Shown here piece by piece: positions 1-64,000 of a stretch of DNA of 64,000 bases. Position 1 is the stretch's first letter. Every line of letters begins with the position of its first letter. The notes beneath the pieces were generated by a model that was not told the origin of the DNA, did not search any database, and saw only the letters and a program-made list of their open reading frames with translations. Location: contig NZ_FUZU01000002.1 of the NCBI RefSeq assembly GCF_900167975.1, positions 813,501 to 877,500 of the forward strand. The letters are read 5' to 3'. Position numbers and translations under genes: made by a program. This DNA comes from Ohtaekwangia koreensis. GTDB lineage: Bacteria > Bacteroidota > Bacteroidia > Cytophagales > Cyclobacteriaceae.

Positions 1-912
1 ATATAGTATAAATGAGAATAGCTCACCCGTTGTAATTTCACCGGTCTGTACGAGTTTAGCGCCATACCAGCCTACAGCAACTATACCACCGAATACTACA
101 AAGATTATAAACGAGACAAACAGACTGCGGTAGCGTGCGCTGTGCAGTGCTATAGATACCACTTCGTTGATTGTTTTGGTATAACGCTTGATCTCAAATA
201 ATTCGTTTGTAAAGGATTTAACAACGGAGACAGATTGAAAAGATTCTTCTACTATGACATTGGCCTCTGCCAGTTTATCCTGCGTTTTCTTCGAAAGCTT
301 TCGAATAAATTTTCCAAAGATTAAAGCGGAGAGTACAATGACCGGGAACGTTAAAAGCATGAACCCGGTAAGCGTTGGGGCGAGGTAAAAAATAATGACG
401 GTTCCTGTAATAAGTGTAATTACCTGGCGCATGAGTTCAGCGAGTGTAAAACTAAAAGCGCCCTGTAATGTCTCAATATCCGACACCATTCTGCTCATGA
501 GTTCACCTACGCGCCTGTTATCAAAAAACGTTAACGGCATCCAGATAATTTTTCTGTATATAGATTTTCGTACATCAGCCATACCGCGTTCTGTAACGAT
601 CGAGAAGGTATATACTCGTATGAATGAAAAGATACCTTGAACGAAAAGGATGGCAAGCAAGGCAAGCGCTGCCTGGTTGATCGTAGAAAAATATTTTGGT
701 TTTCCGGAAGCTATATCCAGTAACTCACCTGATAAACGTGGAAATGCCATAAGTGTAACGCTTGACAGAACCAACGCAATAAGTCCGAATATAAATAAGC
801 TTTTATAAGGCAGCATGAATTTAAAAATGCCTGTAAGTTGTTTCAGGCTGTTTTTATTGATGCGCCTTTTCTCTTCTTCCCGTAGCGGTTCTCCGCTGTT
901 TCGCTTTGCCAT
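1..912 (-). CDS. ABC exporter transmembrane half, C-terminal part cut off by window edge
   Basis: The gene reads leftwards from an ATG at 912 and is still open at base 1, so only about 304 N-terminal residues are visible. They contain a charged cytoplasmic start followed by hydrophobic segments and the coupling-helix region typical of type I ABC exporter membrane domains, with motifs such as FFDNRRVGELMSRMVSDIE (intracellular loop). Family knowledge says the missing part should carry the nucleotide-binding domain with Walker A, LSGGQ and Walker B. The substrate is unknown; fused half-exporters of this type move lipids, peptides or drugs across the inner membrane. It is the last gene of a leftward run (gpmI, lipoprotein, this gene), with a 31-base gap to the lipoprotein gene upstream. 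Confidence 0.85.
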   Translation of the reverse strand, partial: MAKRNSGEPLREEEKRRINKNSLKQLTGIFKFMLPYKSLFIFGLIALVLSSVTLMAFPRLSGELLDIASGKPKYFSTINQAALALLAILFVQGIFSFIRVYTFSIVTERGMADVRKSIYRKIIWMPLTFFDNRRVGELMSRMVSDIETLQGAFSFTLAELMRQVITLITGTVIIFYLAPTLTGFMLLTFPVIVLSALIFGKFIRKLSKKTQDKLAEANVIVEESFQSVSVVKSFTNELFEIKRYTKTINEVVSIALHSARYRSLFVSFIIFVVFGGIVAVGWYGAKLVQTGEITTGELFSFILY

Positions 913-943
913 ACTTCTTTTTGAATCTCGACTTACTTACGAG

Positions 944-1549
944 TTATTGCAGGGTAACAATTCCCTTGATTGAGAAAATTACTGTATCTCCTAAAAACAT
1001 TTTTTGACCTCCTGTAACAGAGTAGGATGAGAGTACCGGTTTATTGTTCAGATCCTGAAAATTCATAATTAAAAAACGGGAACTGCTATAAAGAGAATTT
1101 ACTTCATTGAATTGTGCCTCTATCCGCTTTATATTTTCTGGCCGCCCATAGTAATATATCTTCATCGAGCGCACCGGCAATTCTTTATCCGTTACAATGG
1201 TTTTTATTTTCAGATTGCTTTTATTGTCAGGCAATCCATCTTCTACTTTATAGGCACCTTTATTAATGGGCTTATTCAACGTTCTTAACTCCCGGAATAT
1301 ATCCAGTTCATCAATCCATCCGATTGAGTCAACAGGATGAATAGTTTTTGTTTCTTCCTTCTCACCAAGCTTTGCAAATTTTGTAACAGACGCTTGCGCA
1401 TTTGTTAAGAAACGAATCTGTGCTGTAACAAGGCTATCCACCGGATAGTAGCCTTGATCGTATTTGCCTCTTTGCTCACAGGCGCTGATACAACATGCGA
1501 GTATCCCTACCGTGGCAAAGAGACGAAAAGTGAAAAGGACTTTCTTCAA
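944..1549 (-). CDS. Small lipoprotein of unknown function
   Basis: A 201-residue protein with a hydrophobic N-terminal segment ending in a lipobox-like ISAC, so Cys24 should be lipidated after signal peptidase II cleavage. I do not recognise the mature domain; it is a mixed-charge soluble domain. The only usable start is TTG at 1549, one base after the stop of gpmI; in the same frame upstream there is no ATG before a stop. That tight spacing suggests translational coupling to gpmI. Function cannot be inferred beyond an envelope location. The reading frame is convincing because of the signal peptide, normal composition and position in a leftward gene run. Confidence 0.7.
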   Translation of the reverse strand: MKKVLFTFRLFATVGILACCISACEQRGKYDQGYYPVDSLVTAQIRFLTNAQASVTKFAKLGEKEETKTIHPVDSIGWIDELDIFRELRTLNKPINKGAYKVEDGLPDNKSNLKIKTIVTDKELPVRSMKIYYYGRPENIKRIEAQFNEVNSLYSSSRFLIMNFQDLNNKPVLSSYSVTGGQKMFLGDTVIFSIKGIVTLQ

Positions 1550-1550
1550 T

Positions 1551-3077
1551 TTAGTTGTCCAATAAAATATTACCTGTCATTTGTGGAGGAATGGTTATCC
1601 CCATCAACGTAAGAATAGTAGGAGCAAGATCGCCCAACTTTCCATCCTTTAGTTTTCCGCTATACGCACCGTCAACAAGTATACATGGAACAAGGTTGGT
1701 AGTATGCGCTGTGTTCGGTGTTCCATCTTCGTTGATCATCATATCAGCATTACCATGATCGGCAATGATGATGGTGCTGTATCCATTTTTTAAAGCAGCC
1801 TCCGTTACTTGTTGTGCGCATGCATCAACAGTTTCAACGGCTTTAACAGCGGCTTCAAAAACTCCTGTATGTCCAACCATATCCGGATTAGCAAAGTTGA
1901 GGCAGATAAAATCAGGTTCCTGTTTATTTAACTCAACAATGATTTTATCCTTAATCTCATTCGCGCTCATCTCTGGTGCCAGATCATAGGTGGCAACTTT
2001 TGGTGAAGGACAAAGTATTCTCGATTCACCAGTGAAAGCTTCTTCTCTTCCGCCTGAGAAAAAGAATGTGACGTGTGGATATTTTTCAGTCTCGGCAATA
2101 CGAATCTGTTTTTTACCAGCCAACGACACAACTTCACCCAATGTTTTTTCGAGATTATCTTTGTCGAAGATCACCTTTACATCTTTGAAAGAATCATCAT
2201 AGTTGGTAAGCGTTACATAGTATAGAGGCAATGCCTTCATTTGTTGTTCAGGGAAATCCTGTTGTGTTAACGCTTGTGTAATTTGTCTGCCGCGATCAGT
2301 GCGGAAGTTAAAGCACAGTACAACATCACCTTCATTAATAGTACCAACGGGTTGCTGATTGCTATCAACCATAACAATCGGCTTAATGAACTCATCCGTT
2401 ACGTTTGCATCGTACGATTGCTGTATAGATTTTAAAGCATCAGTAGATTTTTCTCCGACCCCTTTAACCATTACATCATATGCAAGCTTCACGCGCTCCC
2501 ATCGCTTATCGCGATCCATAGCATAATAGCGGCCAACAATGCTGGCAAGTTTCCCTGTGGTCTTACTCAAGTGATCTACGACTTCCTTAACATATGCAAG
2601 TCCGCCCTTTGGGTCAGTGTCGCGACCATCGGTGAAAGCGTGTACAAATAAATTTTCAATGTTATTATTCTTGGCGATTGTGATGAGGCCTTTCAAGTGC
2701 TCAACGTGTGAGTGTACACCACCATCCGAAACCAATCCGATGTAGTGAACATTTTTGTTATTCTTCTTCGCATAACCAAACGCATCCAGCAACACTGAAT
2801 TATGATCGAGCTCTTTATCTTCTATAGCTTTGTTAACGCGTACAAGATCCTGGTATACAACACGTCCGGCACCAATGTTCATGTGGCCAACTTCAGAATT
2901 TCCCATCTGACCGGCCGGTAAACCCACCGCCAATCCGGAAGCTTCAAGCTTACTGTTCGGATACTTTCCGTATAAAGAACTTACAAAAGGTGTCTTTGCT
3001 TTGTCAATCGCTGATACAGCTTTGTTGGTAGCGATGCCCCAGCCGTCTAAGATCATCAGCAATACTTTTTTGTTCAT
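1551..3077 (-). CDS. gpmI: 2,3-bisphosphoglycerate-independent phosphoglycerate mutase
   Basis: A full-length 508-residue iPGM that interconverts 3- and 2-phosphoglycerate in glycolysis and gluconeogenesis in the cytosol. The N-terminal metal-binding MILDGWG (Asp11) and the GQMGNSEVGH block with the phosphoserine nucleophile Ser61 are intact. Further family blocks are FTDGRDTDP, the GRYYAMDRDKRW stretch and a C-terminal IIADHGNAD metal site. The enzyme normally uses two Mn ions. The start ATG at 3077 is preceded by a TATATTTG element at 3116-3123 (minus strand). The next gene downstream, a lipoprotein, starts one base after its stop. Confidence 0.97.
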   Translation of the reverse strand: MNKKVLLMILDGWGIATNKAVSAIDKAKTPFVSSLYGKYPNSKLEASGLAVGLPAGQMGNSEVGHMNIGAGRVVYQDLVRVNKAIEDKELDHNSVLLDAFGYAKKNNKNVHYIGLVSDGGVHSHVEHLKGLITIAKNNNIENLFVHAFTDGRDTDPKGGLAYVKEVVDHLSKTTGKLASIVGRYYAMDRDKRWERVKLAYDVMVKGVGEKSTDALKSIQQSYDANVTDEFIKPIVMVDSNQQPVGTINEGDVVLCFNFRTDRGRQITQALTQQDFPEQQMKALPLYYVTLTNYDDSFKDVKVIFDKDNLEKTLGEVVSLAGKKQIRIAETEKYPHVTFFFSGGREEAFTGESRILCPSPKVATYDLAPEMSANEIKDKIIVELNKQEPDFICLNFANPDMVGHTGVFEAAVKAVETVDACAQQVTEAALKNGYSTIIIADHGNADMMINEDGTPNTAHTTNLVPCILVDGAYSGKLKDGKLGDLAPTILTLMGITIPPQMTGNILLDN

Positions 3078-3115
3078 GAGGTTGAATTTTAATTCTGGAC
3101 TTTAAATATGCGGCG

Positions 3116-3123
3116 CAAATATA
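3116..3123 (-). promoter_or_regulatory. Bacteroidota -7 promoter element for gpmI
   Basis: Read on the minus strand this is TATATTTG, an exact match to the TAnnTTTG -7 consensus of Bacteroidota primary sigma factors, 38 bases upstream of the gpmI ATG. No clear TTG -33 element is seen at the usual spacing. Confidence 0.5.
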
Positions 3124-3268
3124 ACGATGATTTGCACGATCGTAGACTGTAATATTTAACGCATTTTGAATGTGACATCAGGGTAAACGATTGAAAAACC
3201 GCCCCTACTGTTATAATTTCATTATCTTGCAAAGCGTGGCACAATTTTGGCCGCACAACAAAGTTGCC

Positions 3269-3673
3269 ATGAAGGTGAACAAATATATTTCGTCAGTAGT
3301 TTTCGCGCTTATTAGTTTTCATGCTGTGTCCGTGATGGCACAAAGCAATGATGTGATCAGCCAGGTGAAGGAAACCATTAAGGCGGGTAGCGCAAAGGAA
3401 CTTTCTAAGTACCTGAATCAGACCGTGGATGTAACCATCGATGATAAAGTTGAGTCCTATAGCAAGGCTCAGGCTGAATTTATATTCCGCGATTTCTTTA
3501 AGCAGCATCCTGCTAATGAATTTAATATCATCCATCAAGGGCAATCGAAAGGCGGACAACCCTTTGCGATCGGCCAGTATAAGAGTGGCACAGAGACACA
3601 CCGTGTATTTATGAAAATAAAAACGGTGGGCAATCAGCAGCTCGTACATGAAATTTCCTTTGTAAAGGAATAA
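3269..3673 (+). CDS. DUF4783-like exported protein
   Basis: A 134-residue protein when started at the ATG at 3269, which gives a clean signal peptide ending in VSVMAQ; an in-frame upstream start at 3191 would put 26 extra residues before it and looks wrong. The mature part (about 110 residues) resembles the small NTF2-like DUF4783 family of Bacteroidota: a predicted alpha segment (VISQVKETIKAGSAKELSKYL) followed by strands including VDVTIDD and FIFRDFFKQHP. Function is unknown in the family. It lies just upstream of nadC in the same direction but nadC has its own promoter, so a shared role is not implied. Confidence 0.75.
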   Translation: MKVNKYISSVVFALISFHAVSVMAQSNDVISQVKETIKAGSAKELSKYLNQTVDVTIDDKVESYSKAQAEFIFRDFFKQHPANEFNIIHQGQSKGGQPFAIGQYKSGTETHRVFMKIKTVGNQQLVHEISFVKE

Positions 3674-3713
3674 CCAATTTCAGGGTTGTAAATAAAAAAT
3701 TCAACCCTTCCTC

Positions 3714-3721
3714 TATTTTTG
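3714..3721 (+). promoter_or_regulatory. -7 promoter element of nadC, near-leaderless
   Basis: TATTTTTG matches TAnnTTTG exactly and ends only four bases before the GTG start of nadC, so transcription should begin at or next to the start codon. A TTG at 3686-3688 could serve as the -33 element, but the 25-base spacing is longer than usual. Confidence 0.5.
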
Positions 3722-3725
3722 TACG

Positions 3726-4586
3726 GTGAAACCGTATTACATCACAGAAGACTTCCTCGATCAGTTTATTGCTTCAGCCTTGATTGAAGATATAGGTGAT
3801 GGCGATCACTCTTCACTTGCGTGCATTCCATTTGATGCGACAAGTAGAGCTCGCTTGCTCGTAAAGGAAGATGGAATATTGGCGGGAGTGGCGTTAGCAC
3901 AAGATATTTTTAAACGTGTGGACCCGGCCTTAAAAACCGAGATCTTCATTCAGGATGGTAATCCTATAAAAAAAGGAGATGTGGTGCTCATTGTTTCGGG
4001 CCCATCAAGATCCATTCTTACAGCAGAACGCCTTGTGCTCAATTGCATGCAACGCATGAGTGCTATCGCTACCAAAACGCATCACTTGTCGTCTATTATA
4101 GTGGGCACAAACGCCATGCTTCTCGATACACGTAAGACTACCCCGAACTTCAGATTGCTTGAAAAATGGGCTGTGCTGATAGGCGGTGGAAAAAATCACA
4201 GGATCGGACTTTATGATATGATTATGTTGAAAGACAATCATATTGATATGGCTGGTGGCCTTGAACAGGCAATCATTCGAACAAAAGATTATCTTCGCGC
4301 CACCAATAAGAACCTGAAGATTGAAATTGAGACCAGGAATCTAGACGAGGTGAAGGAAGTGCTTCGAATTGGAGGTGTTGATACCATTATGCTCGACAAC
4401 ATGAGCCTGCAAGATATGAAGTCGGCAGTGGCATTGATCGGAAGTAATTATAAGACTGAAGCCAGCGGAGGCATAACGGAAGAGAATATACGAAGTGTAG
4501 CAGAATGTGGCGTTGACTTTATATCGGTTGGCGCACTAACGCATTCGGTAAAAAGTCTTGATCTGAGTTTAAAGGCTCTTGCGTGA
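3726..4586 (+). CDS. nadC: Nicotinate-nucleotide pyrophosphorylase (carboxylating)
   Basis: A 286-residue quinolinate phosphoribosyltransferase, which makes nicotinate mononucleotide, CO2 and pyrophosphate from quinolinate and PRPP in de novo NAD synthesis. Recognisable blocks are EDIGDGDHSS near the N-terminus, the ERLVLNCMQRMSAIAT helix, DTRKTTPNFRLLEKWAV with the substrate-binding Arg/Lys residues, the GGGKNHRIGLYDMIMLKDNH stretch, a VDTIMLDNM phosphate loop and EASGGI near the end. Start is GTG at 3726, chosen because it opens directly into the conserved N-terminus and sits just behind a -7 element. nadA and nadB are not in the window. Confidence 0.96.
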   Translation: MKPYYITEDFLDQFIASALIEDIGDGDHSSLACIPFDATSRARLLVKEDGILAGVALAQDIFKRVDPALKTEIFIQDGNPIKKGDVVLIVSGPSRSILTAERLVLNCMQRMSAIATKTHHLSSIIVGTNAMLLDTRKTTPNFRLLEKWAVLIGGGKNHRIGLYDMIMLKDNHIDMAGGLEQAIIRTKDYLRATNKNLKIEIETRNLDEVKEVLRIGGVDTIMLDNMSLQDMKSAVALIGSNYKTEASGGITEENIRSVAECGVDFISVGALTHSVKSLDLSLKALA

Positions 4587-4620
4587 TAAGAGCTATAGAA
4601 TAAAAACTGTGAATTAGAAT

Positions 4621-5103
4621 ATGATCGTTAAAACCAAAAACTACAAACTCGAAAAGAAAGTCTACATCAGCGTAGCACTTAAAAATATACTTAAAAAGCA
4701 AGGATGGATGGCAGGGCTCGGAGCGTTGGTTATTTGTCTCGGCTATGTTATACCAGGTCTTCAAAGCATCTGGTGGTTTATCGCTGCATTTATAGGTTTG
4801 GGTTTATATCTGCTCTTCTGGTGGATACAGTTCTATGGCGTAACGCAATTGGAACAAGGAAAAATGTTGTTTGAAAAATTCGTTTATGAGATCAGCAGTC
4901 AGCAGATCTTGATGAAGATCAATCCGCGCGAAGGTATGCCTATTAAGTGGGACCAAGTGCAGGCAGCAGAGATCGGCAAAGATTTCTTTGTGCTATATAT
5001 TAATAAAGCGCAGATTCTTTACTGGCCATTTAGAATATTCAATACTGAAAACGAGCGTAAATTCGTGGCAAGTATTCTGAAAGCAAAAGGGCTTCTGAAG
5101 TAG
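4621..5103 (+). CDS. YcxB-like membrane protein
   Basis: A 160-residue protein with two adjacent transmembrane segments at about residues 30-50 and 55-72, each rich in Trp/Gly/Leu, then a cytoplasmic C-terminal domain with alternating hydrophobic strands ending in YWPFRIFNTENERKFVASIL. The arrangement matches YcxB-like proteins, in which a PH-like C-terminal domain follows a pair of helices. The biochemical role of this family is not established. It follows nadC by 34 bases and may share its transcript. Confidence 0.65.
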   Translation: MIVKTKNYKLEKKVYISVALKNILKKQGWMAGLGALVICLGYVIPGLQSIWWFIAAFIGLGLYLLFWWIQFYGVTQLEQGKMLFEKFVYEISSQQILMKINPREGMPIKWDQVQAAEIGKDFFVLYINKAQILYWPFRIFNTENERKFVASILKAKGLLK

Positions 5104-5231
5104 CATTCTTTTGAGGCTGCGAGCTTTTTAGTATATATCTGCGTTAGTTATTTTATTCCAGCTATAGGATTAAGAATGTTGATGCTGACTGGGATGAATT
5201 CGTTAAAACTTTAACTCACGAACAAAGCATT

Positions 5232-5705
5232 GTGCAGCCGAAGAGACTTTCACCATCTGAAGCCAAGCAAAAAATATATCGCTATTGTGCTTACCAGGAA
5301 CGTTCGCACAAAGAGGTACGCGATAAACTCTATGAATACGGGCTCTACAAAAGCGATGTCGAAGATATACTATCGACACTCATTACGGATGGCTTTCTAA
5401 ACGAAGAACGTTTTGCAAAAGCTTTTGCAGGTGGAAAATTCCGGATGCAGCATTGGGGGAGGTTGAAAATCGTCAATGAACTAGAAGGGAAAGGTCTTAC
5501 AAAGAACTGCATTAAAATAGGCATGAAGGAAATTGAAGATGATGCCTATATACAAACGTTACGGGAAATCCTTCAAAAAAAATCCCGCCAACTCGAAGAA
5601 AAAAATCCGTTTATAAAGCGCGACAAAGTTGCCCGCTACGCAATTCAAAAAGGCTTTGAGCCTGAACTGGTATGGACTCACGTAAAAGAACTCGTGAAAG
5701 ATTGA
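5232..5705 (+). CDS. recX: Regulatory protein RecX
   Basis: A 157-residue protein made of repeated three-helix modules, the architecture of RecX, which binds RecA filaments and damps recombinase activity. Family signatures visible are the YRYCAYQERSHKEVRDKL helix pair at about residues 17-34, the LITDGFLNEERFAKAFA block at about 50-66 and KFRMQHWGRLKI after it, followed by YAIQKGFEPELVW near the C-terminus. The start is GTG at 5232; no upstream in-frame ATG fits the family N-terminus better. recA is not adjacent, as is usual in Bacteroidota. Confidence 0.9.
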   Translation: MQPKRLSPSEAKQKIYRYCAYQERSHKEVRDKLYEYGLYKSDVEDILSTLITDGFLNEERFAKAFAGGKFRMQHWGRLKIVNELEGKGLTKNCIKIGMKEIEDDAYIQTLREILQKKSRQLEEKNPFIKRDKVARYAIQKGFEPELVWTHVKELVKD

Positions 5706-5789
5706 TACGGTTTGTAGTCTTCGCGACAAATTTATAGTCTCATAAAATCCACTTTTGCACTCTTAGTCGTACATCAGGTTAATTCTTTT

Positions 5790-6248
5790 ATGAAATTCTA
5801 TATTGTAATTCTTCTGTTTTTATCGACCGCTGTGCATGCTCTTGCGCAGAACAAAGTATTGCGTGTAAAAAACTTTAATGCGAAAAAAGGTATAGCCTTA
5901 GATGGATATGATCCTGTAAGCTATTTCGATAGTAAACCCCAGGAGGGTGAGGAAACAAACCGCTTTGTATATAAAGGCATTGCCTACCTGTTTGTTAACA
6001 AAACTAACCTGAATAAATTTAAAAGTAATCCTGACAAATATGAGCCAGCATATGGGGGATGGTGTGCCTACGCCATGGGTGATTCAGGTGAGAAAGTAAA
6101 AATAGATCCTGAAACATTTAAGATCATTGAAGGCAAGCTATATCTGTTCTACAACTTCTGGGGCAACAACACATTGGAGGACTGGAATAAAAATCAACAA
6201 AAACTTAAAGAAGCGGGTGATCGTAATTGGAAAAAAATTGTACAATGA
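5790..6248 (+). CDS. YHS-domain exported protein
   Basis: A 152-residue protein with an N-terminal signal peptide (cleavage expected after HALAQ) and a YHS-type domain: GIALDGYDPVSYF, then an aromatic strand FVYKGIAYLFVNKTN, KFKSNPDKYEPAYGGWCAYAM, and a C-terminal stretch KLYLFYNFWGNNTLEDW. This exported subgroup is widespread in Bacteroidota and Proteobacteria; YHS domains are thought to bind metal, but the single Cys in GGWCAYAM makes a metal site here only a possibility. It stands as a single gene between recX and the DinB gene. Confidence 0.8.
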   Translation: MKFYIVILLFLSTAVHALAQNKVLRVKNFNAKKGIALDGYDPVSYFDSKPQEGEETNRFVYKGIAYLFVNKTNLNKFKSNPDKYEPAYGGWCAYAMGDSGEKVKIDPETFKIIEGKLYLFYNFWGNNTLEDWNKNQQKLKEAGDRNWKKIVQ

Positions 6249-6329
6249 TCGAAATTCTGGGTACGATCTTTTTAACGGTTTCTAAAAGTTAATTGAATTA
6301 TTGTATTTTGAGTAATCAAAGACTCCCCT

Positions 6330-6842
6330 ATGAACATTAATACCGCTTGTGCTCATATACTATCACAACTAACTGACCTTGTAAGTCAGATCAATGAACG
6401 GGATTTCGTAAAGCCGTCCGATCAACTAAGTCAATCCACCATCGGCCAACATCTGCGGCATACACTTGAATTTTTCATTTGTTTTGAAAAGGGATATCAG
6501 CAAGGCATCGTAAACTATGATAAGCGTGCTCATGATAAATTAATTGAAAATGATAAATTCTTCGCATTAGCTACCATTGAACGTATCGAAGATTTTGTAA
6601 GATCATTGGAAGAAAAGGAACTGAGACTCGAAGTTGGATACGATCTATCACAGGAAGAATTCGTAATGATTGACACAACGGCTATGCGTGAGCTTGTATA
6701 TAATATCGAACATGCCGTTCATCACATGGCCATTATAAAAATAGGCGTTCGCGAAGTGGCTCCTTATATAGACCTTGCTAAAGATTTTGGCGTGGCAGCT
6801 TCCACCATTCGCTATCAGGAAACTTCTCCTGCTTCACATTAA
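6330..6842 (+). CDS. DinB-like (DinB/YfiT superfamily) four-helix protein
   Basis: A 170-residue helical protein with the DinB/YfiT metal-site pattern: a GQHLRHTLEFF helix supplies His41/His44 and a NIEHAVHHMAIIKIG helix supplies His128 and His131/132. Members of this superfamily are often thiol-dependent transferases or hydrolases using bacillithiol, mycothiol or glutathione; whether this one binds bacillithiol is inference, although the YtxJ gene at 25866 suggests the organism makes that thiol. The middle region (residues 55-115) is charged and not diagnostic. It is followed 20 bases later by an ATP-grasp gene in the same direction. Confidence 0.75.
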   Translation: MNINTACAHILSQLTDLVSQINERDFVKPSDQLSQSTIGQHLRHTLEFFICFEKGYQQGIVNYDKRAHDKLIENDKFFALATIERIEDFVRSLEEKELRLEVGYDLSQEEFVMIDTTAMRELVYNIEHAVHHMAIIKIGVREVAPYIDLAKDFGVAASTIRYQETSPASH

Positions 6843-6862
6843 TTTTATATTTTCGCTGCTGC

Positions 6863-7909
6863 ATGACTTTCCGGGAAAGGATTATCCGCAGTAATTTTTT
6901 TATTAAGCTGAAGAGCTGGGAGTACTGGCCTTTTGGTATAGTACAGTTTCCGTTATTTATTTACTTTGCCTGGCTCTCTATACGATCGCGATCATTGATA
7001 TTTTTCTCTGCTTCCAATCCTGGTATTGCTATGGGTGGGATGTTCGGTGAGTCGAAATATGAAGTACTGAAAAAAATTCCCGAGCCCTATATTCCCAAAA
7101 CAATCTTTATTAAACAGTCTGCAACGAAAGATGAAATCATCAGACGTATAACAGAAAGTGGCATTCAGTTTCCGGTTATTGCTAAACCCGATATCGGTGA
7201 ACGAGGCTTCAAAGTAAAACGCTTGCAGAATAAAAATGCTATAGATGTATACCTGGCGGAGATGAAATTCGATTTTCTGATACAAGAACTGGTAGACCTT
7301 CCGTTGGAATTTGGAGTATTCTATGTTCGCTTTCCTCATGAGAGTAAAGGTAATGTCACTTCTGTTGTTGCGAAGGAAATGCTGTCCGTTACCGGTGATG
7401 GAGTATCAACTCTGCAGCAGCTCATTCTCCGGAAGGATCGCGCCAAGCTTCAATGGGAAAACCTAAAGAAAATTTTCGATGGGAAACTACACGATGTAAT
7501 TCCAGAAGATGAACGCGTTGAACTTGTCTCCATCGGGAATCATTGTCTCGGCACAAAATTTCTGGATGGGAGTTACCTGATCAATGATTCACTGTCGTTG
7601 ACATTTGATAAAGTAAGTAAGCAGATTGAAGGATTTTATTTTGGTAGATTTGATTTACGTTGTGCCAGCATTGAAGATTTGTATGCGGGCAATTTCAAGG
7701 TAATGGAGTTAAACGGATGCGGGGCAGAGCCGGCACATATTTATCATCCCGGGTTCCCATTAAGAAAAGCAATAAAGGTTTTGTTTAACCACTGGCGAAA
7801 CATTTTCCTGATCTCCCGCGAGAATGTAAAACGTGGCGCTTCGTATACTTCATTTAAAGAAGCGAAACTATACTATAAGAAATTCAAGTCTGCTACCACC
7901 GTAGAGTAA
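6863..7909 (+). CDS. ATP-grasp ligase-like protein of unknown product
   Basis: A 348-residue protein whose middle and C-terminal parts carry an ATP-grasp fold: an FPVIAKPDIGERGFKVKRL block with the ATP-binding Lys, an adenine-contacting stretch FLIQELVDLPLEFGVFYVR, and a metal-binding KVMELNGCGAEPAH with the Glu/Asn pair. Family members are often labelled D-alanine-D-alanine ligase, but the N-terminal 60 residues are unlike Ddl; they contain a hydrophobic patch with WPFGIVQFPLFIYFAW that may sit at the membrane. It therefore probably joins a carboxylate to an amine or thiol on an unidentified substrate. It lies between the DinB and LysE genes in one direction. Confidence 0.7.
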   Translation: MTFRERIIRSNFFIKLKSWEYWPFGIVQFPLFIYFAWLSIRSRSLIFFSASNPGIAMGGMFGESKYEVLKKIPEPYIPKTIFIKQSATKDEIIRRITESGIQFPVIAKPDIGERGFKVKRLQNKNAIDVYLAEMKFDFLIQELVDLPLEFGVFYVRFPHESKGNVTSVVAKEMLSVTGDGVSTLQQLILRKDRAKLQWENLKKIFDGKLHDVIPEDERVELVSIGNHCLGTKFLDGSYLINDSLSLTFDKVSKQIEGFYFGRFDLRCASIEDLYAGNFKVMELNGCGAEPAHIYHPGFPLRKAIKVLFNHWRNIFLISRENVKRGASYTSFKEAKLYYKKFKSATTVE

Positions 7910-7955
7910 AAATGAATACTGTGTCAGATCGTTTACGCCTCACCGCACTATATAT

Positions 7956-8570
7956 ATGATCGAAGTGATCGTTGTTTTTGCACTGGCGTTCTTCTTCAGT
8001 TTCATCGGATCTATACCACCCGGTACAATTAACCTTACAATCATTAAGCTCGGCCTGGAGCAGAGAATGAATATAGCGTGGAAATTTGCTATAGCATCCG
8101 CGATCATTGAATATCCGTACGCATGGCTTGCAATAAAGTTTGAAGAGTGGATTACATCATCACCACTAATTCTTGATAACCTGCAACTCCTTACGGCAAT
8201 CGTGATGACACTGCTCGGGGTGGTCAGCCTCTGGCCATCGGATACGCCTTCAGCACTTGCTGAGAAGTTTAACAAGAGCGGGTTCAGGCGTGGTATAGTT
8301 TTGAGCATCCTCAATCCGCTGGCAATTCCGTATTGGCTTGGTATAACGGCTTACTTAAAAGGTCAGCAGTGGATTGATCTTTCAGATACATGGGAGCTCC
8401 AAAGTTACCTTGCAGGTGTTACGCTTGGCTCTCTGGCAATACTCCTTGCGTTTGCATACCTCGCCCGAAAAATTGCATCCCGCTTTCAGCAAAGTATACT
8501 ATTGAAAAAGCTTCCCGGTGTTATGCTTTTGCTGCTGGGGTTGTATGCATTTGCACAATATCTGCTGTGA
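7956..8570 (+). CDS. LysE/RhtB-family exporter
   Basis: A 204-residue inner-membrane protein with about six hydrophobic segments. The N-terminal SFIGSIPPGTINLTIIKLGL is the conserved LysE-family opening (the PPG-x-N motif), and a second conserved block FNKSGFRRGIVLSILNPLAI matches the family's mid-protein GF..G....NPK region. LysE proteins export amino acids or related small molecules by proton antiport; the actual substrate is unknown. It ends three bases before the convergent LD-carboxypeptidase gene. Confidence 0.85.
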   Translation: MIEVIVVFALAFFFSFIGSIPPGTINLTIIKLGLEQRMNIAWKFAIASAIIEYPYAWLAIKFEEWITSSPLILDNLQLLTAIVMTLLGVVSLWPSDTPSALAEKFNKSGFRRGIVLSILNPLAIPYWLGITAYLKGQQWIDLSDTWELQSYLAGVTLGSLAILLAFAYLARKIASRFQQSILLKKLPGVMLLLLGLYAFAQYLL

Positions 8571-8573
8571 TAC

Positions 8574-9488
8574 TCAGACCATTTTGTTTTGATAAGAAAG
8601 CGTAGCCGCTCCGTTGCGCACCTCTAGTGTACCTGCGCCACCATGGAGCCATGCAAGATTAGGATTTTCATGCCCTGTCGGGAATTGAAATGCTACCGGG
8701 TAATTATACCCGCTTGTATGATTTAAAATGATCTCTTCAACGGTCTCTCCAAAGCTCAGTTCAGAATCTTTTATATCCGTCATGTGCCCGACTATAATAC
8801 CGGCAAGTGCATTCAGCTTACCTGCACGTTTCAGTTGTGTCAGCATCCTGTCAAGTTTATACCGGTATTCATCAATCTCTTCTATGACCAGAATTTTACC
8901 GGTAGTATCCGGTTCGCTTGAAGTTCCGAGGGCATCGACAATCAAGGATAAATTGCCACCTATAACTTCACCACTTCCTGAACCATTTATACTATATTTA
9001 TTGAAGGGCACCTGGATGATGTCTGGCTTGTTAAACAAGATCCGTTGTAAGCTTGCGATGGATAGTATAGATGCTTCCTTCGGAAATAGAATGGGCATCG
9101 TAGCATGGATACTTTGAATTCCTAGGCTATATATTTTTAGATGTATAGCGGTAATGTCGCTAAAACCAATTATATACTTTGGTTTTTTTTGTAGCGATGA
9201 AAAGTCAATCTGGTCTACAATGCGTGTGCTGCCATATCCGCCCCGCGCACAAATGATCGCATGCACATCCGGATTATCAATCAAAAATTGAATGTCCGAT
9301 AAGCGCTGTTGATCCGTCCCTGCGAGGTAAGAGTGATCGTTGCTGAAAAGATTTTTTGCCAACACTACATTTAGCCCCCACGATTCAAAAGTTTTTATAG
9401 CGATATCCATATCGGATCTGGATACTTTTCTTCCGGGTGCAGTGATGGCTATAGTATTGCCGGCGTGAAGCGAAGGAGGAACGATCAT
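8574..9488 (-). CDS. ldcA: LD-carboxypeptidase (peptidase family S66)
   Basis: A 304-residue cytosolic-type serine peptidase with no signal peptide. Family S66 enzymes remove the terminal D-alanine from murein tetrapeptides during peptidoglycan recycling. The GGYGS turn lies at residues 83-87, the nucleophile is expected to be Ser110 in IIGFSDITAIH, the acidic residue lies in LVIEEIDEYRYKLDRML and the catalytic His in FPTGHENPNL near the C-terminus. All three catalytic positions are therefore present. The gene converges on the LysE gene and follows a terminator-like hairpin that separates it from the DUF1573 gene. Confidence 0.88.
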   Translation of the reverse strand: MIVPPSLHAGNTIAITAPGRKVSRSDMDIAIKTFESWGLNVVLAKNLFSNDHSYLAGTDQQRLSDIQFLIDNPDVHAIICARGGYGSTRIVDQIDFSSLQKKPKYIIGFSDITAIHLKIYSLGIQSIHATMPILFPKEASILSIASLQRILFNKPDIIQVPFNKYSINGSGSGEVIGGNLSLIVDALGTSSEPDTTGKILVIEEIDEYRYKLDRMLTQLKRAGKLNALAGIIVGHMTDIKDSELSFGETVEEIILNHTSGYNYPVAFQFPTGHENPNLAWLHGGAGTLEVRNGAATLSYQNKMV

Positions 9489-9514
9489 ATTGCAAATAAC
9501 ATCAACATCTATAA

Positions 9515-9549
9515 AAACAAAAAGCTGCCTTTGTTAAAGCAGCCCTTTG
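9515..9549 (-). terminator. Intrinsic terminator after the DUF1573 lipoprotein gene
   Basis: On the minus strand GCTGC (9539-9543) pairs with GCAGC (9524-9528), the stem is lengthened by flanking A-T and G-T pairs, and a run of T follows. It lies 27 bases after the stop of the DUF1573 gene. Confidence 0.65.
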
Positions 9550-9575
9550 TATTTAAAAAAACCTGTTTCTTATTC

Positions 9576-10121
9576 TTAGTGTGCAACCGGACCAGCGGAG
9601 CCAGCCTTCGGTGTTATCATCGCTTTGAAACGCAGCACAGTTTGTTTAGGCCACGTGTTTGCCATTACCGTAATGGTTTTGTTTTGCACACCTTGTTTAC
9701 CATTGCTATCAAACTTCGCTCTTACATAACCAGTTCCTCCCACGGGAATCGGATCTTTTGTAAAATCAGGCACAGTACATCCACATGAAGGTTGTGCACC
9801 TTGAATGATAAGTGGAGCTTCGCCTGTGTTCTTTACTTTATAGATAAACTCTACAGGATCGCCTTCTTTAATTGTACCAAAGTCATGCTCTGTGGTTTCA
9901 AATTCTATTTTAGGAAGCGGTCCTTCCGGTTTTTCTTCAGCCGCTGCTGTTGGGGTTGCAGCAATAGGCGATGGATTTGCAGCAGCCTTCTTGCCTTCAA
10001 CTTCGGCTAAACGACTTTCAAGTTCAGCAATTCTTTTTTCTGCATTGCGGTCTTTACAAGCAGTAAATGTTACCAGCACAGCAGCAAAGAATAAAAACGA
10101 TTTTGCGATTCCTGTTCTCAT
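9576..10121 (-). CDS. DUF1573-domain lipoprotein
   Basis: A 181-residue protein with a short signal peptide and a lipobox-like FTAC; a charged coiled stretch (residues 25-45) and an Ala/Pro-rich linker follow. From about residue 70 it carries one DUF1573 domain, an immunoglobulin-like beta domain, with the signatures TEHDFGTIKEGD, FIYKVKNTGEAPLII and PSCGCTVPDF. The CGC motif is typical of the family. The function of DUF1573 is not known; the location is periplasmic or outer-membrane-anchored. It is followed by a terminator and preceded by the YtxH gene 21 bases upstream, so the two may be co-transcribed. Confidence 0.85.
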   Translation of the reverse strand: MRTGIAKSFLFFAAVLVTFTACKDRNAEKRIAELESRLAEVEGKKAAANPSPIAATPTAAAEEKPEGPLPKIEFETTEHDFGTIKEGDPVEFIYKVKNTGEAPLIIQGAQPSCGCTVPDFTKDPIPVGGTGYVRAKFDSNGKQGVQNKTITVMANTWPKQTVLRFKAMITPKAGSAGPVAH

Positions 10122-10142
10122 ATATATCTTAAATCTTTTCGG

Positions 10143-10451
10143 TTATACCTTCTTACCACGAATCTGCTCTAAAAGTTCATCAACATCTTCAAGCAATCGT
10201 TCGGCTTTGTTTTTGGCTTCGTCAACTACCTTTTGGCCTTGTGATTTTGCTTCGCTTGTAAGCGGAGTGTCCTTGCCCTCAACAAAATCATTGATCATGT
10301 CCTGAAGCAACTTCCGGTATTTATCTAATTGGAAAGATAATTTTTCACGAGTATTGGAGCCTTTATCAGGCGCATAAAGAATACCCAGAATTGCACCGGT
10401 TGCTGCGCCCGCCAGGAACGCCATCAAAAAATTCCCACTCTTTTTGCTCAT
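10143..10451 (-). CDS. YtxH-family small membrane-associated protein
   Basis: A 102-residue protein with a glycine/alanine-rich hydrophobic segment at residues 8-27 ending in ILYAPDKGSNTREKL, the YtxH signature, followed by a long charged helix likely to form a coiled coil. YtxH proteins are general-stress-associated in Bacillus, but no biochemical function is established. The start ATG at 10451 and the neighbouring nusB and DUF1573 genes in the same direction give a small leftward cluster. Confidence 0.8.
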   Translation of the reverse strand: MSKKSGNFLMAFLAGAATGAILGILYAPDKGSNTREKLSFQLDKYRKLLQDMINDFVEGKDTPLTSEAKSQGQKVVDEAKNKAERLLEDVDELLEQIRGKKV

Positions 10452-10518
10452 AAAACTTTCAATATTAGTTACACTCAGAGCGCAAATTCAAAATTTTAAC
10501 AATTTTTAACAAACAGAA

Positions 10519-11658
10519 TTACTTATTGTCCATTAATCCTCGTCCGCTTTTTTTAAGGTCACCTTTTTCCTTCAGTTCTTTCGAGATAACGTCTAAAATT
10601 CCATTGATGAACTGACGGCTTTTTGGAGTGCTGTAATTTTTGGACAATTCAATATACTCATTGATTGTCACCTTCACGGGGATACTGGGGAACTCCAGTA
10701 ATTCTGCAATGGCCATCTCCAGGATCATGCGATCCGTTAACGGCAAACGGTCTACTTCCCAATTACGTGTATTGTTGGCAATCAGCTCCTTATACTTTCC
10801 TTCCAGGCTGGAAGCCTTCTTATAAAGTTTTTCAATAAAATCTTTATCCTCTTCCCAATTCACAGATAAAGTGTGGAGCGTAAGTGTACTCAATGATTCT
10901 CCATCAAATGATTTCACAGTTTTCTCCACAAGGCCTTTTACAATGTCCTTGTCTTCAGCCCATCGTAGAACTTCTTCTTCAAAAAATTCATTGATAATCG
11001 TTTTGCCAAGAATAACTTTTTTGAAAATATGATTGGCGAATTTTTTCTGATCCTCAATAGAAGGGCTCTTCCTGTCAAGGTAAGCCAGGTACTCATTATC
11101 CTGACGGATTACATCACGAAACCACCCTTTTACACGGTCGGCTTTATCCTGCCAGTGACGGCCAAGCTTCAGTGCATCTTTTTTCAACTCTTCGTGATTT
11201 CGAAGGGCGTTGATCCAGGCGTTATTAACAAAATTTTTATGACTGACTTTTTTATCAGCTTCAGCAATTTCTGCGAAGGCGGGAAGAAGACTTAATACAG
11301 CAATGTAGTGATCGTAGATTTTCTCGACCTCACTTACCATGTTCTTCAGAAAGAAGTCGCTGTCTTTTTTAGATTGCTTGCTATAGAATATGAAGCACTC
11401 ATTAACAACCTTCTTGATTTTGGCTTCATCATGATCAATGGAAGTTTCTCCTTGCTTGAATGCTTTTTCAAAAAGCTTGGTGGCCGTTTTCTTTTGTAAC
11501 GATAAGGCTGCTTTGTCCTGTACTTCCATCGAGTTCAGATCCGGGGCAAACTCCTCATTTATTTTTTCAAAGCACAATTCATAGTTGGCATCTTTACATT
11601 GTTGCAAAGCAAAAAGACTTTGCATGACTTTGATACGGAGACTTCTTCTGTTAAGCAT
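10519..11658 (-). CDS. nusB: Transcription antitermination factor NusB, extended form
   Basis: A 379-residue protein. The NusB fold occupies roughly the last 130 residues, with NRRSLRIKVMQSLFALQQ at the extreme N-terminus and the C-terminal blocks LPLTDRMILEMAIAELLEFPSIP, KVTINEYIELSKNYSTPKSRQFINGILD. NusB and NusE (S10) bind boxA in rRNA leader transcripts. Typical NusB is about 140 residues; the roughly 200-residue charged helical insertion between the first helix and the C-terminal core is the long form usual in Bacteroidota. Upstream on the minus strand lies a plausible promoter (TTG, 20 bases, TATTTTTA). Confidence 0.9.
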   Translation of the reverse strand: MLNRRSLRIKVMQSLFALQQCKDANYELCFEKINEEFAPDLNSMEVQDKAALSLQKKTATKLFEKAFKQGETSIDHDEAKIKKVVNECFIFYSKQSKKDSDFFLKNMVSEVEKIYDHYIAVLSLLPAFAEIAEADKKVSHKNFVNNAWINALRNHEELKKDALKLGRHWQDKADRVKGWFRDVIRQDNEYLAYLDRKSPSIEDQKKFANHIFKKVILGKTIINEFFEEEVLRWAEDKDIVKGLVEKTVKSFDGESLSTLTLHTLSVNWEEDKDFIEKLYKKASSLEGKYKELIANNTRNWEVDRLPLTDRMILEMAIAELLEFPSIPVKVTINEYIELSKNYSTPKSRQFINGILDVISKELKEKGDLKKSGRGLMDNK

Positions 11659-11689
11659 GATAAAGAACGATGGTTTTAAAAACTGGGCG

Positions 11690-11720
11690 TAAAAATAATG
11701 GATTGAAGTTCACAGTTCAA
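11690..11720 (-). promoter_or_regulatory. Putative nusB promoter
   Basis: On the minus strand, TTG (11718-11720) is followed after 20 bases by TATTTTTA (11690-11697), one mismatch from the TAnnTTTG -7 consensus, 31 bases before the nusB ATG. Confidence 0.4.
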
Positions 11721-11903
11721 CATTAAGTTAAGAGATGATCACGTGATTATTGTAGCTTTGCTATAATCTATCGGTTATATGTATTTCTAAATACGCTAAC
11801 TGGTAACTTTTTGACGATGATTTGTTAATGAGAAAACGATGCGTGGCCGTGGAACTATTGAAAGGATATTTCGTTTTAGCCTGAGCCACCAAATTTTCCC
11901 CGC

Positions 11904-13697
11904 ATGCGTGAACTGAAATATCTTAATAAGTATCTTTTCAAGTATAAGTGGCATCTCCTTCTTGGAACCATCTTCGTTATCCTGTCCAATATTTTTCAGA
12001 TCATTCCAGGTTTACTCGTCCGCGATTCCATTGACCTTGTAGTGGACAACATCCGTCTATATAAATCGATGGAGGGAACCGGTGTTCAGGATAATTTTTT
12101 CAAAGTGTTTGCTTTTGGTATTCTTATCTATGCAGGGTTGATCTTGTTGATGGCGCTGCTACGTGGAGTATTTCTATACTTCGTTCGGCAGACTTTGATC
12201 GTGATGTCGCGCCTCGTTGAATATGATTTGAAGAATGAAATATTTGAGCACTATCAAACTCTTCCCCTTAGCTTTTACAGGCGAAACAATACAGGCGATC
12301 TGATGAATCGCATCTCCGAAGATGTAAGCCGCGTGCGCATGTACCTTGGTCCTGCCATTATGTATGGCCTTACCCTAATCACTCTATTCCTGATGTTGAT
12401 TCCATTTATGTTTAGCATCAGTGCCAAGCTTACTTGGTATGCTTTGAGCCCGTTGCCATTGCTATCGCTCAGCATATTTTTGGTGAACAATATTATTGAA
12501 AAGCGTTCGGAAGAAATCCAGAGACATCAGTCACGTCTTTCAACTTTGGTACAAGAGGCTTTCAGCGGTATACGTGTGCTAAAATCATTTAACCGCGAAG
12601 CGCAGTCTGTAGAAAAATTTGAGAAGGCAAGTGATGCGTATAAGCATCAATCCCTGAAGCTTACCAAAATGCAATCGCTTTTCTTCCCAATCATTATGGG
12701 ACTTGTGGGCATTAGCACCATTCTTACAGTATATGCCGGTAGCACGGAAGTGATCAACGGAAATCTCACGTTCGGTAATATTGCTGAATTTATTATATAT
12801 GTAAACTTGCTCACATGGCCAGTAACGTCTCTTGGCTGGACGAGTAGTTTGGTGCAACGCGCAGAGGCTTCACAAAAAAGGATCAACGAATTTCTTCGGA
12901 CAAAAACCAATATCACTTCCGAGGAGGATCTGATACGCGATATAAAAGGCAAGGTAGAATTCAGAAATGTCTCGTTCACATATCCGGACACTGGTATAAA
13001 AGCGCTGAAGAATATTTCATTTGTGATCAACCCGGGAGAGTCACTTGCCATTATAGGAACAACGGGGTCAGGTAAAAGTACAGTGTCTAATCTTGTATCG
13101 CGATTATACGATGTACGTGAAGGCAGTATACTTATTGACGATGTACCAATCACACACTATAACCTGACTTCACTGCGAAGCCAGATTGGTTATGTGCCTC
13201 AGGATGTATTTTTATTCAGCGATACAATTTTTAATAATATAGGCTTCGGTATAAAAGACCCGGATCAGCAAAGAGTTATACAGGCTGCGAAAGATGCCGA
13301 TGTATATCAGAATATCATTGAATTCCCGCAAGGTTTTGAAACGCGAGTAGGAGAGCGTGGCATCACGCTTTCAGGTGGACAGAAGCAACGTGTATCTATA
13401 GCGCGTGCCATTGTAAGAGAGCCGAAAATATTAATGCTTGATGATGCACTTTCTGCAGTGGATACCAAAACAGAGAATAACATTTTAAACAGCATGCGTA
13501 GAATCATGCAGGGTCGTACTACCATTATTATATCTCACCGGGTGTCGTCTGCGAAACTTGCTAACCGCATTGTTGTTCTCGTAGATGGATTCGTAGTTGA
13601 AGAAGGCTCACACGACTCTCTGATAGAACGCAATGGCTTCTACAAAGATCTATACGAGAAGCAAGTTCAGATGGATGAAGAAGAGGCTAAAGGCTGA
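11904..13697 (+). CDS. ABC half-exporter with degenerate Walker B (MdlA-like)
   Basis: A 597-residue fused membrane/ATPase half-transporter. Six transmembrane helices span about residues 15-320. The ATPase has Walker A GTTGSGKST, the canonical signature LSGGQKQR and an H-loop ISHR, but Walker B reads LMLDDALSAVD, with Asp in place of the catalytic Glu. This is the pattern of MdlA-type or BmrC-type subunits of heterodimeric exporters, which keep only one hydrolytic site. The matching partner may be the gene at 15195-16967. Substrate unknown. The start ATG at 11904 opens directly into the family N-terminus. Confidence 0.9.
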   Translation: MRELKYLNKYLFKYKWHLLLGTIFVILSNIFQIIPGLLVRDSIDLVVDNIRLYKSMEGTGVQDNFFKVFAFGILIYAGLILLMALLRGVFLYFVRQTLIVMSRLVEYDLKNEIFEHYQTLPLSFYRRNNTGDLMNRISEDVSRVRMYLGPAIMYGLTLITLFLMLIPFMFSISAKLTWYALSPLPLLSLSIFLVNNIIEKRSEEIQRHQSRLSTLVQEAFSGIRVLKSFNREAQSVEKFEKASDAYKHQSLKLTKMQSLFFPIIMGLVGISTILTVYAGSTEVINGNLTFGNIAEFIIYVNLLTWPVTSLGWTSSLVQRAEASQKRINEFLRTKTNITSEEDLIRDIKGKVEFRNVSFTYPDTGIKALKNISFVINPGESLAIIGTTGSGKSTVSNLVSRLYDVREGSILIDDVPITHYNLTSLRSQIGYVPQDVFLFSDTIFNNIGFGIKDPDQQRVIQAAKDADVYQNIIEFPQGFETRVGERGITLSGGQKQRVSIARAIVREPKILMLDDALSAVDTKTENNILNSMRRIMQGRTTIIISHRVSSAKLANRIVVLVDGFVVEEGSHDSLIERNGFYKDLYEKQVQMDEEEAKG

Positions 13698-13713
13698 TTC
13701 ACTCAGCCTTTAG
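13687..13713 (+). terminator. Hairpin overlapping the 3' end of the ABC gene
   Basis: A perfect 11-base inverted repeat (CTAAAGGCTGA at 13687-13697, TCAGCCTTTAG at 13703-13713) with a 5-base loop. The stop codon lies in the left arm. No T-run follows directly, so it may act as a 3' stability hairpin or a weak terminator. Confidence 0.55.
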
Positions 13714-13797
13714 TAATATATATTCTTGTATTTTTCCCACTAAACATATCAGTGGCTCGATATAATCCAGCGAAATCTGCTTGAAAAAATGAGAGGT

Positions 13798-14376
13798 CTA
13801 GAAATTAAATCGGGCTCCTGTACCAGCAAATAAGCGCAACGTTAACCGATCAACCAGTTCAAGTTGAATGCTGGTCTCTGCAAATAAAGTTACGGGCACA
13901 TCTTCAAAAGTATATTCCATCCCGATAATGCCTTCAGGGCCGAAATCAAAATCGGTGCGGTCGTCATGCAGGTATATATTGTTGTCGTTAGGATCTCTAT
14001 ACCAGTAATCAACCTTGGCTACTTTCATGACAGCTCCAACTCCCCAATACCATTGGAACTTACCTTCAACGTCAGACACATCAAGGTCATGTTGAAATAG
14101 CAGACGCCCTTGAAGATATACCACGCTGCTCACATCCACCGATTCGTATGAATAGTTATCATAGCGACTCATGTGTTTGAAAGCATTTTTATAGTATCGT
14201 TTATCTGAATTTTTGAAAGCTGAACCTATTCCGAACTCAACCGCTTTTTCATTGGAGAGATAGCGCTTATACGTTACACCTGCAGGCAACCCAAGACGTA
14301 TTCCTATACCTTGCTGTTGTGCGTAGGCAGTTATCGTGATCGTGATAATGCAGATCGTAATAGCAATGCGTTTCAT
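13798..14376 (-). CDS. Exported beta-barrel protein, paralogue of its neighbour
   Basis: A 192-residue protein with a signal peptide (MKRIAITICIITITITAYAQ) and alternating hydrophobic/polar strands ending in an aromatic residue, GTGARFNF, as in small outer-membrane barrels. GIGIRLGLPAGVTYKRYL and GPEGIIGMEYTFEDVPVTLF match the positions of similar segments in the next gene upstream, so the two are tandem paralogues. I do not recognise a named family. Outer-membrane location is an inference from the C-terminal strand and signal peptide. It starts 18 bases after the upstream gene stops. Confidence 0.7.
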   Translation of the reverse strand: MKRIAITICIITITITAYAQQQGIGIRLGLPAGVTYKRYLSNEKAVEFGIGSAFKNSDKRYYKNAFKHMSRYDNYSYESVDVSSVVYLQGRLLFQHDLDVSDVEGKFQWYWGVGAVMKVAKVDYWYRDPNDNNIYLHDDRTDFDFGPEGIIGMEYTFEDVPVTLFAETSIQLELVDRLTLRLFAGTGARFNF

Positions 14377-14394
14377 AGTAGTGATTTTACTTTC

Positions 14395-15138
14395 TTAGAA
14401 AATATAGCGTAATCCGACTCCTCCTTCGGCGCGACTCCAGCCCGGGTCGAGCTGGACATCGGTGAAGTATTCAAGTTCCATGAAAGCAGAGATGGGTAAT
14501 TGAAAATAAGAATATTCAATGCCCACCACTGCCTGTGGCCCTTGCGTAAAGCGCGACACTGTAAAATTACCAATAGTATTATTTCCGTTAGGGTTAGAAT
14601 TATCAGTTTCTTCGTAGATATAGTCATACCGTATTTTGGAGTATTTCCATTCCCAGCCGGCACCAACATAGAGCTGTAACCCTTTTGAAATTATTTTAGC
14701 ATCGATGTGATAGAGAAATTTCAGTTCTCCGATAAAATCTGATTTTACAGTATGCGTCAGATAACGTACATCAGCGCCTTGTGAAAGTGTATCGCGCTGA
14801 TAAGATCTGAATCTTTCGCGGAAGTAACGATTATATAATCCGCTTGCAGGCTTACCTATATCTGCAGCTATAGCGAAGTTTTTATTGATATAGTACTTAT
14901 ATGTGAGGGCAAAAGGATCACCAAATTTCACCCCTATACCGTGATATGGATATTTACTCTTATCGAATACAGGGCAAACGATCTTGGCTTTATTTCCGCG
15001 AACGCGTGTTGCATTATAATTGAAACGCTCACGGGTATACGCACTCTTCCCGCCATTGTTTGTACGCGGACGTTGCGCAAGCGCACATACACCAAGCAGG
15101 CAAAATATAGAGACAAGCAGAGTTTTCTGAAAATGCAT
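14395..15138 (-). CDS. Exported beta-barrel protein, first of a tandem pair
   Basis: A 247-residue protein when started at the ATG at 15138, which gives the signal peptide MHFQKTLLVSIFCLLGVCALAQ; an in-frame extension to 15198 is possible but lacks a sensible signal. After a basic linker of about 35 residues comes a barrel-like domain with GIGVKFGDPFALTYKYYI, GPQAVVGIEYSYFQLPISAF and a C-terminal GGVGLRYIF. The pair shares this plan with the gene at 13798. Function unknown. Its -7 element lies five bases upstream of the ATG and overlaps an inverted repeat. Confidence 0.7.
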   Translation of the reverse strand: MHFQKTLLVSIFCLLGVCALAQRPRTNNGGKSAYTRERFNYNATRVRGNKAKIVCPVFDKSKYPYHGIGVKFGDPFALTYKYYINKNFAIAADIGKPASGLYNRYFRERFRSYQRDTLSQGADVRYLTHTVKSDFIGELKFLYHIDAKIISKGLQLYVGAGWEWKYSKIRYDYIYEETDNSNPNGNNTIGNFTVSRFTQGPQAVVGIEYSYFQLPISAFMELEYFTDVQLDPGWSRAEGGVGLRYIF

Positions 15139-15139
15139 T

Positions 15140-15164
15140 ACGGCAAATATAAGTGTTTTGCCGT
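15140..15164 (-). promoter_or_regulatory. -7 element inside an 8-base inverted repeat
   Basis: The minus strand carries TATATTTG (15144-15151), an exact TAnnTTTG match, five bases from the ATG at 15138. It overlaps the perfect repeat ACGGCAAA (15140-15147) / TTTGCCGT (15157-15164), which could be an operator. Confidence 0.45.
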
Positions 15165-15194
15165 GTACACATAAAATTCGGAGCGAAAGCTGAA

Positions 15195-16967
15195 TCAAAC
15201 AAACTCTTTATACTGCATCTTGTGGAGCTGGGCGTAATAGCCATCCTGTAAAAGCAGCTGATCATGGCGACCAACCTCTTTTATTTCTCCGTGATCCAGC
15301 ACAATAATCTTATCGGCTTTTTGGATGGTGGACAATCTATGTGCAATAACAATGGATGTTCTGCCGCTCATCATTTTAACAATAGCTGATTGAATCATCT
15401 CTTCTGTTTCTGAATCAACGGACGAAGTCGCCTCATCGAGCACCAGTATTTTAGGATTGAATACCATGGCGCGGATAAAGGAAATGAGTTGACGCTGTCC
15501 AACCGATAATGTAGCCCCGCGTTCCATTACGTTATATGAAAGCTTGCCGGGCAAGCGCTCAATAAATTTACGGGCACCCACAAGATCTGCTGCGTGCCAC
15601 ACCATTTCTTCAGTTACTTCAGCGTTGCCAAGCGTAATATTATTGAAAATGGTATCGGAAAATAAAAATACATCCTGCAACACAACACCTATATTCTTCC
15701 GAAGCGTACCGAGTTCGTATTGCTTCAAGTCAATACCATCAATTTTAATTGAGCCTTTGTTGATCTCGTAAAAACGATTGAGTAAATTAATGATAGACGA
15801 TTTACCTGCACCTGTGGCACCAACCAACGCCACAGTCTCCCCCGGTTGAATATGAAGACTGATATTTTTTAAAATATATTCTGGTTCGTTATAGGCAAAC
15901 CACACGCTTTCAAATTTTACATCACCATGAAGGTGCTCAGGTTTATGGTTGCCGTTTTGCTGTACATGCTCTTCTTCGTCCAGTAAATTCATGATGCGGG
16001 CCGAACTTACTATACCCATCTGTAAAGTATTGTAACGATCTGCAATCATGCGAATAGGCCTGAAGAACATTTGTATATACATGATGAACGCAATCAGTTT
16101 ACCAATGGTAACACCCGTTTCTTCATAGTGAATGATACCTTTGGCTCCATACCAAACCAACAGTCCTATACCGGCTGCCGCTATAATTTCTGCTACCGGG
16201 TAGTATATAGAATAGTAGAGTACAGACCGAAGGTTTGACTGCTTGTGCTCTTCGTTGATCTCCCTGAATTTTTCGAATTCTCTTTTTTCACTACCAAAGA
16301 TCTGCACGATGTTCATACCGGTAATGTGTTCCTGCACAAATGTATTCAAGTTTGCTACCGCGTTACGTACTTCATTGAATGCAACTTTGATTTTCTCTTT
16401 GAATACATAGGTACTGATCAGCAACAAAGGCAGTGTTGATAAACTTAGTAAAGCCAGTCGCCAGTCCTGGTAAAACATAAAGCCCAGTATAAAAATGATT
16501 TGAAGTAAATCGCCCGCCATAGCAGCAAGTCCTTCACTGAAAACATCAGCAAGTGTTTCTACATCCGAGATCGTGCGCGTTACGAGTCTTCCGATAGGAG
16601 TCTTATCAAAGAATTTTAAACGAAGGCTGATGATGTGTTCGTACAGCTTCATGCGAATGTCGCGGATTACCTGTTGACCAAGCCACCCGGATATATAGGT
16701 GTGAAAATATTGTGCAATGGAGTTGATGACGAGTAGTACCATCAATACAATCATCATACGTACCATGGCATCATAGTTTCCAAACGCCACGTCATGGTCC
16801 AATGTATGCTGGATCAGGATGGGTCGTGTAGGAGCCAGTACACCGAGTACAACCGTCAGCAAAATCACCAGAATGAAACGACCCTTATAAGGTCTTACAA
16901 ACTTCATCAGGCGGCTAAGCACTGACCAGTCAATAATGTTTCCGCTGCTTACTTTCTCTTTCTCCAC
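15195..16967 (-). CDS. ABC half-exporter with degenerate signature motif (MdlB-like)
   Basis: A 590-residue half-transporter with six membrane helices (about residues 25-310) and an ATPase. Walker A is GATGAGKSS, Walker B is the complete ILVLDEATSSVD and the H-loop is IAHRLST, but the signature reads LSVGQRQ instead of LSGGQ. LSVGQ is typical of MdlB-like subunits. Together with the gene at 11904 it could form a heterodimer with one working and one degenerate ATP site. I chose the GTG at 16967 because homologues begin close to this point; a TTG at 17021 would add 18 residues. Substrate unknown. Confidence 0.88.
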   Translation of the reverse strand: MEKEKVSSGNIIDWSVLSRLMKFVRPYKGRFILVILLTVVLGVLAPTRPILIQHTLDHDVAFGNYDAMVRMMIVLMVLLVINSIAQYFHTYISGWLGQQVIRDIRMKLYEHIISLRLKFFDKTPIGRLVTRTISDVETLADVFSEGLAAMAGDLLQIIFILGFMFYQDWRLALLSLSTLPLLLISTYVFKEKIKVAFNEVRNAVANLNTFVQEHITGMNIVQIFGSEKREFEKFREINEEHKQSNLRSVLYYSIYYPVAEIIAAAGIGLLVWYGAKGIIHYEETGVTIGKLIAFIMYIQMFFRPIRMIADRYNTLQMGIVSSARIMNLLDEEEHVQQNGNHKPEHLHGDVKFESVWFAYNEPEYILKNISLHIQPGETVALVGATGAGKSSIINLLNRFYEINKGSIKIDGIDLKQYELGTLRKNIGVVLQDVFLFSDTIFNNITLGNAEVTEEMVWHAADLVGARKFIERLPGKLSYNVMERGATLSVGQRQLISFIRAMVFNPKILVLDEATSSVDSETEEMIQSAIVKMMSGRTSIVIAHRLSTIQKADKIIVLDHGEIKEVGRHDQLLLQDGYYAQLHKMQYKEFV

Positions 16968-17077
16968 GGTGGTTGGAATTTCTTTACAATGGCTTTCGGG
17001 GTGAACGTTGAATCGAAACAACTTGTTCAGGTCGGCCTGGTAAATTTCGAAACATGCAGTACGTCAAGTAAGAAAGT

Positions 17078-18316
17078 TTACGCTGTGGCTTTATAATACA
17101 TAACGTTGGCATTAGCTTCTTTCAAAATGTCGTTTGCTACACGCTTGACATCGGCCACCGTTACTGCATTAATTTGATTCCCTTCTTCATTCACCAGGTT
17201 TGCATCGCCTGATAATTTTGAGAAAGCCAGGTTCATCGCACGGTTCATTACTTCCATCTCACCAAACTCAAGCGTAGACTCTGCTTGATTTTTAACTTTT
17301 TCAAGTTCAGCTTCAGCCACTCCGTTGGATACCACTTGCTGTAATATAGTGTCCACTTCCTGCTCTGCATGCTCTAATGATATACCTTCTTTCAAACGGC
17401 CGCTGATCACCAGTAAGCCCGGATCAACTGTGCCCATTACAAAAGAAGATATAGAAGTAAAGATCTCTTTCTCCTTTACAAGTTGTTGATATAGTCTGCT
17501 GGATTGACCACGACTTAAAATATCGCTGAGTAAATCAATAGCATAATAATCTTTATGGAAACGACCCGGCATGTGCCATGCTTTATAAAAAGCATTCGCG
17601 GGTACTTTTGCTTCTACTTCCAAAGTGCGCTTTGCGTTTTGAGGAGGTTCCGGCAAAAGATTACGCGTTTTCAATTTTCCTGCAGGTATAGGACCAAACC
17701 ATTTTTCGGAGAGCTCCTTTACCTGTTGCAACGTTACGTGTCCTGCAACAACGAGTATAGCATTGTTAGGTACATAATGACTGAAGAAGAAATTTTTAAC
17801 ATCTTCCATCGTGGCATTTTCAATGTGGCTGATCTCTTTGCCAATCGTTGCCCATTGATAAGAATGTTGCTGGTATGCAAGCGGCCGTAACCGGAGCCAC
17901 ACATCTCCATACGGTTGATTGAGATAACGCTGTTTGAATTCTTCGATTACAACTTTACGTTGTACTTCAAGAACCTTCGGATCGAATGAAAGACTGAGCA
18001 TGCGATCGCTCTCAAGCCAAAAGCCTGTCTCAAGATTTGCTGCAGGAAGTGTCAGGTAGTAATTGGTAATATCAGTATTGGTGAACGCATTATTTTCACC
18101 ACCCACGCGTTGCAACGGTTCGTCATAGCTTGGTATGTTTACCGAGCCGCCAAACATTAAATGTTCGAAGAGATGAGCGAAGCCGGTTTTATCGGGGTGT
18201 TCATCGCGTGAACCAACATCGTATAAAATATTCATTACGGCAATCTGCACCGTTGGGTCTTCATGCACGATTACGCGTAAACCGTTTTCTAATGTAAATT
18301 CCTGAAAGTTGATCAT
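17078..18316 (-). CDS. M16B-family zinc metallopeptidase
   Basis: A 412-residue peptidase of the pitrilysin-like M16B group. The inverted zinc motif HLFEH lies at residues 48-52, with the third ligand Glu in VVIEEFKQRY about 75 residues later, so the active half is intact. The C-terminal half carries the structural M16 domain with the region GQSSRLYQQLVKEKE that contributes substrate-binding residues. No signal peptide is visible, suggesting a cytosolic or associated role in processing of peptides. A TATTTTTG element lies just upstream. It follows the sensor-kinase gene at 18371 in the same direction, but the gap is filled by that promoter. Confidence 0.92.
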   Translation of the reverse strand: MINFQEFTLENGLRVIVHEDPTVQIAVMNILYDVGSRDEHPDKTGFAHLFEHLMFGGSVNIPSYDEPLQRVGGENNAFTNTDITNYYLTLPAANLETGFWLESDRMLSLSFDPKVLEVQRKVVIEEFKQRYLNQPYGDVWLRLRPLAYQQHSYQWATIGKEISHIENATMEDVKNFFFSHYVPNNAILVVAGHVTLQQVKELSEKWFGPIPAGKLKTRNLLPEPPQNAKRTLEVEAKVPANAFYKAWHMPGRFHKDYYAIDLLSDILSRGQSSRLYQQLVKEKEIFTSISSFVMGTVDPGLLVISGRLKEGISLEHAEQEVDTILQQVVSNGVAEAELEKVKNQAESTLEFGEMEVMNRAMNLAFSKLSGDANLVNEEGNQINAVTVADVKRVANDILKEANANVMYYKATA

Positions 18317-18323
18317 GTGGCGT

Positions 18324-18331
18324 CAAAAATA
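18324..18331 (-). promoter_or_regulatory. -7 promoter element of the M16 peptidase gene
   Basis: The minus strand reads TATTTTTG, an exact TAnnTTTG match, with only seven bases between it and the ATG at 18316. The expected transcript leader is therefore only a few bases long. Confidence 0.5.
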
Positions 18332-18370
18332 ACAAAGATCAACGGATTTGATAACGATAAAGTTGGGGCA

Positions 18371-21300
18371 CTATTCTTCTACAGTTTGAATGGGAAGTGA
18401 AATGATAAAGGTGGTTCCTTCCCGTACCCTGGACGTTGCTTCTACAAAACCACCCAGCTTGGTTACCGATTCTTTTAAAATATACAAGCCAAGTCCTGAA
18501 CCCTGTGCGTCTTCGCTGGCGCGGTAGAACATGTCAAAAATATGGGCAAGGTGTTCTTCTTCTATCCCGATTCCGTTATCTTCTATGGTAATACAATAGT
18601 GTGTAGACGAACATGTTAATGCTATACTTACAAAAGGTTTACGATCTGCGCCTGGCCAATAAAATTTAATAGCATTGGAGATAAGATTGTTGAGTATAAT
18701 TTTTAAACGTGTTACATCCGATACCATGTCGCGCGTAGTGCTGTCATCGATCATAAACAAGATCTTGTTATAGCTTGGTGCGTATTGATGATCGTGTAAA
18801 ATATTCTGCACAAAACTTTTAAAGTTGAAGCGTTCAAGCTTAATAGGCATGCGTGAGTTTCGCGAGTAGCTCACCACTTCTTCAATGAACTCTTCCAGCT
18901 TCCGCACACTGTTTTCCATCATCGATAAATATGTCTCATGGCTTTCAAGCGATGCGTCAAGCCGCGCCACCATGATGAGTCCGAGGATGGATTTTAAAGG
19001 TGCACTCAGATCATGAGACGCACTATATACAAAGCGATCCAGTTCAGAATTTCGTTGTGTTAATTCTTCATTTGCTTTTTGCAGATCGTGTGTGCGCTCG
19101 GTAACCAACTGCTGCAAATACATTCTTCGTTTTCTCATGAAGTGAGAGCTGATAAAGAAGGTAATCCAGGCGATTAACAATGCTGCGAGAACGGCACCGA
19201 AAATAAAATTGTTGCCAAGCCAGTAAGGCTTGCCTATAGCGATAATAAATTCTGAGGGTTCACTCCATCCGAGTCCTATATTTTTTCGCGCCCGCACATA
19301 TAGTATATGTTTTCCAAAGGAAAGATCCGAGAGACTTAGTTCATTGGACTCCAGTGTATGCCATATAGTTTCGTCATCGATACGGTATTGCAGTGTGATC
19401 TTGTTTTCCGGAAATGTTATAGGTGAGAATTGCAGATTAATGAATGAGCCATAGGGAGCATCAAGGCCTTTCACATATTGCTTACGATCTCCATTTACCT
19501 GAGCACCGACACAATAAGGTTTTAGTGTTGGCGTATTTCCGAGGATGGATTTAACAGACAGCGCCACACCAAATGAAGTGCCCACCCAAATGCGTTTTTC
19601 ATGATCGATATGTACACCGCGAACCGTGATCGTGTTGGAGGGAAGCCCGGCATTTTCATCGTATAGCCAGTACTCACCGGTAACAACATCGTAGCGTACC
19701 AAGCCGAATGAATTCGCGAAGAGTATATTTCGGTCATCCATCACTTCAACAGAACTCACGGAAACAAAAGAGAGCGACTCTCCAAGGTCAATGCGTTTTA
19801 TAGTTTCATGATCATAGCGGAGCAATCCTTCCGTAGAAGCTATCCATAACACATCGTTATGAACGGCAATGTCGCGAATGTTAAGATCCGAAACAGTTTT
19901 GAAATCAATGGGAAGGCTTACGTTTTTAAACTCTTCAGACTCATTCTCTTTTAAAAATAAGTAACTGCTTTCACCGTTGGAACCTACATATATACCGCGT
20001 GGTCCTTCACGCACAACATTTACTTCGCTTTGTTTGCCGAGTGGCACTTTATAATACTTCAACGCAAATTCATCGGTGATTACTTTTAACGTTTGACTTC
20101 TCGCCTGGCTGAGCCATACATATTGACGCGAATCAAGAAACAAGTCATGAACGAAATTTCCATCCTTCGAAAAATTCCACTGGCGTTTCAACGCACCACC
20201 CTGAAACAGGAATACATCAAAGGCAGAGCTTGCCCACAAACCCTGTTTGCCAAATTGTAATGACTGAAAGTAACTATTGTTGTCGCTATATATTTCACGT
20301 CTTTCCCAGGATGCACTTTGTCGCGTCTCTCTGAGTTCGATAAGCGATTCTTTGAAGCAGTAGTACGTTATATTTTTTTCAGCGTCATGAACAATGTCTT
20401 CAATGAAATGAGACTCGGAGTTGAGGTCGGGCAAAATGAATTGTTTCTTCTGCGCCATTACAAGTCCTTTATCTGTAGAAACCCAGATGTCTCCTTCTTT
20501 GCTCATATATGAACTGTTGATGCCATTGAAATTGAAGAGAAGAGCCTCCATCTGATTCAGTGCACTATCGGGATGCCAATGGTATAGATCCTGGCCATAC
20601 GTACTGATCCATAAACTTGAATCAGGAGCGAGGATCAGGTGTGATGCTTTTGCAATGGGTGACTCTCTTTTAACTTCCAGTATCTGGCCCGATTCCAGAG
20701 TCGCTTTATATAGTCCGTCTAAAGCAGCAATCCATAATCGACCTCTTTCAAAAAGTACGTGACTAATCCCGTATGGAAGAGATAGCTTCAATTGAAGAAA
20801 GCTGCGTGTAGCCCGGTCGTAGCGATATACTTTTCCCTGGTACGAAGTTGTATACAAGTTGCCCGAATCATCTTCGAAGAAATTAAAAGAACGCACAAAT
20901 ACAGGCGAACGATTTGCCGTACCAAAATCATAACGATTAAAAGATTGTCCGCTGTATGCTACTACGGATTGAGGTTCACCAACCCAGATCAATCCATCCT
21001 TATCTTCATAAATTGACTTTGCATACCAGATGGTTGTATCGGTAGGTGTACGCGCGCCTTTAATCAATGACTTAAAAAAAACGGTATCAATCAGATTCTG
21101 AATCTCAATTACATCAAGGTCGCCAATGGCAAGCAGGCGGCCATCGTGTGTGTTTAGTAATCCTTTGGTATACTGACTGAGAAAGGCAGATTTATAGGTA
21201 TGAAATTGGATGCCGTCATACTTCACAAGACCATCATCGGTTGCTATCCAGAAAAACCCTAAGGAGTCCTGGGCAACAGCTTTGATTACATCACTGGGTA

Positions 21301-21394
21301 ATCCATCTTCTACACGATATTGTTGAAAACGATACTCCTGCCCTTGTAAAATGCTGGTGAGCAAGCAACCGATAATCAACAAACAATACCTCAT
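18371..21394 (-). CDS. Sensor histidine kinase with N-terminal beta-propeller
   Basis: About 1007 residues from the ATG at 21394, which gives a signal peptide ending in LQG; an upstream in-frame start at 21475 adds 27 residues and is less likely. Order of parts: periplasmic two-component-propeller repeats (for example DSLGFFWIATDDGLVKYDG, DKDGLIWVG, EKRIWVGTSFGVAL) over roughly residues 25-640, a Y_Y_Y-like beta domain, one transmembrane helix near residue 740, a coiled stretch, a HisKA H-box (FVYSASHDLSAPLKSILGL) and an ATPase with NNLISNAIKF, DNGIGI and GSGLGLYI. There is no receiver domain or DNA-binding domain, so its response regulator must be elsewhere. The ligand is unknown; related sensors often detect polysaccharides. 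Confidence 0.9.
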   Translation of the reverse strand: MRYCLLIIGCLLTSILQGQEYRFQQYRVEDGLPSDVIKAVAQDSLGFFWIATDDGLVKYDGIQFHTYKSAFLSQYTKGLLNTHDGRLLAIGDLDVIEIQNLIDTVFFKSLIKGARTPTDTTIWYAKSIYEDKDGLIWVGEPQSVVAYSGQSFNRYDFGTANRSPVFVRSFNFFEDDSGNLYTTSYQGKVYRYDRATRSFLQLKLSLPYGISHVLFERGRLWIAALDGLYKATLESGQILEVKRESPIAKASHLILAPDSSLWISTYGQDLYHWHPDSALNQMEALLFNFNGINSSYMSKEGDIWVSTDKGLVMAQKKQFILPDLNSESHFIEDIVHDAEKNITYYCFKESLIELRETRQSASWERREIYSDNNSYFQSLQFGKQGLWASSAFDVFLFQGGALKRQWNFSKDGNFVHDLFLDSRQYVWLSQARSQTLKVITDEFALKYYKVPLGKQSEVNVVREGPRGIYVGSNGESSYLFLKENESEEFKNVSLPIDFKTVSDLNIRDIAVHNDVLWIASTEGLLRYDHETIKRIDLGESLSFVSVSSVEVMDDRNILFANSFGLVRYDVVTGEYWLYDENAGLPSNTITVRGVHIDHEKRIWVGTSFGVALSVKSILGNTPTLKPYCVGAQVNGDRKQYVKGLDAPYGSFINLQFSPITFPENKITLQYRIDDETIWHTLESNELSLSDLSFGKHILYVRARKNIGLGWSEPSEFIIAIGKPYWLGNNFIFGAVLAALLIAWITFFISSHFMRKRRMYLQQLVTERTHDLQKANEELTQRNSELDRFVYSASHDLSAPLKSILGLIMVARLDASLESHETYLSMMENSVRKLEEFIEEVVSYSRNSRMPIKLERFNFKSFVQNILHDHQYAPSYNKILFMIDDSTTRDMVSDVTRLKIILNNLISNAIKFYWPGADRKPFVSIALTCSSTHYCITIEDNGIGIEEEHLAHIFDMFYRASEDAQGSGLGLYILKESVTKLGGFVEATSRVREGTTFIISLPIQTVEE

Positions 21395-21493
21395 TACCTC
21401 ACAGATGAACGATAAAGATAATAGAGTTTTTGGACAGCGAAAGTGATTATGTATTAAGAATTTATGGAATCTCACGAAAGTGAAAAACTCGCT

Positions 21494-21501
21494 TAACTTT
21501 G
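21494..21501 (+). promoter_or_regulatory. -7 promoter element of the E1 dehydrogenase gene
   Basis: TAACTTTG is an exact TAnnTTTG match 19 bases upstream of the ATG at 21521. No TTG is seen at the usual -33 distance. Confidence 0.5.
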
Positions 21502-21520
21502 CCCGATATTAAATGCCCGT

Positions 21521-23500
21521 ATGAAGTTTATCCGAAAGAACTACACAGACGACATCCTCAAAAAGTTATACGAGTCTTTATTGTTTCCGAGAATGATTGA
21601 GGAGAAGATGCTTATTCTGCTTCGACAAAATAAAATCAGTAAGTGGTTTAGTGGTATAGGGCAGGAAGCAATATCGGTGGGAATTACACAGGCACTTCAT
21701 CCGGAAGAGTATATTTTGCCGATGCACCGTAACCTGGGTGTATTTACCGGTCGCGATATACCATTCGAAAAACTTTTTGCACAATGGCAAGGCACGATGG
21801 CGGGCTTTACCAAAGGGAGAGACCGCTCGTTTCACTTCGGTACCAACGAACATCACATTGTTGGTATGATCTCACACTTGGGTCCACAAAACGGTGTGGC
21901 CGATGGTATTGCGCTGGCTACTAAATTAAAAGGTGAGAAGAAAGTAACCGTTGTGTTTAATGGTGATGGCGGAACAAGCCAGGGCGATTTTCATGAAGCT
22001 ATCAACGTGGCGGCCGTGTGGGATCTGCCCGTAATTTTTGTTGTTGAAAATAACGGGTATGGATTGTCAACACCCAGTAGCGAACAATTCCGTTGCAAGA
22101 ATTTCATTGACAAAGCGATTGGCTATGGTATAGAAGGTATACAGGTAGATGGTAACAATGTGCTTGAAGTATATGATACAATATTATCGATAGCAGATAA
22201 ACTTCGCGAAAACCCTCGCCCGATACTATTGGAGTGTATAACCTTCAGAATGCGTGGTCATGAAGAGGCCTCCGGTACAAAGTATGTCCCGAAAGAATTA
22301 ATGGACACCTGGGCAAAGAAAGATCCTGTAGAGAACTTTGAGAAATACCTGGTAGAGCAAGGTGTTATCGATGCTATATATATAGAACAAACGCGGAAGA
22401 AGTTTAAAAAAGAAATTGAAGAAGGCCTGGAGGTTGCTTTTCAGGAGACACATCCCCAGCCTGATACAGAACGCGAACTAAACGATGTATATACACCGTT
22501 CACGCAGACTATCATTCAACCATCTACAGATAAAAAATCAGAGAAGCGTTTCATAGACGCGATCAGCGATGGCTTACGACAAAGTATGGAGCGCTTCGAC
22601 AACCTGGTGTTGATGGGACAAGATATAGCAGAGTATGGTGGTGTATTTAAAATAACGGAAGGGTTCGTTGAGAAATTTGGAAAAGGCAGAGTAAGAAATA
22701 CACCCTTGTGTGAAGCTGCTATAGTGGGTACAGCGTTGGGTTTATCTGTGAAGGCCATGAAGGCGATGGTGGAAATGCAGTTCGCAGATTTTGTTACCGA
22801 AGGTTTTAATCAGATCGTAAATAACCTGGCGAAAACACACTGGCGCTGGGGACAGTCGGCAGATGTAGTGGTACGTATGCCCACAGGTGCGGGTACTGCT
22901 GCTGGTCCTTTTCATTCTCAAAGTAATGAAGCCTGGTTCTTTCATACACCAGGATTGAAGATTGTATATCCATCGAATCCGTATGACGCGAAAGGACTGC
23001 TATGTGCTGCACTCGAAGATCCGAATCCAGTAATGTACTTCGAGCATAAACTCTTGTACCGAACGTTGAAAGATTTTATACCGGACGATTATTATACCAT
23101 CGAGATCGGTAAAGCAAAACTTATTCGTGAAGGCGAATCTCTATCCATCATTACCTATGGCATGGGTGTACATTGGGCCACAGAAATTATGGATACACTT
23201 CCGGATGTAAAAGCAGATATAGTTGACCTGCGAACATTATTGCCGTGGGATAAAGATGCCGTGCTGGAAACGGTGAAGAAGACAAACCGCGTACTTGTGC
23301 TGCATGAAGATACACTTACTGGCGGTGTGGGTGCCGAGATTGCCGCGTGGATCAGTGAGCATTGTTTTCAACACCTCGATGCCCCGGTAATGAGAGAAGC
23401 CAGTCTCGATACAGCGATTCCGTTCGCGCCTACGTTGGAGCAGAACTTCTTGCCTAAGATCAGATTGAAAAATAAAATTGAAGAATTGCTGAAATACTGA
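21521..23500 (+). CDS. 2-oxoacid dehydrogenase E1 component, alpha-beta fusion
   Basis: A 659-residue thiamine-diphosphate enzyme with the alpha and beta chains in one polypeptide. Residues 1-320 are E1 alpha, with the ThDP motif GDGGTSQGDFHEA at about 147 and NNGYGL 27 residues on. Residues 340-659 are E1 beta, with MGQDIAEYGGVFKITEGF, MPTGAGTAAGPFHSQSNEA and LEDPNPVMYFEHKLLYR. The fused form is common in Bacteroidota for branched-chain or pyruvate-type substrates; the sequence alone does not settle which. E2 and E3 are not adjacent. Two hairpins lie downstream of the stop. Confidence 0.92.
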   Translation: MKFIRKNYTDDILKKLYESLLFPRMIEEKMLILLRQNKISKWFSGIGQEAISVGITQALHPEEYILPMHRNLGVFTGRDIPFEKLFAQWQGTMAGFTKGRDRSFHFGTNEHHIVGMISHLGPQNGVADGIALATKLKGEKKVTVVFNGDGGTSQGDFHEAINVAAVWDLPVIFVVENNGYGLSTPSSEQFRCKNFIDKAIGYGIEGIQVDGNNVLEVYDTILSIADKLRENPRPILLECITFRMRGHEEASGTKYVPKELMDTWAKKDPVENFEKYLVEQGVIDAIYIEQTRKKFKKEIEEGLEVAFQETHPQPDTERELNDVYTPFTQTIIQPSTDKKSEKRFIDAISDGLRQSMERFDNLVLMGQDIAEYGGVFKITEGFVEKFGKGRVRNTPLCEAAIVGTALGLSVKAMKAMVEMQFADFVTEGFNQIVNNLAKTHWRWGQSADVVVRMPTGAGTAAGPFHSQSNEAWFFHTPGLKIVYPSNPYDAKGLLCAALEDPNPVMYFEHKLLYRTLKDFIPDDYYTIEIGKAKLIREGESLSIITYGMGVHWATEIMDTLPDVKADIVDLRTLLPWDKDAVLETVKKTNRVLVLHEDTLTGGVGAEIAAWISEHCFQHLDAPVMREASLDTAIPFAPTLEQNFLPKIRLKNKIEELLKY

Positions 23501-23501
23501 T

Positions 23502-23521
23502 AAGGTCATTATTTTGACCTT
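23502..23521 (+). other. Short hairpin after the E1 gene
   Basis: AAGGTCA (23502-23508) pairs with TGACCTT (23515-23521) around a six-base loop, starting two bases after the stop codon. No T-run follows, so it is probably a 3' protective hairpin ahead of the stronger one at 23550. Confidence 0.5.
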
Positions 23522-23549
23522 CATAAAATTCAATAAAACGCTTTATCAT

Positions 23550-23576
23550 ACGTTCTGAAAGGCAGAACGTAATTTT
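23550..23576 (+). terminator. Intrinsic terminator of the E1 gene
   Basis: ACGTTCTG (23550-23557) pairs perfectly with CAGAACGT (23563-23570) around a 5-base loop and is followed by AATTTTT. Confidence 0.7.
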
Positions 23577-23634
23577 TAATTATCTTAGCCTGTTTCTTTT
23601 CCATTTTTTGAACGCAAGAACCTACAATAGCATA

Positions 23635-25869
23635 ATGAGTTTTTCAACGATCGCGAAGTCGTTAGGTCTTGCTATAATTCTTTTTTTCCTGGCGCTTCCT
23701 GCTTTAGCACAAAATACAAAAGGTGACAGACCTCAATCATCGGGTGGAGGCACCAAGCGGGAAAACAGATTTAAGCTTTTTAAAAAGAAAAATCAGAGAT
23801 CGAAAGCTCCCAGCTACGGTCGTTCAAAACCCAGAAGATCATCACGGGCAAGTACGGCCCGAAAAGAATCTAAGCCAGGTAAATCAATAGCGAATTTCCC
23901 ACGGACAGAGTCTAAGCCAAGCAATAAACAAAGAGCGTGGCGAGGTGATATAACCGGAAGACGCATTCGAACAAAAGGTAAGGATAGTGCTGGAAGTGGC
24001 AGAAATGTATACCCACAAAGTGGACGCTACGCGAATAGCAGGCCAAGTGAAAGACAACGTGCATGGCGTGGCTCGGCTTCTGGTTCACCTGTTCAAACAC
24101 GAAGCAGAACTGGCAGTACGAAGAATGTATACTCTCAACGCTGGAAGTATGTACATAACCCTTCACGAACTCCGCAGACAAAACAACGCGCAGTTTCCAA
24201 CCGCTCTACACTGGCTCGTCTAAATAGATTGCAAGGCAGCGCAGACGGCACACCTCCCAGAAGAAAAAGAAAAGTAGTTCCACGCTCGGCTTCACGTTCG
24301 TACATCGCACGAAGAAGCACAAATATATATGCAAGCTTCCCGCGCCCGAAGCGCAAACAGGAAAGAGCTTATAAAGGAGATATATCAGGACGAAGACTGC
24401 GAACAAAGAATTATGAAACGCCACGGCCCGGTATAAGTTCTCCGGGATTTAAACCTTATGCCGGAAGAAAGCGTGTTGGCGAAAGACCTTACCGAGGCCC
24501 GGCAGCAGGAAGCTACCGTTCGGCTACACGCACAAAACCTAAAGCATGGACAGGTGATATTACCGGAAGAAGAATTCGGGGAAGAAATTATACCAGTAAA
24601 AAACGAGTAGAGGGCACACCTTCTTTGCATCGTGGTACGCGCTCAGCCACCGGTTCATCAGGTATATTAGGAAAGCTTCCACCCAAGTCTCCGGGTATAC
24701 GAGCAAGCCAAATGGGCCGGTATCAATTGAAATTAAGAGGCCGCAGATCTTCTGCAGGAGGAGGAAGTGTGAGCGGTAGATTATGGAATAACAAACAGTC
24801 TGCTATACCTACACGTCCTCCCGGTGCAAGATCGATGGGCATCGGAGCATTTTCCGGCAATATTAAACGTCAACGACCTTTAAAGGGCGGAGGAAGTGTG
24901 AGCGGAAAACTTTGGAACAATAAACAAACTGCTATACCTACACGTCCTCCAGGTGCGAGGTCGATGGGTATTGGACAATTCTCCGGCAACATTAAACGCC
25001 AACGACCATTGAAGGGCGGAGGAAGTGTGAGCGGAAAAATATGGAATAATAAAGAGACCGCTATACCTGTAAGAATACCGGGTGCGAAATCTATGGGTAT
25101 GCGCAATTTCTCCGGCAACATAAAAGTGGGCAGACCTCAAAAGGGTGGAGGAAGTGTGAGTGGTAAATTATGGAATAATAAAGAGGCTGCAATTCAGACG
25201 AAGACCCCACCAGCATCTGCTCGTAAAGTAGGTGGCTATCCTGGAAAGATAAAGATGTTCCAACTATATCCCGGATTCTCAGATCAAGGTGAAGAATTTA
25301 CAGGGCATATTAAACGTCCACGTTTCTGGAAAGACTATATTAAGAATCCGAAAGCCAACGAAGAGGCTATAAAGAAAAAGCGACCAAAGAGCGCAACGTA
25401 TGCGGTAGGCGAATTGCAGATCAGAGTAAAACAACGCCCGCATGACAAAAAGAAAAATGCTCCCGAAGATGCATTGCCTGGGTTGACGCCTACAAAAGAG
25501 ACAACCAAAGCAAGTCAGTATGCTCGGGGTGTTCGCCGTACGTGGGACTATATCCGCAATCCAAGTAGTGCAGAAGACGCAAGAAAAGTCCGTGAACCCG
25601 GAAAAGCGTTCGCGCGCGCTACAGATTATCAGGGTAACATCAAAATGCAAAAATTCAGATTCTTCGAGAAAAATCGCTCGTTACATCCCGATGCGAAGTT
25701 TGTGAAGATCAATAAAAATAATGTTGATGGAGAACGTGATCTGCTCACGAACTTTAAGCTATGGTGGGCGCGTTTATTTAAGAAAGAAGAAACACAACCA
25801 GATCACCTGAAGGATAAAGGCCATAAGCCTCGTTATGATAAAGGTGAGAAAGGACTGTGGTATGAATGA
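23635..25869 (+). CDS. Highly basic exported repeat protein of unknown function
   Basis: A 744-residue protein with a clear signal peptide ending in LPALAQ when started at the ATG at 23635 (a TTG at 23608 adds nine residues). The mature part is extremely rich in Arg, Lys, Gly and Ser. Three kinds of repeat are visible: RAWRGDITGRRIRT-like units in the N-terminal half (at least four), four tandem 43-residue units starting GGGSVSGKLWNNK and ending FSGNIKRQRPLK, and F/Y-x-G-x-IK signatures that continue to the C-terminus along with two W-[KD]-Y-I-x-NP motifs. The last 60 residues are more normal and may form a small folded end domain. I recognise no known family; an envelope or extracellular polyanion-binding role is only a guess. 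Confidence 0.75.
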   Translation: MSFSTIAKSLGLAIILFFLALPALAQNTKGDRPQSSGGGTKRENRFKLFKKKNQRSKAPSYGRSKPRRSSRASTARKESKPGKSIANFPRTESKPSNKQRAWRGDITGRRIRTKGKDSAGSGRNVYPQSGRYANSRPSERQRAWRGSASGSPVQTRSRTGSTKNVYSQRWKYVHNPSRTPQTKQRAVSNRSTLARLNRLQGSADGTPPRRKRKVVPRSASRSYIARRSTNIYASFPRPKRKQERAYKGDISGRRLRTKNYETPRPGISSPGFKPYAGRKRVGERPYRGPAAGSYRSATRTKPKAWTGDITGRRIRGRNYTSKKRVEGTPSLHRGTRSATGSSGILGKLPPKSPGIRASQMGRYQLKLRGRRSSAGGGSVSGRLWNNKQSAIPTRPPGARSMGIGAFSGNIKRQRPLKGGGSVSGKLWNNKQTAIPTRPPGARSMGIGQFSGNIKRQRPLKGGGSVSGKIWNNKETAIPVRIPGAKSMGMRNFSGNIKVGRPQKGGGSVSGKLWNNKEAAIQTKTPPASARKVGGYPGKIKMFQLYPGFSDQGEEFTGHIKRPRFWKDYIKNPKANEEAIKKKRPKSATYAVGELQIRVKQRPHDKKKNAPEDALPGLTPTKETTKASQYARGVRRTWDYIRNPSSAEDARKVREPGKAFARATDYQGNIKMQKFRFFEKNRSLHPDAKFVKINKNNVDGERDLLTNFKLWWARLFKKEETQPDHLKDKGHKPRYDKGEKGLWYE
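24757..25272 (+). repeat. Four tandem 129-base coding repeats
   Basis: Units begin at 24757, 24886, 25015 and 25144, exactly 129 bases (43 codons) apart, each opening with GGxGGAGGAAGTGTGAGxGG. The first three are close copies at the DNA level; the fourth diverges after about 20 codons. They are inside the basic repeat protein. Confidence 0.9.
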
Positions 25870-26219
25870 GGAAGCTTATGAACTGGAATGAACTAAACAC
25901 CGTGAGTCAACTCGAGCAGATCCGGGAAGAATCAAAAGAAAAACCTGTTGTAATTTTTAAGCATAGCACACGCTGCTCCACCAGTCGTATGGTGCTAGAC
26001 AGGTTGGAGCGTAATTGGAAGCCAGAAGAACTTGGTCATGTTAAAGCATACTTTCTGGATCTTATTTCCTATCGGGAAGTATCAAATCAGATTGCAGAGC
26101 AATTCGATATTGAGCATGAATCCCCTCAATTGCTGATTATATCCGATGGTAAAGCTATTTACGATCGTTCACATTTAGGAATAGATTACCACCAGATTCG
26201 CGAAGAGCTTAAGAACTAA
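25866..26219 (+). CDS. ytxJ: Bacillithiol-system redox protein YtxJ-like
   Basis: A 117-residue thioredoxin-fold protein. VVIFKHSTRCSTSRMVL contains the single active-site Cys in the TRCSTS motif of YtxJ-type (DUF2847) proteins, which are monothiol bacilliredoxin-like and occur in organisms that make bacillithiol; the SPQLLIIS strand supplies the conserved cis-Pro. The ATG at 25866 overlaps the stop of the repeat-protein gene (ATGA), which suggests coupled translation; an alternative ATG at 25878 would remove four residues and is equally possible. Role: likely reversal of S-bacillithiolation in the cytosol. Confidence 0.85.
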   Translation: MRKLMNWNELNTVSQLEQIREESKEKPVVIFKHSTRCSTSRMVLDRLERNWKPEELGHVKAYFLDLISYREVSNQIAEQFDIEHESPQLLIISDGKAIYDRSHLGIDYHQIREELKN

Positions 26220-26385
26220 ACCTTCGTTTGTGTAAAAGATTCAGGGGGTTTCTAAGTTTAAAACTCTTCCCGATGGCCGAATTCTTAAAATAAATCGAGC
26301 GGACAAAAATCCTGTGAATAACTTCAGGATAGTATTTGCGTTAGGTATTTAAAATTCTAAATTTATTGTAAAGATTCTTGTGAGG

Positions 26386-27111
26386 ATGCGGTCTGTAAAG
26401 GTTTTAATTCTATCATTCTTAGCTATAACGTTAGCGTCACGTGTTGATGCGCAGACACAGGACAGCTATGATTATCAATCTGAATTTACGTGGGGTATAA
26501 ATAAGAACACGGCCGGTGGTCTGATCGGTGGATTGGTTTTCAAAAAAGCCAGAAAGCTTAATGATCGTACGTTGGAGACTTTCGGTTTGGAGATCATGAA
26601 TGTAAAACACCCACAAGAGGTTCGTACCAATTCCATTAATACCGGCAACTTCTTTATCTACGGAAAAAGTAATTATTTATACGCGTTCCGCCTTCAATAT
26701 GGTCGCGATCGGATTCTTTTCAAAAAAGCTCCTCAACAGGGTGTAGAAATCAAAGGTATATTAGCAGTTGGCCCTACACTGGGTATTGTTGCTCCATACT
26801 ATGTTGAGTATGCCCGCAGCAACGATCTTGTTTCAAGATCTGTACAATATCAAGAAGGAATGGCTGCTGAAGATATACTCGGTACAGGAAGATTATTCGA
26901 AGGTATAGGAGACTCTAAATTGGTACCAGGAGCAAACTTAAAAGCTGCTATAAACTTTGAGTTAGGAACAACCAAAAGCCAGGTAACGGGATTTGAAGCT
27001 GGCTTTCTTCTGGACGCCTATACCAAAAAAATCGACTTGATGCCCGCTGCTAAAAATTACTCAGTGTTCCCAACACTCTTCATCACGCTTTTCTACGGAA
27101 CCAGAAAATAA
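26386..27111 (+). CDS. Exported outer-membrane barrel-like protein
   Basis: A 241-residue protein with a signal peptide MRSVKVLILSFLAITLASRVDAQ. The mature chain shows amphipathic strands with aromatic girdles (YGKSNYLYAFRLQYGRD, ILAVGPTLGIVAPYYVEYA) and ends in FPTLFITLFYGTRK, fitting a small barrel. The start is the ATG at 26386; a GTG at 26380 would add two residues. Proteins of this plan are common hypothetical genes in Cytophagales, without a known role. It stands alone between ytxJ and the aldo/keto reductase gene. Confidence 0.7.
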   Translation: MRSVKVLILSFLAITLASRVDAQTQDSYDYQSEFTWGINKNTAGGLIGGLVFKKARKLNDRTLETFGLEIMNVKHPQEVRTNSINTGNFFIYGKSNYLYAFRLQYGRDRILFKKAPQQGVEIKGILAVGPTLGIVAPYYVEYARSNDLVSRSVQYQEGMAAEDILGTGRLFEGIGDSKLVPGANLKAAINFELGTTKSQVTGFEAGFLLDAYTKKIDLMPAAKNYSVFPTLFITLFYGTRK

Positions 27112-27172
27112 TAAGTTCTCCGTAATCCTACTTTCTTATTGTTATTTAAAAATGTTCGGCTTAGGTTGACAG

Positions 27173-27180
27173 TATATTTG
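27173..27180 (+). promoter_or_regulatory. -7 promoter element of the aldo/keto reductase gene
   Basis: TATATTTG matches TAnnTTTG exactly, 13 bases before the ATG at 27194. No well-spaced -33 TTG is present. Confidence 0.45.
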
Positions 27181-27193
27181 ATATTGTCATTCT

Positions 27194-28063
27194 ATGGAAC
27201 GAAGAAAACTTCATGCACAGGGTCCTGTGTTTTCACGCATTATAGCAGGAGCATGGCGATGGAATTTACCTGAAGCGGCCGTAAATCAATTGATAGATGC
27301 TTCTCTCGAACAAGGCATCACAACGTTTGATCATGCTGACATTTACGGTGATCACAGCAATGAAGTGATCTTCGGAAATATACTTCGCAGAAATCCGTCT
27401 CTTCGTCAGAAGATGGAGTTAGTAACGAAATGCGGTATAAAATTTCCATCGGCTCACCGACCCTCCAGCTGGGTGAAGCACTATGATACATCGCGTGAAC
27501 ATATATTTTGGTCAGTAGAGAATTCCTTAAAGACGCTTGCGACCGATCGGATCGATTTGTTATTAATTCATCGGCCTGATCCTTTACTAAACCCTGAAGA
27601 AGTTGCAGAGGCCTTCGGCTTGTTGAAGCAAAGTGGTAAAGTACTTCACTTTGGTGTTTCCAATTTTACACCGGCTCAGTTTGAAATGTTACAAAGCTAT
27701 ATATCATTCCCGCTCGTAACGAATCAGATTGAAATATCATTGGCTAGTCATGCTCCATTATTTGATGGATCATTAGATATACTCATGAAGCATCGTGTGG
27801 CTCCTATGGCTTGGTCGCCTTTGGGCGGAGGTAAACTTATAGCTGACCATGCTGCAGTTTTTTCAAAGGCATCGAAGTATACAGCTACAGAAACACAGAT
27901 GGCATTAGCATGGCTTTTGAAACATCCGGCCGGAATTTTCCCTGTGATTGGTACAACGAAACCAGAACGTATTGCAGAAAGTGCACACGCTATAGATATT
28001 AATCTTGATGTACAGGATTGGTTTGAAATGCTAAAGATCGTGCAAGGCAAAGAGATGCCTTAG
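27194..28063 (+). CDS. Aldo/keto reductase
   Basis: A 289-residue NADPH-dependent oxidoreductase of the TIM-barrel AKR superfamily. The catalytic tetrad is intact: Asp and Tyr in FDHADIYGDHSNE, Lys in LVTKCGIKF and His in LLLIHRPDPL. The C-terminal FPVIGTTKPERIAES binds the 2'-phosphate of NADPH. The closest named type by eye is YdhF-like. The physiological substrate is unknown. Its stop overlaps by four bases with that of the convergent DoxX-like gene. Confidence 0.92.
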   Translation: MERRKLHAQGPVFSRIIAGAWRWNLPEAAVNQLIDASLEQGITTFDHADIYGDHSNEVIFGNILRRNPSLRQKMELVTKCGIKFPSAHRPSSWVKHYDTSREHIFWSVENSLKTLATDRIDLLLIHRPDPLLNPEEVAEAFGLLKQSGKVLHFGVSNFTPAQFEMLQSYISFPLVTNQIEISLASHAPLFDGSLDILMKHRVAPMAWSPLGGGKLIADHAAVFSKASKYTATETQMALAWLLKHPAGIFPVIGTTKPERIAESAHAIDINLDVQDWFEMLKIVQGKEMP

Positions 28064-28710
28064 TATACTTTACTTTTTCGCAGAAGCAGTCCATCTTTTC
28101 GAAGTTTGATGATTAGTGTACTGATTCCTACTACAAGCATCATCACGATGCAGATCATGGAAAAGGAGTGATCGTTAAAAATCCAAGGCATGATCGTAAG
28201 TACTATAAAGATAATTCCTGTTATAGTCCAAAGCGGGTCTGTCATGAATGTATCTTCAGGTTCAGTCCTGAGATCAAGCTTAATTTGGTGATCATGTTTT
28301 AACAGGATCATCCATTTTTTATAATCCCAGATGATCAGAAAAATTGTTGCCAGTAGCATGAGCGTTGTAATGACTGGGGTTCCCATTCCAAAATTAATGG
28401 AGTGTGTAATGACGAATACATTCAAAATAATCGGAAAGAATACCATTGCCCCAACCGTTGCAAAACGCTGTGTCATTAGTAATGCTCCGGCAATAAACTG
28501 ACCCCAGCCCAGAAAATTCCAGTAAAAACCTGTCTGATACATCGCTTCAAAAAAATAACCAACGGGTTCCGTTGGTGGAATGCTAGTAAATCGCATACTT
28601 TTAATCTTGACAATCGAAGCGAAAACAAAAGCAAACCCAATAAGGTAACGCGCGTAAATTACCGTAAGCTTAAAGAATAAAAGCTTTTTTAGCGTATCGA
28701 TAAGTTTCAT
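28060..28710 (-). CDS. DoxX-like integral membrane protein
   Basis: A 216-residue protein with about five to six hydrophobic helices. The first half follows the DoxX plan: a positively charged start, YARYLIGFAFVFASIVKI, then a loop and GWGQFIAGALLMTQRFA. The C-terminal part has two further helices beyond the usual DoxX core. DoxX-family proteins are linked to electron-transport or thiol-stress functions, but no specific role can be read here. Convergent with the aldo/keto reductase. Confidence 0.65.
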   Translation of the reverse strand: MKLIDTLKKLLFFKLTVIYARYLIGFAFVFASIVKIKSMRFTSIPPTEPVGYFFEAMYQTGFYWNFLGWGQFIAGALLMTQRFATVGAMVFFPIILNVFVITHSINFGMGTPVITTLMLLATIFLIIWDYKKWMILLKHDHQIKLDLRTEPEDTFMTDPLWTITGIIFIVLTIMPWIFNDHSFSMICIVMMLVVGISTLIIKLRKDGLLLRKSKVY

Positions 28711-28815
28711 GAACGACAGACAAGCAAGAGAAATGAGATGTTACAGGTCTTTTTTCATTTTGCCGGAAACATTCAGTGAAGCATTTTTGTATTCCTCTTA
28801 TTGCAAAGTTTCATC

Positions 28816-31665
28816 ATGGCGAAAGCATCAGCAGACAAGAAAGTTATTGACCAGACAGGTCATGAGAATATTGAAGTAATCGGGGCGCGTGAGCATAATC
28901 TCAAAAACATCAATGTTGAGTTTCCCCGAAACAAACTCGTAGTAATTACAGGCATCAGCGGTAGCGGTAAATCATCGCTCGCGTTTGATACCATTTATGC
29001 GGAAGGGCAACGAAGGTATATGGAAAGTTTCTCGGCATATGCGCGAAGCTTTCTCGGCAATCTTGAGCGACCTGACGTAGACAAGATCAATGGATTGAGT
29101 CCGGTGATTTCTATCGAACAAAAAACAACGTCACGCAATCCGCGATCAACAGTAGGAACCGTAACCGAGATCTATGATTTCATGCGCCTGCTATATGCTC
29201 GTGCAGGCGAAGCTTTCTCCTACTTGTCAGGCGAGAAGATGGTGCGCCAGTCCGAAGAACAAATACTCGATGCTATACTTCAGAACTTCAAGAATAAGAA
29301 ACTTATTCTGTTGGCTCCCATTGTAAAAGGACGTAAAGGTCATTACCGTGAATTGTTTCAGCAGATCAGAAAATCTGGTTATACCAAAGTGCGTGTAGAC
29401 GGTGAGTTGCAAGACATTACTGCGAAGATGCAACTCGATCGGTATAAAATTCACGATATAGAAGTGGTGATTGATCGCATTGTAGTAGATCCGAAAGATC
29501 GCCATCGTATAGGGCAGTCCATTACTAAATCGCTGAAGGAAGGTAAAGGAATTATTATGGTGATGGAGGAGAACGGAAAGGTTCATCACTTTTCTAAATT
29601 CCTGATGGATCCTAAAACAGGTTTATCGTACGATGAGCCTGCACCAAATATGTTTTCTTTCAACTCTCCGTATGGTGCTTGCCCAACGTGCAATGGCCTC
29701 GGACAAATTGAAGAGATCACGGAAGAGTCAATTATACCAGACAAAAAATTAAGTATCAGTCGTGGAGGTTTCCTTCCCTTGGGAGAGTACCGCGACATTT
29801 GGATTTTCAAAAAGATAGAAGTAATTCTCAAGCGGTATAAACTTACGTTGAGTACACCCATCAAAGAATTTCCTAAAGAAGCGTTGAAAGTTTTATTGTA
29901 TGGCGATGATGAACCTGTAGCAGTAGCATCGGTAAAATATCCGGGTACGGAATGGAACACGCGGTTTGAAGGAATCATTAATTTTTTGGAGAAGCAACGC
30001 GATGAAGGCTCTGAAGCGATCAAGAAATGGGTGGAGGATTTCACCATTGTAAAAAAATGTCCGGAGTGTGATGGTGCACGACTAAAGAAAGAGTCACTTC
30101 ATTTTAAAATTGATAATAAGAATATAGCAGAGTTGGCTATACTAGATGTACAGGCGCTCCAAAAATGGTTTGAAGGCTTAGAGAAAAGATTGAACGATAA
30201 ACAACGCGTTATTGCTACAGAAGTATTGAAAGAGATACGCAAGCGTATCGGATTCTTACTCGATGTTGGTTTGGATTACTTGAATCTGAACAGGCCGATC
30301 AGAACATTAAGTGGAGGTGAATCGCAGCGCATCAGGCTGGCAACACAAATCGGAACGCAGCTCGTGGGAGTGCTATATATACTGGATGAGCCCAGTATTG
30401 GACTGCATGCCCGTGATAACGTAAAGCTTATCAAGGCACTCAAAGATTTGAGAGATATAGGAAACAGCGTTGTTGTAGTAGAGCATGATAAAGATATGAT
30501 GCTGGAGTGTGACTATATTTTAGATATAGGGCCCGGTGCCGGTCGTCATGGTGGTCATGTGGTGGGAGCTGGTGACCCCAAAACATTTATAGCGAACAAC
30601 AGTACTACCGCTAAATTTTTGAGCGGTAAGATTTCAATCCCTTACCTCAAAGAAAGAAGAAAAGGTTCCGGTGAGAAAATCGTTTTAGCGGGAGCATCCG
30701 GAAACAATCTCAAGAATATAACACTGGAAATTCCACTGGGTACGCTTACGTGTATAACGGGGGTTTCAGGTAGTGGAAAGTCAACGCTGATTCACGAGAC
30801 ACTATTCCCTATACTCAATCAGTATTTTTATAACTCAAGAACGGAACCATTACAACACGAAAAATTCGAAGGACTTGAACATGTTGATAAAGTAATTGAG
30901 GTGGATCAATCTCCAATTGGAAGAACGCCTCGTTCTAATCCGGCAACCTATACCGGAGTGTTCAGTGATATACGTGATCTGTTTGCACAGATGCCGGAAG
31001 CAAAAATAAGGGGCTATAAAACAGGTCGCTTCTCTTTTAACGTAAAGGGAGGACGCTGTGAAACGTGTGAAGGTGCCGGACTTCGTTTAATTGAAATGGA
31101 ATTCCTTCCCGATGTACATGTACCTTGTGAAACCTGCAAAGGCAAGCGCTATAACCGCGAAACATTGGAAGTGCGTTTCAAAGGAAAATCGATTAGCGAT
31201 GTACTTGATATGACGGTTGAAGAAGCTGTAGCATTCTTTGAAAATCAACCGAAGATCTTAAGGAAAATACAAACACTGAGCGAAGTTGGTTTAGGGTATA
31301 TTTCACTTGGCCAACATGCAACAACGCTTTCCGGTGGAGAAGCTCAACGTGTTAAGCTGGCTACCGAACTTTCGAAACGCGATACAGGTAAAACGTTTTA
31401 TATTCTTGACGAACCAACGACAGGGCTACACTTCCAGGACATAGCGCATTTGTTGGACGTATTGCAGAAGCTTGTAGATAAAGGCAATACAGTTTTGGTA
31501 ATTGAGCATAATCTCGATGTAATCAAAGCGTCTGATTATATAGTAGACTTAGGTCCTGAAGGTGGTGCTAAAGGAGGAAAGATTATTGCCAAGGGAACTC
31601 CGGAAGAAGTTGCTAAAAGCACCTCAAGTTATACCGGAAAGTTTTTGAAAGCAGAGCTCAACTAG
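28816..31665 (+). CDS. uvrA: Excinuclease ABC subunit A
   Basis: A 949-residue DNA-damage recognition ATPase of nucleotide excision repair. Both ABC modules are complete: Walker [13 protein letters not shown] and [13 protein letters not shown], signatures [14 protein letters not shown] and [14 protein letters not shown], Walker [12 protein letters not shown] and [11 protein letters not shown]. The zinc-binding pairs CPTCNG, CPECDG and CETCEG...CETCKG are all visible. The ATG at 28816 is preferred over a TTG at 28801. uvrC lies at 43266-45038; uvrB is not in the window. Confidence 0.98.
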
Positions 31666-31717
31666 GACAAAATATTTATATAAACACTATAGCGATCAGT
31701 AATCTGATTGTCACACT

Positions 31718-31966
31718 ATGAACGCAAGCACACGGCAATATCTTTTCGGAGCAATTTTTTTTGCGGTAGGTCTTTATCACATATATAGGCGCGACTATCT
31801 GGAAGCGTCTCTGTATTTACTTGCGGGGCTCTCATTCGTTTTCAATATGCTGGCATCAGAGCCTAAACTTATTGCCTATAAAAAAACACTCGTGATCATA
31901 ACCTGGTCATTAATGATCGTTACGGCCCTGGTATTCCTGTACGTGCTTCAGTTTAAATTCTTGTAA
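31718..31966 (+). CDS. Small membrane protein, unknown
   Basis: An 82-residue protein with three hydrophobic segments (about residues 6-20, 28-44, 55-80) separated by short charged turns such as HIYRRDYLEA. No family recognised. It starts 52 bases after uvrA in the same direction and could ride on its transcript. The good spread of membrane helices and a normal ATG support it as a gene, but the length is short. Confidence 0.55.
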   Translation: MNASTRQYLFGAIFFAVGLYHIYRRDYLEASLYLLAGLSFVFNMLASEPKLIAYKKTLVIITWSLMIVTALVFLYVLQFKFL

Positions 31967-32016
31967 GATACTTCTGCCATCCACATAAATCCTGGATCAG
32001 AAGGCTTCGATTTCTG

Positions 32017-32024
32017 TACTTTTG
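32017..32024 (+). promoter_or_regulatory. -7 promoter element of the LytS/LytTR operon
   Basis: TACTTTTG is an exact TAnnTTTG match 13 bases before the ATG at 32038. Confidence 0.45.
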
Positions 32025-32037
32025 AGAAGCAGATAGA

Positions 32038-33102
32038 ATGGTTAATAAGTATAGATTATATTGGAGCTTGCAGATTGGCGGATGGCTGCTATATGCCTTC
32101 ATCCAAATCGTATCCAGCTTCCTGGCGTCCGGAGGAGGCGTTACTCCCAGGCGTATCATTTTTCTGCTGGTAGAAGCTGCCCTCTGCTTAATGGTAACGC
32201 ATTTTTTCCGCGTCTTCCTCATTCGCTGGAAGTGGCTTTACTTCCCTATGCGGAAATTAATTCCAACGGTATTGATGGCTATCTTTGTTATGGGCATCAT
32301 TGTATACTTTTTGCGCATACCGGTAAACCTGATCCTGGGACGACTGTTCGATCCGATTGTTGCATTCGATCCTTCGCAGATACTGGGCCAATCATTCTTC
32401 TATACTATCATATTTTTTCTCTGGTCTCTTTTCTATTTTACTTATCACTACTTCGATCAGTATAATAAATCATTGAAGTATGAAGCTTCAATGATCGAGA
32501 TTGAATTGAATAACTTAAAGTCGCAGCTCAACCCACATTTTATATTTAATGCACTCAATAGTATCCGCGCACTGGTAGATGAAAATCCTGCGAAGTCGAA
32601 GCAGGCCATCAATCAACTCGCAAATATTTTAAGAAATAGTCTGGCCTCTGATAAGAAAGGCTTGACAAAATTTGACGATGAATTGCGCATTGTAAAAGAT
32701 TACCTCGGTCTTGAAAGCATTCGTTTTGAAGAGCGACTTAAAACGGAGTTTGATATACATCCGGCATCCTATGGTTTCCTTGTGCCACCATTAATGATTC
32801 AGACGTTGGTGGAGAACGGGATCAAGCATGGAATTTCTAGGCTTACGAAGGGCGGCATGGTTCAGGTAAAAACATATGTTGACAACGACCGGATGAAGAT
32901 CCATATTCGTAACACAGGACATTTAATAAACGGTGCGAAACGAAGTACTACAGGGCTTGGATTAAAAAATACTACGCAGCGATTAAAACTTATTTACGGA
33001 GATGAAGCGTCTTTCCGTATTGTAAACGAAAACGATAATTTTGTACTTACTGAAATTATAATTCCTCAACATATTACTTATGAGAGCATTAATCGTGGAT
33101 GA
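32038..33102 (+). CDS. LytS-type sensor histidine kinase
   Basis: A 354-residue inner-membrane kinase with four transmembrane helices in residues 8-145, a short coiled linker and a His_kinase (LytS/YehU-type) domain. The phosphorylated His167 lies in LKSQLNPHFIFNALNSI, and the ATPase has LMIQTLVENGIKHG and GLGLKNTTQRL. It overlaps the response-regulator gene by 23 bases, so the two form one unit. The stimulus is unknown; there is no extracellular sensor domain, so sensing probably occurs in the membrane. Confidence 0.93.
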   Translation: MVNKYRLYWSLQIGGWLLYAFIQIVSSFLASGGGVTPRRIIFLLVEAALCLMVTHFFRVFLIRWKWLYFPMRKLIPTVLMAIFVMGIIVYFLRIPVNLILGRLFDPIVAFDPSQILGQSFFYTIIFFLWSLFYFTYHYFDQYNKSLKYEASMIEIELNNLKSQLNPHFIFNALNSIRALVDENPAKSKQAINQLANILRNSLASDKKGLTKFDDELRIVKDYLGLESIRFEERLKTEFDIHPASYGFLVPPLMIQTLVENGIKHGISRLTKGGMVQVKTYVDNDRMKIHIRNTGHLINGAKRSTTGLGLKNTTQRLKLIYGDEASFRIVNENDNFVLTEIIIPQHITYESINRG

Positions 33103-33802
33103 TGAGCGCCTCGCTCGGAAAGAATTAATGAAGTTACTGGAAGACCACCCGATGATAGAAGTAGTTGGGGAAGCTGCAAACGCTGAAGAAGCTATGCAAC
33201 TGGTAAATGATTTGAATCCGGATTTATTATTTCTGGATATTCAGATGCCAGGTAAAACAGGATTCCAATTGTTGGAGGAACTGGATGGTGTTCCATTAGT
33301 TGTGTTCACAACGGCATACGATGAATTTGCATTGAAGGCTTTTGAGGTAAACGCACTTGATTACCTGCTGAAACCTATACAGCCGGAACGTTTATCTGAG
33401 ACTGTATCGAAATTAGCTGAGAAGGAAAGGGCAAAGGTAGCGGCGATCCGCGGACCGGAGAAAAAGCTTGGACTTAACGATCAGGTATTTGTAAAAGATG
33501 GCGATCGTTGTTGGTTTGTAAGTCTTTCGAATGTACGCTTGTTTGAATCAGACGGTAATTATATCAAAGTATATTTTGATGCAAACCGTCCGATGATTCA
33601 TAAGTCATTAAATGCATTGGATGAGAAATTAGATGAGCGTGCTTTCTTTCGTGCAAGTCGTAAACATATCGTTAATTTAAGTTGGGTTGAAGGCATTGAG
33701 CCCTGGTTCAACGGAGGTCTGATGGTAAAGCTTCGTGGTGGCGATAAAGTGGAGGTAAGCCGCAGGCAGGCCGCAAAATTTAAAGATATGATGAGCCTTT
33801 GA
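33080..33802 (+). CDS. LytTR-type response regulator
   Basis: A 240-residue regulator with a receiver domain (acidic pair Asp7/Asp8, phosphoacceptor Asp53 in LLFLDIQMPG, switch Thr in VFTTAYDEFALKAFEV, Lys in YLLKPI) and a C-terminal LytTR DNA-binding domain (VRLFESDGNYIKVYF, FFRASRKHIVNLSWV, KVEVSRRQAAKFKD). It should be phosphorylated by the overlapping LytS-type kinase. Target genes cannot be read from the sequence. Confidence 0.95.
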   Translation: MRALIVDDERLARKELMKLLEDHPMIEVVGEAANAEEAMQLVNDLNPDLLFLDIQMPGKTGFQLLEELDGVPLVVFTTAYDEFALKAFEVNALDYLLKPIQPERLSETVSKLAEKERAKVAAIRGPEKKLGLNDQVFVKDGDRCWFVSLSNVRLFESDGNYIKVYFDANRPMIHKSLNALDEKLDERAFFRASRKHIVNLSWVEGIEPWFNGGLMVKLRGGDKVEVSRRQAAKFKDMMSL

Positions 33803-33872
33803 TATATAGTATATGTAAGGTCTCATAGGCGATATATAGGTACTGATTGACGGCCAGAGAATTATAGCAACA

Positions 33873-34241
33873 CTATGCTAGTACCAGTTCGATCAATTCC
33901 TTCTGTACGTTCCAGTCTTTGGCGAGTTTAAGCATCGCGGTAGCTTCCATTTCGGTAACATAGCCTTTCAGGTTATTGGCTTGCCATACCATGTTGATTA
34001 ATTCGATGCGTTGCTCTTTGGGATAATCGCCAATGATTTCATTCAGGTAATCGCGTGCACGGTCGAATGCCGTAACATAATCCTGCGCTATAAAATCCAA
34101 TGCCCACTTGTATTCAGCGTGCGCCTGCAGTTCATCAGCAGTTTTATCAAGGTCATTTTTTTCTTCTTCATCAAGTCCGTGGTAGTGGAAGATCACAGAC
34201 TTTAAAAGCATGAATACTTTCTTTTCTTCAGAGGATTTCAT
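33873..34241 (-). CDS. Small helical protein, TerB-like
   Basis: A 122-residue all-helical cytosolic protein from the ATG at 34241; 18 further upstream residues in frame look non-coding. The pattern of helices with acidic residues (LDEEEKNDLDKTADEL, ALDFIAQDYVTAFDRARDYL, MVWQANNLKGYVTEMEATAML) is reminiscent of TerB/calredoxin-like or EF-hand-derived bundles, but I cannot assign it with confidence. It lies 58 bases downstream of hemW in the same direction. Confidence 0.6.
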   Translation of the reverse strand: MKSSEEKKVFMLLKSVIFHYHGLDEEEKNDLDKTADELQAHAEYKWALDFIAQDYVTAFDRARDYLNEIIGDYPKEQRIELINMVWQANNLKGYVTEMEATAMLKLAKDWNVQKELIELVLA

Positions 34242-34299
34242 TTTTGGGTCGGAGCAATCTCGAAAAATACAAAACTTCCATGAGCTAAAAAGCAATCGT

Positions 34300-35430
34300 C
34301 TACTTCAGCACGAATAAATCGGAAGCAATTTTATCAGCGAGCAGTTTTCCACGCTTTGTCAATAGGAGTGTATCATTTTCGAGGGTAGCAAGTTTTTGCG
34401 AACACAACGATTCGATGTATTGCTGGTGATCGGCCAACAAGTCATATCCGTAAAGCGCTTTCATTTTTTTTAGATCGGTTCCCCAATGTGTACGCAACGT
34501 GGTGAGTAAATAATCATTGATTTTATCTTCCACTGCGAGCGTCTCCAATGTAAACGGAATAATATTTTGTTGCAGGCTTCGAGTATAGGCAGCATTGTTA
34601 TTGATGTTATACTGTCTGCTGTGCTCATTGTAGGAGTGTGCGCTAGGCCCAACCCCTAAATATTTCTCTTGCTTCCAGTAACTGCTGTTGTGTTTTGATT
34701 CAAAACCTTGTTGTGAGAAATTTGATATTTCGTATTGTTCAAAGCCCGCTGCTTCGAGCTGCTCTGTTAAAATCTCCAATTGCGTTGCAGCAATTTCATC
34801 TTCAGTGATTTTTAACTTTCCGGTAGCTGCCCATCTCCCGAAAACAGTTTTGTCTTCAATGGTAAGTGAGTAAGAGGAGATGTGTTCCGGAGAAAGGTCC
34901 AATGCTTGTTTAATATTATTTTTCCAGGCTATATCGTCTTGCCCGGGAATGGCATATATCAAATCGATGCTAATATTCTTAAATCCTATTGATCGAGCTT
35001 CATTCACGCAAGATTTAGCGGCTATACTATCATGGACCCGATTTAGAAATCGTAGCACATTGTCATCAAAAGATTGAATTCCTATACTTAAGCGATTTAC
35101 TCCTGCACTGTAAAATTGTTTAAGATTAAGAATACTAAGATCGTCTGGATTCGCTTCAAGCGTAATTTCAGCTGCAGGGTTGACAATATAATTTTTATAA
35201 ATCGTATCAAACAACATTTTTAATTCTTCTTCCGAAAGGAGAGAAGGAGTGCCTCCTCCAAAGTAAATCGTATTGATCGTTTCTCCTTTCACATAATCTT
35301 TTTGAAGGATCAGTTCACGTGAAATAGCTTTCACCAATTCGTTTTTTGTTTCAAGACTTGTTGAAAAATGAAAATCGCAGTAGTAACAAGCCTGTTTACA
35401 AAATGGAATATGTAAATAAATTCCTGCCAT
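34300..35430 (-). CDS. hemW: Radical SAM heme chaperone HemW
   Basis: A 376-residue radical-SAM protein related to coproporphyrinogen dehydrogenase HemN but with the HemW features. The cluster motif is CKQACYYC with Cys11, Cys15 and Cys18 and a following DFHF. Other blocks are TIYFGGGTPSLL, EITLEANPDD and GVNRLSIGIQSFDD. The HemW C-terminal domain follows. HemW binds heme and delivers it to haem proteins; it lacks the extra Cys of the HemN motif. A divergent operon starting with DUF4271 and hemD is also heme-linked. Confidence 0.9.
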   Translation of the reverse strand: MAGIYLHIPFCKQACYYCDFHFSTSLETKNELVKAISRELILQKDYVKGETINTIYFGGGTPSLLSEEELKMLFDTIYKNYIVNPAAEITLEANPDDLSILNLKQFYSAGVNRLSIGIQSFDDNVLRFLNRVHDSIAAKSCVNEARSIGFKNISIDLIYAIPGQDDIAWKNNIKQALDLSPEHISSYSLTIEDKTVFGRWAATGKLKITEDEIAATQLEILTEQLEAAGFEQYEISNFSQQGFESKHNSSYWKQEKYLGVGPSAHSYNEHSRQYNINNNAAYTRSLQQNIIPFTLETLAVEDKINDYLLTTLRTHWGTDLKKMKALYGYDLLADHQQYIESLCSQKLATLENDTLLLTKRGKLLADKIASDLFVLK

Positions 35431-35459
35431 AAATCAATGTAAACTTACCAGCATTTCCG

Positions 35460-35485
35460 ATATCAGACCAATTCTGATATTTTTG
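35460..35485 (+). promoter_or_regulatory. Palindrome fused to a -7 element upstream of DUF4271-hemD
   Basis: ATATCAG (35460-35466) and CTGATAT (35474-35480) form a perfect 7-base dyad with a 7-base centre. TATTTTTG (35478-35485), an exact TAnnTTTG match, shares three bases with the right arm. The ATG of DUF4271 is at 35500 and the divergent hemW starts at 35430. Confidence 0.5.
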
Positions 35486-35499
35486 AATCTTTGTTATCT

Positions 35500-36603
35500 A
35501 TGAAGGTAAACCGATATATCGTTCTCATTGGATTGTTGATCGCGAACATGTTTACATGTTATGCGGCTGATCTTATTGTGAAAAAGGATTTGAAGACAGA
35601 GTGGAAAGTTTTTCAGGACAATAAGTATGTTTCATTCAATGAGGCACAAGGAAGTATTTCGTCAGTTTACTTTTTGTTGAATGTAGCGGAATTTGGACAA
35701 GACGTATTAGTCATTAGAGATACCGGTCCGTTTAGCCTCTTTGTGAATGGTAAGTTTGTCGCGAATACGAAGCAAATCACATTGAAGATTGATAGCATTG
35801 GAAAAGTATTTTCATCCACGGCCATTACATTCGCCATCCACAAAGAAGATGCAATAACAAAGACACTCGTTACAGAAATTAAATCAACATCACCTCCTGT
35901 AAAATCCAATGAAGCATTAGTTCATCGCTCCACATCCTTTCGTGACTTTGCCGTTGTAAGTTTTATGATATTGATAATCATGTTGATCACCATTGTAAGA
36001 CTCAATCCAAAGCTAGCGTCAGATTATTTCTCTATTACTAAAATATTCTCTCTACGTGAATCCGAAGATTCACAGGTATACTCGCGCATAACCAGCAGTA
36101 CGAATATACTTTTTTATATTTTTTGCAGTTTGATGCTGGCGTATTACCTGATTATAATTTTTCATTTTGTTCCTGAGCATCATCCTATCGCATTCTTATT
36201 TCAATCGGAAAGTTTTGGAATGGCCATGCTTCAATGGTTGAAGTTGAGCGGAATTGTGTTGACTGCGTTTTTTATAAAGATCATTTTAGTATATGGTCTT
36301 ACAGCAATGTTTGGCGCCAACGAACTGGCTGGAGTGCATTTTTTTAATTGGATGCGTGTAGTCTTGATTTTTTTCGGAGCCTTAACAATTGTGTTGTCCA
36401 TCTATTTTATAATGCATGGTCAGCAAATAAAATTCTTCTCTGTATTACTTCAGCTTTTATCATGGGTGTTGGTAGGCTGGATGATCTTAATCGCTTTGAA
36501 ATTAAGTAGTAAAATGGGACGATCTATGTTTCATTTATTTTCGTACATTTGTGCGACAGAATTGATACCCTTTCTGATTACACTTAAGGTATTGTACAAT
36601 TAG
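35500..36603 (+). CDS. DUF4271 membrane protein
   Basis: A 367-residue protein with a signal peptide or first helix (MKVNRYIVLIGLLIANMFTC), an exported beta-rich N-terminal domain of about 120 residues, and six membrane helices between residues 145 and 365. This is the plan of DUF4271 proteins of Bacteroidota, which commonly sit next to hemD, as here. No biochemical function is established. The start is the ATG at 35500; a TTG at 35491 would add three residues. It is followed by hemD after 23 bases. Confidence 0.8.
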   Translation: MKVNRYIVLIGLLIANMFTCYAADLIVKKDLKTEWKVFQDNKYVSFNEAQGSISSVYFLLNVAEFGQDVLVIRDTGPFSLFVNGKFVANTKQITLKIDSIGKVFSSTAITFAIHKEDAITKTLVTEIKSTSPPVKSNEALVHRSTSFRDFAVVSFMILIIMLITIVRLNPKLASDYFSITKIFSLRESEDSQVYSRITSSTNILFYIFCSLMLAYYLIIIFHFVPEHHPIAFLFQSESFGMAMLQWLKLSGIVLTAFFIKIILVYGLTAMFGANELAGVHFFNWMRVVLIFFGALTIVLSIYFIMHGQQIKFFSVLLQLLSWVLVGWMILIALKLSSKMGRSMFHLFSYICATELIPFLITLKVLYN

Positions 36604-36626
36604 CCTGAATTCGTCCACGTGTTGAT

Positions 36627-37403
36627 ATGAGTGAAATTGCTACTGACAGAATGCGTAAAGTAAAAAGCATTCTGGTAACCCAAGAGGCTCCGGCAGATGC
36701 TAACTCTCCATACTTAAAGCTTGCTGAAAAATTTAATCTGAAGATAGACTTCCGTCCGTTCATTCAGGTAGAGCCAGTGCCAGTAAAGGAGTTCCGCAAA
36801 CAAAAGATTGATATCCTCAATCACACTGCTATAATTTTTACAAGCCGTAACGCGGTTGATCATTTTTTTCATATCTGCCAGGAGTTGAAGCTCGAGATGC
36901 CTCCAGAGATGAAGTATTTCTGTATTTCAGAACAAACCTCTAACTACCTTCAGAAGTATATTGTAATCCGTAAGCGGAAGATTTTTACCGGATTAAAAAC
37001 TGCGCAGGATCTTTTAGAGATTCTCAAGAAACATAAAAACGAAAAGTATCTTTTCCCTTGTTCCGACATCCGTAAAAACGATATCCCTGATTTTCTGAGA
37101 GACGGAGGATACAACTATACAGAGGGAATTATTTATCATACCGTTGCTGCTGATCTTTCTGACCTCAAAGAAGTATTCTACGACATACTTGCATTTTTTA
37201 GTCCGTCAGGGATCAACTCACTGTTTGTTAACTTCCCAGAGTTTAAACAAAATAACACGCGCATCGCAGCGTTTGGTCCTACAACAGCCAAAGCTGTTCG
37301 TGATGCTGGCCTCCTGTTGGATATTGAGGCGCCACTTCCCAATGCACCTTCTATGACTGGAGCTCTTGAGCTCTATATTAAGAAGGCTAATGGCATAAAG
37401 TAG
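36627..37403 (+). CDS. hemD: Uroporphyrinogen-III synthase
   Basis: A 258-residue cytosolic enzyme that cyclises hydroxymethylbilane with D-ring inversion in tetrapyrrole synthesis. The family is poorly conserved; recognisable pieces are the N-terminal ILVTQEAPA, HTAIIFTSRNAVDHFF, KYLFPCSDIRKNDIPDFL and the C-terminal FFSPSGINSLF and RIAAFGPTTAKAVRDAG. The bilobed order of these motifs fits HemD. It is co-directional with DUF4271 and followed by 209 bases before the PorP/SprF-like gene. Confidence 0.85.
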   Translation: MSEIATDRMRKVKSILVTQEAPADANSPYLKLAEKFNLKIDFRPFIQVEPVPVKEFRKQKIDILNHTAIIFTSRNAVDHFFHICQELKLEMPPEMKYFCISEQTSNYLQKYIVIRKRKIFTGLKTAQDLLEILKKHKNEKYLFPCSDIRKNDIPDFLRDGGYNYTEGIIYHTVAADLSDLKEVFYDILAFFSPSGINSLFVNFPEFKQNNTRIAAFGPTTAKAVRDAGLLLDIEAPLPNAPSMTGALELYIKKANGIK

Positions 37404-37554
37404 AGAATTTAATTGGACTGAAATAGTTAGTACTCACGCCTTCAATTGTTTATCTTAATGAACTTGAATTTCGGGAGCTTACTGCACTGACTTGAGTAAA
37501 TAACTGCTTCATTCATTGAATATTACAAAGTGACATATTTTATTACACTTTAAT

Positions 37555-37562
37555 TACATTTG
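37555..37562 (+). promoter_or_regulatory. -7 promoter element of the PorP/SprF-gldKLMN cluster
   Basis: TACATTTG matches TAnnTTTG exactly and lies 50 bases before the ATG at 37613. No well-spaced TTG is seen. It could drive the PorP/SprF-like gene and, by read-through, gldKLMN. Confidence 0.45.
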
Positions 37563-37612
37563 TTGATAGTGTCGTAAAAAAGCATTTACTTTAAATCTAC
37601 TTTTTAACCTCA

Positions 37613-38563
37613 ATGCTGAAAAAGACTTTTTATACCCTCCTGTTTGCACTGACTGGATCAGGTGTTTTCGCTCAGCAAGATGCCTTGTTTACTCAGTACA
37701 TGTTTAACAACCTGTACATGACACCTGCTTATGCTGGTGTCGATGGTGTAACTCGCCTGACAGCAATTCACAGGAGTCAATGGTTGGGATACCAATCAAG
37801 CTTCGGTGATGGTGGAGCTCCGACAACACAGATGATAAGTTTCAATACTCCTGTGTATCGCTTACGAAGCGGATTCGGTGCTTATGTTATGAATGACAAA
37901 CTGGGCCCGCAAAACAATCTGGAAGCGCAGGCCATGTATGCTTATCATCTCGGTATAAAAGAGACTAAATTAAGTATTGGTATAAAAGCGGGTATATATT
38001 CCCAATCAGTTAACGGACAATACTATCGTTATATAGATGAAGGAGATCCTTTAATTGTAACAGGTAAAGAATCACAAGTACGTCCTGATTTAGGTCTTGG
38101 TATATTTTACAGAGCAGAGAAATACTATGCTGGTGTAGGCTTTAATCACTTGCTTCATTCGCAATTTGATTTTGGTGCTGACAGTGTACGCGGTGCGTTG
38201 GAGAATCATATTAATTTCACAGGTGGATATTTTTATGAAGTAAGTTTTGATTTACGTGTACAGTTTAGTGTTGCCGCTCGAACGGATTTAAATAAGACTC
38301 AACTGGATTTTGCTGGTATAGCATACTTGAAAGATACGATGTGGGGAGGGTTAGCGTTTAGACAAGGTGAAGCAGGAAGTTTGTTACTAGGATATGCTTT
38401 ACTTAAGGACAAATCTTTGAAGCTTGGAACAGCTGTTGACTTTATTATAAAGGATCGAGAAGCCAAGGAAAATTTTTCGCTAGAAGTCATGTTGAGTTAT
38501 GAGTTACCAGTGAATCCGGGCAGCGGTAAAAAAGTCGTTCGGACCCCTAGGTATAGACACTAA
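37613..38563 (+). CDS. PorP/SprF-family type IX secretion outer-membrane protein
   Basis: A 316-residue protein with a signal peptide ending in GVFAQQ. The N-terminal block QDALFTQYMFNNLYMTPAYA and then LTAIHRSQWLGY are the hallmark of PorP/SprF proteins; the rest is a 14-stranded-type barrel with regular amphipathic strands. PorP and its paralogues sit in the outer membrane beside the GldK/N ring and help T9SS cargo or surface adhesin anchoring. It directly precedes gldK, as in many gliding Bacteroidota. Confidence 0.92.
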   Translation: MLKKTFYTLLFALTGSGVFAQQDALFTQYMFNNLYMTPAYAGVDGVTRLTAIHRSQWLGYQSSFGDGGAPTTQMISFNTPVYRLRSGFGAYVMNDKLGPQNNLEAQAMYAYHLGIKETKLSIGIKAGIYSQSVNGQYYRYIDEGDPLIVTGKESQVRPDLGLGIFYRAEKYYAGVGFNHLLHSQFDFGADSVRGALENHINFTGGYFYEVSFDLRVQFSVAARTDLNKTQLDFAGIAYLKDTMWGGLAFRQGEAGSLLLGYALLKDKSLKLGTAVDFIIKDREAKENFSLEVMLSYELPVNPGSGKKVVRTPRYRH

Positions 38564-38690
38564 GCGACATTTGATTTTAGTATTTTTAAGAATTTATGGA
38601 ATTTGTATTTACTTTCTTCAAAAAATAAAGCGAATAAAAATTAACTTTCGTCCCTCAAATTTTTTAGCGTAGACAAACTGAGATAGCAGT

Positions 38691-39782
38691 ATGAATAAAT
38701 CGGTTCTTTCAAAAGTAGTGTTAGTGCTTTCTGGTGCAGTGGCCAGTGCTTGCGGCTTGCTGGGCCTAGGAGGTGGTAAAGGTGGTGGTAACGACCAGGG
38801 CGAACTGGTAGGAGTTCCAGGCCGCGAAGGTTGGGTAATGACGATTCCTTACGGGATGGTTCCAATACCAGCGGGTACTTTCCACATGGGTCAAGCAGAT
38901 GAAGACCCAGCATCTACACAGATCAACTTCAACAAGCAGGTTACAATCGGTTCATTCTTCATGGATGACACTGAGATAACCAACAACGAGTATCGCCAGT
39001 TCACAAACTTCTTTCTCGTTGATAACGGGACCATTGAAGGTTTTGAAACGGTAGATGCTGAAACATTCCGCCAAAAGTATTATCCTGATACTGCCTCTTG
39101 GGTTCGCGATTTTGCGCACCATATGGGAGATCCTATTCAGGATTATTATTACTGGCACCCAGGATACGATGACTATCCAGTGGTTGGTGTAAACTGGGAT
39201 GCTGCTGTGTTCTTTGGGAAATGGAGAACAGCATATCTGAATGATTACAGAAAAAGTGTTGGTGATTTCCAAATGCCATCTTTCCGTCTGCCATCAGAGG
39301 CAGAGTGGGAATATGCAGCACGCGGAGGACGTGATATGGCAAAATACCCGTGGGGTAATCCATATATACGAAACTCTAAAGGCTGTATGCTTGCAAACTT
39401 TAAACCTGGTCGCGGTAACTTCTATGATGACGGCTTTGCCTATACATCACCAGTGCAAGCTTACTTCCCTAACGATTTCGGTTTGTATGATATGGCAGGT
39501 AACGTTTCTGAATGGTGCCTCGATGATTTCAACCCAGCATCCGTACCAACGGTTTGGGATTTGAACCCTCAGTACATAGATCCAAGAACTAACCCTGAAG
39601 GATCTCAATACAACCCTAAGATTCCTCCTAAAAAAGTAGTGCGTGGCGGATCGTGGAAAGATGTTGCATACTATCTTGAAACAGGTACACGTACATATGA
39701 ATTTAAAGATTCCACCCGAGCTTACATAGGTTTCAGATGTGCTATGACTCACCTAGGTCGCTCATCAGGTCAGGAATTTTAA
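38691..39782 (+). CDS. gldK: Gliding motility/T9SS lipoprotein GldK
   Basis: A 363-residue lipoprotein; the signal ends in the lipobox ASAC with Cys21 as lipid anchor, then a Gly-rich linker. The remainder is a formylglycine-generating-enzyme-like (sulfatase-modifying) fold with MVPIPAGTFHMGQ, DDTEITNNEYRQF, FRLPSEAEWEYAARGG and DMAGNVSEWCLDD, and VRGGSWKD near the end. GldK (PorK) forms the outer-membrane-associated ring of the type IX system together with GldN. Shorter than the Flavobacterium protein because the linker regions are reduced. First gene of a tight gldK-L-M-N run. Confidence 0.95.
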   Translation: MNKSVLSKVVLVLSGAVASACGLLGLGGGKGGGNDQGELVGVPGREGWVMTIPYGMVPIPAGTFHMGQADEDPASTQINFNKQVTIGSFFMDDTEITNNEYRQFTNFFLVDNGTIEGFETVDAETFRQKYYPDTASWVRDFAHHMGDPIQDYYYWHPGYDDYPVVGVNWDAAVFFGKWRTAYLNDYRKSVGDFQMPSFRLPSEAEWEYAARGGRDMAKYPWGNPYIRNSKGCMLANFKPGRGNFYDDGFAYTSPVQAYFPNDFGLYDMAGNVSEWCLDDFNPASVPTVWDLNPQYIDPRTNPEGSQYNPKIPPKKVVRGGSWKDVAYYLETGTRTYEFKDSTRAYIGFRCAMTHLGRSSGQEF

Positions 39783-39843
39783 TAGTAAAAAACTCTATCT
39801 ATCTTTAAAAATATCAAAAGGCAAAACTTAAACCATTACTAAA

Positions 39844-40662
39844 ATGAGCAAGAAAAAAGGCGGATTTACCGAACTTCTCTACAAAACCATAATGCCGAAA
39901 GTTTATGGTATTGGTGCGGCAGTTGTAATTATCGGTGCGTTATTTAAAATCCTTCACTTAACAGGTGCAGACGAGATGTTGATGATTGGACTTACAACTG
40001 AAGCAGTTATCTTCTTCTTAAGTGCCTTTGAACCGCCTCATCAAGAACCAGATTGGTCAAAAGTATATCCAGAACTTTCAGAAGACTATGAAGCTCCTGC
40101 TACTCCTACAAGAGTTTCAAATAAGCCAACTGCATCGTTAACTCAACAGCTTGACGCATCGCTTGAAAAAGCTAAAATCGGACCTGAACTTCTTGACAGT
40201 CTTGGTAAAGGACTTACCAATCTTGCTGAATCAGCAAAGAAGATGTCTAATCTTTCAGATGCTGCAGTAGCAACAAATGACTATGCTAACAATGTGAAGA
40301 AAGCTTCTGGTCAATTGCTTGAGATGAATAAGTCATATGATGTTGCTATCAAAGCTGTATCAAGTATGTCTGAAGCATCTAAAGATGCTGGTGAGTATCA
40401 TTCACAAGTGCAAAAAGTAACAAAGAACCTGGCAGCGTTGAACTCAGTTTATGAAATGGAACTGAAGGATGCGGATAGCCATGTTAAGAATATGAACAAG
40501 TTCTACGAAAGTCTGACCGGTGCTATGAATGGTCTTTCTAAAGTAGGTGATAACACAGCGAAATTCACCAGCGAACTTGGTAAGCTTACAGATAATCTGA
40601 CTGCCCTTAATCAAGTTTATGGTAGTATGCTTACTGCCATGAAAGGTGGCGGAAAAGCATAA
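39844..40662 (+). CDS. gldL: T9SS motor protein GldL
   Basis: A 272-residue inner-membrane protein with two transmembrane helices at about residues 20-37 and 45-60; the second has the buried acidic Glu53 in MLMIGLTTEAVIFFL, matching the family's functionally important helix-2 glutamate, and helix 1 ends in KILHL with Lys35 and His38. A long cytoplasmic coiled-coil region follows (residues 90-272). GldL and GldM form the proton-driven motor that powers the type IX system and gliding. Confidence 0.95.
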   Translation: MSKKKGGFTELLYKTIMPKVYGIGAAVVIIGALFKILHLTGADEMLMIGLTTEAVIFFLSAFEPPHQEPDWSKVYPELSEDYEAPATPTRVSNKPTASLTQQLDASLEKAKIGPELLDSLGKGLTNLAESAKKMSNLSDAAVATNDYANNVKKASGQLLEMNKSYDVAIKAVSSMSEASKDAGEYHSQVQKVTKNLAALNSVYEMELKDADSHVKNMNKFYESLTGAMNGLSKVGDNTAKFTSELGKLTDNLTALNQVYGSMLTAMKGGGKA

Positions 40663-40703
40663 TGTTTGAAGGTTTCTATCGTTAAAAATTAAAACAACCA
40701 ACA

Positions 40704-42290
40704 ATGGCAGGTGGAAAAGAAACCCCCAGGCAGAAGATGATCGGTATGATGTACCTGGTACTTACTGCGCTTCTCGCGCTTCAGGTAAGTAACGCGGTAC
40801 TTGAGAAATTCGCGATCATCAATGGCACACTGGAAGGGCTTATAAAGGAAAGTGCCGTAAAAAATGCTGCACAGCTGGGACAAATTGTAGCCGATGGCTC
40901 GAAGAGTTCCAAGCCCGAAATAGTTGAAGCTGTTAACAATGCTAAAAAAGTTCGCGAACTCGCGGACGGAATGGTAAAGTATGTTGATGGTGTAAAAAAG
41001 AGAATGATGCAAGAAGCAGGTGCTACGGACATAAATGAAAACTTCATAAATGACCATAGTTCCAAAGTTGCAACTTTGATGATCGACAAAACTACCAACG
41101 TTGGTACGGAGTTCGTGAAAAAGTTGAACGAATACACAAAGCAACTTGAAGCGTTGAGCGGACGGAAATTTGCAACATTAGCAAAGGCTCCGAAAGACAT
41201 GGATGCTTTTAAGAATAATGAAAAGCACGCTAACAAGGACTTCTTAACGTTTACATTTGAGAACACTCCTCCAGTAGCTGCGTATGCATCTGTAACTCAA
41301 ATTCAGACAGAGATTCTGGCAAATGAAGCGCTTGCATTAGATGAGCTTGCAAAAAAGGCTGGAGCAGGTGTAGTGAAATTTGATAAGATTGTTCCAATGG
41401 TTCGTCCTGTATCTTCAGTGGTAGCTGCAGGTGCGAAATATGAAGCAGATATGTTTATTACAGCATCGGCTTCTGGCTTAACACCTGAAATGTTTTATAA
41501 CGGCAGCAAGCTGCCAATAAGCGATGAAGGTGGAGTAAAGATGGGTAAGGTAGAGTTTGTGGCTCGTGCAAATAGCTATGATAAGGATGGTTTCTCGAAG
41601 CAATCCTTCAAAGCGAAAATCTTGATTGACGGACAGCCTTATGAAAAGGATATCGATTTCCTCGTAGCGCAGCCTGTAATTCGTGTAACAACTGGTAATG
41701 CTCCAACTCTATACATGAACTGTGGTAACGTGGTGAATATAGAAGTACCAGCTCTTGGTACAAACTATAATCCTTCGTTCTCTGCAAACGGAGCAGCAGA
41801 AATAATAAAAGGTGACAAGCCAGGACGTGTAACGATTATCCCTAAGCAGAGAAAAATTACTGTTGCCGTGAGTAATGGTGGTGCTGCAATAGGAAATCAG
41901 TTATTCGAAGTTAAGAATGTTCCTGAACCTAAATTTATAGCGTACGTTGGCAACACTCCTGTTGATTTAAGAAGTGGAGTTCGTGCTAACCAGCTTGGTA
42001 ATTTGAGAATCGTAGCTGAACCAGAAGCAAACTTCAAAGAAGAAGTACCGAAGGATGCTCGTTATAGAATTAAACGTGCTGAAATTATCCTTGGCCGTGG
42101 TACGGCAGGTGTGCAACGTTTAAATGCAACAAACGAAAATCCTGATTTACGTTCTTGGATTAGCCAGGCACGTCCGGGTGATCGTATTGTGATTGATATC
42201 AAGGATGCAATTCGCAGAACATATAAGGATGAAGAAGAAAAAGTTACTCCTAAAGGTTCAAGCGGTATCATCATGATTCCTGTGAATTAA
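40704..42290 (+). CDS. gldM: T9SS motor protein GldM
   Basis: A 528-residue protein with one N-terminal membrane helix (MIGMMYLVLTALLALQVS) and a long periplasmic part that in the family folds into four domains in tandem and spans the periplasm to the GldK/GldN ring. The N-terminal GGKETPRQKMIGMMY is the GldM signature. GldM dimers insert into the GldL pentamer and transmit motion outwards. It starts 41 bases after gldL and ends 9 bases before gldN. Confidence 0.95.
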   Translation: MAGGKETPRQKMIGMMYLVLTALLALQVSNAVLEKFAIINGTLEGLIKESAVKNAAQLGQIVADGSKSSKPEIVEAVNNAKKVRELADGMVKYVDGVKKRMMQEAGATDINENFINDHSSKVATLMIDKTTNVGTEFVKKLNEYTKQLEALSGRKFATLAKAPKDMDAFKNNEKHANKDFLTFTFENTPPVAAYASVTQIQTEILANEALALDELAKKAGAGVVKFDKIVPMVRPVSSVVAAGAKYEADMFITASASGLTPEMFYNGSKLPISDEGGVKMGKVEFVARANSYDKDGFSKQSFKAKILIDGQPYEKDIDFLVAQPVIRVTTGNAPTLYMNCGNVVNIEVPALGTNYNPSFSANGAAEIIKGDKPGRVTIIPKQRKITVAVSNGGAAIGNQLFEVKNVPEPKFIAYVGNTPVDLRSGVRANQLGNLRIVAEPEANFKEEVPKDARYRIKRAEIILGRGTAGVQRLNATNENPDLRSWISQARPGDRIVIDIKDAIRRTYKDEEEKVTPKGSSGIIMIPVN

Positions 42291-42299
42291 AAAATTGTT

Positions 42300-43214
42300 A
42301 TGAAGAAGATAATATTTTTTGCAGCGCTTTCAGCAGTCTGCTTTGTGACGAAAGCACAAGAGGTTCAGGATCTGGAAGTCCAGTATAATCCGAATTCTCT
42401 AAACCCTATTCCCTTGTATGAGCAGCACTACAAAGTGCGCGTATGGAGGAATATTGATCTGAAGGAAAAGCAGAACAAAGGCTTCTTCGCAAAAAATGGA
42501 GAAATCAGCAGGCTTATTTCAGAAGCTATAAAGTCAGGAGAACTAACTGATATATATGCTTCCGATTCGCTGACTACAAAAATCTCTAAAGAAGATTTCC
42601 TTGGACGACTCGTTGCTGAGCAGGCACAAGCTTATGATGCATGGGAGCCAGGCCGTGATTTTTATACGGATGACATTGTTACCTATAGCGGTAAAAATTA
42701 CAGAGCTCTTCGTGATAATAAAGGAGTGACTCCTGGTACTGAAAATTCAGATGAGGATTGGGCTTCTACATCACAAGGTAGTGGTATAGAATATCAGGTA
42801 TCTGATATGAGTAGCGTTCACATGGTGGAGGATATTATCTTCGATAGAAGAAGATCAAGACTTTATTACGATATCCAAGGAATGGAAATAATTATACCGG
42901 GAGCTAAAACTAACACAGGTATAGATGTTTCATTAGGTTGGTTCAAGTATAAAGATCTTGAAAAGCTTTTCAGAAATAACATTCCAAAAGCCGTTTGGTT
43001 TAACTGGCAGAATACTGCTCAGAATAAAAACTTTGCAGATGCACTCTTGTTGAGATTGTTCCATGGTTCTATCTATAAGGTTCAAAATCCTGATGATGAG
43101 ACTATCGACGATACATATCGTGCGAATGGAAGACCTTATCGTGAAGGTGTTTGGGCACGCGAGTGGACAGACATGATGCTCATGGAGAAAGAGCATAATC
43201 TTTGGGAGTTTTAA
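42300..43214 (+). CDS. gldN: T9SS ring protein GldN with an internal CBM5/12-like segment
   Basis: A 304-residue periplasmic protein with signal peptide (MKKIIFFAALSAVCFVTKAQ). Family features are the N-terminal region PIPLYEQHYKVRVWRNIDL, EDIIFDRRRSRLYYDIQGM in the middle and GREGVWAREWTDM-like RPYREGVWAREWTDM at the end. GldN (PorN) binds GldK to form the ring of the type IX system. Residues about 115-154 are unlike the GldN of Flavobacterium as I recall it and read as a carbohydrate-binding module 5/12: W115, Y122, VTYSGKNYRAL, GVTPGT and W154. The gene is followed by an intrinsic terminator. Confidence 0.93.
   Translation: MKKIIFFAALSAVCFVTKAQEVQDLEVQYNPNSLNPIPLYEQHYKVRVWRNIDLKEKQNKGFFAKNGEISRLISEAIKSGELTDIYASDSLTTKISKEDFLGRLVAEQAQAYDAWEPGRDFYTDDIVTYSGKNYRALRDNKGVTPGTENSDEDWASTSQGSGIEYQVSDMSSVHMVEDIIFDRRRSRLYYDIQGMEIIIPGAKTNTGIDVSLGWFKYKDLEKLFRNNIPKAVWFNWQNTAQNKNFADALLLRLFHGSIYKVQNPDDETIDDTYRANGRPYREGVWAREWTDMMLMEKEHNLWEF
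42642..42761 (+). other. CBM5/12-like module inside gldN (protein domain)
   Basis: Codons for residues 115-154 of GldN. The spacing W...Y-x3-D-x-V-x-Y-x-G-x2-Y-x-A...G-x2-P...W follows the chitin-type carbohydrate-binding module 5/12 pattern, with the aromatic residues that stack on sugar rings present. It interrupts a region between two GldN blocks. Confidence 0.6.
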
Positions 43215-43232
43215 TTTTTGCTTTTGATATTT

Positions 43233-43267
43233 GAAAAAGGAGGTGAGAGCCTCCTTTTTCTTTTTTT
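43233..43267 (+). terminator. Strong intrinsic terminator after gldN
   Basis: GAAAAAGGAGG (43233-43243) pairs perfectly with CCTCCTTTTTC (43250-43260) around a six-base loop and is followed by seven T. It lies 18 bases after the gldN stop and overlaps the 3' end of the convergent uvrC. Confidence 0.85.
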
Positions 43268-45038
43268 AACCCTTAATCATCTCTGCCTTTTTCTGGCCAG
43301 CGATTTTGGCTATCTCTTCGATTGGAGCTTCTTTGATTTTTTTCACGGACTTGAAATGCAACAATAGTTTCTCTGCTGTTTTTTTTCCGATGCCTTCCAA
43401 ACCTTCTAGTTCTGATGTCAGCTGTTTTTTACTGCGCTTTTGTCTGTGGAACGTAATAGCAAAACGGTGTGCTTCGTCCCGTATATATTGAAGCAATAAT
43501 AGACCTTGTGACTTCTTGCTGATATGAAGTGGCAATGGATCTTCAGGGTAGTATATCTCCTCAAGCTTTTTTGCGATACCCGCTATTGGCACTTGTCCAT
43601 ATATACCTAATTCTTTAAGCGCTTCACAAGCACTGCTTAATTGTCCTTTACCACCGTCTACCAGGATTAGATCAGGGAGTTTTTCTCCTTCTTCAAGAAT
43701 GCGTTTATACCTTCGGCCAACTATCTCTTTCATGGAGGCAAAGTCATTTGGCCCCTCTACAGTTTTTATGTTGAAATGCCGGTATCCTTTTTTGTCGGGC
43801 TTTGCTTCTACAAATCTTACCATTGAAGCGACTGGTATTGTTCCCTGAATATTCGAGTTATCGAAACATTCGATAACGGTGGGAAGAGCAGGAAGCTTCA
43901 TATCATTTTGAAGTGTAATGAGAACTTCTTTTTGTTTCGATTTTTTCCCCTCGCGAAGGATCTCTCTTTCCTTTTTTAGCTCTAGTGCATTTTTAAGAGA
44001 TAGCGCAATCAGCTTTTTCTTATCTCCAATTTTAGGTATTACATTTTCAACACTCTCTTCTAAAACGATGATGGGTATATTACTGAGAATGGTTTGGTTG
44101 GAGCTGCGTGTTTGTTCGCGTAGCTCTACGGCTGCTATACTTAGCAATTCATCATCAGGCTCATCTAGTTTCTTTTTAAGTTCAATAGTCTTTGAAAAGA
44201 CAATAGAGCCTTCTTTGATTTGCATATAGTTAACATATGCATAAGCTTCTATACTTGTAATCGTAAATACATCTATATCTGTTAAATCACGGTTGACAAC
44301 CAGTGACTTGATTTGGAAGCGTTCAAGTGTATCAAGTTTTTCTTTAAAGAATTGGGCACGCTCAAACTCCATGTTCGCAGCGGCACGTTTCATCTGATCT
44401 GTGAAGTATTGATAAACTATACTGAGATTTCCCTTTAGAATGTTTCGAGCCTGATCAATTTCGTCATGGTATAGTTGTTCAGATTGTTGTCCTTCACAAG
44501 GACCTTTACAGTTTCCAATATGATATTCCAGGCAGACCTTGAATTTTTTTTGCTCTACATTTTGCTCACTCAGTAACAGACTACATGTTCTGATCGTATA
44601 TAACTTCCGTATCAGGTCAAGTACATTTTTCATGGCCACAACACTGGAGTAGGGACCAAAGTACTCACCTTGCTCGGAGATATATTTACGTGTATATATA
44701 ATTCTGGGGAACCGCTCTTTTAAAATACAGATATAGGGGAACGTCTTGTCATCTTTTAACAAGATGTTATACTTCGGCTGGTTTTGTTTAATGAAGTTGT
44801 TCTCCAGAAGAAGAGCATCGAATTCTGTGTTGGCGACAGTATAATCGATTCGCCTGATTTCAGAGACGAGTTTGAGTGTTTTGCGATTAACGCCTGTACT
44901 CTTCGAAAAATAACTGCTAACTCTCTTCTTTATGCTTTTGGCTTTGCCAACATAAATTAGTTCGTCTTCTGTATTGTAGAAACGGTAAACACCAGGTGAT
45001 TCTGGCAGCCTGCTTACCGTTTCTTTAATTTGATCCAT
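43266..45038 (-). CDS. uvrC: Excinuclease ABC subunit C
   Basis: A 590-residue nuclease that makes both incisions in nucleotide excision repair. The N-terminal GIY-YIG domain shows SPGVYRFYN and ELIYVGKAKSIKKRV; a UVR motif lies near residue 200 (ANMEFERAQFFKEKLDTLE), the RNase H-like domain has PTVIECFDNSNIQG and PDLILVDGGKGQLSSA, and a C-terminal helix-hairpin-helix reads LEGLEGIGKKTAEKLL. It is the last gene of the sprE-PBP-uvrC operon, six bases after the PBP stop. Confidence 0.96.
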   Translation of the reverse strand: MDQIKETVSRLPESPGVYRFYNTEDELIYVGKAKSIKKRVSSYFSKSTGVNRKTLKLVSEIRRIDYTVANTEFDALLLENNFIKQNQPKYNILLKDDKTFPYICILKERFPRIIYTRKYISEQGEYFGPYSSVVAMKNVLDLIRKLYTIRTCSLLLSEQNVEQKKFKVCLEYHIGNCKGPCEGQQSEQLYHDEIDQARNILKGNLSIVYQYFTDQMKRAAANMEFERAQFFKEKLDTLERFQIKSLVVNRDLTDIDVFTITSIEAYAYVNYMQIKEGSIVFSKTIELKKKLDEPDDELLSIAAVELREQTRSSNQTILSNIPIIVLEESVENVIPKIGDKKKLIALSLKNALELKKEREILREGKKSKQKEVLITLQNDMKLPALPTVIECFDNSNIQGTIPVASMVRFVEAKPDKKGYRHFNIKTVEGPNDFASMKEIVGRRYKRILEEGEKLPDLILVDGGKGQLSSACEALKELGIYGQVPIAGIAKKLEEIYYPEDPLPLHISKKSQGLLLLQYIRDEAHRFAITFHRQKRSKKQLTSELEGLEGIGKKTAEKLLLHFKSVKKIKEAPIEEIAKIAGQKKAEMIKG

Positions 45039-45044
45039 GCAATA

Positions 45045-47378
45045 TTAATAACGTGGTCTGTCCCAAGCTGGTTCATCCGTTACCTCAACTGTTGAGTCGG
45101 ATGATAGCCTGATGTGCTGGCTGCAGTCTAACGTCATATCAAGTCCTGTAGCCGGGCGTCTGAAATATCCTTTACCGTATCCTATATTTTTATCGCGATA
45201 CACCTTCGTCATAAATTTATCCCAGATAGGACGCGCTGACTTCGAGCCTTGTCCAAAATTCCAGGAAGGGAAATGTATACTTCTTTCATCACCACCAACC
45301 CAAACACCTGTAACCAGATTGTGTGTAATCCCCATGAACCAACCATCCGATGCTTTATTCGTAGTTCCTGTCTTTCCACCAATTTCGTTGTTTACTTTAA
45401 GGTCGTAACTCAATCCTCGTGAAGTACCAAGTTCATCGGTTACACCACCCTCAAGCATATATATCATCTTATAGGCAGTGCGTTCATCCATCGCCTGACG
45501 AGTCTTAGGAACAAAGTTGGCAATTACATTTCCGTTTTTGTCCTCAATGCGGGTAATGTAATAGGGCTCTATATATATACCCAGATTCACGAAGCTGCAG
45601 TATGCTGCAACCATTTCATATAGTGAAACGTCACTGGTTCCAAGGCATAATGATGGAACTGCTTCGAGCGGACTGGTTATACCAAGACGCTTCGCAAAGT
45701 CAACTACATTTTCTGGTTTAACACGGTCGATCATTTGTGCTGTTATTGAATTGATTGAGCGCGCCATCGCCTGACGTATCGTCATCTCTTCACCTGTTCC
45801 ATAGTCTCCTTCAGAATTTTTTGGTCTCCATGTACCTCCCGATACTTTGATCGTTGGAGATATATCAAGAAGCTTTAAACATGGTGAGTACCCGGCTTCA
45901 ATTGCAGTTCCATATACAAATGGTTTGAAAGTTGAACCTGGTTGACGAGTTCCCTGGCGCACGTGATCGTACTTAAAGTACTTATGATTTATACCACCTA
46001 CCCAGGCTTTGATTGCCCCTGTCTTTGGATCCATTGCCATCGCACCGGTTTGAAGAAAACGGTTATAGTAATTGAGTGAATCCATCGAACTGAACAGTGT
46101 ATCACGTTCGCCTTTCCAAGAAAATACTGTCATCGGTTTTTTCACGTTGAGCATAATCTCCACAGAATCGGAATCTGCTCCATAACGATCTACCAAACTC
46201 TTGTAGGTGCCTGTGCGCTTGATTTTTCTTTGAAGGAAATTTTTAATCTCACCACCTGTATTGTCATCTACCCATGGATTACGATTCCGTTGTTTCCACT
46301 CTCTGTCAAATTGTTTTTGCAAAGTAGACATGTGCTCTGCCATAGCTTCTTCAGCATAGCGTTGCATCTTGCTATCCACCGTAGTATATATCTTCAGCCC
46401 GGATTCCCACAAGTCATAACCGTGTTCCTTGCACCATCCGAGAAGTTCATTTCTCAAAACATTTCGGAAGTAGGTAGCGATACCCTGGTTTTGATTTTGA
46501 ACAGCAAATTTTAATTCAATTGGTAATACTTTCAATGAATCGTATGCTCTGCGACTGATGAAACCGTGATCGTATAATTTATACATCACTTGATTCCTTT
46601 TGTTCAATGCATTTTGCGGAAAGCGCTGCGGATTATAAAGTGATGGATTCTGGCACATGCCAACGATAACCGCTGCTTCCTGTATATTAAGACTATCTGG
46701 TTGCTTGTTGAAATAAGTTTCGCAGGCAACCTTTATACCATAGGCATTGCTACTGAACTCAATCGTGTTGAGATACATCGTGATGATCTCTTCCTTTGTA
46801 TAGTTCTTCTCAAGTTGATGAGAGATTGCCCACTCTTTTGTTTTTTGGATGATCCTTCGTGGCAATTTTCCAAGTCGCGCTATAGGGCCATCCAATTCAA
46901 GAGTATATAGATTCTTGGCAAGCTGTTGTGTTATTGTACTGCCACCACCTTGGCTGTTGAAAGTCAATACTCCCCAGATTACGCGTGGGTATGCCCAGAA
47001 GTCGAGTCCTGAGTGTTCATAGAATCGGTGGTCTTCAGAAAGGACAAGTGTTTTAACAAGTAAAGGTGAAAGCTGGTCATACGTTACCTGACTTCTGTTG
47101 AAACGAAAATATCTTCCGAGAGAAACGCCATCGGCAGAGATCAGTTCAGAGGATAAATCGTTCTCTGGATTCTCAATAGCTTTCAGGCTTGGCATTCCTC
47201 CAAAGAGACCGAATAGATCATTGCTTACAGACCAGACATAAATAGGGAACCCCAGTATAGCGCAGAGGAAAAGGATCCAGATTGTTTTAACAACTTTTCT
47301 AAACCACGGCTTTTGAATTAACAGAGCCTTATTGATTTTCTGCAGGATAGTTTTTTTCGAAGAATTGGATGTACTCAT
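45045..47378 (-). CDS. Class A penicillin-binding protein (PBP1A-type)
   Basis: A 777-residue bifunctional peptidoglycan synthase. One membrane helix at about residues 30-52; a GT51 glycosyltransferase domain with EDHRFYEHSGLDFWAYPR and GGGSTITQQLAKNLY; a transpeptidase domain with the SxxK motif GSTFKPF, SIN and KTG in GGKTGTTNKASDGWFMG. It polymerises and cross-links murein in the periplasm. The start is the ATG at 47378 (a TTG at 47381 would add one residue). It overlaps sprE by 50 bases and precedes uvrC by six bases, so the three genes form one transcriptional unit. Confidence 0.93.
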   Translation of the reverse strand: MSTSNSSKKTILQKINKALLIQKPWFRKVVKTIWILFLCAILGFPIYVWSVSNDLFGLFGGMPSLKAIENPENDLSSELISADGVSLGRYFRFNRSQVTYDQLSPLLVKTLVLSEDHRFYEHSGLDFWAYPRVIWGVLTFNSQGGGSTITQQLAKNLYTLELDGPIARLGKLPRRIIQKTKEWAISHQLEKNYTKEEIITMYLNTIEFSSNAYGIKVACETYFNKQPDSLNIQEAAVIVGMCQNPSLYNPQRFPQNALNKRNQVMYKLYDHGFISRRAYDSLKVLPIELKFAVQNQNQGIATYFRNVLRNELLGWCKEHGYDLWESGLKIYTTVDSKMQRYAEEAMAEHMSTLQKQFDREWKQRNRNPWVDDNTGGEIKNFLQRKIKRTGTYKSLVDRYGADSDSVEIMLNVKKPMTVFSWKGERDTLFSSMDSLNYYNRFLQTGAMAMDPKTGAIKAWVGGINHKYFKYDHVRQGTRQPGSTFKPFVYGTAIEAGYSPCLKLLDISPTIKVSGGTWRPKNSEGDYGTGEEMTIRQAMARSINSITAQMIDRVKPENVVDFAKRLGITSPLEAVPSLCLGTSDVSLYEMVAAYCSFVNLGIYIEPYYITRIEDKNGNVIANFVPKTRQAMDERTAYKMIYMLEGGVTDELGTSRGLSYDLKVNNEIGGKTGTTNKASDGWFMGITHNLVTGVWVGGDERSIHFPSWNFGQGSKSARPIWDKFMTKVYRDKNIGYGKGYFRRPATGLDMTLDCSQHIRLSSDSTVEVTDEPAWDRPRY

Positions 47379-49938
47379 CAAGACCTTTTGTACGGTAAAA
47401 AATATCGAAATTGTCTTTCGTGATTACAAAGGTATAGAATTTATGGTTCCGCAGTTCAGTAAGAGTAGCAAGCTTATCGTTGAATGTCTGGAAGTATTCG
47501 ATAGCCGAACTTACCCGAGGGAGTCCATCAACCAACGTTAATGTATAATCATCATTCAGCACAAGATTGCTTGTTTTCAGGCGAAGATCTTTGAAGTGAT
47601 TTTCATTGAATTTTTCAAGCGCTGCAGATGCAAACATCCTTTCATCTTTTTTGTAAACCATTACAAAATAATGGGACTCTTCGAATGAGCGGATATATTG
47701 AATACCTTGACGTTTTTCTTGCGAGAGCTGAAAGTCCTTGGATGACTTCAGCAATTTTTTAGCATACTCAGCTAAACTACTTTCAGGATATGTTTTACTG
47801 AATTCGTCCAATGCAAATTGATATTGATTGATGTCTTCTGTTTTACCGATGATTAAAACACTTAGCATGGCAAGATTGGGAACGAATGATGTTTCCCCCA
47901 GTTCCTGTGCCTGACTGATCACAGCTTTCGCAGCCCTATATTCTTTATTCTCAAAATGTTCGTAGGCTGTTTTATAAAGTGCTTTTTGTTTTTCTACAGC
48001 CAGACTGGATTCCTGCAGGTAGTTAGGGTTTACAAGAATTTTGGCAAAACTTGAATCAGGAAATTTCTCTTTTAATTTAGTAGCATATCCTTCTGCTTTT
48101 CCAGGGTCGGAGTCTTTAAAGATGAGATATAGCTTGTATAAAACTTCGGGTTCATGCTCTGACTCCGGGAAACGTTTTAGCAACGTAGTATAGGAAGACA
48201 CCGCATTATTGTTTTCCTGAAGTTTGAAATAATATATATCACCCAGATTAAAATAGGCATCTTCAATTTTAGCTAACGCTTCCTTCTTTTGCTCGTCCGT
48301 TCTTGGAATCTGTTTGTTTACACGATCATATTCTGCTGCCACCGGATCGGCAGGTGGTGCCTGTACTTGTGCTGCCTGATTTGGATTTTGTTCATCGGGT
48401 AGCAAAGTTTGATTTCGATTACTCACTGCTGTGGATGCCGATCGCAAGGATCTTCGCCAGTTATCTTCCAAAGGTATATCTCCCCAAATACGCTTGAATT
48501 CTGTTTGTCCAATCGACATTGCGGATGGATTTCCGAAATACCAATCCACGCTTTCTTCCTCTGTTGAAGTTCCTTCTTCATCATTGGCACTTGCAAATAT
48601 ATTGTTGTTGGTATTTGATTCTATATCGATACGGTTGGATCGTTTCTTTTTCTTACCCATTCGTTTTTCTTCTGCAGCTTTCTTTGCCTGGAAAGCAGAA
48701 TCAATACGCGTACGGAGTTGTGTTGAATCAAGTGAAGCCATGGCGAGCAAACTATCCTGCCACTTAATTGTATTCAGGTGTTTTACAAATTCGTTTAGAA
48801 TTTCCTGGCGCGCTTTTATTCTTGCATAGCCCTCGTAATCTGTTGGCAGCGCACGAATGGCACTATCGTAATAGGCTTGCGACAATTCATACTTGCGAAG
48901 CGTGTCATAGTATATTTCCCCCAGGCGCAAGTAAGCTTCGCCATCAATACGTTTATTATTCCCTTCACGAACAGAACGATTCAGATCTGTGATGGCTTCA
49001 CTGAGATTCTTTTGCTTCAATTCAAAAATTCCCATCTCATAGTAGATCTTATCCTTGAAGTCTTTGTTCTTGCTATCTTTTAATAACTTCTTGAACGATT
49101 TGCGTGCAGCCGCTACGTTGCGGCTTCTGGAAATTTCTGTTACCTGGGCAAGGTATAAACGGGCATAGAAATCAACTTCATACTCCGGATTCGTTGCAAG
49201 ACATTTTTTATAGTAATTATAGGCCTCGGCTTCAAAGCCTAACTTCTGATACACCTGACCGATTATAAAATAAATTCTTCCGGGTTTATCTCGTTTCTTC
49301 AACATGGGGACAGCCTGTGTTAAGCTCCTCACCATATTATCATAATCACCTTGTTCCTGATGAAAGTATGCTTTCTGCAATAAAAAAAACTTCTGGTTCT
49401 GTTTATTCAGTTCTTCTTTTTGAACATAGTCGATGGCAGCCTGTGCGTTGTTAAATTCTTTATGTTCTACAAACGTGCGGATAAGGTGGATCAATGCAGT
49501 ATGACGTGCATCCTTATCTTTTGTAAGCTTCGGATTGTTAACATATTTAAAAGTCTCTATAGCATTTCCCCAGTCCATGCTATATAATCGAGCTCTGCCT
49601 ACAAGTATATAATTGTCGTCAACCCACTTACTGTTCGGATGTCGTTGTATAGCAATTGAAGCCATCTTTATAGCTTCCTGAATTTCTTTATCGTAACTCT
49701 TCGCCAGGGCAGAGTCCAAGGCAGGATAAAGCCTTAAGATTCTGTTATAGTCATCTTTGAGATTGGACCAGACGGTTTTATCTATTTTCTCAATTTCTTC
49801 ACGCGCATAAAAATATCCGTTGTAATGCGCAGTTGTATTATGATAAGCTTTGCTTGTCCAGGTGTTCCTTTCGGAAGAACAGCCATTCAAGAGAACAAGC
49901 ATAAAAAAAATAAGGAAGTATCGGATCAGGATATTCAA
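47329..49938 (-). CDS. sprE: T9SS/gliding lipoprotein SprE (PorW-like)
   Basis: An 869-residue TPR lipoprotein with signal and lipobox LLNGC (Cys20), followed by SSERNTWTSKAYHNTTAHYNGYF-type start, the signature of SprE/PorW, and at least ten tetratricopeptide repeats through residue 380, then a low-complexity charged linker (about 420-560) and more TPRs. SprE links PorV-type components or GldK/N to the outer-membrane translocon. The start is TTG at 49938: a TGA stop lies immediately upstream in frame and the next Met would destroy the signal peptide. Length equals the Flavobacterium protein. Confidence 0.9.
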   Translation of the reverse strand: MNILIRYFLIFFMLVLLNGCSSERNTWTSKAYHNTTAHYNGYFYAREEIEKIDKTVWSNLKDDYNRILRLYPALDSALAKSYDKEIQEAIKMASIAIQRHPNSKWVDDNYILVGRARLYSMDWGNAIETFKYVNNPKLTKDKDARHTALIHLIRTFVEHKEFNNAQAAIDYVQKEELNKQNQKFFLLQKAYFHQEQGDYDNMVRSLTQAVPMLKKRDKPGRIYFIIGQVYQKLGFEAEAYNYYKKCLATNPEYEVDFYARLYLAQVTEISRSRNVAAARKSFKKLLKDSKNKDFKDKIYYEMGIFELKQKNLSEAITDLNRSVREGNNKRIDGEAYLRLGEIYYDTLRKYELSQAYYDSAIRALPTDYEGYARIKARQEILNEFVKHLNTIKWQDSLLAMASLDSTQLRTRIDSAFQAKKAAEEKRMGKKKKRSNRIDIESNTNNNIFASANDEEGTSTEEESVDWYFGNPSAMSIGQTEFKRIWGDIPLEDNWRRSLRSASTAVSNRNQTLLPDEQNPNQAAQVQAPPADPVAAEYDRVNKQIPRTDEQKKEALAKIEDAYFNLGDIYYFKLQENNNAVSSYTTLLKRFPESEHEPEVLYKLYLIFKDSDPGKAEGYATKLKEKFPDSSFAKILVNPNYLQESSLAVEKQKALYKTAYEHFENKEYRAAKAVISQAQELGETSFVPNLAMLSVLIIGKTEDINQYQFALDEFSKTYPESSLAEYAKKLLKSSKDFQLSQEKRQGIQYIRSFEESHYFVMVYKKDERMFASAALEKFNENHFKDLRLKTSNLVLNDDYTLTLVDGLPRVSSAIEYFQTFNDKLATLTELRNHKFYTFVITKDNFDIFYRTKGLDEYIQFFEKNYPAENQ

Positions 49939-50047
49939 TCAACTGCAATTTGTGATGGTAAAACGCAAAAAACTGACATTCCATATTTTAATGGATTGGA
50001 ATATCTAATTTTATGCAAAAAAGCGAAAATCAATTTCATCTTACTGA

Positions 50048-50911
50048 ATGAAACCAAAGAAAACATTATCGAATTGGCTTACTACCCGGTATCAACTGAT
50101 TATCAGGAACGAAGAAAACTTCGCCGAGAAAACCAGTCTGGGCTTTACCTATTCGAAAGTTATTCTTTTTTCGGTGATTTTGTTTACAGGCTTATTTGTG
50201 ATGAGTCTCTTTCTCTCAAAAACAATATTAGCCAAGTGGTTTGATCCCAAGCACGAACAAATGGTGTTGAATCAACAACTGCTGGATCTTGGTAACAAGG
50301 TTGATTCTCTTGCTATAGAAATTGAACAGAAGGAACAGTTCATCGCTAACTTTCAACGTGTACTCAGTGGTGACACCAGCAACTTTAAAGATCCTGCAGA
50401 AGCACTGAAGGGCGAAGGTCAAACACTTTCCAAGCCAGCCAACCTCAACGCTACTGCTTCCGACTCATCGTTTCGAAAAGAATTCGAGAAGTCCGATCTC
50501 TCCTTAATAACACTCACCAATGTAAAGTATAGAGATCTTCAGGAAACATTTTTTTATTCTCCGCTCTCCGGATTTGTCTCTGATCCGTATGATGTAACGA
50601 AAGGACACATGGGTGTTGACATCGTAGCGAAAGCAAACGAACCAGTAAAATGTATAGCGGATGGCACTGTGATCTTTTCATCCTGGACACAGGATTCCGG
50701 ATATGTTATTATGATACAGCATCGAGGCAACCTCATCTCCTCTTACAAGCACAATGCCCAACTGATGAAAAAAGTTGGTACTTTTGTAAATGGTGGAGAG
50801 ATTGTCTCCATAGTTGGCAATAGTGGTGAACTCACAAATGGACCGCATTTGCACTTTGAATTGTGGTACAATGGAAATTCACTAAATCCCGAAGAATTTG
50901 TAACTTTTTAA
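50048..50911 (+). CDS. Membrane-anchored M23 metallopeptidase
   Basis: A 287-residue protein with a cytoplasmic basic N-terminus of about 35 residues, one transmembrane helix (residues 38-58), a coiled stretch and a lysostaphin-like M23 domain. The metal motifs are KGHMGVDIV (H and D) and GPHLHFELW (HxH). M23 enzymes cleave peptide cross-links of murein. The next gene, a bactofilin, starts 12 bases later; bactofilin/M23 pairs are known in other bacteria, where the cytoplasmic tail of the peptidase can bind the bactofilin polymer. The DFEDHR-type active site is complete. Confidence 0.9.
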   Translation: MKPKKTLSNWLTTRYQLIIRNEENFAEKTSLGFTYSKVILFSVILFTGLFVMSLFLSKTILAKWFDPKHEQMVLNQQLLDLGNKVDSLAIEIEQKEQFIANFQRVLSGDTSNFKDPAEALKGEGQTLSKPANLNATASDSSFRKEFEKSDLSLITLTNVKYRDLQETFFYSPLSGFVSDPYDVTKGHMGVDIVAKANEPVKCIADGTVIFSSWTQDSGYVIMIQHRGNLISSYKHNAQLMKKVGTFVNGGEIVSIVGNSGELTNGPHLHFELWYNGNSLNPEEFVTF

Positions 50912-50922
50912 ACCAGAACGTC

Positions 50923-51357
50923 ATGCTAACTTCGAAAGAACAAAAACGCGCAGCCGATGAGATCAGCAACTCAAGCAACACCATCGGTAAAGGCACTTAC
51001 CTGGAAGGTAATATCGAAACATACGGCAACATTCGCATTGAAGGAAAAGTAACAGGCAATATTAAATCTAAATCAAAAGTTGCTCTCGGACATCAATCGC
51101 ATGTACAGGGAAATATCATTGCGCAAAACGCTGATATAGAAGGTGAAGTAAAAGGCAAGATTGAAATTTCAGAACTGCTTGTACTCAAAGCCACAGCTGT
51201 TATTAATGGAGATATTATAACCGGTAAAATGGTGGTCGAACCCGGTGCAATTTTCAATGGCTCATGCAAAATGGGTGCACTCGTAAAGGACATTAAAATA
51301 GGAGCAGAAAATGGGCTCAACAGATCCATCCCCCAATCCGAAGTTAAAACCATATAA
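50923..51357 (+). CDS. Bactofilin (polymer-forming cytoskeletal protein)
   Basis: A 144-residue bactofilin from the ATG at 50923 (an upstream in-frame start at 50863 overlaps the M23 gene). The core is a right-handed beta-helix with regular repeats GTYLEGNIETYGNIRIEGKV, HVQGNIIAQNADIEGEV and AVINGDIITGKM, a signature of bactofilins. Bactofilins self-assemble into membrane-associated filaments that localise cell-wall enzymes. It overlaps atpZ by 47 bases, so translation of the ATP synthase genes may be coupled to it. Confidence 0.95.
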   Translation: MLTSKEQKRAADEISNSSNTIGKGTYLEGNIETYGNIRIEGKVTGNIKSKSKVALGHQSHVQGNIIAQNADIEGEVKGKIEISELLVLKATAVINGDIITGKMVVEPGAIFNGSCKMGALVKDIKIGAENGLNRSIPQSEVKTI

Positions 51358-51544
51358 TACTTATCTTAAGTATAGCAGTCTGGCCCTCCAGTTGCTGGCA
51401 GCCATGGGTATACTTGGTTGGCTAGGATATGAACTCGATCAATATCTGCAATTGAAGTTTCCTGCCTTCATGCTGTTGTTCGGCTTTTTAGCTTTTGGTG
51501 GAATGATGTATCAGGTTTATAGATCTATAAATAAGGAACCGTAA
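51311..51544 (+). CDS. atpZ: AtpZ/AtpI-family ATP synthase accessory protein
   Basis: A 77-residue protein with two transmembrane helices (residues 20-42, 50-68) and the AtpZ-like pattern YSSLALQLLAAMGILGWLGYELD with the buried acidic residue. AtpZ is thought to assist Mg uptake or c-ring assembly. It begins inside the bactofilin gene (47-base overlap) and leads the ATP synthase cluster. Confidence 0.85.
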   Translation: MGSTDPSPNPKLKPYNTYLKYSSLALQLLAAMGILGWLGYELDQYLQLKFPAFMLLFGFLAFGGMMYQVYRSINKEP

Positions 51545-51566
51545 CATTTTTCAGAAGCTGCCTTTG

Positions 51567-51794
51567 ATGAATATTAAAGAAGTAAAATCGTTGCTGGTAA
51601 GAAGAATCGAGATGATCGATGACCCGGCTTTACTGCAGGCAATTATGAATCTGATTGATCGGGGTGTGGAGACTGAAGTAGATTTGTTACAAGCAGATAG
51701 CGATGACCACGATCTTGCTCTAGGTGAAGCGTTGGCAGTTGTAAAGCGAGACTTCTTAAAAAAATCAACAGACGAAAAAGAGCAACAACATTGA
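51567..51794 (+). CDS. Small acidic helical protein in the atp cluster, unknown
   Basis: A 75-residue protein from the ATG at 51567 with no membrane segment; predicted mostly helical, with SLLVRRIEMIDDPALLQAI and a negatively charged middle. I recognise no family. Its stop overlaps the TTG start of the next gene (TTGA), giving coupled translation with the following small membrane protein. Position between atpZ and atpB suggests an assembly or regulatory role for the ATP synthase, but this is inference. Confidence 0.65.
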   Translation: MNIKEVKSLLVRRIEMIDDPALLQAIMNLIDRGVETEVDLLQADSDDHDLALGEALAVVKRDFLKKSTDEKEQQH

Positions 51795-52141
51795 TCCGGT
51801 TTCTGATTACGCTTTTACTGTGTGCCTGTCTTATTGTCGGTTTTTCTTTTTTACTGATTGAGACCCGACCCTCCTTTTTTTATCAAACTCTTATTTTTCT
51901 GGTGTTCAGTACGGGGATGATCTACCGCTATCTCTATAAAATTGACAAGCCCGGATTCTTTGTTCAGCTATACCTTCTCACCATGACAGTAAAGCTTCTC
52001 GCCTATGGAGCTTATAATCTTGTTGTAATTCTGGAAGACAAGGCAGGTGCAGCCGCGAACGTGGTTTTTTTTATGCTCGTTTACTTCATTTTTACGGCCT
52101 TGGAGATAGGGTTTCTTTACCGCAAAATCATGCGCCAGTAA
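51791..52141 (+). CDS. Four-helix membrane protein, AtpI-like by position
   Basis: A 116-residue protein with four hydrophobic helices (about residues 3-25, 31-48, 58-80, 88-110) and TTG start at 51791, which overlaps the previous stop. Its place just before atpB is where many bacteria carry atpI, encoding a c-ring assembly factor, but I could not match a sequence signature, so the label is by position. It has the conserved-looking pattern FVQLYLLTMTVKLLAYG. Confidence 0.6.
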   Translation: MIRFLITLLLCACLIVGFSFLLIETRPSFFYQTLIFLVFSTGMIYRYLYKIDKPGFFVQLYLLTMTVKLLAYGAYNLVVILEDKAGAAANVVFFMLVYFIFTALEIGFLYRKIMRQ

Positions 52142-52198
52142 CTGCTTTTTCAGCAGCCAAATATTTCGGAAAACATTTTTTTGTGGAGCTATAATTAA

Positions 52199-52206
52199 TA
52201 CCTTTG
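52199..52206 (+). promoter_or_regulatory. -7 promoter element before atpB
   Basis: TACCTTTG matches TAnnTTTG exactly, 36 bases before the atpB ATG. A TTG at 52181-52183 is 15 bases upstream, shorter than usual. It could give the Fo/F1 genes a transcript independent of the bactofilin genes. Confidence 0.5.
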
Positions 52207-52241
52207 CGGTCGGATTTAAAAAGCCTCCGAAATAAGCCAAA

Positions 52242-53291
52242 ATGAGCGTTTCCTCCAGCATTTTAAGACGAATTTCGATCCTCAGCCTGCTGTTTGTTTT
52301 ACTTTTTTCCGGTGCGAAAGCACAGGAAGAACCCATGCCTGAGTTCAACGATCATGAGTCGACTGACAAAAAGGAATTTAATGCCAGCGAAGTGATCCTG
52401 CATCACGTAATGGATGATCACATCTGGCACTTATTCGATGGTCATTACGGTACTATATACCTTCCTGTAATTGTATACTCTTCGGAAAAGGGACTCGATG
52501 TTTTTTCTTCCCGTAATTTCTACGGAGAACATCACAACGTAGTAGAGTATAACGGCTATAAGCTAGAGCATAATCATATTTATCTGGCCGATTCCAACAA
52601 AGCCGTTTTTGATCTTTCGATCACTAAAAATGTTGCTATGCTTTTTATCAATGCAGCACTTTTGGTTATAGTGTTTCTGGCAGTAGCAAAAGGATACAAG
52701 AAAAATAAAGGCAAGGCTCCTAGTGGCATTCAATCTTTCTTTGAACCGATTATTCTATTTGTACGCGATGAAGTTGTGAAGCCAAACATTGGTCATCACT
52801 ATGAAAAGTTCTTCCCGTATCTGCTTACGTTATTCTTCTTTATACTCTTTGGAAATTTGATAGGCCTTCTGCCAGGTGCTGGTAACTTAACCGGTAATAT
52901 AGCAGTTACACTTTCATTGGCTCTGTTAACATTTATCATTACAAATGTGAATGGTAACAAAGCATACTGGTCACATATATTCTGGACTCCAGGGGTGCCA
53001 TTGCCGTTGAGACTTGTAATTCTTCCGGTAGAGATTATCGGTATTTTCACTAAACCGATTTCATTAACAATACGTCTTTTTGTGGCGATCACTGCAGGTC
53101 ACATTGTTTTATTGAGTTTGATTTCCCTGGCCTTTATCTTCGGAAGTATCTGGGTGGGTTTTGGATCTTCCATTATTGTTTTGTTTATCAGTTTGATTGA
53201 ATTGCTGGTTGCCGGTATTCAGGCTTATGTATTCACGCTGTTTACATCGTTGTACATCGGCATGGCTATAGCAGATCACGATCATCATTAA
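52242..53291 (+). CDS. atpB: F-type ATP synthase subunit a
   Basis: A 349-residue Fo a subunit, about 80-100 residues longer than the E. coli protein. It has an N-terminal signal-like helix (residues 7-27) and an exported histidine-rich segment (ten His between residues 38 and 112) before the a-subunit membrane core. The essential Arg lies in PISLTIRLFVAITAGH, and the ion channel helices GNLIGLLPGAGNLTG and VLFISLIELLVAGIQAYVF are complete. The extended N-terminus is a Bacteroidota trait. A hairpin separates it from atpE. Confidence 0.95.
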   Translation: MSVSSSILRRISILSLLFVLLFSGAKAQEEPMPEFNDHESTDKKEFNASEVILHHVMDDHIWHLFDGHYGTIYLPVIVYSSEKGLDVFSSRNFYGEHHNVVEYNGYKLEHNHIYLADSNKAVFDLSITKNVAMLFINAALLVIVFLAVAKGYKKNKGKAPSGIQSFFEPIILFVRDEVVKPNIGHHYEKFFPYLLTLFFFILFGNLIGLLPGAGNLTGNIAVTLSLALLTFIITNVNGNKAYWSHIFWTPGVPLPLRLVILPVEIIGIFTKPISLTIRLFVAITAGHIVLLSLISLAFIFGSIWVGFGSSIIVLFISLIELLVAGIQAYVFTLFTSLYIGMAIADHDHH

Positions 53292-53297
53292 TAATAA

Positions 53298-53600
<303 letters not shown>

Positions 53601-53608
53601 AAAGCTTT

Positions 53609-53651
53609 GAAAACCTGTCTTAGGCACTTGGCCGGACAGGTTTTCTTTTTT
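53609..53651 (+). terminator. Terminator-like hairpin between atpE and atpF
   Basis: GAAAACCTGTC (53609-53619) pairs perfectly with GACAGGTTTTC (53635-53645) around a 15-base loop and is followed by six T. Such a structure inside an operon should terminate part of the transcripts and/or protect the atpE 3' end. Confidence 0.8.
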
Positions 53652-53682
53652 ATTGTAACTACATCAGACTTTAAATAAAGAT

Positions 53683-54177
53683 ATGGAACTTCTAACCCCC
53701 GGCACGGGACTTATCATTTGGCAGTTAATTGTTTTTGTAGGTCTATTTTTCCTCTTAAGCAAACTCGCATGGAAACCTATCATAAGCTCACTGAAAGAAC
53801 GTGAAACATCTATTCAGGAAGCATTGTCAACGGCAGAGAAAGCACGTCTTGAAATGGCGCAACTTAAGTCAGACAATGAAAAGCTTTTGAAGGAAGCGCG
53901 TGAAGAGCGTGATGTAATCCTTCGCCAGGCTCGTGAAGCGTCTAACCGTTTAAAAGAAGATGCGCAGCTTGAAGCTAAAAAATCTGCAGATAAAATTATT
54001 GAAGAAGCACGTGCTGCTATCAATATAGAGAAGCAAGCAGCCCTGAAAGAAGTTAGAATTCAGGTAGCCATGTTCTCATTGGAGGTTGCTGAAAAGCTGA
54101 TGAAGAAAAACCTCTCGGACGATAAGGCGCAAAAAGAATTAGTTGAAAGCTACGTTAAAGAAATAAAAGCTAACTAG
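53683..54177 (+). CDS. atpF: F-type ATP synthase subunit b
   Basis: A 164-residue peripheral-stalk protein: one N-terminal membrane helix (residues 8-27, LIIWQLIVFVGLFFLLSKL) and a long charged dimerising coiled coil that reaches the delta subunit. WKPIISSLKERE follows the membrane helix as in other b subunits. The stop is three bases before atpH. Confidence 0.95.
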   Translation: MELLTPGTGLIIWQLIVFVGLFFLLSKLAWKPIISSLKERETSIQEALSTAEKARLEMAQLKSDNEKLLKEAREERDVILRQAREASNRLKEDAQLEAKKSADKIIEEARAAINIEKQAALKEVRIQVAMFSLEVAEKLMKKNLSDDKAQKELVESYVKEIKAN

Positions 54178-54180
54178 GTC

Positions 54181-54741
54181 ATGGCAGATTCAAGGGCAGC
54201 ATACCGATATGTAAAATCCCTCCTGGGCTTGGCCGTGGAGCAAAATGTATTGGATCAGGTTCATGCTGATATGCAATTGTTTGACAAGACTGTAGAAACC
54301 AGCCGCGAGTTTGCACTTCTTTTGAAGAACCCGATTATCAGACACGATAAGAAGCGAGATATACTTGAAAAGCTTTTCAAAGGCAAAGTACATCCACTCA
54401 CGCTGGCGATTTTCGATATGATAACGAAGAAAAATCGTGAGCCTCTTTTACCATCTATAGCAAAGGAATTTCACAATGCCTACAACGAATACAAAGGCGT
54501 TCGCAAGGCGACTATTACTACAGCCGTACCGTTGGATGCTAAGCTGAAGGCAGAGTTCGAACAGATTGTAAGAAACCTGAGTGATAAAAAAGATGTAGAG
54601 CTTTTGGAAAAGATTGATAAGGAAATGATCGGAGGCTTCGTGTTACAAATTGGCGACAAGCAGATCGATACCTCCATCAAGAATAAACTGAAAGCATTGA
54701 AGGTGAAATTCAGTGAGAATCCTTACGTAAAGGAATTTTAA
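54181..54741 (+). CDS. atpH: F-type ATP synthase subunit delta
   Basis: A 186-residue subunit linking F1 to the b stalk. Family features are RYVKSLLGLAVEQN near the start, FALLLKNPIIRHDKKRDIL, and the C-terminal KEMIGGFVLQIGDKQIDTSIKNKL that binds b. It starts three bases after atpF. Confidence 0.95.
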   Translation: MADSRAAYRYVKSLLGLAVEQNVLDQVHADMQLFDKTVETSREFALLLKNPIIRHDKKRDILEKLFKGKVHPLTLAIFDMITKKNREPLLPSIAKEFHNAYNEYKGVRKATITTAVPLDAKLKAEFEQIVRNLSDKKDVELLEKIDKEMIGGFVLQIGDKQIDTSIKNKLKALKVKFSENPYVKEF

Positions 54742-54806
54742 TCACAGAACTATACTATACCTCGTAGAATAATAAACTTACTAACGAATTAACGACTAAC
54801 GATATC

Positions 54807-56387
54807 ATGGCAGAGATCAGACCCGAAGAAGTATCAGCGATTTTACGCGAACAACTTTCTCAGTCCCGTACAGATGCTCAATTGGAAGAAGTAGGAACTG
54901 TGCTTACCGTTGGTGACGGTGTGGCTCGTATCTACGGACTTACTCAGGCACAGGCCGGTGAATTGATCGAGTTCGAAACAGGACTCAAAGCATTAGTGTT
55001 GAACCTGGAAGAGGACAACGTTGGTGCTGTATTACTTGGTGAATCACAAGGTATACGCGAAGGCGATACTGTAAAACGTACTGGTAAAATCGCCTCTGTA
55101 AAAGTAGGAGATGGTATGCTGGGCCGTGTTGTTGATACGCTTGGTGCACCGGTTGATGGCAAAGGTCCATTGAAAGGTGATCTGTACGAAATGCCACTGG
55201 AACGTAAGGCTCCCGGAGTAATTTTCCGTCAGCCAGTAAACGAGCCGTTGCAAACGGGTATCAAAGCGATCGATGCAATGATTCCAATTGGTCGTGGTCA
55301 GCGTGAGTTGATCATCGGTGACCGTCAGACTGGTAAAACAGCTGTGGCGTTGGATGCGATCGTTAATCAAAAAGAATTTTACGAAAAGGGTGAACCTGTA
55401 TATTGTATATATGTAGCCATCGGACAGAAAGCTTCTACTGTAGCAAGTGTTGCAGCAGCGCTTGAGAAAGCCGGTGCTCTTCCCTATACTGTTATCGTAT
55501 CAGCGTCAGCCTCTGATCCAGCTCCTATGCAATTCTTCGCTCCCTTCACAGGTGCAGCGATTGGTGAATTCTTCCGTGACACCGGCCGTCCGGCTCTGGT
55601 TGTTTATGACGATTTGTCTAAGCAAGCTGTTGCTTACCGCGAAGTTTCATTGTTGTTAAGAAGACCTCCTGGACGTGAAGCATATCCTGGAGATGTATTC
55701 TATCTTCACTCTCGTCTGTTAGAGCGGGCTGCAAAAGTTATCAATAACGATGCAATCGCGAAGAACATGAACGACCTTCCTGATTCTATCAAGCATCTTG
55801 TAAAAGGTGGTGGTTCATTAACAGCACTTCCAATCATTGAAACACAAGCTGGTGACGTATCGGCATATATACCTACAAACGTGATCTCGATCACAGATGG
55901 TCAGATATTCCTGGAAACAAACCTATTCAACTCAGGTATACGTCCAGCGATCAACGTGGGTATATCTGTATCACGTGTGGGTGGTTCTGCTCAGATCAAG
56001 TCAATGAAGAAAGTTGCTGGTACGCTGAAGCTTGACCAAGCTCAGTTCCGCGAACTTGAAGCTTTCTCTAAATTCGGTTCTGATCTTGATGCCGCTACAA
56101 AACTTACGATTGAACGCGGTAGAAGAAATACAGAAATCTTGAAACAAGATCAATATGCTCCGGTTCCTGTTGAGGAACAAGTAGCGATCATCACGGCTTC
56201 AACACGTGGTTTCATGGATAAGGTACTGGTAACAAAAGTGAAGCAATTCGAAAGAGACTTCATTGAATTGTTACGTGCTAACTATCGCAATGTTCTTGAC
56301 AATCTGCGTGCCGGTAAATTTGAAGATGCAGATGTAGATACCATCAAGAAGGTAGCTATAGACCTGGCGAATAAATACTCAGCCTAA
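54807..56387 (+). CDS. atpA: F-type ATP synthase subunit alpha
   Basis: A 526-residue nucleotide-binding but non-catalytic F1 subunit. Blocks: N-terminal beta-barrel with [12 protein letters not shown]-loop [38 protein letters not shown] containing the Walker B-like strand, and the signature [17 protein letters not shown] with the Arg finger region. The 65-base gap from atpH holds no clear promoter. A perfect hairpin follows the stop. atpD (beta) and atpC (epsilon) are not in the window. Confidence 0.98.
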
Positions 56388-56393
56388 GTAAAA

Positions 56394-56420
56394 AGGTGTC
56401 GATGCTATACATCGACACCT
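56394..56420 (+). other. Perfect intercistronic hairpin between atpA and atpG
   Basis: AGGTGTCGATG (56394-56404) and CATCGACACCT (56410-56420) pair over 11 bases with a five-base loop, seven bases after the atpA stop. No T-run follows, so it is more likely an RNA stability or processing element than a terminator. Confidence 0.7.
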
Positions 56421-56443
56421 CAACACATACGCACATATAAAGT

Positions 56444-57334
56444 ATGCCTAGCTTAAAAGAAGTAAAGAACCGGATAACCTCCGTAATGTCTACGCAGCAG
56501 ATCACCAAAGCCATGAAAATGGTGGCGGCAGCAAAACTGCGCAGATCACAAGATCGCATTACCCAGATCCGTCCATTCGCACAGAAACTTTCTTCTCTCC
56601 TGAAAAATCTGTCAGCAGCGCAAAGCAACATGGATGGCGACAACTGGTATAGTGTTGTTCGTGAAGAGAAAAAAATATTGATCATCGCTGTGAGCTCTGA
56701 TCGTGGTCTATGCGGATCTTTCAATACGAACGTAATGAAAGGTGTGCTTCGATTGATCGAAGAGAAATATACGGCTCAGTATGCGAAAGGAAACGTTACT
56801 ATTCTCCCGGTAGGAAGAAAGGCGACTGAATTTTTCAGCAAGCGTAAATTCCCGATCATTACAGATTATACTACACTATACGCTAAACTGACTTTTGAAA
56901 ATGCATCGAATGCTGTAGAGCACGTGATCGCTTCTTTTAAAGAAGGCAAATTCGATAAAGTTGAGTTGGTATATAACGAGTTCAAAAATGTGGCAACACA
57001 AATTCTGCGTACAGAACAAGTATTGCCGATTCTTGCTCCAGAAACAACTGCAGACAGTAATGCAAACCAGGTAGATTATATCTATCAGCCTGATCAGGAA
57101 GAAATCATTACGGGTTTAATTCCAAAGTCACTGAAAGTACAATTCTTTAAAGCCCTGCTGGATTCGAATGCTGCAGAAAATGGTGCTCGTATGACAGCCA
57201 TGGATAAAGCAACAGATAACGCTGGTGAATTATTGAAACAGCTTCGCCTGACTTATAACAGAACACGTCAGGCTGCGATCACAAAAGAAATCCTTGAGAT
57301 CGTAGGTGGTGCTGAAGCATTGAAGTCCTCTTAA
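56444..57334 (+). CDS. atpG: F-type ATP synthase subunit gamma
   Basis: A 296-residue rotor shaft subunit. The N-terminal helix carries VKNRITSVMSTQQITKAMKMVAAAKLR and the C-terminal helix GARMTAMDKATDNAGELL and LTYNRTRQAAITKEILEIVGGA, both canonical. Last of the atp genes present. It is followed by an intrinsic terminator whose 5' arm shares a 14-base repeat with the end of the gene. Confidence 0.97.
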   Translation: MPSLKEVKNRITSVMSTQQITKAMKMVAAAKLRRSQDRITQIRPFAQKLSSLLKNLSAAQSNMDGDNWYSVVREEKKILIIAVSSDRGLCGSFNTNVMKGVLRLIEEKYTAQYAKGNVTILPVGRKATEFFSKRKFPIITDYTTLYAKLTFENASNAVEHVIASFKEGKFDKVELVYNEFKNVATQILRTEQVLPILAPETTADSNANQVDYIYQPDQEEIITGLIPKSLKVQFFKALLDSNAAENGARMTAMDKATDNAGELLKQLRLTYNRTRQAAITKEILEIVGGAEALKSS

Positions 57335-57355
57335 AAAATATTCTTCGTAACATTG

Positions 57356-57390
57356 AAGTCCTCTGAGCAATCAGGGGACTTTTTTTATTT
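57356..57390 (+). terminator. Intrinsic terminator after atpG
   Basis: AAGTCCTCTGA (57356-57366) pairs with TCAGGGGACTT (57371-57381) with one G-U pair and a GCAA tetraloop, followed by TTTTTTATTT. Confidence 0.9.
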
Positions 57391-57412
57391 TAAGGATTTT
57401 TATTCTAAGTGC

Positions 57413-58222
57413 ATGCAGCAACTGATACGGCTATACCGGCTCGTAAATCTTTTAAGCATTGATGTTGCTGCAGGAGCTGTGTGTTCGGCACTTTTCTTTG
57501 CACACTTGCTGAACGTGCGTATACTTCCTTATGGTGTTATTGCACTTGGTCTTTCGGTATGGATCATTTATACTGTAGATCATTTACTAGATGCCAAGAA
57601 AATAAAGGCTCCTGCGGCAACGGCACGACATAGATTTCATCAGGATAACTTTAAGGTTTTATGTGCTGTAGTATTACTGGCAACGATTATCAACGGCATC
57701 ATAATTCTTTTCATCAGGCACCAGGTTTTTGTAGCAGGTTTATTTGTTGCGTTAACCGTTGGTATATATTTCTTGATCAATCGCTATTTGAAATTTATGA
57801 AGGAGTTTTTCATAGCGATAGTATATACAATCGGTGTCTTGCTTCCTTCGGTAACGGTTACGCAGCAATCATGGCGTGAATGGCCATGGATAATCATCGC
57901 TCAATTTTCTGTAACAGCATTGATTAATCTTATACTCTTTTCGTGGTTTGATTACGAGAGAGATTTGCGCGATGGAAATATATCTTTTGTAACCGTGTTG
58001 GGAGAAAAAACAAGTCGTGTTTTTATTAGTATACTTTTTATAGCAGGCGCGACACTTGCTGTTATCGATTTTTCATTGGCAGGAAGTATAATTCTCGACA
58101 TGAATGTTATTTTACTGATCACGTTTATATTTCATCGTTATTTTGCTATACATGATCGCTTTCGCATCCTGGGAGATTTCGTTTTTATGATTCCGCTGGC
58201 TTATCTTTTACTATCGATATGA
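57413..58222 (+). CDS. UbiA-superfamily-like membrane prenyltransferase homologue
   Basis: A 269-residue protein from the ATG at 57413 with about eight membrane helices. Two Asp-rich motifs resemble those of UbiA enzymes: YTVDHLLDAKK near residue 55 and FDYERDLRDG in a loop near residue 185. The first motif lacks the usual Asn before the DxxxD, so the prenyl-acceptor chemistry may differ. Related proteins transfer or condense isoprenoid groups onto aromatic or lipid acceptors. Its stop overlaps the start of a methyltransferase gene by four bases, a classic coupled pair. Confidence 0.65.
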   Translation: MQQLIRLYRLVNLLSIDVAAGAVCSALFFAHLLNVRILPYGVIALGLSVWIIYTVDHLLDAKKIKAPAATARHRFHQDNFKVLCAVVLLATIINGIIILFIRHQVFVAGLFVALTVGIYFLINRYLKFMKEFFIAIVYTIGVLLPSVTVTQQSWREWPWIIIAQFSVTALINLILFSWFDYERDLRDGNISFVTVLGEKTSRVFISILFIAGATLAVIDFSLAGSIILDMNVILLITFIFHRYFAIHDRFRILGDFVFMIPLAYLLLSI

Positions 58223-58827
58223 GCTTTGATCGAATCGCCCCGGTGTATGATTTTCTTTCTCATGTTGTGTATGGAAAGAGCATGGTTGATTCACAGATAT
58301 ACTTTCTAAAAAGGATACCGGCAATGTCACGTGTACTCATTATGGGAGGAGGTACCGGTTGGATAGTGAAAGAGCTATTTGCTATAAATCGTACTTGCTC
58401 TGTAGTATATGTAGAAGCGTCTCAAAAAATGATTGAACAATCAAAACAAAAGATACAGCCAGGAGATTTTTCACGCATTGAGTTTCTTCAGCAAACAGAA
58501 ATACCAGGTCATGAACGATATGATGTAGTCATTACAAATTTTTTCCTCGACCTGTTTCCAGAAGATAAATTAACAGCCGTTGTAAAGCAGTTGAAGAACG
58601 TTATGAAGGATGATGGCTTTTGGATCGCGACTGATTTTGTAAATGAAAGAAAATTATGGCAACGATTTTTACTCGCCACTATGTATATATTCTTTCATGT
58701 TGTAAGTAAAATTGAAGCAACCTCACTTCCTCTTTGGAAAGAACATTTGCATGCAGAAGGACTACAGGTAAAAGAGCAACAGAAATTCTATGGTAATTTT
58801 ATAGAAAGCGTTTTATATACCCGCTGA
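58219..58827 (+). CDS. Class I SAM-dependent methyltransferase
   Basis: A 202-residue Rossmann-fold methyltransferase. The glycine-rich motif I is RVLIMGGGTGWIVKEL, motif II (acidic) is VVYVEASQKMIE and the DVVITNFFLDLFPED block is motif IV. The substrate is unknown; overlap with the UbiA-like gene suggests a shared pathway, possibly a quinone or other isoprenoid. Its stop abuts the stop of the convergent dehydrogenase. Confidence 0.8.
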   Translation: MSFDRIAPVYDFLSHVVYGKSMVDSQIYFLKRIPAMSRVLIMGGGTGWIVKELFAINRTCSVVYVEASQKMIEQSKQKIQPGDFSRIEFLQQTEIPGHERYDVVITNFFLDLFPEDKLTAVVKQLKNVMKDDGFWIATDFVNERKLWQRFLLATMYIFFHVVSKIEATSLPLWKEHLHAEGLQVKEQQKFYGNFIESVLYTR

Positions 58828-60033
58828 CTATTTTCCACTTGCATAGTCAGATAAATACTCAAAGTTTTTTGTTAGACGACCATCTTCTGCAATAGTAGCA
58901 CGCTTAATAATATCATCGAGGTCTATATCATTTAGCACAGGCAATACTTTGTTGATAAGATCTTGGCCAAATTCTTCAGAAGCACTTCGCGGCAATTCGC
59001 AAGGAAGATTATCAACGGCCATCATCGTTATAAAATTGTCATCAGAGAACGCAGGATGTACTCGGTCATTCTTTGCATCGTAATCATATAGTGGATCAGC
59101 AATCGTAGTCGATTTTTTTGTGCTCGGTATAGATCCTTCTATATCGCAGGTTATATCTGCAATTACCTTAATGCGGAATTCAGGTGAAAGCATATCCTCT
59201 CGGGTGAAAAGCACAGGAGCCTTTGGATTCCAATACGCTCCGGCCATGAGTATATCTGCGACTTTAGTGAAATCTGTAAAGCATGAATTATAGCGCTCCG
59301 GATATTTATGAAACTCTTCGCGGTTAAAAGTGCCGCCTTCTTTTCGGGCATGGTAATCAGCGCTACTCAATTGGACATATACTGGCTCTTGAAATTGACG
59401 CGTTAAAAAATCATGTGGATTTACTTTGCGTATACCCGCACTGTCCAACGTCTCCATGGAGCCTTTGCCTACACGACCTGCGCCCGTCAGTATAATTTTA
59501 AGTGGCGATAGCTTAACCTTCCGGAGTTCGAGTTTTAAATCATTAACATCAAAACATTCATATGCTCTTCTCAGTGAAAATGTTTTAAAGCGTTTACCGT
59601 ATGCCCACAAACCATTATAGGCACCGACAATTCCTGCATAGCGACCAAATGCTACGAGACGATTGCCTTGTCTGTCGGTTAGTGCTTCGTAGTCAATCAG
59701 TCGTATTTTCTTTTTTAATATAGCTTGCAGAAGCTTTTGATTGTATGCTTGTTTTTTAATCGTGTGGGAAAAGAAGAAATATGTCTTTCCTTCTTGCAGA
59801 AGATCTATAGGCACTTCCTTAATGCCCATTAGAATCTCGCATTCGCTGACATCCTTTTTTACTTCAATACCACGTGCCTTATATTCATCATCATTGAAAC
59901 AACGAATGTCACTCTCCTGGCAAACCATTTTTATATGCGGAAAACGAAGTTGAATCTCTTCAACCTGTAGTGGCGTAAAAGGAACACGTTTGTCGGTAGG
60001 AATTTTCCCCTCGCGGATTAATCCTATTTTCAT
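58828..60033 (-). CDS. Saccharopine/alanine dehydrogenase-like NAD(P) oxidoreductase
   Basis: A 401-residue enzyme from the ATG at 60033 (an upstream in-frame start at 60072 is less likely). The N-terminal catalytic domain opens with MKIGLIREGKIPTDKRVPF and carries KEVPIDLLQEGKTYFFFSHT with conserved Lys and His; the Rossmann domain has ILTGAGRVGKGSMETL. It belongs to the AlaDh/PNT and lysine-forming saccharopine dehydrogenase group; C-terminal SEEFGQDLINKVLP is a feature of the saccharopine-type branch. The exact substrate cannot be settled by eye. Confidence 0.8.
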   Translation of the reverse strand: MKIGLIREGKIPTDKRVPFTPLQVEEIQLRFPHIKMVCQESDIRCFNDDEYKARGIEVKKDVSECEILMGIKEVPIDLLQEGKTYFFFSHTIKKQAYNQKLLQAILKKKIRLIDYEALTDRQGNRLVAFGRYAGIVGAYNGLWAYGKRFKTFSLRRAYECFDVNDLKLELRKVKLSPLKIILTGAGRVGKGSMETLDSAGIRKVNPHDFLTRQFQEPVYVQLSSADYHARKEGGTFNREEFHKYPERYNSCFTDFTKVADILMAGAYWNPKAPVLFTREDMLSPEFRIKVIADITCDIEGSIPSTKKSTTIADPLYDYDAKNDRVHPAFSDDNFITMMAVDNLPCELPRSASEEFGQDLINKVLPVLNDIDLDDIIKRATIAEDGRLTKNFEYLSDYASGK

Positions 60034-60113
60034 AAGCTGGTGTTGAGTGATGGAGTATACTATATAGAACAAAGAGCACGCATCACGCTGCTATAAATAT
60101 CGCTTAAAAAAGG

Positions 60114-60178
60114 AAATGTTAAACGTAAAGTGGAATGAGTTTCATTCTCCAACACGTTTAACATTTTACAATTTTTTT
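60114..60178. terminator. Bidirectional terminator between two leftward genes
   Basis: AAATGTTAAACGT (60114-60126) and ACGTTTAACATTT (60154-60166) form a 13-base perfect stem enclosing a second hairpin (GAATGA / TCATTC). On the plus strand a T-run of seven (60172-60178) follows; on the minus strand CCTTTTTT follows. It should end the S41 peptidase transcript. Confidence 0.8.
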
Positions 60179-60215
60179 ACAAGGCCGTATTCCAGTACGG
60201 TACTCGGAATATCAA

Positions 60216-61826
60216 TTAAAGCTTCCTGCGATCAAGCTCCGGAATTCGATCGAACATTTTTACAGCCTGTTTGAAGACTTCGTTTGTCTCATTGAAAACC
60301 GGGTAGAACCCGTTATTACCCCATAGTTTACGAGCGATCTGTGCTTTAACATGAACCTGGAATAACGTCTTCTTTTTCTTCAACTCCTTGTAATCAGGTT
60401 TTACTTTATTTCGTTCACCTACTTTAACAAGTTCATTGATCATGGCATCAGTCACTGTAAAATTCCGAAGGTAATCTTCATAGCCTTTTTTCTCTAAAGC
60501 TTCTTTGTGATCTTCTGCATAGCCAAAAGTAAATTCCTGAATAGACGTTGAAGTATATAGCTCGTTCAGGTAATGACTATTCAGAGAAGTATCAAGCGGC
60601 ACAAAGTAATCAGGCATAATGCCACCGCCACCGTATACCGTTCTTCCATTTGGAGTAATATACTTTAGTGAGTCGTTAAACTTGATGCTATCCGCATGGA
60701 AAAATTCACCGTGGTTATAGCGGCTTACAATATCCAAAGCATACTCATCATTGTCCTGATACGGCTTTTGAATCGAACGTCCACTCGGAGTATAATAACG
60801 GCTTACGGTAAGCCTTAATTCTGAGCCGTCACTCAAGTCAAACGGAGATTGAACAAGTCCTTTACCAAAGCTTCTGCGGCCAACAATCAGTGCACGGTCA
60901 TTATCTTGTAAGGCACCCGATACAATTTCAGAAGCAGAGGCACTTCCTTCATTCACCAACACGATCAGATCTCCTTCTTCAAAGGCACCACGCTCAGTGG
61001 AAAAAGCTTCAGAATTATTTTTCTTGTCTTTGCCTTTTGTAAAAACGATCTTCTTACCCGTCTTCAAGAAATCATCAGCCATATCAATGGCGATATTCAT
61101 ATAGCCTCCGGGATTTCCCTGCAGATCGAGGATAAGTTTTTTCATCCCTTGTTCTTTCAGCTTACTAAGCGATTGATGAAATTCATCATATGTAGTAGCT
61201 GCGAAACGATTCACTTTAATATACCCTATCTCGTGATCAACCATATAGGAAACATCAACGGAGTATTGCGGAATTTTATCGCGAACAATTTTATACTCCA
61301 GCTCTTGTCCTCTTCGCAGAATCGTAACCTTCACCTCTGTGCCTTTCGGTCCTTTTAACGCCTTCATTACATCGGCTGAAGTAACCCCTGTACCGGCCAG
61401 ACTCTTGTCATCAACCTTCACAATTTTATCGCCTGATTGAATGCCCAATGCTTCGGAAGGTCCGCCACTCAAGGGCGTAACAACTACAACGGTGTCCTGA
61501 AAAATATTGAATTCAACACCGATGCCATCAAAATTTCCACGGAGATCTTCATTGGCAGCGATACGTTCCTGTGAAGGTATATAGGAAGAATGAGGATCAA
61601 GTTTATGAAGCATTTCCTGGATCGCTTCATCTACCAGGTTTGCTGTGTTCACGGTATCTACATATTCATCGTGAATCTGTGTGAGCACTTCCCTTAATTT
61701 TTGCACATCGGAGCCTACATCGGCTGTACTTTTTCGGCTGCTGAAACTCGATCCCACAAAAACCCCTGCAGCAAGTCCAAGGCAAAGTACAATGGGTAAA
61801 CTAATCTGATATTTGGAATTCCTCAT
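60216..61826 (-). CDS. C-terminal processing protease (family S41)
   Basis: A 536-residue serine protease with an N-terminal membrane anchor or signal (residues 8-25), a PDZ domain at about residues 95-175 (SGGPSEALGIQSGDKIVKV), and the S41 catalytic domain. The nucleophile lies in NEGSASASEIVSGAL and the general base Lys in RRSFGKGLVQ. The long C-terminal tail (about 140 residues) is predicted helical. The CtpA/Prc family trims or degrades envelope proteins in the periplasm. Separated from the downstream dehydrogenase gene by the bidirectional terminator. Confidence 0.93.
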   Translation of the reverse strand: MRNSKYQISLPIVLCLGLAAGVFVGSSFSSRKSTADVGSDVQKLREVLTQIHDEYVDTVNTANLVDEAIQEMLHKLDPHSSYIPSQERIAANEDLRGNFDGIGVEFNIFQDTVVVVTPLSGGPSEALGIQSGDKIVKVDDKSLAGTGVTSADVMKALKGPKGTEVKVTILRRGQELEYKIVRDKIPQYSVDVSYMVDHEIGYIKVNRFAATTYDEFHQSLSKLKEQGMKKLILDLQGNPGGYMNIAIDMADDFLKTGKKIVFTKGKDKKNNSEAFSTERGAFEEGDLIVLVNEGSASASEIVSGALQDNDRALIVGRRSFGKGLVQSPFDLSDGSELRLTVSRYYTPSGRSIQKPYQDNDEYALDIVSRYNHGEFFHADSIKFNDSLKYITPNGRTVYGGGGIMPDYFVPLDTSLNSHYLNELYTSTSIQEFTFGYAEDHKEALEKKGYEDYLRNFTVTDAMINELVKVGERNKVKPDYKELKKKKTLFQVHVKAQIARKLWGNNGFYPVFNETNEVFKQAVKMFDRIPELDRRKL

Positions 61827-62081
61827 ACGGCAATAATAAATAATCTATTAACGAAGTCCGAAGATAAATGTTGGCGTGTAAAGTCCACAGCCGGAAAAAC
61901 ATAATCCACGGCACAAAAAGTTGCAAAGGACAGGCCAGCGGCCTGTTCCCATACGATAACGGTCACACGGGCGAAAACTTTTCATGGATTTGATGGTTTT
62001 ATTCGGAGTCTGCCGGCCCGATTTTTCTTACGGGTTCGATAGCTGACTATGGAAATTTTTTAGCTTATCTTTACCAGAACC
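61827..62081. other. Divergent intergenic region with a strong hairpin
   Basis: 255 bases between the S41 gene and the hemerythrin-like gene. ACAGGCC (61930-61936) pairs with GGCCTGT (61940-61946) around a three-base loop. No clear TAnnTTTG -7 box; a TATCTTTA one-mismatch element lies at 62066-62073 before the plus-strand gene. Confidence 0.5.
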
Positions 62082-62837
62082 ATGAGTAAGCTGGCGCTTA
62101 AAGACACACGTATTTCAGAGCTCGTAGATAACAACTACGTGCATGCTTACGTGCTGTTTTATTTCGGCATCCGCTTTTACGAATACTCCGAGTTAACACT
62201 CGATCAGGTTTGTAAACAACGTGGCTTGAGAGTTGAACAGGTTGTGCGTGAACTGGAATCACCAACACATTTACGGGAAGCAGATTTACCACTCGTGTCG
62301 TACCCGATCGATCTGATAATCGAATACCTAAAGCATTCACATTTCCTGTTTGTAAAACACAAGCTTCCCTATATCGCGCGGCTCATTGAAAGCTTCAAGG
62401 CGAATCACGAAGACTATAGCGCAGTAGAGCGCGATTTGAAATTAGTATTCCCGCTTTTTGTGGAAGATTTTATCCAGCATATATATGAAGAAGAAGATAC
62501 ATTCTTCCGGTTCATTCAAACGCTGGAGCGATCAGTCAAAGGAAAATTTTCTCCTACCAAGCTATACTATCTCTTAGAGAAAAATTCGGTTCAGAAATTT
62601 GCAGTCGATCACGACACGCATGATGACGAGATGGAGGGTATACGCAGGATTACAAGAGACTATCTGATCACGTCAGAAACCCCGTTGCATATTAAAGTTT
62701 TGTACAACGAATTGAAGGCATTCGAGAAGAGCCTCATTACGCACGCACGCATTGAAAATGAAATTCTCTTTCCCAAGGCAATGGCGCTGGAAGCTAAAGT
62801 AAAGAAAGCTTTTCAGGATAAAGTGAAGTTCAATTAA
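62082..62837 (+). CDS. ScdA/YtfE-like hemerythrin-domain protein
   Basis: A 251-residue protein with an N-terminal domain like the ScdA_N/DUF542 module of iron-sulfur repair di-iron proteins and a hemerythrin-like bundle rich in His/Glu (LIIEYLKHSHFLFVKHKLPY, FVEDFIQHIYEEEDTFF, FAVDHDTHDDEMEG, LITHARIENEILFPKA). These proteins release iron for cluster repair under nitrosative or oxidative stress. The usual Cys pair in the N-terminal module is absent here (FGIRFYEYSELT). It precedes ruvX in the same direction. Confidence 0.85.
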   Translation: MSKLALKDTRISELVDNNYVHAYVLFYFGIRFYEYSELTLDQVCKQRGLRVEQVVRELESPTHLREADLPLVSYPIDLIIEYLKHSHFLFVKHKLPYIARLIESFKANHEDYSAVERDLKLVFPLFVEDFIQHIYEEEDTFFRFIQTLERSVKGKFSPTKLYYLLEKNSVQKFAVDHDTHDDEMEGIRRITRDYLITSETPLHIKVLYNELKAFEKSLITHARIENEILFPKAMALEAKVKKAFQDKVKFN

Positions 62838-62868
62838 TCTCCACGGTATATATAGTAATTGAATTTAT

Positions 62869-63282
62869 ATGGGAAGAATCCTGGCGATAGATTATGGTAC
62901 AAAACGAACAGGCATTGCTGTAACCGATACCCTGAGAATTATAGCTACACCGCTTGAGACAGTGCCCAGTAATGACTTGTTAAATTTCCTAAAAGTATAT
63001 CTTCAAAAAGAAACGGTGGATGAGTTCGTTGTTGGCATGCCTAAAACGTTGAAGAACGAAGATTCTGAAATTGCTCCACTCGTTCGAAAGTTTGTCGAAG
63101 AGTTAAAGAAAACTTTTCCCGATAAACCAGTTCACCTAGCCGATGAACGCTTTACCAGCAGTATGGCCATGCGTGCCATGATCGATGGTGGTATGAAAAA
63201 GAAGGACCGCCAGGTAAAAGGCAACGTTGATAAAATTAGCGCTACCATCATTCTTCAATCTTTTCTCGACGCTGTCCGGTAG
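62869..63282 (+). CDS. ruvX: Holliday junction resolvase RuvX (YqgF)
   Basis: A 137-residue RNase H-fold nuclease; acts in pre-16S rRNA 5' end maturation and possibly in Holliday junction processing. Catalytic acids are in LAIDYGTKRTGIAV (Asp8), FVVGMPKTL and HLADERFTSSMA. Full length. It follows the hemerythrin-like gene by 31 bases. Confidence 0.94.
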   Translation: MGRILAIDYGTKRTGIAVTDTLRIIATPLETVPSNDLLNFLKVYLQKETVDEFVVGMPKTLKNEDSEIAPLVRKFVEELKKTFPDKPVHLADERFTSSMAMRAMIDGGMKKKDRQVKGNVDKISATIILQSFLDAVR

Positions 63283-63702
63283 CCACACCGTTGGACTTAA
63301 TAGGTGTTGCTGCGCCAACTTTAGCTTGCTTCCCTCATCATTGCGTAACATATAGGGCACCATATATACCTTAAAGGGGTTATGGACGAATCGCCTATAG
63401 AGGGTATTTTTCAGTTCTATCCCGAAATACTCCAAATACGCTATCAAAGTTTTCCCGCTGCCATGCCATATTTGAACGTTACTTCTGAATGATGGAGTGA
63501 TTCAGTGTAACGAACTATGGGGAGGCTCCTTGTCGGGTTAAAAATCGAATACTGAATTGACAAGGAGGCTCACCCGCCAAATTGATATTGTCACTATCGA
63601 ATGGGATAGAAATAAAGGGCTCTGCATACCTCTTCATGTTCTGGTTGGTAGCAGAGTTCCTTTTCCTCACCGGCCCCTACACGCAAACACAACAACTACA
63701 AT
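63283..63702. other. 420-base gene-free region with three hairpins
   Basis: No convincing gene is found on either strand (short open frames lack signal or family features). It holds CTGAAT/ATTCAG (63485-63490, 63500-63505), a 12-base arm pair with one mismatch (63523-63534, 63559-63570) and a 10-pair stem with a one-base bulge (63620-63630, 63647-63656). GGAGGCTC occurs twice (63521-63528, 63564-63571). The region leads into the TonB-type receptor gene. Confidence 0.7.
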
Positions 63703-64000
63703 ATGAAACCTCTTTACCTGTTTTTGTTTTTATTATTTCTGAGCCCGTTGATGGTATGCGGCCAGTCAGGATCCATACGCGGTGTTGTAAAAACATCGGA
63801 TGGCAATCCGGCAGAATTTGTAAACATCGCCATTGAAGGAACTTCGAAAGGAGATATAGCGGATAAGAATGGAAAATTCGAGATCCGGAATGTTGCCCCC
63901 GGCAACTATATATTGGTTGCTTCTTTCATCGGACTTGAAAACACACAACAACCTGTAGAAGTCAAACCTGGCGAAACAGTTACCGTTGATTTTATTCTGA
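63703..64000 (+). CDS. Outer-membrane receptor, N-terminal part only
   Basis: About 99 residues are visible before the window ends. A signal peptide (MKPLYLFLFLLFLSPLMVCG) is followed by a carboxypeptidase-like regulatory beta-sandwich: GSIRGVVKTSDGNPAEFVNI, GTSKGDIADKNGKFEI, NVAPGNYILVASFIGLE. This module is the usual N-terminal domain of SusC-like and TonB-dependent siderophore receptors. The plug and barrel should follow beyond base 64000; the substrate cannot be read. The upstream 420 bases are structured. Confidence 0.8.
   Translation, partial: MKPLYLFLFLLFLSPLMVCGQSGSIRGVVKTSDGNPAEFVNIAIEGTSKGDIADKNGKFEIRNVAPGNYILVASFIGLENTQQPVEVKPGETVTVDFIL

What the first reader, a model, noticed from the sequence alone, without database searches (positions are those of the whole stretch)
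42642..42761. CBM5/12-like carbohydrate-binding segment inside the T9SS ring protein GldN
GldN residues 115-154 show W115, Y122, VTYSGKNYRAL (aromatic/glycine pattern), GVTPGT and W154, spaced like a chitin-type carbohydrate-binding module 5/12. GldN/PorN of Flavobacterium as I recall it has no such segment. Seen directly: the motif and its position between two recognisable GldN blocks. Inference: the secretion ring could bind peptidoglycan or GlcNAc-containing glycan through it, anchoring the machine to the wall. This would be a new mode of attachment for a type IX system.
Basis: partly seen in the sequence, partly recalled or inferred. Interest (0 to 1): 0.75.

Follow-up and report, generated by a model that had tools for sequence, protein, structure and literature searches.

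The report
Repurposed sugar-binding fold in GldN
In one large group of gliding bacteria, a part of the motor-driven secretion ring carries a small domain that looks like a chitin-binding domain but lacks its usual sugar-gripping residues, and it may now serve as a contact point for the motor.

Summary
GldN residues 112-157 form a CBM5/12-fold domain: the segment passes the Pfam cut-off, a profile of 59 GldN modules finds chitinase CBMs in the PDB (6e-8), and the predicted fold superposes on solved CBMs at 1.4-1.6 A. Close module-less GldNs have an acidic Gly/Trp linker there. The 76 carriers on the tree form one clade, so it was probably gained once. In the phylum sample 94 genomes have GldN; 4 showed a module, all in the own family. 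Unexpectedly, the segment's charge, module or linker, runs opposite to that of the motor-arm tip, GldM domain 4, also after correction for the tree (r about -0.5). GldK covaries too, so this is not exclusive. My reading: a sugar-binding fold co-opted as a docking surface for the GldM tip. Identity is near certain; docking is about 45% likely.

The parts
42300..43214 (+). gldN, 304-aa T9SS ring/track subunit carrying the module
42420..42611 (+). GldN N-terminal block (residues 41-104)
   Evidence: PF19841 match 41-303; alignment
42633..42770 (+). CBM5/12-fold module (residues 112-157); strands 126-129, 132-136, 154-157
   Evidence: PF02839; PDB profile hits; AF2 models; Foldseek
42711..42716 (+). 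residues R138-D139, where CBM5-type modules carry the stacking Trp pair; 139 is D in 60 of 70 and N in 8 of 70 modules
42663..42665 (+). Y122, aromatic in 67 of 70 GldN modules; corresponds to N in 2RTS
42795..43211 (+). GldN C-terminal block (residues 166-304)
40704..42290 (+). gldM, motor arm (528 aa)
   Evidence: PF12081/21601/21602/12080
41922..42269 (+). GldM domain 4 (residues 407-522), charge covaries inversely with the GldN segment
   Evidence: PF12080
39844..40662 (+). gldL motor subunit
   Evidence: PF22827
38691..39782 (+). gldK-like ring protein (FGE-sulfatase fold) with a KGCM sequence
   Evidence: PF03781; sequence
37613..38563 (+). PorP/SprF-type membrane protein
   Evidence: PF11751

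Best explanation
SHOWN: GldN of this lineage (Fulvivirga, Chryseolinea, Dawidia, Chryseosolibacter, Chryseotalea and uncultured kin) contains a folded CBM5/12-type domain where its closest module-less relatives have an acidic Gly/Trp linker. The carriers form one clade. The fold core is conserved and the canonical Trp pair is absent. INFERRED: the segment, linker or module, sits where the tip of the GldM motor arm (domain 4) meets the ring/track and gives an acidic, aromatic-bearing docking surface for it. The module turned a disordered contact into a folded one, repeated once per GldN (about 33 copies if the ring resembles PorKN). The fold is exapted: it works as a protein contact and no longer as a sugar binder.
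For: Domain. One origin: 76 carriers, 1 change, SH-aLRT 98; 68 of the 72 named loci that cover the region and were fetched by GldN-body patterns carry it. Site loss: 0 of 70 modules have Trp at 138, 139 or 143, against WW or YW in 18 of 20 control loci. Selection: module omega below 0.08 in 5 of 6 computable pairs. Replacement: region median 60 aa, charge -5 in 76 carriers; -10 to -23 in 12 module-less GldNs printed, 10 of them the nearest on the tree. Covariation of segment charge with GldM D4 charge: Spearman -0.70 (n=110), -0.71 (69 carriers), -0.78 (41 non-carriers); independent contrasts -0.45, -0.48, -0.53, sign-flip p<=0.001; contrasts for controls: segment with GldM D2-D3 0.03, -0.05, 0.06; GldN body with D4 -0.07, -0.14, 0.07; segment with GldL -0.16. 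Partial contrast correlation -0.40 with GldK, GldN body and GldM D2-D3 held fixed, n=50. AlphaFold3 in PMC12635249 (passages) puts the PorM tip, mostly D4, in the cleft between PorN copies on the periplasmic face.
Against: The charge test was thought of after seeing the data. GldK charge covaries as strongly: raw +0.75 with the segment (segment with D4 -0.72 in the same 50 rows), contrasts +0.44 with the segment and -0.48 with D4; D4 may complement the ring face in general, or both may follow habitat. In the sliding map a GldM window at 346-405, before D4, correlates as strongly (-0.63), and GldN 198-247 gives -0.47. Contacts and model coordinates could not be computed. PMC12635249 calls the confidence of its own PorM-PorN prediction weak. 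Absence of the pair is not unique to GldN: L165 and second modules of enzyme-like proteins lack it too, and 17 of 70 GldN modules keep a Phe or Tyr at 138.
Confidence: 0.45

Rival explanations
1. Structural filler: a hardy small fold that keeps two GldN blocks apart or packs on the neighbouring subunit, with no partner of its own.
For: It replaces a linker of similar length (median 60 against 48 aa); doubling is tolerated in L113 and L149.
Against: Near-invariant positions outside the CBM core set (Y122, D139, G160) and the charge covariation with GldM D4 go beyond filler.
Confidence: 0.27
2. Glycan anchor or brake: the module binds peptidoglycan or another periplasmic glycan through a changed site.
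For: The fold is that of chitin-binding modules; Y122 is aromatic in 67 of 70 modules and 138 in 17 of 70, and these could form a new stacking site; GldN is periplasmic by homology with PorN.
Against: The Trp pair is absent in 70 of 70 modules; the ring/track is described as moving (PMC12635249, passages); 85 out-of-family GldN genomes gave no module match.
Confidence: 0.15
3. O-glycan clasp: the module binds the O-glycan on a neighbouring ring subunit and so stabilises the ring.
For: PorK and PorN carry two glycosylation sites each, PorN's on the inner face (PMC12635249, passage); D89 is invariant and S90 nearly so in 66 GldNs, and D-S-L fits the Bacteroidota O-glycosylation sequon (recalled).
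Against: No known sugar site is recognisable; the DSL motif is also common in module-less GldN.
Confidence: 0.08
4. Chance resemblance of a low-complexity linker to a CBM.
For: The window protein scores below the Pfam cut-off when scanned whole.
Against: Profile, fold and clade-wide conservation.
Confidence: 0.01

Closest known systems
CBM5/12 chitin-binding domains (ChiC 2D49/1WVV, MmChi60 4MB3, ChiA1 1ED7, 2RTS)
   Same: Sequence profile, fold and core aromatics W115, F121, Y129, Y134, W154
   Different: Stacking Trp pair absent and the ChiA1 Trp687 position not aromatic; somewhat more acidic; sits inside a ring protein, not a secreted enzyme
PorN/GldN of P. gingivalis (9MZU, 9MYJ, 9OTS, 7PVH)
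   Same: GldN family; the model matches PorN by Foldseek, E 8e-10 to 5e-7, TMt 0.52-0.65, rmsd 8.5-14.9 A over the whole chain
   Different: By the HMMER alignment PorN has about 57 residues between the equivalents of GldN Y86 and E177, GldN has 90 (the first aligned block is weak)
CBM5/12-like domains in phage tail fibres and the Anabaena contractile injection system baseplate protein All3316 (7B5H)
   Same: Small fold in a part of a nanomachine
   Different: Different machine; whether those domains bind sugar was not examined here
GldN-like double proteins (L146, L184, L185) and HEAT-like proteins (L145, L153, L182, L183)
   Same: Carry pair-less modules like those of GldN
   Different: Not the single-copy gldN of the motor operon

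Membership tests
CBM5/12 (PF02839) | Significant profile match | tested here: met
   26.8 bits for the segment, cut-off 26.2; 21.7 in the whole protein; 53 of 59 modules at E<=0.001
CBM5/12 (PF02839) | Fold (small three-stranded sheet module) | tested here: met
   Foldseek prob 1.00, rmsd 1.4-1.6 A over 45-47 columns to 1WVU/1WVV/4MB3; no E-value under 0.001, best 1.6e-3
CBM5/12 (PF02839) | Core aromatics W656/Y662/Y670/Y675/W696 of ChiA1 (PMC3701571, passage) | tested here: met
   W115 68/70, aromatic 121 67/70, Y/F129 62/70, Y134 69/70, W154 70/70; rows were called modules if they had 4 of 5 marker residues, but no row scored 3
CBM5/12 (PF02839) | Exposed stacking Trp (WW pair of the AKWWT type, or Trp687 of ChiA1) | tested here: not met
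   No Trp at 138, 139 or 143 in 70 modules; F or Y at 138 in 17; WW or YW in 18 of 20 control loci, absent in L165, not covered in L172
CBM5/12 (PF02839) | Binds chitin or another glycan | not testable with these tools
   needs a binding assay
GldN/PorN | PF19841 and TIGR03523 over cut-off | tested here: met
   204.1 and 112.3 bits
GldN/PorN | Gene order PorP/SprF, gldK, gldL, gldM, gldN | tested here: met
   window 37613-43214
GldN/PorN | Structure like solved PorN | tested here: met
   9OTS E 8e-10, 9MZU E 1.1e-8 with TMt 0.65, rmsd 8.5 A
GldN/PorN | Forms ring or track with GldK | not testable with these tools
   inferred from homology

The most novel reading that the evidence does not exclude
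A sugar-binding fold was turned into the teeth of a rotary or linear motor: some 33 copies per ring form an acidic studded face that GldM arm tips push on, and the fold coevolves in charge with the tip.
Probability: 0.35. Interest if true: 0.8.

Novelty: new variant of a known kind. Interest (0 to 1): 0.6.

Why it matters
How the GldLM/PorLM motor pushes on the ring or gliding track is open; the published model of the PorM tip against PorN is described by its authors as of weak confidence (PMC12635249, passages). A natural experiment in which one lineage replaced the presumed contact segment with a folded domain, while the charges of segment and tip stay complementary in both forms, names a segment and a tip surface to test. 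It would also be a clear case of a carbohydrate-binding fold reused inside a secretion machine.

Tried and rejected
Chance or low complexity: rejected by profile, fold and clade data. Phage origin of the window copy: a viral-contig scan with GldN found no relative, though phage tail fibres carry the same fold; a scan with the module itself was not made. Repeated gain: not needed; one change on the tree, with the caveat that several long branches are placed unsurely. Loss inside the clade: none seen in what was fetched; the one apparent exception, G023, has a diverged module (E 2e-6). GldM D4 as the only covarying partner: not upheld, GldK covaries too. dN/dS: one of six computable pairs gives 0.4 on very little synonymous change. 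The PDB library of VIA-align was not available. Fuchsbauer et al. on PorN is not held, so the place of the PorN loop was not read. Nothing found in print on a CBM in GldN with the searches (listings only; one open library).

Full report
What was checked. The window gene at 42300-43214 (+) encodes a 304-aa GldN by Pfam (3.1e-60) and NCBIfam (2.4e-32). It lies at the end of a T9SS core gene cluster: PorP/SprF-type protein, GldK-like FGE-sulfatase-fold protein, GldL, GldM, GldN. PF02839 (CBM5/12) scores 21.7 bits in the full protein, under its 26.2-bit cut-off, and 26.8 bits (5.4e-6) for the 61-aa segment alone. The genome has no other PF02839 match at E<=0.001.

It is a real CBM5/12-fold domain. 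A profile of 59 GldN modules finds 2RTS (chitinase) at 6.4e-8, ChiC 2D49 at 1.9e-5 and ChiA1 1ED7 at 9.2e-5 among PDB sequences. Each on its own, 53 of 59 modules match PF02839 at E<=0.001, and no other Pfam family is listed at that threshold. AlphaFold2 gives the module alone a mean pLDDT of 90.4 and the whole GldN 84.4. Foldseek superposes the module on CBMs of ChiC and MmChi60 at 1.4-1.6 A over 45-47 columns with probability 1.00; no E-value falls under 0.001, the best being 1.6e-3. The whole GldN matches PorN of P. gingivalis at E 8e-10 to 5e-7, though with rmsd of 8.5-14.9 A over the full chains, and chitin-binding domains follow in the same list.

Where it occurs. In the first 29 aligned GldNs, the window's own included, 8 carry the module: all 7 of the window's genus and one of another genus. 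Of the other 21, many have acidic linkers such as DDGWGDDSGWGDD at that place. A scan of named genomes with patterns from the GldN body gave 73 loci; of the 72 that cover the region 68 carry the module. They include Dawidia, Parachryseolinea, Pseudochryseolinea, Chryseolinea, Chryseosolibacter, Chryseotalea and Fulvivirga (NCBI families Chryseotaleaceae and Fulvivirgaceae where looked up or shown). In 390 genomes of the order, 11 have a module match in an ORF of 299-315 aa; the 10 fetched were all GldN and the eleventh, G196, was not checked. In 344 genomes of the family I count 99 with a listed module match in an ORF of 244-371 aa; the list is cut and most were not checked one by one as GldN. 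In 395 genomes of the phylum, 94 have GldN. Three of these gave a module match in GldN and a fourth, G023, which that search missed, has a diverged one. All four are among the 9 family members; none of the 85 others matched, but a search that misses G023 could miss others. On a tree of 123 GldNs built without the insert, the 76 carriers form one side of one branch (1 change, SH-aLRT 98; shuffles average 37.8 changes). Several long branches are unsure. Two-module GldNs exist in L113/L114 and L149.

What changed in the domain. Fold-core positions are kept: W115 68/70, aromatic at 121 67/70, G131 70/70, Y134 69/70, P145 70/70, W154 70/70. Rows were called modules if they had at least 4 of 5 marker residues (115, 122, 131, 134, 154); no row scored 3, so the rule excluded no borderline case. 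The stacking Trp pair of CBM5-type modules falls on positions 138-139. None of 70 modules has Trp at either; 139 is Asp in 60 and Asn in 8; 138 is Phe in 14 and Tyr in 3, so a single aromatic remains in 17, a point for the glycan reading. As a control I fetched 20 loci with strong PF02839 matches in non-GldN ORFs of the same order: 17 have WW and one YW, one (L165) has none and one (L172) is not covered. The control was picked by score against PF02839 and so leans to the classic type. Position 143, by my alignment the place of ChiA1 Trp687 (named as the surface ligand-binding Trp in PMC3701571, passage), is never aromatic in 70. Against a simple loss story, second modules of some enzyme-like proteins (L186, L187) and the module of L188 also lack the pair. 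A near-invariant aromatic of the GldN modules is Y122 (64 Y and 3 F of 70), where 2RTS has Asn. The module is under purifying selection: of 8 close pairs, 6 give an omega for the module, 5 of them 0.01-0.08 and one 0.4 on very few changes.

A possible partner. The region is acidic in both states: median charge -5 in 76 carriers and -6 in all 47 non-carriers, and -10 to -23 in the 12 module-less rows printed, 10 of which are the nearest on the tree. In equal spans it is -4 in 74 GldN modules against -2 in 20 control CBM rows. Because GldM domain 4 is a proposed ring contact, I compared charges, an idea that came during the work. A first look with the last 110 GldM residues gave Spearman -0.69 (n=110), -0.85 (69 carriers) and -0.70 (41 non-carriers), against -0.05, -0.04 and -0.12 for the stretch before it. 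With domain 4 proper it is -0.70, -0.71 and -0.78; raw controls are 0.17, -0.04, 0.27 for GldM domains 2-3 and -0.17, 0.03, -0.17 for the GldN body. Phylogenetic independent contrasts give -0.45, -0.48 and -0.53, with sign-flip p of 0 in 5000, 0.0002 and 0.001; control contrasts lie between -0.14 and 0.10. GldL gives -0.01 raw and -0.16 in contrasts. Results against exclusivity: GldK covaries with the segment as strongly (raw +0.75 against -0.72 for D4 in the same 50 rows; contrasts +0.44) and with D4 (-0.48), leaving a partial correlation of -0.40 for segment and D4. In the sliding map a GldM window at 346-405, before domain 4, reaches -0.63, and GldN 198-247 reaches -0.47. A shared salt effect alone would move all of them in one direction, so the opposite sign of D4 points to complementarity (inference).

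Mechanism. In PMC12635249 (passages read) the PorKN hub is a rigid ring of 31-35, mostly 33, heterodimers, thought to rotate; GldK, GldN and GldJ are proposed to form a moving track; and an AlphaFold3 model, whose confidence its authors call weak, puts the PorM tip in the cleft between neighbouring PorN copies on the periplasmic face. A module that grips the cell wall would brake such a part. With the missing Trp pair and the D4 covariation, the best reading is a docking or push surface for GldM. Steps shown: domain identity, insertion site, single clade, absence of the pair, covariation. Steps inferred: that the segment touches GldM, that the module strengthens or shapes the contact, and the copy number per ring.

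Novelty. Searches of the open paper library (listings only) showed no report of a CBM-fold domain in GldN. I file it as a new variant of a known kind: a T9SS ring subunit with an exapted CBM5/12 fold. It should not be called a carbohydrate-binding module in function until binding is shown.

Noticed in passing
L113 (6119-6433), L114, L149: GldN with two modules in tandem, in different branches of the carrier clade.
   Followed up: partly
L146, L184, L185: Proteins of 558-628 aa: L146 matches GldN in two separate stretches and carries two modules; L184 and L185 carry one module and look GldN-like by eye. Function unknown.
   Followed up: partly
L145, L153, L182, L183: A separate secreted-looking, HEAT-like family (by eye) carries a pair-less module close to that of GldN, followed by a Y-L-F/Y-L-R-D sequence.
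   Followed up: partly
L186, L187, L188: Enzyme-like proteins (AA10-like by eye, not tested); L186 and L187 have one WW-type CBM5/12 and a second without the pair, L188 one without. Possible donors of the GldN type.
   Followed up: no
GldN linker in L007, L034, L039, L043, L004, L005: Acidic repeats of the type DDGWGDD in module-less GldN; over 41 module-less rows the charge of this segment also runs opposite to that of GldM domain 4.
   Followed up: yes
L165 (4222000-4222750 of G137 contig 1): Five CBM5/12-like repeats about 49 residues apart in a 1325-aa ORF; the copies that cover the place lack the Trp pair.
   Followed up: no
L010 and L127/L152 (genome G012): One genome gave two GldN-family matches, one with the module (L152, same protein as L127) and one very divergent without it (L010); the listing gives 4% contamination.
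   Followed up: no
window 38691-39782: The GldK-like protein has NSKGCM, possibly the counterpart of the Arg-Gly-Cys-Phe disulfide site described in PMC12635249.
   Followed up: no
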